This document shows, in pieces, positions 1-32,016 of a DNA stretch of 32,016 nucleotides. Numbering within the stretch: position 1 is the stretch's first letter; each line of letters starts with the position of its first letter. The stretch is from Bacteroidota bacterium. Its GTDB lineage: Bacteria; Bacteroidota; Bacteroidia; Bacteroidales; F082. Where the stretch lies: positions 1 through 32,016 of the forward strand of contig QMPO01000004.1 of NCBI GenBank assembly GCA_003648625.1, given 5' to 3'. The position numbers and the translations under genes were made by a program. The notes beneath the pieces were generated by a model. It had not been told where the DNA came from, ran no database searches, and worked only from the letters and a program-made list of their open reading frames with translations.

Positions 1-370
1 TATGCGTAAAAATCGCATCCCACTCGCCTGATAAGAACAATTCCTGAATTTGCATACGGTAAGAAATACCCGTTATAGCTATTCTTTCTTGAATATCCAG
101 AGAATGTGACAATAGTTGAAGCAGCGAATCTTCAGAAGTTTTTTTAGAAAGATTTAGCTTTTTTAACTTCTTACGGGTTTTTGCAAATTCTTTTTTAAAT
201 GGTTTAACTTCTTTTTCGTACTGTTTGTAAAGAAGGAGGATTTTTTCTTTACGCTTTTTATCATGCACATAGGCTCTTGTTTCCTTTGGAAGATTTTCAA
301 CCATGAAAACAGGTTCGGGATTTCCCGCGAGAAACATGATGATCAGTAATGTAATTCCAGAAACCGGCAT
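1..370 (-). CDS. hypothetical protein, N-terminal part (truncated by window edge)
   Basis: Open minus-strand frame from ATG at 370 to the window edge: MPVSGITLLIIMFLAGNPEPVFMVENLPKETRAYVHDKKRKEKILLLYKQYEKEVKPFKKEFAKTRKKLKKLNLSKKTSEDSLLQLL... with a hydrophobic N-terminus. Not in the ORF track because it is partial. Confidence 0.6.
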   Translation of the reverse strand, partial: MPVSGITLLIIMFLAGNPEPVFMVENLPKETRAYVHDKKRKEKILLLYKQYEKEVKPFKKEFAKTRKKLKKLNLSKKTSEDSLLQLLSHSLDIQERIAITGISYRMQIQELFLSGEWDAIFTH

Positions 371-558
371 AACAATAAATTATTTATAAAAATATAATAT
401 TTATCCCGGTTTATGCAACTAGTGAAGCATAATATATTGAAAAACAACAGTTTTGAACAAAAGAAATTGAAAGTTAAAACAATCAGTCCGGTCAATATTT
501 TGCAGTTATTTAAGGTGAATTCAACTTGTTTGACTATTTTTGGCCATCAATTAACATT

Positions 559-1653
559 ATGAAAAGGTTATTAATAGCTACTGGAGGAGGTGATTGTCCC
601 GGTCTTAATGCAGTAATCAGGGCGATTGTGCACAGGGCATCACAGGAAGGCGACTGGGAAGTGCTGGGAAGCATTCAGGCATTTAACGGCGTGTTGTGGG
701 AACCTACAGAAGTGGTTGTGTTAGATAATAAAAAAGTTGCCGGAATTCATTTTCAGGGGGGAACTATTATAGAAACCACCAATAAAGGTGGCCCATTCTC
801 ATGGCCTGTAAAAGAAAATGATGGCACATGGATTACCGTTGACCGCTCGGATGATATGATCAGGAAGTTACAATATATGAATATTGATGCCGTGATCAAT
901 ATCGGAGGTGATGGGTCGCAGTTAATATCGCAGAAACTTTTTGAAAAAGGGTTAAATATTATCGGTGTTCCCAAAACAATCGATAACGATCTTTCATCTA
1001 CAGATACCACTTTCGGTTTTCAAACAGCAGTACAAATTGCTACTGAGTCCGTTGATAAACTGGTAACCACAGCAGCAAGCCACAACCGTGTATTCGTTCT
1101 GGAAGTAATGGGAAGATATGCCGGGTGGATTGCTCTCAATGCAGCTGTAGCCGGCGGTGCCGAAGTATGCCTGATCCCTGAATTTCCTTACGATATTAAT
1201 AAGGTAAAAGAAGCATTAGAAAAACGGTTTCATTACGACAGGGGATTCGCTGTTGTTGTTGTTTCGGAAGGAGCACATAAACAAGGTGGCGAAATGGTAT
1301 ACCAGGAAAATACGGAAGTAGGATACCGAAATAAACGATTGGGCGGTATCGCACGCCAGCTTATAAACGAGTTGCAAGAGGCCGGATTTGAACACGATAT
1401 GCGTGAAACAGTCCTCGGTCATTTGCAGCGGGGCGGCGTTCCTATTGCCTACGACCGGGTGCTCTCGGCGCAATTTGGGGTGAAAGCTTTTGAAATGGTA
1501 TTAAACAATAAATTTGGTAAAATGGTGGCTTATCGTCATCCGAATTTTATTGCCGTGCCGCTGAAAGAAGCAATTGCCAAGCCAAATTTAGTTACAGAAG
1601 ACAACTCCCTTGTAAAAACGGCTCGGGGACTTGGCATCTCTTTAGGTATTTAA
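559..1653 (+). CDS. pfkA: 6-phosphofructokinase (PfkA family)
   Basis: MKRLLIATGGGDCPGLNAVIRAI, GGDGSQ, GVPKTIDNDLSSTDTTFGFQTA, EVMGRYAGWIAL and LGHLQRGG motifs. The ORF opens at TTG 526 but ATG 559 is the likelier start. Confidence 0.95.
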   Translation: MKRLLIATGGGDCPGLNAVIRAIVHRASQEGDWEVLGSIQAFNGVLWEPTEVVVLDNKKVAGIHFQGGTIIETTNKGGPFSWPVKENDGTWITVDRSDDMIRKLQYMNIDAVINIGGDGSQLISQKLFEKGLNIIGVPKTIDNDLSSTDTTFGFQTAVQIATESVDKLVTTAASHNRVFVLEVMGRYAGWIALNAAVAGGAEVCLIPEFPYDINKVKEALEKRFHYDRGFAVVVVSEGAHKQGGEMVYQENTEVGYRNKRLGGIARQLINELQEAGFEHDMRETVLGHLQRGGVPIAYDRVLSAQFGVKAFEMVLNNKFGKMVAYRHPNFIAVPLKEAIAKPNLVTEDNSLVKTARGLGISLGI

Positions 1654-1696
1654 CAATTTATAAACTAATCTTAATAACAATTTAAATCATTAAACT

Positions 1697-2509
1697 ATGG
1701 AAAAAGCACAGGAAATTTTACAATGGCTAAACGGTTTAGCTATGGAGTACGGATTAAAACTCATCGGAGCAATAGTTGTTCTTATTGTCGGTCTTTGGGT
1801 AATCAAAGCAATTATGAAAGGTATTCGAAAAACAATGGAAAAGAGAGATATGGATGAATCTCTGAAACCATTCCTGCTTAGCATGATCAGTATGCTGTTA
1901 AAAATCATGCTGGTTATCAGTGTGTTGACGATGTTAGGTATTCAAATGACATCCTTTATTGCCATTCTTGGTGCTGCTGGTCTGGCCGTAGGTATGGCCT
2001 TGTCGGGCACCTTGCAAAATTTTGCCGGAGGGGTTATGATCCTTATTTTTAAACCCTTTAAAGTAGGCGACTTCATCGAAGCGCAGGGCTATATGGGTGC
2101 TGTGAAAGAGATCCAGATTTTCATCACAATCCTTACTACTCCTGATAATAAAACAGTAGTTATTCCGAATGGAGGATTATCCACAGGTTCACTGATCAAT
2201 TACAGTGCTGAGCCAACCCGGCGTGTCGACTGGAGTTTTGGCATTGCCTATGGCGATGATTTTGACAAAGCCAAAGATGTTATCCTCAATATGTTGAAAA
2301 CAGACGAGCGAATCCTTACCGATCCGGAACCGTTTGTTGCCTTGGGCGAAATGGCCGACAGCTCTGTAAATATCACCACACGTGCCTGGGTAAAAGGAGA
2401 AGATTACTGGGGTGTGTTTTTCGACATGAATGAAAAATACTATAAAGAAGCAGACAAACACGGTTTGAGTATTCCGTTTCCACAACTGGATGTGCATATG
2501 GATAAATAA
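1697..2509 (+). CDS. MscS-family small-conductance mechanosensitive ion channel
   Basis: TM helices followed by GAAGLAVGMALSGTLQNFAGGVMILIFKPFKVGDFIEAQGYMGAVKEIQIFITILTTPDNKTVVIPNG, the MscS pore and beta-domain signature. Confidence 0.95.
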   Translation: MEKAQEILQWLNGLAMEYGLKLIGAIVVLIVGLWVIKAIMKGIRKTMEKRDMDESLKPFLLSMISMLLKIMLVISVLTMLGIQMTSFIAILGAAGLAVGMALSGTLQNFAGGVMILIFKPFKVGDFIEAQGYMGAVKEIQIFITILTTPDNKTVVIPNGGLSTGSLINYSAEPTRRVDWSFGIAYGDDFDKAKDVILNMLKTDERILTDPEPFVALGEMADSSVNITTRAWVKGEDYWGVFFDMNEKYYKEADKHGLSIPFPQLDVHMDK

Positions 2510-2536
2510 ATCATTGCAGCATTTTACAATACGATA

Positions 2537-3262
2537 ATGAAAAAAAAGTTTCTCATATTTTTTATCCTTCTTGGAATAACACAATTATTAAATGCACAGG
2601 TGAAATTTTATGCCACGGGAGGTTCTGAGGTTATTTTTTCATTAGCGGAAATTGACAACAATGGGCAAACCGGAGGAAACATCCTTCGGTTTGCTCCTTT
2701 TTTTAATATACAGGCCTATGGTAATGTCGATTTCGGCAAACATGTCGGGTTGATTTTTGGCGGGGCCATACGCAATGTCGGATTTATTTACGAATATTCT
2801 GACCCCGGAGACGGAGTGATTACGAACATAAAAAAGAAATACCGGAATTACGATTTTGGCATTCCGGTAGGCCTTAAATTGGGTGTAATGAATAAATGGC
2901 TTCTTTACGGTGGATATGAAATTGAATTCCCGTTTCATTACAAAGAAAAAACCTTTATTAACGGAGCAAAACAAGACTATAAGATAACGGATTGGTTTTC
3001 ATCACGAACACCATCCTATTACAATTCGGTATTTGTCGGGATACAATTCCCTTACGGATTCAGTCTGAAATTCAAATATTATTTTTCAGAATTCTTTAAT
3101 GAAGACTATTTTGACGGGGCTACTAACTCATATCCTTACCAGGGGTTAAAATCAAATATCTGGTATTTTTCCCTTAATTTCTCCATTTTCAGAAACAACC
3201 GGATGGTATATAAAGGGTACGAAGAAAACAGAAAAAAAGCAAGAAAAAACAGCATTTATTAG
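2537..3262 (+). CDS. putative outer-membrane beta-barrel protein
   Basis: Signal peptide MKKKFLIFFILLGITQLLNAQ; alternating aromatic/Gly strands typical of Bacteroidetes porin-like barrels. Confidence 0.6.
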   Translation: MKKKFLIFFILLGITQLLNAQVKFYATGGSEVIFSLAEIDNNGQTGGNILRFAPFFNIQAYGNVDFGKHVGLIFGGAIRNVGFIYEYSDPGDGVITNIKKKYRNYDFGIPVGLKLGVMNKWLLYGGYEIEFPFHYKEKTFINGAKQDYKITDWFSSRTPSYYNSVFVGIQFPYGFSLKFKYYFSEFFNEDYFDGATNSYPYQGLKSNIWYFSLNFSIFRNNRMVYKGYEENRKKARKNSIY

Positions 3263-3346
3263 CGTCCGGAACTTACTCTAAAATTTTGGCAGGTTAATTG
3301 TGTTATTCTTCCGGATCAACATAATTATCAATATAATTAAACTAAG

Positions 3347-5533
3347 ATGAATAAATTATATCTCTTTACAGTTCTTATATTTGTAACTGTATTGTCCGGA
3401 TTTTCTCAGGACGAACAGGATAAACAAAACGGTCTTAATTGGCCAAAAGAAATTGAAAAGAATGGTACGCTGGTGGTGTTGTATCAACCACAACTCGAGT
3501 CATTGGAGGGTAACATCTTACAAGGGCGTATGGCCCTGTCGGTAACTCCCAAAGACAATGAGATTGTTTTTGGTGCATTGTGGTTCAAAGCCACTATTTC
3601 AGCTGATTATGACGAACGAACTGCCATATTGCAAAAACTTGAGATTACCAAGATATATTTCCCCGATTATAAAGATACGACAAGGATAGAGCGGTTTACG
3701 AGCCTGCTTGAAGAGGAGGTTGAGGCGTGGAATATGATTATGTCGCTTGACAGGATTATTGCCAGCCTGGAAGATAAAGTGGAGCTGGATAAATTATCGG
3801 AAAAACTGAATAACAATCCGCCGGATATTTATTTCCGTACTGAGCCGGCTGTCTTGATTACCATCGATGGTGATCCGATAATAAAGGAAATTGAAGGGAA
3901 GGGATATAATTACGTTGTTAACACGCCTTTTTTTATTGTTGAAAAGAAAAATAACTATTACATCAAAGGAGGTAAATTCTGGTATGTCTCTAAAGAGGTG
4001 ACTACAGGGTATGCCGAAACGAAGAATGTTCCTTCCGATCTAGTGAAATTCGCTGAAGAAAACCTCCCTGACAACGAATTGGATTCTATATCGGAAGCTA
4101 TGGATAAGGCTCCGGAAATTATTGTTGTCACAAAGCCGTCAGAGTTGATATCAACTGACGGGGAACCTGAATACGCATCAATCGACGGAACGCAGTTGCT
4201 CTATGTTTCTAATACTTCTGATGACATCATCAGGAACATCAGTACCCAGGAGCTTTACATTCTTTTAGCTGGCAGGTGGTACAAATCAAAGACGCTGAAA
4301 GACGGAAGCTGGACCTTTGTTGAACCATCGAATCTGCCGGAAGATTTCTCGAAAATACCTGAAGATTCAGAAATGTCAGAAGTAAGAGTAAGTGTGCCCG
4401 GCACGCCGGAAGCTCAAGACGCATTGCTGGAGCAGGCCATCCCAACAACCGCAACTGTCGACAGAAAGACAACCACAGTGGAAGTAAAATGGGACGGGGA
4501 TCCGAAGTTTGAAAAGATTAAAGACACTGACGTTTCCGTTGCTAAAAACAGCGACAAAACGGTTTTACTGATCGATAAAAAGTATTACTGTGTTGACGAT
4601 GGTGTTTGGTTTGTCGCCGGAAAACCCGATGGTCCGTGGGCTGTAAGTGATGTGCGTCCTGATGAAGTGGATCAGATTCCTCCCGAGTCGGAAGCATATA
4701 ACGTAAAATATGTGTATGTATACGAATCGACACCCGAAGTGGTTTATGTAGGTTATCTCCCCGGCTACACTTCATCCTACGTTTACGGTGGATGTGTTGT
4801 TTACGGAACAGGTTATTGGTATCGGCCGTGGTACCATAACTATTATTATCCGCGACCGGTGACCTGGGGATTTGGCGTTCACTGGAATCCCTATACAGGC
4901 TGGGGTTTCTCGTTCGGCATTAGTTTTGGCTGGGTCGGCTGGGGTTTTCATCCGTACAGTCGTGCTTACTGGGGTCCTCGTGGTTTTTATCCGGGTTACC
5001 GTCACGGTTACTATCATGGCTACCGGCATGGCTATCATCATGGCTACCGACGGGGTGCTGCACGGGGTTATGCTGCAGGATATAATCGCGCCAGGTATAA
5101 CAACAATGTTTACCGTAACAGGGGGACAGGCGTGAGAGTTAACGGTACACCGAGGAATGCTCAATCGGGTAGAAATCTGAATAACAAAGCACGACCCTCT
5201 ACTCGGCCAAATAATGTTTATACCGACAGGAAAGGGAATGTGTATCAGCGTGATAAGACCGGTAACTGGCAACAAAAGAATAACAACAGGACACGACCGG
5301 CCACTCAACCGGCCACACGTCCTGCTACGAAACCAGCACAGCGTCCATCAACTCAACCGGCCACACGTCCTTCAACCGGGCAAACAAGACCTTCTAATAA
5401 CATATCAACACAACAACGGCAGCAACTCAACCGGTCGTATCAAAACAGGAGCCGCGGTAATACAAATTATAACCGGACACGTTCGTATGGTGGTGGTGGT
5501 GCTCGTATGGGAGGTGGTGGAAGGAGAAGGTAA
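3347..5533 (+). CDS. secreted protein of the type often annotated 'carbohydrate-binding family V/XII', with Tyr/Gly/His-rich and Arg/Pro/Thr-rich C-terminus
   Basis: Signal peptide, repeated 'VxxPxELIxxxGxPxxxxIxGTxLLYVxNT..I' blocks, then YYPRPVTWGFGVHWNPYTGWGFSFGISFGWVGWGFHPY and HGY / RPATQPATRP repeats. Family name is from memory. Confidence 0.6.
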   Translation: MNKLYLFTVLIFVTVLSGFSQDEQDKQNGLNWPKEIEKNGTLVVLYQPQLESLEGNILQGRMALSVTPKDNEIVFGALWFKATISADYDERTAILQKLEITKIYFPDYKDTTRIERFTSLLEEEVEAWNMIMSLDRIIASLEDKVELDKLSEKLNNNPPDIYFRTEPAVLITIDGDPIIKEIEGKGYNYVVNTPFFIVEKKNNYYIKGGKFWYVSKEVTTGYAETKNVPSDLVKFAEENLPDNELDSISEAMDKAPEIIVVTKPSELISTDGEPEYASIDGTQLLYVSNTSDDIIRNISTQELYILLAGRWYKSKTLKDGSWTFVEPSNLPEDFSKIPEDSEMSEVRVSVPGTPEAQDALLEQAIPTTATVDRKTTTVEVKWDGDPKFEKIKDTDVSVAKNSDKTVLLIDKKYYCVDDGVWFVAGKPDGPWAVSDVRPDEVDQIPPESEAYNVKYVYVYESTPEVVYVGYLPGYTSSYVYGGCVVYGTGYWYRPWYHNYYYPRPVTWGFGVHWNPYTGWGFSFGISFGWVGWGFHPYSRAYWGPRGFYPGYRHGYYHGYRHGYHHGYRRGAARGYAAGYNRARYNNNVYRNRGTGVRVNGTPRNAQSGRNLNNKARPSTRPNNVYTDRKGNVYQRDKTGNWQQKNNNRTRPATQPATRPATKPAQRPSTQPATRPSTGQTRPSNNISTQQRQQLNRSYQNRSRGNTNYNRTRSYGGGGARMGGGGRRR
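5303..5371 (+). repeat. two copies of a 21-bp direct repeat (ACTCAACCGGCCACACGTCCT at 5303-5323 and 5351-5371) in the R/P/A/T-rich tail
   Basis: Exact match of both copies; encodes TQPATRP twice in RPATQPATRPATKPAQRPSTQPATRPST. Confidence 0.85.
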
Positions 5534-5536
5534 CAG

Positions 5537-6232
5537 TTACCTCAGACCTTTTACTTTCGGAATGCCTGCAACAAAATCTTTCAGGTAGAAAGGCTCGAAA
5601 TAGGCAACGTCTTCAAAAACATTTTGCCGGAACTTTTGTTCGGATAAGGTGGCCATATACCTTGTGGACGGATGAAACTCATCATGGAAAACAGCATGTT
5701 GCTGATGGCTTAACACTTCTTTGCATTTTGGCGCCCCGTCACCGGCAAACAGGATATTATGGCTCTCCAGTAATTCGCCAAAGGATTGATCATCAACAAT
5801 AACGGCTTCCGTTGGCCTTAGCTCACGAAGTTGCAGATCATAAACTGCAGCGTATACTTCCATGCGCCGGGCATCGATCATCGGGCAAAGAAGAAACTGA
5901 TCATCTTCAACTAAACCGGCCATTCCTGCCGCCATGGCTTTTAGGGTACTTATGGCAATAAGCGGTTTGTCTAATGAATAGCACAGGCCTTTAGCTGTAG
6001 AAACACCAATACGGAGCCCTGTGTATGACCCCGGTCCCATACTTACGGAAATGGCATCGAGTCTGGAAAACGGTATTCCTGCCTCATTCATCACCTCTTC
6101 GGCAAATAAAGTGATCAGTTCCGAGTGGCTGTTGGCAACATGCGATTCCCTGATGGACGTTACAACTCCGTCAATTGCCAGCGCAACGGAACAAACTCTT
6201 GTTGCTGTTTCTATGTTCAGGATGAAAGCCAA
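5537..6232 (-). CDS. tsaB: tRNA threonylcarbamoyladenosine biosynthesis protein TsaB
   Basis: ILNIETATRVCSVAL, SEQ-like SVSMGPGSYTGLRIGVSTAKGLCYSLDKPLIAISTLKAMA, MIDARRMEVYAAVYD. Confidence 0.93.
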   Translation of the reverse strand: MAFILNIETATRVCSVALAIDGVVTSIRESHVANSHSELITLFAEEVMNEAGIPFSRLDAISVSMGPGSYTGLRIGVSTAKGLCYSLDKPLIAISTLKAMAAGMAGLVEDDQFLLCPMIDARRMEVYAAVYDLQLRELRPTEAVIVDDQSFGELLESHNILFAGDGAPKCKEVLSHQQHAVFHDEFHPSTRYMATLSEQKFRQNVFEDVAYFEPFYLKDFVAGIPKVKGLR

Positions 6233-6258
6233 GATTAATAATCGTTTTTATATAATGA

Positions 6259-7623
6259 TCAATCTTCCGATTTAAACAAATCTTCTTTTTTTACCTCTTC
6301 CACAATGTCCCCGTTTTTCAAAGTTTTGGAAACAGCCCGGTAAGGAGCGGTGATCACTTTATCTCCTTCGGCTAACCCTTCTGTTATTTCTATATAGGTA
6401 TTGTCCTGGACACCTGTTTTAACCTTTGTCAGTTTAGCAATACCTTCGTTATAAACAAAAACATATTCGTGTACTTCTTCTTTGTCTTTTGTCAGTTTAT
6501 CCTCTTCCTTTCCCGTCATTTCCTCTCTTTTTTCCCGGTTCGATTTTACCCTGCCCGTAGTGTCGGCACGTGTTGTTACGGCCTGGATGGGAACCGTCAG
6601 TACATTGTTAGCTGTTTCGGTCTGAATTTCAACAGTTGCCGACATCCCCGGTCTGAAAGGTGAAGGAATCGGGTCGTCCGCCTTTATCAGATCTTCGTAT
6701 GATTCTTTTAACATGGTGATCTTCACATCGAAATTAGTCACCTGATCAACGCTGACACCCGTTGTATTGGCTGAAGTAGCAATTTCTGTTACAACACCTT
6801 TGAAAACATGATCAAGATAAGCATCTACTTCAATAGTTGCCGTGTCGAAAAGAGATACTCTGACAATGTCGTTTTCATTTACTTCTACATTTACTTCCAG
6901 AATATCGAGATTGGCGATGCGCATAATCTCCGTTCCTGCAGAAAACTGCGATGCACCGGTAACCCGTTCTCCGACTTCCACGCTCAATTTGGAAACGGTG
7001 CCATCATTAGGAGCATAAATACTGGTACGGTTCAGGTTTTCTTTGGCTTCCCGCAACGAAGCACGGGCACTACTCACCTGAAATTGACTTGATTTGTAAC
7101 TCTCTTCGGCGGCTTCAACATCGGCTTTGGCAACTTCATAGGAAGATTGGGCTGCTTCAAAGTCAGCATCTGAAATCACCTCTTTTTCCCAAAGGGTTTT
7201 ACTTCGGTTAAAATCCAGTTGTGCTTTTACATATTGTGCTTTACTTTGTGCAAGCCTCGCTTTTGCACTGGCCTCATTGGCCTGGGCTGTTTTTAGTGAA
7301 GCATCTATTTTTTCATAAGTGGAGATGTATATCTCCGGATCAATTTTAGCAAGCTGGTCACCCTTTTGAACAAAATCACCTTCTTTTACAAAAAGTTTAA
7401 CAACTTCACCCGAGATGTAAGGGCTGATCTTAATATCTTTTGCCGGCTGAATTTTTCCATTGGCCGATACCGTTTCCACAATAGTACGGGTTTCGACAAT
7501 TTCTGTGGCCACTTTAATACCAGTTGAAGTCTGACTTTTTTTAATGACGAGTACAATGATAACAACAAGTACAATCGCAGCAGCTATATAGAGCCAGATC
7601 TTTTTATTCTTTGATTTTGCCAT
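6259..7623 (-). CDS. HlyD/MacA-like efflux periplasmic adaptor subunit
   Basis: N-terminal TM, VSANGKIQPAKDIKISPYISGEVVKLFVKEGDFVQKGDQLAKID, coiled-coil hairpin, SIYAPNDGTVSKLSVEVGERV. Confidence 0.93.
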   Translation of the reverse strand: MAKSKNKKIWLYIAAAIVLVVIIVLVIKKSQTSTGIKVATEIVETRTIVETVSANGKIQPAKDIKISPYISGEVVKLFVKEGDFVQKGDQLAKIDPEIYISTYEKIDASLKTAQANEASAKARLAQSKAQYVKAQLDFNRSKTLWEKEVISDADFEAAQSSYEVAKADVEAAEESYKSSQFQVSSARASLREAKENLNRTSIYAPNDGTVSKLSVEVGERVTGASQFSAGTEIMRIANLDILEVNVEVNENDIVRVSLFDTATIEVDAYLDHVFKGVVTEIATSANTTGVSVDQVTNFDVKITMLKESYEDLIKADDPIPSPFRPGMSATVEIQTETANNVLTVPIQAVTTRADTTGRVKSNREKREEMTGKEEDKLTKDKEEVHEYVFVYNEGIAKLTKVKTGVQDNTYIEITEGLAEGDKVITAPYRAVSKTLKNGDIVEEVKKEDLFKSED

Positions 7624-7689
7624 GCCGACAGTTTTTGAGATTATTGATGTAAAATTACTTTTAATTAAGACATGAAGAATATCATGCCG

Positions 7690-9069
7690 TTATTCTTCTT
7701 GCACGTTAGCTATATCCGTCAAAGTCAGCTGCTTGCCAAGATAAAAGTCAAGAATTTTTGTTTTGAATATGTAGTCGTATTTTGCCGATGCAAGATCTGA
7801 TTCGGCATTGCTCAGTTGAATTTTTGACACATTGTAGTCAGTTGAATTGACCATACCGACATTAAATTTCTCCTCTGTATATTTGAATGCCTCTTTATAT
7901 GATTCAACTGATTTTTTCCGTGCAACGTAAGTTTGGTAAGCAGCAATGGCATCGGCATATGCCTGCTCAATGCTCTTCCTAAGTATATTTTTTTGATTTT
8001 CAAGATTTAGTTCGGCTGTCTCCTTGCCGATATATGATTTCTTCACATTCGTTGTTACCTGGTAACCGTTATAAATGGGGATAGCAAGTCCGATATATAA
8101 GGCCCCGTTACGGTTGTCTTTAAACTGCTGGTCAAAGGGCACGGTCGGACTGTTCAGGTCCATAGGATCCTGCCTGATCCGGTCAGAATAATTGGTGCCG
8201 TAATTGCCTTGAGCGAAGAGTCGTGGGCTGTGATATCCTTTAGCTCTGGCAAGAACTCTCTCGGCACTTTGCACACGGTATTCCGCACTTTTAATCTCAG
8301 GCATAATATCCAGTGCTTTACTGTAGATCATTTCGGGTGGTAACAAATTAGGGGCACCCGTAATGTCCAGTTGCGGTTTTTCAATATCGAATTCTTGTGT
8401 TGCTTCAATATCAAGGAGCTGCATCAGGTCCAGGTAGGCAAGAAGCACATTGTTCCTGGCATTAACCAGATTAGCCTCGTCACCGGCGCCCTGAGCCTGA
8501 ATGTCGTATAAACTACCACGTGCAACGGCGCCTGCATCTACTTGTTTTTCCGTTCGGCTGATTTGGTCTCTGGAGATATCAACCTGGCGCTGAGCATTAT
8601 TTACCAACTCCAGATTAAATAGAATCGTCAGATAGCTCAAGGCAATATTGAGCGAAATGTCGTTCTTAATCTTATCCGAATCATATTTTTGAGCCAAGTA
8701 ATCAAAATTCTTTTGCCTGACGTAGTTAATCTGTTGCAAGCCCTGAAAGAGGGTGATATCAGAGTTAATCCCGAAGAACGTTTGCCGGGATTGTTGAGTA
8801 ACATATAAATTGGATGAAGGGTCGGGAGCACGACCCCAGCCGAAATTTTGCCCTACAGAAGCGTTAAAAGCAGGAACCATATTAAGTTTGCTTTGTTTTA
8901 GATCCCGATCTGCATTAGATACATCCAGCATACTCTTTTTGATCGTCAGGTTGTTTTCAAATGCATAATTAATGCATTGTTCCAACGACCATAATTCCTG
9001 AGCCACCACACTCACGCTGAAAAGCACCATAGCAAGGAGCATTGACAGAATCATAGATTTTTTGTTCAT
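7690..9069 (-). CDS. TolC-family outer-membrane efflux protein
   Basis: Signal peptide then LEQCINYAFENNLTIKKSMLDVSNADRDLKQSKLNMVPAFNASVGQNFGWG; second OEP repeat at LRKSIEQAYADAIAAYQTY. Confidence 0.93.
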   Translation of the reverse strand: MNKKSMILSMLLAMVLFSVSVVAQELWSLEQCINYAFENNLTIKKSMLDVSNADRDLKQSKLNMVPAFNASVGQNFGWGRAPDPSSNLYVTQQSRQTFFGINSDITLFQGLQQINYVRQKNFDYLAQKYDSDKIKNDISLNIALSYLTILFNLELVNNAQRQVDISRDQISRTEKQVDAGAVARGSLYDIQAQGAGDEANLVNARNNVLLAYLDLMQLLDIEATQEFDIEKPQLDITGAPNLLPPEMIYSKALDIMPEIKSAEYRVQSAERVLARAKGYHSPRLFAQGNYGTNYSDRIRQDPMDLNSPTVPFDQQFKDNRNGALYIGLAIPIYNGYQVTTNVKKSYIGKETAELNLENQKNILRKSIEQAYADAIAAYQTYVARKKSVESYKEAFKYTEEKFNVGMVNSTDYNVSKIQLSNAESDLASAKYDYIFKTKILDFYLGKQLTLTDIANVQEE

Positions 9070-9378
9070 ATATAGTGTTTTTTGGATTTTGAATAAGTCA
9101 GGTTATTTAAAAGGCATAAATATAATCATTTGAATGGCAAAAGAATGACAGAAGAATGTTAAAAAAGAATAAATTCGACATAAGACGTAAATTTATCTAC
9201 GTAACGTATTAAGAAAACAATAAAACGCCTGAAACATTGTTTGAAAGGGCATATTAATTAAAAAAATCTCTCGGCGACAAAGTGCTCATGCATTTCTGCT
9301 ATGAACCACTAAATAACCGCAAAGGATAATAACCGGTACGGCTTTATTCACTAATTTTATCATTCAAAATAATAACCT

Positions 9379-11685
9379 ATGAAAAATGCCCGCTTATTTA
9401 TTATGTTCTTGTTGTTGTTTTACATGGGAACGGCCAATGCACAAAATAACGATATTGGTGATACCATTCATGCTATCCATTATAACATTCATCTTAACCA
9501 TATTAATACTGCTGAAAATACGATTGCTGCCTATACGGAAATTAAACTGGTACCGTTGATAGAAGACCTGGCTTATATTCCGCTAGAGTTAAAAGATCTG
9601 ACTGTCGATTCTGTTTTTATTGATGGTACGGAATGGAATTTTACCTATACAGACGATGTTATCCGATTACCGCTGACCACAAAAGCAGACACCTTGCTTG
9701 TAGGTGTATATTACCATGGACAGCCGTTTCATGAAGACTGGGGAGGCTTCCATTTCAGCGGCGATTATGCCTTTAACCTGGGAGTTGGTTTTGTATCGAT
9801 ACCCCATAACCTTGGAAAAACATGGTTTCCCTGCGTGGATAATTTTACCGACAGGTCATCATACGATGTATTCATCACCGTTGAAAACGGAAAAACAGGC
9901 GTTGGCGGCGGGTTGCTGGTGGAGACTACTGATAACGGCAACGGCACAACTACCTGGCACTGGAAAATATCCCACCCAATCCCCACCTACCTCGAATCGG
10001 CAGCTGTAGGCGATTATGTGCTTTACGAAGATGTGTACGAAGGGATGGAAAAGGATATTCCCATCAATATATATACACGCCCTTCCGAATCGGCTAAAGT
10101 TGCCGGGTCGTTTGTGCATCTGCACGAGATAATGCACTTTTTTGAAGAACATTTCGGGCCTTATCCTTTTGAACGGATTGGTTACGTATCAACGGCTATT
10201 GGTGCAATGGAGCATGCTACTAATATTGCTTATCCGCACTTCGCCATCAACGGAAACACTTCTTATGAATCGTTATACACACACGAATTGTCGCACATGT
10301 GGTTTGGGGATGAGGTTACCTGCTCGACAGCCGAAGATATGTGGCTGAACGAAGGCTGGGCTACGTTTTGCGAATTGTATTACCGTACAGGCCTATACTC
10401 CGAAGAGTTGTTCCGGACCATGATGCGCGATATGCATAATGATGTTTTGAAAAAAGCTCATATTATTGACGGAGGTTTCTGGCCGCTGAACGGTATTCCG
10501 CAAGATGTAACCTACGGGAAAACAGCCTATGATAAGGGAGGAACTGTTGCCAATACCCTCAGAGCATATTTGGGCGATACACTTTTCTTTGACGCCATGA
10601 CTGCCTATCTGGATCAGTTTGCGTATCAGTCGGTTTCATCCTATGACATGCGGGACTTTTTGACATCTTATACGGGTATTGATATGGGAGGATTTTTCGA
10701 TAATTGGGTGTTTACACCGGGGTCACCGCATTTCGGTATTGATTCCGTTTTGGTAACAGAAGGTGATGCCAGCTTTATGGTGGATCTTTTTCTCAAACAA
10801 AAACGTTTTGGTTATGATTTTTTAGGGGATGACAATATTGTGGAAATAGCTTTTGTAAAAGATAATTTTGATTTTGTCACCGATACTGTTCATTTTTCGG
10901 GAGCTACGGGTCACTCGGTAAAATTTATTGACTTTGAACCCCGGGCTGTTTTGCTTGACCCGCTGGAGACAACAAATGATGCTACTATAGATAGTTACCG
11001 ATTTTTTAACCAGCCGCAGGACTATGCTTATCCTGAGGTTATTTTTAAGATCATGATCGATGAGTTGAGTGATACGGCTTTGATACAGGTGACAAATAAT
11101 TTTGCAGCACCTGATACTTTAAAAACACCGGTTGAAGGTCTGCGCATTTCACCAAACCGTTTCTGGAAAATTGACGGGATCCTGCCTGAAGAATTCCATG
11201 CACAGGGAAGATTTTATTATGATGCAGTTACTGTATGGGATAATGAGCTGATCATCGATGAAAACGACTCGCTGGTGATCTTATATCGCGACCATCCGCG
11301 CAACGACTGGCACTATGTACCCCAAACCAGGATTGGTAACTGGAATATGGGTTATGTATATGTGGAAGACCTGCAACTGGGCGAATACACGCCGGCTGTT
11401 TACGACAAGACCATTGTAGGCGTACCTGAAAATACTGATGCAAAAAAGGTAAAGTTCTATCCCAATCCGGCAAAAAAAAAACTAACCATTGAGTTTGCCG
11501 AAAGAGGGCATTACACCATTCGTTTTTATAATGAAAAAGGCTGGTTGTTAAAAGAATTGACAGTAAACGGACGGCATGCAGTCTGGCGGTGGGAGCCCTA
11601 TGAGGTGGCACCGGGTATTCTGGTTGCTGAAGTAATTAACAACGGAAAGTCAATAGCTACTGAAAAGATATTGATCTTAAAATAA
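9379..11685 (+). CDS. M1-family (gluzincin) aminopeptidase with C-terminal T9SS type-A sorting domain
   Basis: GAMEHATNIAYPHF, YTHELSHMWFGDEVTCSTAEDMWLNEGWATF (HExxH-18-E); C-term VKFYPNPAKKKLTIEF...YTIRFYNEKGWLLKELTVNG...GILVAEVINNGKSIATEKILILK. Confidence 0.93.
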   Translation: MKNARLFIMFLLLFYMGTANAQNNDIGDTIHAIHYNIHLNHINTAENTIAAYTEIKLVPLIEDLAYIPLELKDLTVDSVFIDGTEWNFTYTDDVIRLPLTTKADTLLVGVYYHGQPFHEDWGGFHFSGDYAFNLGVGFVSIPHNLGKTWFPCVDNFTDRSSYDVFITVENGKTGVGGGLLVETTDNGNGTTTWHWKISHPIPTYLESAAVGDYVLYEDVYEGMEKDIPINIYTRPSESAKVAGSFVHLHEIMHFFEEHFGPYPFERIGYVSTAIGAMEHATNIAYPHFAINGNTSYESLYTHELSHMWFGDEVTCSTAEDMWLNEGWATFCELYYRTGLYSEELFRTMMRDMHNDVLKKAHIIDGGFWPLNGIPQDVTYGKTAYDKGGTVANTLRAYLGDTLFFDAMTAYLDQFAYQSVSSYDMRDFLTSYTGIDMGGFFDNWVFTPGSPHFGIDSVLVTEGDASFMVDLFLKQKRFGYDFLGDDNIVEIAFVKDNFDFVTDTVHFSGATGHSVKFIDFEPRAVLLDPLETTNDATIDSYRFFNQPQDYAYPEVIFKIMIDELSDTALIQVTNNFAAPDTLKTPVEGLRISPNRFWKIDGILPEEFHAQGRFYYDAVTVWDNELIIDENDSLVILYRDHPRNDWHYVPQTRIGNWNMGYVYVEDLQLGEYTPAVYDKTIVGVPENTDAKKVKFYPNPAKKKLTIEFAERGHYTIRFYNEKGWLLKELTVNGRHAVWRWEPYEVAPGILVAEVINNGKSIATEKILILK

Positions 11686-11691
11686 ACTTTT

Positions 11692-12369
11692 GTGAAAATA
11701 CCAGACTATATCCGCCCGCTGTACGTCGAATTGGAGAAGCATGCCAACTCCGAAAATGCCGTTCAGATGCAAAAGTACATGAAGTCCCGTTTTGAATTCT
11801 TCGGAATCAAATCACCGCTCAGGCGAGAACTTTACAGGAAGCATATCAATCAATTTGGTTTGATCCCCGTTGAAAATAGAGAAGAGATTATACATTGGTG
11901 CTGGGAAGCACCACAACGTGAGTGGCAATATTTCGCTATGGAATTTCTGAGTAAAGAAGCTAAAAAAGTGAATAAAGAAATAATCGGACTCTATGAATTT
12001 ATGATTGTCACAAAATCGTGGTGGGATTCGATAGATTATATTTCAGCAAATCTTGCAGGGCCTTATATGCAAAAATTTCCTGAACAAATTCCCGGCCTTA
12101 CAACAAAATGGATGGGTTCGGGTAATATGTGGTTGCAGCGTACCTGCCTGTTGTTCCAGTTAAGATACAAAGACAGAACCAATACTGAGTTACTCTCATC
12201 CTTCATCCGGCAACTGGCATCCTCCAATGAGTTTTTTATCCGGAAAGCCATTGGCTGGGCTTTGCGCGAGTACTCCAAAACCAACCCCGAATTTGTAATC
12301 CGCTTTGTCAGAGAAAACAAACTGTCAGGTTTAAGCGAGCGCGAAGCGTTGAAATGGCTAAGAAATTAG
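11692..12369 (+). CDS. AlkD-like DNA alkylation repair / HEAT-like repeat protein (GTG start)
   Basis: MQKYMKSRFEFFGIKSPLRRELYRKH, WDSIDYISANLAG, FIRKAIGWALREYSKTNPEFVIRFV. Confidence 0.88.
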   Translation: MKIPDYIRPLYVELEKHANSENAVQMQKYMKSRFEFFGIKSPLRRELYRKHINQFGLIPVENREEIIHWCWEAPQREWQYFAMEFLSKEAKKVNKEIIGLYEFMIVTKSWWDSIDYISANLAGPYMQKFPEQIPGLTTKWMGSGNMWLQRTCLLFQLRYKDRTNTELLSSFIRQLASSNEFFIRKAIGWALREYSKTNPEFVIRFVRENKLSGLSEREALKWLRN

Positions 12370-12498
12370 GAAAAAATGATATAAAGCCAAAAATATCCCT
12401 CCGTTTAGTTCTCGTGCTATTGATATTTTTTCACAAAGTGAATATCCAATATTTTTTAACATTTACCTAAGCTGTAATTCCATAAATTTGCCGCCTTG

Positions 12499-13734
12499 AT
12501 GAAGCACATTATAACAAGCAAACAGATAGAATATTTAATACTACTCCTGTTACTGCCTGCCGCTTTCTGGCTGACGGGTTGTTCGGGTTGTACGGATAAT
12601 AATGATTCCGGAGAGTTGGAAAATATTCCCGATGTCAACGTGGAAATTTTCAGAGATGCCGACAGTACGGTAATTGCTGAAAAAGCTAAAGAAATTGACA
12701 GAAAATTCCAGCGGCTTGTGAAACTCACCGGTTTTAATGGTACAGTATTATATGCAGAAAAGGGGAGAATCGTTCTGAAAAAAGCGTACGGATATAAAAA
12801 TGTACGCCGGAAGAGAGACTCGCTGTCAACGTCTGATGCTTTTCAGCTGGCTTCAGTTTCTAAGATGTTTACAGCGATGGCCATTATGGTGCTGAAAAAC
12901 GATGGCAAGCTGGATTACGACGACAGCCTCAGGATGTATCTGCCCGAATTTCCGTACAACGGAGTTACTATCCGTATGCTGCTAACCCACCGCTCGGGCC
13001 TGCCTCGCTATATGAGTATTGCCCAGGACCACTGGGAGAATAAAAAAATACCGCTGACGAATGACGATGTTATAGATTTGTTCGTGGCCTACCATCCTGA
13101 CAGGTATTTTAAACCCAACACAGGCTTCCATTATTGCAATACAAATTATGCGTTGCTGGCTAATATTGTCGAAAAAGTATCGGGAATGTATTTTGAAGAT
13201 TTTATGACTGAACGAATATTCAAACCTCTGGGTATGGACAGTTCATTTGTTTACAACATGCGGGGTGATACGGCCGTATCGCTGTATGTTGAAGAAGGAA
13301 CTCCCGGTTATTACCACCGCGGCTGGCGCTGGCGTGAGATGACTAACGATTACCTGAATGGCGTGATGGGGGACAAAAACGTTTATACTTCGGTGGATGA
13401 CCTGTATAAATACGACCAGGCGCTGGATCATTTTACCTTATTGCCCGACAGTGTTTTGCGTGAAGCGTTCAAACCGGGAAACCCAAAATACTGGCGCCGC
13501 AGGAACAACTACGGTTTCGGCTGGCGCATCAAAGATGGTATGGACAGCACAGTGTATCATTTTGGCTGGTGGAAAGGGTTCCGTACTTTTTATATACGTG
13601 ACATGAAACACCATAAAACGCTTATTGTACTTACCAATAAAGACAAAGGGCCGGGCTCCGATAATTTTTGGAATATCATACGATCTGATACCCTGCCACT
13701 GGGCCTGTATACAGCTTTTCCTGTAAAGAATTGA
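12499..13734 (+). CDS. serine hydrolase of the beta-lactamase class C/PBP family, predicted lipoprotein
   Basis: Lipobox-like LTGC; SVSK (SxxK), HYCNTNYAL (YxN), HFGWWKG (HxG-like) motifs. Confidence 0.9.
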   Translation: MKHIITSKQIEYLILLLLLPAAFWLTGCSGCTDNNDSGELENIPDVNVEIFRDADSTVIAEKAKEIDRKFQRLVKLTGFNGTVLYAEKGRIVLKKAYGYKNVRRKRDSLSTSDAFQLASVSKMFTAMAIMVLKNDGKLDYDDSLRMYLPEFPYNGVTIRMLLTHRSGLPRYMSIAQDHWENKKIPLTNDDVIDLFVAYHPDRYFKPNTGFHYCNTNYALLANIVEKVSGMYFEDFMTERIFKPLGMDSSFVYNMRGDTAVSLYVEEGTPGYYHRGWRWREMTNDYLNGVMGDKNVYTSVDDLYKYDQALDHFTLLPDSVLREAFKPGNPKYWRRRNNYGFGWRIKDGMDSTVYHFGWWKGFRTFYIRDMKHHKTLIVLTNKDKGPGSDNFWNIIRSDTLPLGLYTAFPVKN

Positions 13735-13738
13735 CCTG

Positions 13739-14431
13739 TTAAGGGGTTACAAGCTTAAAGCCCACGCCGTGCACATTTATTAGCTCAACTGACGGGTCGT
13801 CTTTAATGTATTTACGCAGTTTGGTAATATATACATCCATCGAACGGGCGTTGAAATAGCTGTCATCGTACCAGATCTTATTTAAAGCAACAGAACGATC
13901 GAGTACGTTGTGTTTATTCTCGCATAAAAGTTTGAGCAGCTCTGCCTCTTTCGAGGTAAGTTTCTGCTGCTTCTTACCCAACAGGAGCATCTGACGGTTA
14001 TAATCAAATGTATATTTTCCAAATGTATATCTCCGGTCTTCAGGCTTGTCTTTGTTCTCTTCGGCTCTGCGCATGATGGCCCTGATGCGCATCAGCAACT
14101 CTTCCATGCTGAATGGCTTGGTAAGGTAGTCGTCGGCACCAATTTCAAATCCGTGGATCTTATCCTCCTGCATCGATTTGGCAGTTAAAAACAGAAAAGG
14201 AATTTTTTTATCCAGTTTTCTGATCTCTTTGGCAAGGGTAAACCCATCCATAACGGGCATCATGATATCCAGAATGCAAAAATCGAATTCGTTTCGTTTA
14301 AAACTTTCAAGGGCTTCTTTACCATCTACGGCCAGCGTTACATGGAAACTTTTCACTTCAAGATAAGTTTTCAGAACGTTTCCCAGATTTTTATCGTCTT
14401 CTGCCAACAGTATGCTAATTTTTTTCTTCAT
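13739..14431 (-). CDS. OmpR-family response regulator
   Basis: ILLAEDDKNLGNVLKTYLE, DFCILDIMMPVMDGFTLA, PFLFLTAKS, GADDYLTKPF; C-terminal winged helix LTSKEAELLKLL...VYITKLRKYIKDDPSVELINVHGVGFKL. Confidence 0.95.
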   Translation of the reverse strand: MKKKISILLAEDDKNLGNVLKTYLEVKSFHVTLAVDGKEALESFKRNEFDFCILDIMMPVMDGFTLAKEIRKLDKKIPFLFLTAKSMQEDKIHGFEIGADDYLTKPFSMEELLMRIRAIMRRAEENKDKPEDRRYTFGKYTFDYNRQMLLLGKKQQKLTSKEAELLKLLCENKHNVLDRSVALNKIWYDDSYFNARSMDVYITKLRKYIKDDPSVELINVHGVGFKLVTP

Positions 14432-14434
14432 AAG

Positions 14435-15865
14435 TCATTGTTTTAAAGGTAGCCGAATGGTAAAAGTAGATCCTTTGCCCAATTCGGAATCAACATGAAC
14501 ATTTCCTTTGTGTAAATCAATAATAGATTTTACATAACTGAGCCCCAGTCCGAATCCTTTGAAATCGTGGATATCGCCACTCGGTACGCGGTATAATTTT
14601 TCAAATATTTTTTTCTGATTTTCTTTACTGATACCAACACCATTATCCTGAACACGAATGAGTAAGGTATTGTCCCGGTTAATAGTATTGATGATAATAT
14701 GGGGTGCATTGATAGTATACTTCAGTGCATTGTCGATCAAATTAATAAATGCATTTGTCAAATGAACAACATCAGCTTTTATAATGGATTTTTCCGCTTT
14801 TAACTGCATTTCAATAATACCCCCTTTTTTCGTCGCGATCATTTCTTTACTCCCGACAGCATTTGAGATCAAATCGTGTATGTCAACAACTGTTCTCTTC
14901 AGCTTTAACTGTCCTTTATCAATAATGGCTGTCTGTAAAATTTGTTCCGCCATAGATTTTAGACGGTTATTTTCTTCATTGATTACACCAATATAACTAT
15001 TGTATATCTCCGATGACTTTTTAAGGTCTTCATCCTTCAGGGCCTCGCAGGCAAGGGCTATGGTTGATATGGGTGTTTTAAATTCATGCGTCATGTTGTT
15101 GATAAAGTCATTTTTCATGACCGAAAGTTTCTTTTGCCTGTTTATGATATAAATACTGAAAGAAAAGGAAAGAATAATGACAATAAAAAGAAAAACAGAA
15201 ATGATCAGCAGTTTCCAGAGTTGCCTGACAATAAAACTTTTTTCGTTGGGGAAAAACAACAATAACTTGTTAGACGGAGCAAAAAGAGAAGTTATAGGTG
15301 CCAGGTCATATACGTAGCTCTCTTTTAATAACTGCTCGGGATAAGCACCTGTACGCTGGACGAGCATTGAATTGGTAGCAGGACTGTAAATGCCAAATTC
15401 GTGTTTTGTGGTGATGTTGTGTTTCTTCAGTTGTTTGGTAATAATTGAGTCGATCAGGTCTTTATGGGCTACGAAAAAACTTCCCGTTTCGTTAGCAGCC
15501 GGATGTAATGACAATTGCCAGTTCGCCCGGTTGATCATTTTATTGGTTTTTTTGAGAATGTAGTCGATCTCGGATATAGAATTTATGCTTCCGGCTCCTC
15601 TGGCAAGCAGTAGGTTCAGTGAGTCGTATATTTCATAAATACCCTGGCTTCTTTGAAAAAGTTTCCTTTGTTTTTTGAGTCTGTCTTCTAGTCGTGCTTT
15701 GTCGAGCTCATATATAGCACTGGTCATAGCCTGGTCAAGATCCCTGAGAAAAACTGCCTGTTTTACTTTTACAGCATCCCTGATCCAGTACACCTGAATG
15801 ATCATCAGGCCAATGGTGGCCATAGTAACCAAAGTGATAATTAAAAATGTTGACCATTTATTCAC
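14435..15865 (-). CDS. sensor histidine kinase, partner of adjacent response regulator
   Basis: Two TM segments, FINNMTHEFKTPISTIALACEAL (H-box), NLIDNALKYT (N-box), VQDNGVGISKENQKKIFEKLYR, GFGLGLSYVKSIIDLHKG. Confidence 0.95.
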   Translation of the reverse strand: MNKWSTFLIITLVTMATIGLMIIQVYWIRDAVKVKQAVFLRDLDQAMTSAIYELDKARLEDRLKKQRKLFQRSQGIYEIYDSLNLLLARGAGSINSISEIDYILKKTNKMINRANWQLSLHPAANETGSFFVAHKDLIDSIITKQLKKHNITTKHEFGIYSPATNSMLVQRTGAYPEQLLKESYVYDLAPITSLFAPSNKLLLFFPNEKSFIVRQLWKLLIISVFLFIVIILSFSFSIYIINRQKKLSVMKNDFINNMTHEFKTPISTIALACEALKDEDLKKSSEIYNSYIGVINEENNRLKSMAEQILQTAIIDKGQLKLKRTVVDIHDLISNAVGSKEMIATKKGGIIEMQLKAEKSIIKADVVHLTNAFINLIDNALKYTINAPHIIINTINRDNTLLIRVQDNGVGISKENQKKIFEKLYRVPSGDIHDFKGFGLGLSYVKSIIDLHKGNVHVDSELGKGSTFTIRLPLKQ

Positions 15866-15961
15866 ACAACAAATTTAAGGCTTCAAATAATTGATATACA
15901 GCTTTTAACATTTATTAACACTTGTTAATCTTACTTAACATTTATGGAAAGTTGAATGATA

Positions 15962-15969
15962 TACTTTTG
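15962..15969 (+). promoter_or_regulatory. Bacteroidetes-type -7 box TACTTTTG (matches TAnnTTTG)
   Basis: Exact match to TAnnTTTG, with a weak -33-like TTTA 17 nt upstream; lies immediately upstream of the predicted sRNA stem. Confidence 0.5.
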
Positions 15970-15972
15970 TTT

Positions 15973-16098
15973 CAGAATTTGAATGATAAACTATTTGTCA
16001 TCATAGAGGTTTGCTCCCCGCAAACCGGACAAATTCTGCTTTATTTCATAATTGTTGGTTTTTGGTTAAAACGGCCCTGAAAAAGGGCCGTTTTTTTA
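15973..16098 (+). ncRNA. candidate small structured RNA / dnaG leader, three-way-junction fold plus terminator
   Basis: P1 CAGAATTTG(15973-15981)/CAAATTCTG(16030-16038), 9 bp perfect; P2 ATGATAAA-CTA-TTTGTCAT (15983-16001, 8 bp with one T-G pair); P3 GGTTTGC-TCCCC-GCAAACC (16008-16026, 7 bp perfect); terminator downstream. Confidence 0.6.
16068..16098 (+). terminator. intrinsic terminator
   Basis: AAAACGGCCCT-GAAAA-AGGGCCGTTTT (11-bp stem 16068-16078/16084-16094) running into a T-run to 16097. Confidence 0.85.
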
Positions 16099-16155
16099 TT
16101 ATCAGGTCTGATTCCCCTGCCATATTTGTGTTAATTTAGCACTACGATAGTACAC

Positions 16156-18093
16156 ATGATTAAACCAGAAACCATACAACGTATAATTGAAACGGCACAC
16201 ATCGAAGAAGTGATCGGTGATTTCGTTACATTAAAAAAACGGGGGGCAAATTATTTGGGACTGTGTCCGTTCCATAACGAGAAAACTCCTTCTTTTTCGG
16301 TTTCGCCTTCCAAAGGAATTTTCAAATGTTTTGGTTGTGGCAAAGCCGGTAATGTTGTGGGCTTTATCATGGAACACGAGCATTATTCGTATCCTGAAGC
16401 ATTGAAATTTCTGGCTAACAAATATCAGATCGAAGTAGAGGAAGAAGAGTTGACGCCAGAAATGCAACAGGAGCTGGATGAACGTGAAAGTTTGTTTGCC
16501 GTGAACAGTTTTGTGTCAAAATACTTCCAGCAGAACCTGAACAATACTGAAGAAGGAAAATCGGTTGCCTTAACTTACCTGAAGGAAAGAGAACTGAGAG
16601 AGGCAACCATAGAAAAGTTTGAACTGGGATATGCGTTGGATAAGTGGCAGGACTATTCGGATCATGCCACGGAGCAAGGTTTTAAAAAAGAGATCCTGGT
16701 TAAAGTGGGGCTGAGTATCGATAAAGATAATCGCCTTATTGACCGGTTCCGGGGCAGGATTGTATTTCCGATCCATAATTTAACTGGAAAAGTGATTGGC
16801 TTTGGTGGCAGGATTCTGTCATCAGAAAAATCAACGGCTAAATACATCAACTCACCCGAGTCGGATATTTACAACAAAAGCAAAGTCCTTTACGGAATTT
16901 ATTTTGCACGCACGGAAATCGTCAAACAAAATAACTGTTACCTGGTGGAAGGTTATACAGATGTGATCTCGTTGCACCAGGCCGGTATTGAGAACGTAGT
17001 TGCCTCTTCCGGAACATCGCTCACCGAAGATCAGATCAGACTGATCAAACGCTTTACACCCAACATCACCATTTTATATGATGGCGATACAGCCGGAATC
17101 AAGGCTTCTTTCCGTGGTATCGACCTGATACTGGAGCAGGGGATGAATGTAAAAATTGTTTTGTTTCCCGATGGTGAAGACCCTGATTCGTTCGTGCGAA
17201 AGCACAGAACCAGCGAGACGGAGGAATTTATAACGAAACAAGCAAAAGATTTCATTACCTTTAAAACCAACCTGTTGTTAGATGAAACAGTTGGCGACCC
17301 TTCAAAAAAAGCCGACCTGATCAAGGAAATCGTGCAAACTATTTCACAAATTCCAAACGGGATCAATCGTTCGGTATACATCAAGGAATGCAGCCTGATC
17401 ATGGACGTTACTGAACAGACCTTAATGAATGAGTTAAATAAACGGCTCAGGCAGCGGTTCAGAAAACAAACGGGTAGGGTGGATGTTCAGGATATCCGGC
17501 CGGAAGAAGTTGAAAAAAAGCAAACACTCGAGCAACAGCTTGAAGTTGATCCGCTGGATCTGACAGCAAACGAAAAGTTCCTGCTGGAGGTTGTGTTGAA
17601 GTATGGAAACAACAGTATTACGTATGAAGAAGACGGGGTAAAAAGAGAAATAACACTTACAGATTACATCCTTGAGGATATTCAAAAAGACCAGATTGAA
17701 TTTACCGAACCGCTGGTCAGGGAAATCTTTATGGAGATTCGTGAATTCAGGGATTCCGGAAAGGAAGTCAATGATAAATACTTTTTAAGCCATCCGAAAC
17801 AAAAGATATCCAATTTTGCCATCGGACTTGTTGCTTCACCTTATCAGCTAAGCGGTGGTTGGGAGGAAAACAAGATTTATGTTAAGACTTTTTTGAACAA
17901 CCAGGCGGATTCTGTTACAAGGGTATTGCTGTTGATTAAATTGAAGTTATTGCGCAGGGAAGGAAAATCTGTGATGGAGAAAATGCGTGTGGTAAATTCT
18001 GATGAAGATTTATTGTTACTGCAAAGAAAGTACATGGTCATAAGTAAAATGATCACGGATATTGCTGACCTGTTGGGAACGGTTGTCTCCTAA
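16156..18093 (+). CDS. dnaG: DNA primase DnaG
   Basis: Zn finger CPFHNEKTPSFSVSPSKGIFKCFGCGKAGNVVGF; RIVFPIHNLTGKVIGFGGR; TOPRIM VEGYTDVISLHQAG ... YDGDTAG. Confidence 0.97.
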   Translation: MIKPETIQRIIETAHIEEVIGDFVTLKKRGANYLGLCPFHNEKTPSFSVSPSKGIFKCFGCGKAGNVVGFIMEHEHYSYPEALKFLANKYQIEVEEEELTPEMQQELDERESLFAVNSFVSKYFQQNLNNTEEGKSVALTYLKERELREATIEKFELGYALDKWQDYSDHATEQGFKKEILVKVGLSIDKDNRLIDRFRGRIVFPIHNLTGKVIGFGGRILSSEKSTAKYINSPESDIYNKSKVLYGIYFARTEIVKQNNCYLVEGYTDVISLHQAGIENVVASSGTSLTEDQIRLIKRFTPNITILYDGDTAGIKASFRGIDLILEQGMNVKIVLFPDGEDPDSFVRKHRTSETEEFITKQAKDFITFKTNLLLDETVGDPSKKADLIKEIVQTISQIPNGINRSVYIKECSLIMDVTEQTLMNELNKRLRQRFRKQTGRVDVQDIRPEEVEKKQTLEQQLEVDPLDLTANEKFLLEVVLKYGNNSITYEEDGVKREITLTDYILEDIQKDQIEFTEPLVREIFMEIREFRDSGKEVNDKYFLSHPKQKISNFAIGLVASPYQLSGGWEENKIYVKTFLNNQADSVTRVLLLIKLKLLRREGKSVMEKMRVVNSDEDLLLLQRKYMVISKMITDIADLLGTVVS

Positions 18094-18134
18094 AAAACAA
18101 CCGCGCAACCATTCGTGAGAATCATTGCGCGGTT
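18092..18134 (-). terminator. intrinsic terminator of the minus-strand RNA
   Basis: Minus strand AACCGCGCAA-TGATTCTCACGAATGG-TTGCGCGGTT-G-TTTTTT: 10-bp perfect stem, inner ATTC/GAAT stem, U-tract on the minus strand only. Confidence 0.85.
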
Positions 18135-18517
18135 CACTCATTTCTCGGCCGTAGCGTTGAAACTCGTGGCAGGCTGCGTTATTGCGGCTGCTTACTTGGT
18201 TCCGCCCCGTGAGGCTTCCCCTTTCGTCAGGTTCCTGCTTCTGCCTCCTCTTGCGATTTGGCTTTGGCGTGAACCCCGTTTTAATGTTTCCTCAATCCAG
18301 TTTCTCTTGCGAGCTCCTTTTTTGAGGTTTGAGGTGCTTCCGCTTGCGCTTCGGCGTCTCTTTGCCCCGGTTGCTCTTTCGAACTTCCGTCCGGTCAGTT
18401 CCGGATTTAACTTGCGTCGCTTCCTTCCCTTTCCAAGTGGTCAGATCCGATTTCCTCTTGCGAGTTCCTCTTCACTTTCCGGGCAACATTAAAACCTGCC
18501 CTTTATCTTCACCTGCT
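18092..18517 (-). ncRNA. candidate ~425-nt GNRA-rich structured non-coding RNA of unknown family
   Basis: Promoter box, terminator, long-range helices and at least five GNRA-capped hairpins, all on the minus strand (details in findings). No convincing protein on either strand. Confidence 0.65.
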
Positions 18518-18521
18518 ACAG

Positions 18522-18529
18522 CAAATGTA
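18522..18529 (-). promoter_or_regulatory. Bacteroidetes-type -7 box TACATTTG (matches TAnnTTTG)
   Basis: Minus strand ATTG-CGGGGGAAAGAGAAACTGATG-TACATTTG: TTG 21 nt upstream of an exact TAnnTTTG, within the usual spacing. Confidence 0.5.
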
Positions 18530-18660
18530 CATCAGTTTCTCTTTCCCCCGCAATATTTTTATAGTTCGATAAATACACAAAAAATGAACAGAGGATATGA
18601 ACAATTGTTCATAACTCATAAACGATTTGTGAAGCAATAATTTAGAATTTTAAAGGCAGA

Positions 18661-19110
18661 TTAATCTCTCTTTATTTTAAAGAAATCCTGTACTATTTTT
18701 TTACATTCGTCCTCCATAACACCCCCTTTAACCTCGGTCGAAGGGTGTAAAATTGTTTTTCCGGTTAATTGAAATCCTCTTTTTTCGTCCCGGGCACCGT
18801 AAACAATCTTGCCTATTTGTGTCCAGTAGGAGGCACCGGCACACATCACACAGGGTTCAAGTGTAACATATAAGATACATTCGTGAAGGTATTTTCCACC
18901 CAAATAATCGGCGGCAGCAGTAAATGCCAGCATCTCGGCATGCGCTGTAACATCGTTAAGGGTTTCGGTGTTGTTGAATGCCCGTGCAATAACACGGTTG
19001 TCGCACACCACCACAGCGCCTACCGGAACTTCATCTTTATCAAAAGCTTTGCGGGCTTCTTTCAAAGCTTCCTTCATAAAAAATTCGTCAGTATAAAGAT
19101 TAAGGCTCAT
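18661..19110 (-). CDS. tadA: tRNA-specific adenosine deaminase / nucleoside deaminase
   Basis: VPVGAVVVCDNRVIARAFN, HAEMLAF, LYVTLEPCVMCAGA, GARDEKRG. Confidence 0.92.
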   Translation of the reverse strand: MSLNLYTDEFFMKEALKEARKAFDKDEVPVGAVVVCDNRVIARAFNNTETLNDVTAHAEMLAFTAAADYLGGKYLHECILYVTLEPCVMCAGASYWTQIGKIVYGARDEKRGFQLTGKTILHPSTEVKGGVMEDECKKIVQDFFKIKRD

Positions 19111-20542
19111 GAGTCATTATTTTGGGCTTTGAAATCAGAACACCGATTACCAGGACCAGGCTTCCCAAAATAAAAGCCGGAATAAACGATGCTTTTGCCT
19201 GGAAATGTTCGGGAGCCATAATGCCGTATATGAACAGGGCAAGGTTTACTACAAAAGCTGTCAGAATACTGGTGAGTGCCACTTTCCGGTATGCGAAAGC
19301 TTTTTTACTTGTTAAGGCAAACAGGGTAATGGGCGCAAATATGGTAATAGTGGAGATGCCGACTACCATCAAATCAACAATATTCGGGAATACCAGCGCC
19401 ATAAACAAGGCAATGATACCGAATACGACAGTTGCTATACGAATCATCATATGGGCTTTTTGTTTGGTGACCTCCTCTTTCTTTTTCCCCCAGCCCACAA
19501 AGTCTTTTACAGCTGAGATGGAAATGATGTTCAGGAAGCTGTCGCCGGATGACATCAGCGCTGAAAGCAGACCTACCACAGCGAATCCCATAAGCACTCC
19601 CGAGCTGTGTCTGTCTATAAAAAGATAAGCCACGTCGGCAGTTTGATCGGCACCCAGATCATAATCCAGTACCAATCTGATAGCCATACCTACCATCGGA
19701 AAAATAATGTAAAACGGCAGCATGCCAATGCCCGACCAGATACTGGCTCTTTTGGCGGCCCGTTCGCTGTTGGCAGCCAGAATACGCTGCCAGATATCCA
19801 TCCGTACCAGTACCGACCACGAAAGAAACAGCGGTGTACCGATAAGGAACATCCAACCAAGCTGGGTTCCGTTCAGCATTTCGGCAGGGAGTTCACTCAT
19901 TCTGCTGAAAAAAGCTGTGTCTTCCAATATACCGGGGATGAAGATCAATACGATCATGATGATAATAGCTACAAACTGGATCATATCGGTAACAATGACT
20001 CCCGACAGTCCGGCAATGGCCGTATATATAATAATGATCAGTGCAGAAATGATAGTAGCTGTAGTATAATCAATCTTAAAGGAGAATTTCAGAAGGCTGG
20101 CCATAGCCACAAATTGTGCCGATAAAATGAAAAAGAAAATGAAAATATTGACACCGCTGACTGTGGCTGAGAATATCTTTGAGAATCCAGGCTCTTCTTT
20201 CGTAGTGAATCTGTGATTCAAATAATGCGGAAAGCTGTAAATATTATGCTCGACACCATAAGTACGTATTTTCCCGGCAAAAAATGACATGATAACGAAC
20301 CCGATGACATAGGCAACACCAATGGCAACAGCTGCAAAGCCCGACTCGTACCCCAAAGCCATCAGTCCGATAGAAGTACCGCCGCCCACAAAGGTGGCCA
20401 GCGTAGTAAATACCAGGGGCAGTGTTTTAGTGTTCCGGTTATTTACCAGATATTGGTCAAAATCAGAAGAGCGCAGATGGCGCAAGGCCAAAATAACAAT
20501 GACAATTAAATAAGGAATAATCCAAAATAGCAGCCAGTTCAT
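19100..20542 (-). CDS. sodium:solute symporter (SSS) family transporter
   Basis: About 13 hydrophobic segments; FVGGGTSIGLMALGYESGFAAV, AIAGLSGVIVTDMIQFVAI, GLLSALMSSGDSFLNIISIS. Overlaps the tadA start by 11 bp. Confidence 0.92.
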   Translation of the reverse strand: MNWLLFWIIPYLIVIVILALRHLRSSDFDQYLVNNRNTKTLPLVFTTLATFVGGGTSIGLMALGYESGFAAVAIGVAYVIGFVIMSFFAGKIRTYGVEHNIYSFPHYLNHRFTTKEEPGFSKIFSATVSGVNIFIFFFILSAQFVAMASLLKFSFKIDYTTATIISALIIIIYTAIAGLSGVIVTDMIQFVAIIIMIVLIFIPGILEDTAFFSRMSELPAEMLNGTQLGWMFLIGTPLFLSWSVLVRMDIWQRILAANSERAAKRASIWSGIGMLPFYIIFPMVGMAIRLVLDYDLGADQTADVAYLFIDRHSSGVLMGFAVVGLLSALMSSGDSFLNIISISAVKDFVGWGKKKEEVTKQKAHMMIRIATVVFGIIALFMALVFPNIVDLMVVGISTITIFAPITLFALTSKKAFAYRKVALTSILTAFVVNLALFIYGIMAPEHFQAKASFIPAFILGSLVLVIGVLISKPKIMTHEP

Positions 20543-20669
20543 ATGCTTATATATTTAGACGTAATAAAACAAATATAGAGGAATAAATTAAAAGAATCAT
20601 AGGGTCCTGTTTATGAACATCATGCAATGGCTATCCGGTTTTATTATTACTAAAGCTATCGTATACATT

Positions 20670-22247
20670 TTAATTAAACCGGTCGTTAACGTATTCGTTG
20701 ATTTCCTGCAGCGAGGTAATCTCCTGCGAGGCGTTGCCCGATCGTACATAAAATTTTTCTACCATGTGGCCCTGGTTGTTTTTTACTTTCAGGTACAGCG
20801 GATCTTCTGATGCCAAAACCTGTATGACACAGATAGTTTTGTTGTCAATTACCGGGAACTGCATATGCAGGTAGCTATTCGAAAACCTGATGCCGAACTG
20901 GTTATTGATCAGTTTTCTTAAATGGAGCTCAAAATAATCGACATTTTGTTTTTTAAGCGTGTCAAAATCAGGTTGCAGCCCCAAAATCTGCATATCATCG
21001 CTAACTCCAATGAACAGTTTGCCTCCTTTGGCATTCGAAAAGGCGGCAATACTTTTCAGGATAACATCTTCGAGGGCTTTATTCACTTTTTCTTCGCGAT
21101 AATCCCAGCGAAGTGAAGATTTAAATTCGATGTGTTCGGTTTCCCCTTTTTTTATTGTTTCCAGAATCTTTTCGGTAGGTATATTATCCAATTCGGTTTT
21201 TGGTGGCTTTTGCTGTTGGTTGTATTTCCGGAAAGTAACCATGAAAACAGAAAGAGCAAACAGTAAAAACATAACCACTGCATATAGATAAGCGTCTTCA
21301 ACCGAAGAAGCTGTTTTTACCAGATCTTCTTCGGCAATTGTTAAAGTATAGGCCTTAATTCCGAGAGATTCATTGATTGTGTCGATGCGCGACCAGTATG
21401 TTTTTCCGTATTCTTCAAAATGATATAAATGGGGTTGTTCTTTATGCTGTGTATGCCAGGTATTAATAACGTCAGCCACATTTTCAGACAGCTTTTCATA
21501 TCGCGAAATAAGGGTCGTGTCTTTTGTCCTGATGGGTGTTATTTCGTCGTCGTTTAAAGTAATCATTGTTACCAGCGGTTGCTCAAACGATAACACGTTG
21601 TTGAACCGGCTACCCAGTTCGCCGGTTTTATACATGAGAACAACAATGTTTATTTTACCATCGGTACTTGTGGTTCGAAATACATTAAACAACAAGTCGC
21701 GGTATTCTGGAATCTTACTTTTGGCAGTTTTCCAAACGTTTTTTCCGTCTTTCAGATAAGAAACTTTTATGGAATTCAAATCGCTCAGTTCCATAAAATA
21801 ATTGTAGGGGTCTGTCCATTTGCTGACAGGCTCCAGCTTGTTATTCAATCGTTTCCAGTTGATCAGGGTATCTTTTAAGGGACTGTGTGTTACGATCCAC
21901 GAATTGTTATTATGAATCAACACGAAATTTCTTCTGCTCCCAAGAAGAACAATGCCTTTGAGTAGCTGGTCTTTCGAGATCAGTTGTGAAAAATAAGTAA
22001 GTAAACTGTCCTGGCTAACCCGGTCAACATCGATGAGAGACACATCTTTTTTTACCGTGTTGGTGATGGACCCAACATTAGCTAAAAAAGCTTTAAGGTC
22101 TTTTTTAAATTCCAGCGACGTATGGGTAATTATCTCATCGGCATACAGGTCCCTGTCTTTTTGATTAAAGTACCTGAACAGACTTGCTATTGCAAGTATT
22201 ATAAAAAATATTGAAATCCAGAATCCTGCCTTTTTCGTCATACTCAT
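20670..22247 (-). CDS. membrane-anchored protein with N-terminal extracytoplasmic (Cache-like?) region and C-terminal AlbA_2/Schlafen-type domain
   Basis: TM near the N-terminus, ~290-aa extracytoplasmic region, TM (AYLYAVVMFLLFALSVFMVTF), then EHIEFKSSLRWDYREEKVNKALEDVILKSIAAFSNAKGGKLFIGVSDDMQILGLQPDF ... FYVRSGNASQEITSLQEINEYV. Confidence 0.8.
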   Translation of the reverse strand: MSMTKKAGFWISIFFIILAIASLFRYFNQKDRDLYADEIITHTSLEFKKDLKAFLANVGSITNTVKKDVSLIDVDRVSQDSLLTYFSQLISKDQLLKGIVLLGSRRNFVLIHNNNSWIVTHSPLKDTLINWKRLNNKLEPVSKWTDPYNYFMELSDLNSIKVSYLKDGKNVWKTAKSKIPEYRDLLFNVFRTTSTDGKINIVVLMYKTGELGSRFNNVLSFEQPLVTMITLNDDEITPIRTKDTTLISRYEKLSENVADVINTWHTQHKEQPHLYHFEEYGKTYWSRIDTINESLGIKAYTLTIAEEDLVKTASSVEDAYLYAVVMFLLFALSVFMVTFRKYNQQQKPPKTELDNIPTEKILETIKKGETEHIEFKSSLRWDYREEKVNKALEDVILKSIAAFSNAKGGKLFIGVSDDMQILGLQPDFDTLKKQNVDYFELHLRKLINNQFGIRFSNSYLHMQFPVIDNKTICVIQVLASEDPLYLKVKNNQGHMVEKFYVRSGNASQEITSLQEINEYVNDRFN

Positions 22248-22253
22248 TCTCTA

Positions 22254-23213
22254 TTATTCGGGCCTAAAATTAGTATTTTCTGCTACAAAATCGATGTTTC
22301 TTTTTAATCCGTTAAAACCGGCTCGTTCAACAGCACTATTCTTAAAAAGCGTTTTGAACTGTGATTTATCTAAGCTTTCCCAGTTTACTTTTTTCATAGA
22401 AGCAAGGGCTTCAGATGGCTCAAAAAGGGGTTCCGTGTGGGGTATGGAAAATCGGTTCCATGGGCAAATATCCTGGCAAATGTCGCAGCCAAAAATCCAG
22501 TTGTTCATTTTTCCCCTGAAGTCCTCCGGAATTTTATCTCGGTTTTCAATGGTGATGTACGAAATGCATTTCCGCGCATCCAGCTGAAAGGGCTGAAGTG
22601 CCTGTGTAGGGCAAGCATCAATACACAGCGTGCATGTGCCGCAATAATTGCCTGTTTCCGGATTATCATAATCGAGTTCCAGGTCAATAATGATGTGTCC
22701 GATAAAAAAAAACGAGCCCATTTTATTATTGATAAGCATTGTGTTTTTACCTATAAACCCCAGTCCGCTTTGGCGTGCCCAGGCACGGTCAAGAACAGGT
22801 GCCGAGTCGACAAATATACGTGCTGTCCTGCGGCCCGTTTTTTCTTCAACAGCCGCAAGCAGAGCCCTTAATTTTTCTTTAATAATATAATGGTAATCTT
22901 TTCCGTAAGCATATTTCGACAGTTTATAATTGTCGTTTTCCGGCAGCTTCTCGTTCGGATAATAATTATACAAAACCGTAATGACTGACCGGGCATTGTC
23001 CACAAGTTTCGAGGGGTCGTATCTTTTCTCTTTGTTTTTTTCCAGATAATGCATGTTGCCGTGCATTCCTTTTGCCAGCCAGGCTTCCATTTTCAGTTTT
23101 TCATCGGATAAATGTTGTGTCCTGGAAATGCCACAGGCGGAAAAGTTATTTCTCAGAGCCTCCGCTTTAATAAAACCGGTGAGTAAAGATTTGTTCATGA
23201 AATAGTGGAGCAA
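22254..23213 (-). CDS. queG: epoxyqueuosine reductase QueG
   Basis: FIGKNTMLINNKMGSFFFIG; two 4Fe-4S motifs CGTCTLCIDACPTQAL and CDICQDICPWNRF. Confidence 0.95.
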   Translation of the reverse strand: MLHYFMNKSLLTGFIKAEALRNNFSACGISRTQHLSDEKLKMEAWLAKGMHGNMHYLEKNKEKRYDPSKLVDNARSVITVLYNYYPNEKLPENDNYKLSKYAYGKDYHYIIKEKLRALLAAVEEKTGRRTARIFVDSAPVLDRAWARQSGLGFIGKNTMLINNKMGSFFFIGHIIIDLELDYDNPETGNYCGTCTLCIDACPTQALQPFQLDARKCISYITIENRDKIPEDFRGKMNNWIFGCDICQDICPWNRFSIPHTEPLFEPSEALASMKKVNWESLDKSQFKTLFKNSAVERAGFNGLKRNIDFVAENTNFRPE

Positions 23214-23214
23214 G

Positions 23215-24237
23215 TCAAAACAGTTTTCTCTGATCGGGATTTTTTATTTTACCCAAATGCCGGTATGCATGTTCCGTGGCTTCCCTGCCTCTTGGCGTGC
23301 GCATCAGGTAGCCTTCCTGGATAAGGAACGGCTCATAAACTTCTTCAATGGTGCCGGCTTCTTCCCCAACAGCTGTGGCAATAGTTGTGATGCCTACCGG
23401 GCCACCTTTAAATTTTTCGATGATCGTTAACAAAATACGGTTGTCCATTTCATCCAGACCCGATTTGTCTACATTTAATGCTTCCAGGGCATGCTGTGTT
23501 ATGTCGATATCTATGTTACCCGAACCTTCAATCTGGGCAAAATCCCGTACGCGGCGCAATAAAAGATTAGCTATACGTGGCGTGCCCCTGCTTCTGCCGG
23601 CAATCTCATGTGCAGCTTTCTCACTGATGGCTACCTTCAAAATGTCGGCTGATCGTTTGACAATACCCGTAAGAGTTTTTGTATCGTAATAAGTAAGGCG
23701 CGACGTAATACCGAAACGCGAACGGAGCGGGGCCGTCAGTAACCCGGAGCGGGTGGTAGCACCTATAAGGGTAAACGGGTTCAGGTTGATCTGCACCGAC
23801 CGGGCATTCGGACCTGTTTCGATCATGATATCGATCTTAAAATCTTCCATGGCCGAATAAAGGTATTCTTCGACAACCGAACTTAAGCGGTGAATTTCGT
23901 CAATGAACAAAACATCATTTTCTTCAAGATTGGTAAGCAGGCCTGCCAGATCGCCGGGCTTGTCCAAAACCGGTCCCGAAGAAGTGATAATATTTACCTG
24001 TAGCTCGTTGGAGATAATATAGGAAAGGGTAGTTTTTCCCAATCCCGGTGGGCCGTGCAACAGAACATGGTCAAGCGCTTCGCCACGTTGTTTGGCGGCT
24101 TCCACAAAAATCTTCAGGTTACCAACAACTTTTGGCTGTCCTGAAAAGGACGCAAACCTGCCTGGTCGTAACACATTTTCGATCTCTATCTCGGCTGTAC
24201 TCAGGTGGTCTTTCGAGGCGTCCAGATTTTCGTTCAT
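23215..24237 (-). CDS. ruvB: Holliday junction branch migration DNA helicase RuvB
   Basis: [94 protein letters not shown]. Confidence 0.97.
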
Positions 24238-24418
24238 TTAGTTATAAATTTGAAAACAAAAGTAATAATAAGTGATTAACAAATTTGTTTTCGGCCAGAG
24301 AAGAACGAAATGCTGTTTTGAGATTTGAAAAAAATATATTAAATTAGCTACATAATCAAATTTATATACTGCAATGATCGTAATGACTGAACGAATGAAT
24401 CAATGAAAAATTACTGCC

Positions 24419-25252
24419 ATGAAAACAATATTGGTTGCTATTGACTTTTCGAAAAATGCAGAACACGCATTGGAATATGCGGTTATGTTTGCAAATAAAC
24501 AGAAAGCTTGCATCTATTTGATATGGGTGGATAATACATTGTCGGAAGAAAGCGTTATTGATATTATTGAAGGGGAAACCCGGATTGAAAAAAGGGCTTA
24601 TATGGATAGTCTGATTAAGCGCTTCCAACCCCAGGTTAAATGCGGCGAAATTCAGGTTCTGTTAAGGAAAGGAAGAGTTTACCAGGAAATTGCCAAGGCA
24701 GCAAAACAAATTGATGCAGATATGATCTTTGCAGGAACACACGGAGTATCAGGTTTTGAACAATATTGGATCGGCAGCAATGCCTACCGTATTGTGACAC
24801 AGGCACCATGCGCTGTTGTTACCATCAGGAGGGATTATGAAATTAAGGATACCATCGACAATATATTGTTGCCCATTGACAGTTCGATGGAGACCAAGCA
24901 AAAGCTTCCGTTTGCAGCTAAGCTGGCAAATGACTTCAAGGCAACCATCCATTTGCTCAAAGTTTATAATACACCTATTAGTGTAATTAGAAAACGGATT
25001 GACAAATATGGTGAAGATGCCGAAAAATGCCTGATTGAGAATAAGGTAAAATATATTACTGCCGAGCGTGAAGCTGATAATGTTGCTGTTTCGATTATTA
25101 AGTACAGCGATGAGTTTAAAATCGATTTGATTTCCATTATGACGGATCAGGACATGACTACGGCAAACAAATTTTTAGGTCCGTATGCACAACAATTGAT
25201 CAATAATTCGAAGACACCTGTATTGAGTTTGAGGGCTAAAGAAATTGAATAG
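24419..25252 (+). CDS. universal stress protein (tandem UspA domains)
   Basis: ILVAIDFSKNAEHALEYAVMFANK, DADMIFAGTHGVSGFEQYWIGSNAYRIVTQAPCAVVTIR; second UspA-like half. Confidence 0.92.
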   Translation: MKTILVAIDFSKNAEHALEYAVMFANKQKACIYLIWVDNTLSEESVIDIIEGETRIEKRAYMDSLIKRFQPQVKCGEIQVLLRKGRVYQEIAKAAKQIDADMIFAGTHGVSGFEQYWIGSNAYRIVTQAPCAVVTIRRDYEIKDTIDNILLPIDSSMETKQKLPFAAKLANDFKATIHLLKVYNTPISVIRKRIDKYGEDAEKCLIENKVKYITAEREADNVAVSIIKYSDEFKIDLISIMTDQDMTTANKFLGPYAQQLINNSKTPVLSLRAKEIE

Positions 25253-25265
25253 TTAATTTAAAAAA

Positions 25266-25709
25266 ATGAATAGAGTCAGAACATTTGTATTCATTGTCAT
25301 AGTTTTAATTGCTTTTTCAGTAAAAGCGCAATATTCTGGTGATGAAAAAGTTATAGTTAAAGGCGATCCCCGCATCAGCGAGTTGGTAGATTTACATATG
25401 GCTTACAATGAGCAATTCCCTGTAATGGATGGTTACCGGATACAATTAATGATGAGGGCCGGAAACTCAGCCCTTGACGAAGCAAATGAAATTAAAGAAA
25501 AATTTGAAGAGAGGTACCCTTACATAAAATCGTACATCACGTTCCGGGAGCCCTATTACCTTTTGCGTATTGGGGATTTCAGAACAAGGCTGGAGGCCAT
25601 TGAGTTTTTGGAACGCATTAAAAGGAATTATCCTCAAGCCTGGGTTATAAAAGATAAAATCGAGTTTCCTGAATTAATAAAATATCAAAAAACCGACAAT
25701 TATGAATAA
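25266..25709 (+). CDS. exported SPOR-like domain protein
   Basis: Signal peptide; GYRIQLMMRAGNSALDEANEIKEKFEERYPYIKSYITFREPYYLLRIGDFRTRLEAIEFLERIKRNYPQAWVI. Confidence 0.75.
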   Translation: MNRVRTFVFIVIVLIAFSVKAQYSGDEKVIVKGDPRISELVDLHMAYNEQFPVMDGYRIQLMMRAGNSALDEANEIKEKFEERYPYIKSYITFREPYYLLRIGDFRTRLEAIEFLERIKRNYPQAWVIKDKIEFPELIKYQKTDNYE

Positions 25710-26550
25710 AAAGATTCTTGTAGGCATCGACTTTTCCGATTGCTCTATAAACGCTTTGGAACATGCCATTACAATCGCACAGAAAGCTTCCTGCGGAATT
25801 ACCATGGTTTGGGTAAACCATCTTGATTATTCGAAAGAAATATTTGCAGTGGAACCTAAAGATTTGAGAAGTGAAGTGGGAAAAAGATTTGATGAGCTAA
25901 TTAAAAAGTATAAAAGTAAACTAGGAAGGGAAGTTTTAGATTATCAAATCAAAAAAGGCAAGGTTTACAAAGAAATATGTAATGCTGCCGAGGAGCTGGA
26001 CGCTTTTTTAATCATTATTGGAACACATGGCTCTACTGGGTTTGAAGAATTCTGGATCGGTAGTAATGCCAACAGGGTAGTTTCTTCTTCCAAAAAGCCG
26101 ATTATCACTATCAGAGCAGGGGTTAACGTGAAAAAAGGTTTAAAAAAGATAGTGATGCCTTTTGACAGCACCAAGATGACGCGGCAAAAACTTCCTATGA
26201 CGGCGCTGCTGGCAAAACTTTTTAACGCAGAAGTTCATTTGCTGGGCATGTACACAACCACCCTGGATGACATTAGATACAGGATACAGAATTATATAGA
26301 ACAGGCCAAGGATTATCTGGAAGAGAATAAAATTTTGTATAAGGTGGAGTTTATTGAAACAGATAACATAACGGAAGCTACTATTGCGTATGCAAAAAAA
26401 ATAGATGCAAATCTGATCTCGATCATGACAGAGCAGGAAACAAAAACGTCAAACCTTTGGTTAGGTCCGTATGCCAGCCAGATGGTGAATCACTCGCCGG
26501 TTCCTGTGCTTAGCATACATCCTGACAGGATCAGGTTTTATCTGGGATAG
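25702..26550 (+). CDS. universal stress protein (tandem UspA domains), paralog of 24419-25252
   Basis: ILVGIDFSDCSINALEHAITIAQKA, DAFLIIIGTHGSTGFEEFWIGSNANRVVSSSKKPIITIR; overlaps the SPOR gene by 8 bp. Confidence 0.92.
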   Translation: MNKKILVGIDFSDCSINALEHAITIAQKASCGITMVWVNHLDYSKEIFAVEPKDLRSEVGKRFDELIKKYKSKLGREVLDYQIKKGKVYKEICNAAEELDAFLIIIGTHGSTGFEEFWIGSNANRVVSSSKKPIITIRAGVNVKKGLKKIVMPFDSTKMTRQKLPMTALLAKLFNAEVHLLGMYTTTLDDIRYRIQNYIEQAKDYLEENKILYKVEFIETDNITEATIAYAKKIDANLISIMTEQETKTSNLWLGPYASQMVNHSPVPVLSIHPDRIRFYLG

Positions 26551-26554
26551 GTTG

Positions 26555-26580
26555 AAAAAGGCCACATAGCGGCCTTTTTT
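26555..26580. terminator. bidirectional intrinsic terminator between convergent usp and rng
   Basis: AAAAAGGCC-ACATAGC-GGCCTTTTT(T), A-tract/T-tract symmetric hairpin. Confidence 0.8.
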
Positions 26581-26581
26581 G

Positions 26582-28168
26582 TCAATTCTTTATTACTTCA
26601 TTATTTTTATTCAGAAACTCATATTCGAGCAGGTGAAAATTTTTCATGGCTTTTATACTGATCCATTTTTTGTATTTAAAAAACCATTTCAATCTCATTG
26701 ACTTAGGCCCATCAGTAAGGTAAGCTGCAATAAACGGGTGGGTGGCCAGGGTCAGATTTTTTTCGTTCTGATCTTGTATCAGGTAGTTTAAATTATTCTC
26801 GATATCATCCAGAATAATGAAGCTCGATTTTACTTCACCTGAGCCATGACATACCGGACATTGTTCAAGTACGGGAACACTCATTTCAGGTCGTACCCGC
26901 TGGCGTGTGATCTGGATCAGACCAAACCTGCTCGGTGGCAAAATAGTGTGTTTTGCACTGTCTCTTGCCATTTCTTCCTTGAACTTTGTATAAAGTATTT
27001 TGCGGTTTTTTGCATTGCTCATATCGATAAAGTCAACCACAATAATTCCACCCATATCCCGCAACCTTAATTGCCGGGCAACTTCGGCAGCAGCTTCAAG
27101 GTTAACTTCCAGCGCGTTTTCTTCCTGCGAGTTGTCTTTGTTCACACGGTGTCCGCTATTTACGTCTATTACATGGAGCGCTTCCGTATGTTCAATTATC
27201 AGATAAACACCGCTTTTTATGGTAACTGTTTTACCAAAGGAATTCCGCATCTGTTTCTCCACTCCGAAATATTCGAAAATTGGAGTCTTCCCCCTGTATT
27301 TTTTAACAATATCTATCTTATCAGGAGCGATGGTGCTGATTAGTGTTTTGGCTTCTTCGTACAGGACGGGATCGTTGATATGAACGCTGTTAAACGATTC
27401 ATTCAAATTGTCTCTTAAAATAGTTGAGGTGCGATCCAGCTCGCTGAGCACCTTCCGGGGAGCAATGATATGCGGAAGTTTTTTTGTAATATTTTCCCAT
27501 TTAGAGACCAGGTTACGCAAGTCAGCGTCTAATTCTGCTACTTTTTTATGCTCGGAAACAGTGCGAATGATAACACCGTAATTGTTAGGCTTTATGCTTG
27601 ATATAAGCCTTTTTAAACGGCTTCTTTCTTCTTTGCTCTTTATTTTTTGCGAGATGGAAATTTTGTTCGAAAAAGGCAGAAGCACCAGGAATCTGCCTGC
27701 AAAAGATATCTCGGTTGAAATACGCGGGCCCTTTGTTGAAATGGGCTCTTTGGCAATTTGTACAAGTATTTGCTGACCGGATACAAGCACCTGATTTATT
27801 TTTCCGGTTTTCTCAATATCTTTTTCCGGCCTGAATTTTTCAAAAGTTATGTGTTGCAATTTACCCTGCAGACCAAGTTTCACAAAATTATTGTAGGTTC
27901 TTATCTGAGGACCTAAATCCAGATAATGAAGGAAAGCATCTCGTTCGTAACCTACATCCACAAAAGCAGCATTTAATCCTGGCATGATTTTTCGCACCTT
28001 GCCCAGAAAAATATCTCCTACTGAGAATTGATTATTATTTTGTTCTTTTTGAAGTTCAACTAATGTTTTGTCCTCAAGTAAAGCAATTCTAACCTCCGAT
28101 GCATTTGAATCGATGATTAATTCTCTGTTCACAATATTATTCAATTTAGAAACTACACCTAAAACCAA
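26582..28168 (-). CDS. rng: Rne/Rng family ribonuclease
   Basis: S1-like FSVGDIFLGKVRKIMPGLNAAFVDVGYERDAFLHYLDL; GGIIVVDFIDMSNAKNRKIL; FGLIQITRQRVRPEM; CPVCHGSGEV. Confidence 0.95.
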   Translation of the reverse strand: MVLGVVSKLNNIVNRELIIDSNASEVRIALLEDKTLVELQKEQNNNQFSVGDIFLGKVRKIMPGLNAAFVDVGYERDAFLHYLDLGPQIRTYNNFVKLGLQGKLQHITFEKFRPEKDIEKTGKINQVLVSGQQILVQIAKEPISTKGPRISTEISFAGRFLVLLPFSNKISISQKIKSKEERSRLKRLISSIKPNNYGVIIRTVSEHKKVAELDADLRNLVSKWENITKKLPHIIAPRKVLSELDRTSTILRDNLNESFNSVHINDPVLYEEAKTLISTIAPDKIDIVKKYRGKTPIFEYFGVEKQMRNSFGKTVTIKSGVYLIIEHTEALHVIDVNSGHRVNKDNSQEENALEVNLEAAAEVARQLRLRDMGGIIVVDFIDMSNAKNRKILYTKFKEEMARDSAKHTILPPSRFGLIQITRQRVRPEMSVPVLEQCPVCHGSGEVKSSFIILDDIENNLNYLIQDQNEKNLTLATHPFIAAYLTDGPKSMRLKWFFKYKKWISIKAMKNFHLLEYEFLNKNNEVIKN

Positions 28169-28240
28169 CAGGTATTAAGTGGTAAACAAAAAAGGACAAC
28201 AAAAATAAATGTCGAGGTGAGCTGGGAAACTAAATTACAT

Positions 28241-28273
28241 GATAACACAACGCTATTCACGCATTGTGTTATC
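28241..28273. repeat. 10-bp perfect inverted repeat
   Basis: GATAACACAA (28241-28250) / TTGTGTTATC (28264-28273) with a 13-nt loop; no U-tract on the minus strand. Confidence 0.75.
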
Positions 28274-28286
28274 AGTGCATTAAAAA

Positions 28287-28376
28287 TTATTTCTTCTTAT
28301 GACGGTTTTTCCTCAAACGTTTTTTGCGTTTGTGGGTGGCCATCTTATGTCTTTTCCTTTTTTTACCGTTTGGCAT
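28287..28376 (-). CDS. 29-aa highly basic small protein, AURKAIP1/COX24 (bS22/mS38)-like
   Basis: Complete ORF MPNGKKRKRHKMATHKRKKRLRKNRHKKK*, ATG at 28374-28376, stop at 28287-28289; below the ORF track length cutoff. Confidence 0.85.
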   Translation of the reverse strand: MPNGKKRKRHKMATHKRKKRLRKNRHKKK

Positions 28377-28399
28377 TGTTGATGTGTTTAAGTTTTAAA

Positions 28400-28684
28400 T
28401 TATTTTACGTGGCCTTTAACTTCGTTAACGAAAGTTTTAGCAGGCTTGAAAGCAGGAATATTGTGAGCCGGAATAATAATAGTTGTGTTTTTTGAAATAT
28501 TTCTTCCGGTTTTTTCAGCTCTTTTCTTGATGATAAAACTTCCAAATCCTCTTAAATAAACGTTTTCTCCACCAATCATGGTATCTTTAACAGTTTCCAT
28601 GAATGATTCAACCACTGCCTGAACAGCTACTTTTTCAATTCCGGTTTTGTTGGCAATTTCCGTTACAATTTCCGCTTTTGTCAT
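28400..28684 (-). CDS. HU-family DNA-binding protein
   Basis: MTKAEIVTEIANKTGIEKVAVQAVVESFMETVKDTM..VYLRGFGSFIIKKRAEKTGRNISKNTTIIIPAHNIPAFKPAKTF. Confidence 0.95.
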   Translation of the reverse strand: MTKAEIVTEIANKTGIEKVAVQAVVESFMETVKDTMIGGENVYLRGFGSFIIKKRAEKTGRNISKNTTIIIPAHNIPAFKPAKTFVNEVKGHVK

Positions 28685-28821
28685 GTCTTTATTTATTAAA
28701 TGATTAAAAATTAGTTTTTTATTTCGGGTGGCAAAAATAAAACATTTTCACTAACATTGCACCATTAATGGATTTTTTTTAAATCTAATTACTTCTTTTT
28801 AAGTATTTTCAGAATAAGTTA

Positions 28822-29895
28822 ATGGATTTTGCATTTCGTTTAGCCGGGTGGTATGAGCAAAATAAAAGGGAATTGCCCTGGCGCAACACAAAAAATCCGT
28901 ATTTCATCTGGCTTTCGGAAATAATTCTGCAGCAAACACGTGTCGATCAGGGACTGAGTTATTATATAAAGTTCACAGAAAAATACCCGGATGTGTTTTC
29001 CCTGGCCAATGCTCCGCGCGATGAGGTGTTCAAACTATGGCAGGGACTGGGTTATTACAACAGGGCGGACAATATGCTGTTAACGGCAAAACTGGTTGCT
29101 GGAAAGTATGATGGGAATTTTCCGGAAAATCGCGATCTTCTTTTGCAATTACCAGGAATTGGCCCTTATACATCGGCGGCAATTGCTTCCATAGCTTTTG
29201 GAGTTCCGGTGCCTGTAGTTGACGGAAATGTATACCGGGTGCTGGCACGCTTGTTCGGAGTAGATGCGCCGGTAAATTCTGCAAAAGGGAGTCGCCTGGT
29301 ATATCAGCTAGCCGAGGATCTTCTTGACAAAAACGATCCCGGAACATTTAACCAGGCGGTTATGGAGTTTGGCGCGTTGAAGTGCACTCCTGCAAATCCG
29401 GAATGCGCCGATTGCCTTTTTAATACAGCGTGTTATGCCCGGTTGAACGGAACAGTTAATAAACTGCCGGTAAAAAAGCCAAAGACAACATTGCTCAACA
29501 GATATTTTTATTATTTCCATATCAGATTACCAAATGAAGGGAGCTATGATATGTATCTGAACAAAAGAACTGGAGGGGATATATGGAAAAATCTGTACGA
29601 TTTTGTTCTTACTGAGCTGCCGCAGAAAACAGAAGTGAACGATGAATTTATCATGAACAACCTGAAGAAAAAAATCAACATGAAGCATGTGGTTGTGGAT
29701 GGAATTTCAAAAAAATACAAACAACGACTTTCACATCAGTTAATCCATGCAGTTTTCATTAAAATTATTGTGCATAAAAAGGTGAAGTTTGCGCATGAAA
29801 ATTCATTAATTTTGGTGCCGGAAAAACATCTGATCGATTACCCCGTTCCCAGATTGATAGAACGGTATGTTACAGATGAAAAAATAATTAAATAA
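28822..29895 (+). CDS. mutY: A/G-specific adenine glycosylase MutY
   Basis: RELPWRNTKNPYFIWLSEIILQQTRVDQ, LPGIGPYTSAAIASIAFGVPVPVVDGNVYRVLAR, Fe-S loop CTPANPECADCLFNTAC. Confidence 0.96.
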   Translation: MDFAFRLAGWYEQNKRELPWRNTKNPYFIWLSEIILQQTRVDQGLSYYIKFTEKYPDVFSLANAPRDEVFKLWQGLGYYNRADNMLLTAKLVAGKYDGNFPENRDLLLQLPGIGPYTSAAIASIAFGVPVPVVDGNVYRVLARLFGVDAPVNSAKGSRLVYQLAEDLLDKNDPGTFNQAVMEFGALKCTPANPECADCLFNTACYARLNGTVNKLPVKKPKTTLLNRYFYYFHIRLPNEGSYDMYLNKRTGGDIWKNLYDFVLTELPQKTEVNDEFIMNNLKKKINMKHVVVDGISKKYKQRLSHQLIHAVFIKIIVHKKVKFAHENSLILVPEKHLIDYPVPRLIERYVTDEKIIK

Positions 29896-29903
29896 AAAGA
29901 AAT

Positions 29904-30356
29904 ATGGCTGGACTGAACAAAGTAATTTTAATAGGAAGAATTGGAAAAGACCCGGATACATACAGTTTTGATGACGGTACGAAAAAAATAAGCTTTTCAC
30001 TGGCAACAACCGAAAGTTACAAAGACCGGAACTCAGGGGACTGGGTTGAACAGACCGAATGGCACAACATAGTAGGATATCGGTTTCTGGCGGATAAAAA
30101 TTTTGCAAAGGGAGACCTTGTTTACGTTGAAGGGAAAATTAAAACCAGGAAATATAGCGACAGGGATGGTAACGAAAGATATATTACTGAAATAATAGGA
30201 GAGAAGATAAATATACTGACACGGAGCCAGAGCAGCTATGAATCTACAGGACAGCAGGCTACAACTACACGGGATGAAACTCCGGCTGCCCCCGCGGAAC
30301 CATTGGCTAATGATCAGCCGGCTGCAGGAGCGCCTGATGATGATCTCCCGTTCTAA
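29904..30356 (+). CDS. ssb: single-stranded DNA-binding protein
   Basis: LNKVILIGRIGKDPDTYSFDDGTKKISFSLATTESYKD, WHNIVGYRFLADKNFAKGDLVYVEGKIKTRKY; acidic tail ending DDDLPF. Confidence 0.96.
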   Translation: MAGLNKVILIGRIGKDPDTYSFDDGTKKISFSLATTESYKDRNSGDWVEQTEWHNIVGYRFLADKNFAKGDLVYVEGKIKTRKYSDRDGNERYITEIIGEKINILTRSQSSYESTGQQATTTRDETPAAPAEPLANDQPAAGAPDDDLPF

Positions 30357-30430
30357 AAATCAGCGTGTTGAAAACAAATTTGATTAATTCTTATTAATTT
30401 TGCAGCGCTTTAATTACTAATTGCAATATT

Positions 30431-31783
30431 TTGGAAGAAGCAGACTTAGACCCCTATCTTGATCTCTTATCGGTACTGACAAACCAGTTTTTTAACAGCT
30501 TTTCTATAGAGGCGGTAACCGGCCTTATAGTGCTGATAGTACTTATTGTATTGTCGGGTCTGGTATCAGGTTCCGAAACAGCCTTTTTTTCCCTGTCGCC
30601 TGCCGATCTTGATAATCTGAACAACAGTAAACGGGCCAAAGAGAAACTGATCCTGAAATTAAGGAGCAAGCCGAAAGATCTGCTGGCTACTATTTTAATT
30701 GCCAATAACTTTATCAATGTGGCTATTGTCATACTTTCGGCTTATATCTTGGCCATAACATTAAATTTTGAATTGAATCCGGTCCTTGGTTTCTTTATAG
30801 AGGTAATTCTGATCACATCCGTTATTTTACTTTTTGGCGAGATTATTCCTAAAATTTATGCGAATAAAGAACCTCTGCTGGTAGCTAATATGATGGCGAA
30901 GCCCATAAAATTTATGATTGTTTTTTTCAGGCCTTTAAGCAGCATATTGGTTCATTCGACAACTCTGATTGATAAAAAAATAGGAAAGAAAGGCCAGAAT
31001 ATTTCCTATAGCGAACTGTCTGAAGCTATTGAAATGACGGTTAATGAAAGTGTACCAGCACAGGAAAAAATGATCCTGAAAGGCTTTGCAACCTTCGGCG
31101 ACAAAGAGGTAAGAGACATCATGCAGTCACGAGTGAATGTTACGGCAATTGACAGAAAACTCTCTTTTCAGGAAGTTCTGGAAGTGGTGATCGAATCGGG
31201 GTTTTCCAGAATCCCCGTATATGAAGAATCATTTGATCATGTGTTGGGTGTGTTGTATATTAAAGATTTGTTGCCGTATTCAAAAACCGAAAAATATTTT
31301 GACTGGTTACCTTTGGTCCGGCCGGCACTTTTCGTTCCGGAAAACAAAAAAATAAAAGACCTTTTACAGGAGTTCCGGGAGAAGAAAATACATCTGGCCA
31401 TAGTTGTTGACGAATATGGCGGCACTTCCGGAATTATCACTCTTGAAGACATTATTGAAGAAATTGTTGGAGAAATCGGAGACGAATTCGATAAAGAACC
31501 GGCACAATTCAAATACAAACGTTTAAGGGAGAATTCATACTTGTTTGAGGCTAAAACACCGATCAATGACCTTTGCAAGATTATGAAAGTTGACGATGAT
31601 TATTTTGATGAAGTAAGGGGTGAATCCGACTCTATTGGCGGATTGATCCTGGAAATGGAAGAAGGCATACCGCCGAAAGGGACAAAAGTCAGGTTTAAGC
31701 AATTTGAATTTGAAGTGGTCAATGTGGATAAGAGAAAGATTAACGAAGTGAAAGTGACGATAAACAACAAACCGGAAGAATAA
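30431..31783 (+). CDS. gldE: gliding-associated CNNM/CorC-type protein GldE (TTG start)
   Basis: CNNM TM domain ([29 protein letters not shown]), CBS pair, CorC C-terminal domain; directly followed by gldD. Confidence 0.88.
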
Positions 31784-31822
31784 ATTGTTGAAAAAACGGT
31801 TAGTATAATCAGAACTTGACGG

Positions 31823-32016
31823 ATGATAAAAAAAGGATTTATTATATTTCTGATGCTGCTGGCAGGAATTATCTATTCGTGCGAATCGCACTATACCCCA
31901 AAGCCGAGAGGTTATTTCAGGATTGATATGCCTGAGAAGAATTATGCGCATTTCGACACAAGCTATCCCTATGCGTTTGAGTATCCTGTATACGCATATA
32001 TTGAACCGAGTAGGCA
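31823..32016 (+). CDS. gldD: gliding motility lipoprotein GldD (N-terminal part, truncated by window edge)
   Basis: MIKKGFIIFLMLLAGIIYSCESHYTPKPRGYFRIDMPEKNYAHFDTSYPYAFEYPVYAYIEPSR...; lipobox YSC; PKPRGYFRIDMPEK typical of GldD. Not in the ORF track. Confidence 0.85.
   Translation, partial: MIKKGFIIFLMLLAGIIYSCESHYTPKPRGYFRIDMPEKNYAHFDTSYPYAFEYPVYAYIEPSR

Follow-up and report, generated by a model that had tools for sequence, protein, structure and literature searches.

The element at 15973-16097 of the window (i.e., the whole stretch of DNA that was analysed, 32,016 nt in length) is likely to be a trans-acting, base-pairing small RNA (sRNA) that acts as the non-coding output arm of the two-component system RprXY. 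The sRNA has a promoter and a terminator of its own, is conserved across genera beside the genes for the kinase and the response regulator, and carries a core that is antisense to translation starts. When RprXY fires, the sRNA probably switches off the translation of a few genes, since the one part of it that is both unpaired and invariant is antisense to mRNA start codons. The positions of the features discussed are collected in the table.

Table. Positions in the window of the sRNA, its parts, its neighbouring genes and its best predicted target site
Feature	Position	Strand	Basis
Response regulator, OmpR family, best NCBIfam match RprY	13739-14431	-	325 bits
Histidine kinase, RprX-like, divergent from the sRNA	14435-15865	-	Pfam HisKA + HATPase_c; invariant neighbour
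Four TTAAC(A) direct repeats, 10-bp period, putative RprY (OmpR/PhoB-family) box between rprX and the sRNA	15905-15939	+	Conserved beside rprX across the family
-7 promoter box TACTTTTG (TAnnTTTG, Bacteroidota-type) of the sRNA	15962-15969	+	Sequence; present in all aligned loci
sRNA gene, predicted transcript ~125 nt	15973-16097	+	Fold z -4.24 and conservation
5′ domain, structured and fast-evolving: P1 enclosing two hairpins	15973-16038	+	Fold, alignments
P1, 9 bp	15973-15981 with 16030-16038	+	Predicted fold
First hairpin	15983-15990/15994-16001	+	Predicted fold
Second hairpin GGTTTGC-TCCCC-GCAAACC	16008-16026	+	Predicted fold
UCCCC loop of the second hairpin	16015-16019	+	Predicted fold
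Unpaired linker, 29 nt	16039-16067	+	Predicted fold
Invariant linker core UUUCAUAAUUGUUGGUUUUUGG, proposed antisense seed	16044-16065	+	No change across genera; reverse complement matches a start-codon region
Intrinsic terminator: 11-bp stem, T-run to 16097	16068-16094	+	Fold; covariation
Top-ranking predicted target site, at the start of the universal stress protein (Usp) gene at 25702-26550, near-perfect complement of the core	25687-25709	+	Pairing energies

The anatomy proposed in the first-pass annotation, i.e., a -7 box ending at 15969, a closing stem (P1) that begins at 15973 and encloses two hairpins, a linker of ~29 nt and an 11-bp terminator, agrees with both the sequence and the predicted fold, and the terminator does end 58 nt before the ATG of dnaG, which is at 16156. 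The minimum free energy of 15973-16097 is -41.6 kcal/mol, compared with a mean of -26.9 (sd 3.5) for shuffled sequences (z -4.24), and none of 200 shuffles folded as well. A terminator-like site occurs once in the stretch examined, against 0.1 expected by chance, and there is a single copy of the sRNA in its own genome. The expectation that the stems would be maintained by compensatory changes held for the terminator, 6 of whose 7 pairs have double-sided changes across relatives, but not for P1, which proved less universal than had been assumed: P1 is kept in many relatives but, its 3′ strand being conserved in its own right, covaries little, and it is not predicted in two congeneric genomes (L011 and L012). 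In an alignment of seven sequences, in which MAFFT put the inner hairpin out of register, the P1 pairs are 86% paired without any double change, and double changes occur in the terminator only (the terminator was misaligned in one core-plus-terminator alignment). Thus, the structural support consists of conservation together with covariation in the terminator, rather than covariation in P1.

A search for relatives by DNA gave strong matches in many genera, which were confined to the linker and excluded the stems. The linker core is invariant across genera, and its reverse complement, CCAAAAACCAACAAUUAUGAAA, is a Bacteroidota translation start region; of the exact occurrences of the core outside sRNA loci, 22 of 23 are antisense to the ATG of an open reading frame of at least 66 amino acids. 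At 22 loci from Flavobacteriales, Chitinophagales and Bacteroidales (L046-L096), the exact 21-nt core lies antisense to the starts of unrelated genes, mostly for secreted proteins, and CAAAAACCAACAATTATGAAA appears to be a recurrent start context in Bacteroidota.

The UCCCC loop of the second hairpin had been put forward as a possible seed, with the linker taken as a spacer. These roles are better reversed: the ~29-nt linker is the invariant element, whereas the loop is conserved only locally, as UCCC(C) in the genus of the window and as AUCCCAAAC in genera g10 and g11. The loop was therefore rejected as the main seed and would be at most a secondary one. The apical loop AUCCCAAAC is invariant over two genera while the stem that carries it changes (L013, L014, L017, L026-L028 and L031), and this suggests a second single-stranded functional site.

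Three classes of the sRNA can be distinguished, i.e., class A (the type in the window), class B (L036 and others) and class C (L147 and others). Their 5′ domains are unrelated or strongly diverged; what they share is UUUCAUAA(U/A)UUKUUGGUUUUUGG, followed by a terminator that changes in sequence with compensation. The 5′ domain of class C (L147-L157, L272-L280) carries ACCAAnAATTTATGTT, which is complementary to the RNA's own seed, so that the class C seed is predicted to be mostly paired; ACCAAnAATTTATGTT is possibly a built-in target mimic or a mask for the seed. Partial pairing of the seed is predicted in several class C and some class A members. In class B loci (L036, L063, L087, L088), the 5′ domain has a second UUUUCAUAAUUUU motif, possibly a second seed.

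The genes that accompany the sRNA are those of the two-component system. The regulator gene (13739-14431) adjoins the kinase gene (14435-15865), a pairing that is retained in relatives, and the regulator matches the NCBIfam RprY model with 325 bits, against a curated cut-off of 370 and 193 bits for the next family. Scanning named genomes for the exact linker core gave 59 stretches, 36 of which are sRNA loci (promoter, core and terminator) and 23 of which lie elsewhere. By tblastn of the window's proteins, 35 of these 36 sRNA loci have rprX in divergent orientation at an unvarying distance (the 36th begins too near a contig end to judge), and a response regulator follows behind rprX wherever the contig reaches. 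Across the family, core and terminator are found in the divergent intergenic region of 55 of 58 rprX loci; the other three are L252, at a contig end, L251, with a diverged core in the same layout, and L256 (genome G042), a true loss. L256 is the only family rprX locus from which the sRNA has been lost, and its third TTAAC repeat is degenerate.

At the level of the order, 17 of 34 rprX loci pass a mechanical promoter-plus-terminator test and more do so by eye, with cores that drift; no such sRNA was seen at L194, at L200 or at the most distant rprX-like loci of the order (L228-L233). A looser core pattern gave, over the order, mostly chance-level matches at three mismatches, and all three of its zero-mismatch matches adjoin rprX or rprY. 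In genome G016, rprX was not found, and an RprY-like regulator (45% identity; RprY the best match by 80 bits) lies divergent beside a class C sRNA (L282:3698-4654). P. gingivalis, too, is known to have lost rprX while keeping rprY (PMC4072883, PMC3646045, PMC6032018).

A terminator that ends 58 nt short of the dnaG ATG would also suit a cis-acting leader of dnaG (an attenuator or riboswitch) in which the terminator governs read-through, and dnaG is indeed co-directional and downstream in many relatives. However, only some of the sRNA loci have dnaG as the next gene downstream; it is absent or displaced in many (e.g. L040, L042, L058, L067, L072, L074, L079, L080, L082) and displaced to +1476 to +2889 in L041, L050 and L061. 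Furthermore, no riboswitch family matches, no antiterminator pairing is conserved, and the best-conserved part of the RNA is an unpaired antisense sequence rather than a ligand pocket. The leader reading is thus highly improbable, and it was rejected on gene neighbourhood. The first-pass annotation had left a choice between a trans-acting sRNA and a dnaG attenuator or riboswitch, with conservation upstream of dnaG as one check: the former stands, given the sRNA's own promoter and terminator, single copy and deep conservation, whereas the latter falls, as the RNA tracks rprX/rprY, always its divergent neighbour, and dnaG varies. Since rprX and rprY are constant, dnaG is variable, and rprY is kept beside the sRNA in G016, the sRNA belongs to the two-component system.

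In the typical layout of OmpR/PhoB-type activators, tandem 10-bp half-sites abut the -35 region. A box of four TTAAC repeats lies between rprX and the sRNA, and this locus alone in its own genome matches the four-repeat box with 0 mismatches. In each of the 45 family loci compared, exactly 27 nt separate the start of the fourth TTAAC from TAnnTTTG, while the bases between vary; the same 27-nt spacing is present in 11 loci of other families of the order. Class B loci retain only two of the four repeats. A class-wide search found the whole promoter architecture in 7 of 395 genomes (0 for the reversed control), and four of the six matches outside the window's own genome adjoin a related kinase gene. 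At L366, L364, L367 and L368, from other orders of the class, four TTAAC repeats, 22 nt and TAnnTTTG lie divergent from related kinases; in L366, the promoter is followed by a short unit that resembles an sRNA and has a terminator, and in the others of that set by protein genes.

The exact 27-nt spacing in all 45 loci makes the TTAAC box look like a response-regulator site that controls the sRNA, and RprY would bind these repeats and activate the sRNA. The opposite sign of control has also to be considered, i.e., an sRNA genuinely linked to RprXY that RprY represses (or a box that serves only autoregulation of rprX), with the sRNA on by default. For RprY of P. gingivalis, both activating and repressing roles have been described (PMC3646045); moreover, the position of the box hardly varies relative to rprX either, and some rprX loci that lack a recognisable sRNA (L194, L200, L201) still have the box. 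However, the rigid 27-nt register to the -7 box, which needs no -33 element, is the layout of activation of the PhoB/OmpR type, and the loss of the sRNA at L256 coincides with degeneration of the third repeat, rendering default expression unlikely.

Which genes the sRNA would act on was approached through pairing energies in a 432-kb sample of its own genome (20 stretches of ~20 kb plus the window; 308 start regions). Averaged over all 308 start regions, the core pairs no better than shuffled cores (mean -9.04 versus -8.75±0.29; 9 of 60 shuffles were as low), and the possibility of a general anti-start RNA was therefore rejected; most predicted targets would be noise. The strongest single start region is the leader of Usp2, the second of a pair of universal stress protein (Usp) genes (start at 25702), at -24.0 kcal/mol, followed by one at -19.1. 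When Usp2 orthologues from 26 class A genomes were paired with their own sRNAs, the median was -17.9 kcal/mol, with 23 of 26 reaching -15 kcal/mol or lower and 22 of 26 outperforming their own shuffled controls (p<=0.05). For the neighbouring paralogue Usp1, the median was -10.6 kcal/mol, with 1 of 24 at or below -15 and 5 of 24 beating shuffles at p<=0.05; of the 24 genomes in which the two could be compared, 23 show stronger pairing for Usp2 than for Usp1 (Wilcoxon p 6e-7, relatedness ignored). The start of the Usp2 gene (25702-26550) is overlapped by 8 nt by a SPOR-domain gene (25266-25709), with the predicted sRNA site in the overlap region, so that conservation of the Usp2 leader may be due in part to coding constraint. 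Pairing with Usp2 is not retained in class B and is retained in only some class C genomes, which implies that targets differ or shift between classes. Thus, from predicted pairing, Usp2 would be the leading candidate target in the group to which the window belongs.

The sRNA is new as a family but of a known mechanistic kind. No Rfam model matched anywhere in the window at its gathering score, and the 6S, 6S-Flavo, Bacteroidales-1 and riboswitch families, which had been named as candidates to check, gave no match even at E<=10. FopS (RF04319) reached 22.7 bits (E 0.11; gathering score 56), and RteR (RF04181), an sRNA of the Bacteroidota element CTnDOT that likewise ends in a terminator, reached 21.8 bits (gathering score 72) in a match mostly to the terminator and the U-rich linker. 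All matches being far below gathering scores, membership of an Rfam family was rejected. In the literature searched (including PMC4072883, PMC3646045 and PMC6032018), no sRNA partner of RprXY has been described. The pair in the window resembles RprXY of B. fragilis and P. gingivalis in being a kinase/regulator pair with a regulator nearest to RprY; the absence of rprX from G016 is a further parallel, with P. gingivalis.

The start-covering mechanism has a tested precedent in FopS and GibS of B. thetaiotaomicron, whose seeds cover start codons and repress translation (PMC11697453, PMC7366714). The RNA described here appears to work in the same manner as FopS and GibS, yet is not a member of FopS. 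It shares with FopS an unpaired seed antisense to translation starts (here, by computation), but FopS RNAs are ~65-70 nt long, exist in 12-15 copies per genome, have the seed at the extreme 5′ end and have the RRM protein RbpB as a binding partner (PMC11697453), whereas the RprXY-linked RNA is ~125 nt long, single-copy, has a structured 5′ domain, lies beside rprXY and occurs in a genus without detected RRM_1 proteins. GibS differs in lying beside glycogen genes and in having other mRNA targets. Rfp18 of Flavobacterium, another conserved, structured Bacteroidota sRNA, whose third stem-loop is reported to pair with protease mRNAs (PMC9723704), has no reported link to RprXY and is set apart here by its published description.

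Binding of FopS by RbpB raises an alternative for the linker, i.e., that it is a binding site for a protein (an RNA chaperone, or an RNA-binding protein for which the RNA is a sponge) rather than an antisense seed; the invariant stretch, of ~22 nt, does exceed the length of a typical seed. However, RRM_1 proteins, common in the rest of the family, went undetected in all four genomes of the genus (G000-G003), where the core is identical, and thus the core can be conserved without help of the RbpB type; dependence on an RRM chaperone was rejected. A protein-binding site would also leave unexplained the complementarity to start codons and the retained pairing with Usp2, and on balance it is improbable as the function of the linker.

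A second analogy is found outside the phylum. OmpR of Enterobacteria drives the sRNAs MicF and OmrA/B, which block translation starts. The RprXY-linked sRNA resembles these in having an OmpR-family regulator, tandem 10-bp half-sites and a predicted action of blocking starts; it differs in having no sequence relation to them and in its fixed place beside the kinase and regulator genes.

Taking antisense action of the linker as the preferred reading, phosphorylated RprY would bind the TTAAC repeats and switch the sRNA on, possibly autoregulating rprXY as well. The linker, flanked by the 5′ domain and the terminator and kept single-stranded, would pair with the target mRNA from -19 to +7; start codon and A-rich enhancer would both be covered, and the loading of ribosomes would be blocked. 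There is about an even chance that this is a unit of the whole order Bacteroidales, in which RprXY could encode an obligatory sRNA partner, the seed could mimic the antisense of a start that is free of a Shine-Dalgarno sequence, the arm that represses translation in an envelope/stress system could survive loss of the kinase gene, and class C could add a target mimic that masks the seed.

RprXY is the sole two-component system that was scored as essential in a transposon screen of B. fragilis (PMC4072883). The output of this system is poorly known, and an sRNA of its own, under a promoter of fixed architecture, would be a concrete and testable output, which brings with it a candidate binding site for RprY (four TTAAC repeats, 10-bp period, 27 nt to TAnnTTTG). 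Regulation by sRNAs antisense to start codons, known from FopS and GibS of Bacteroides, would thus be extended to environmental Bacteroidales, including a genus without a detected RRM chaperone.
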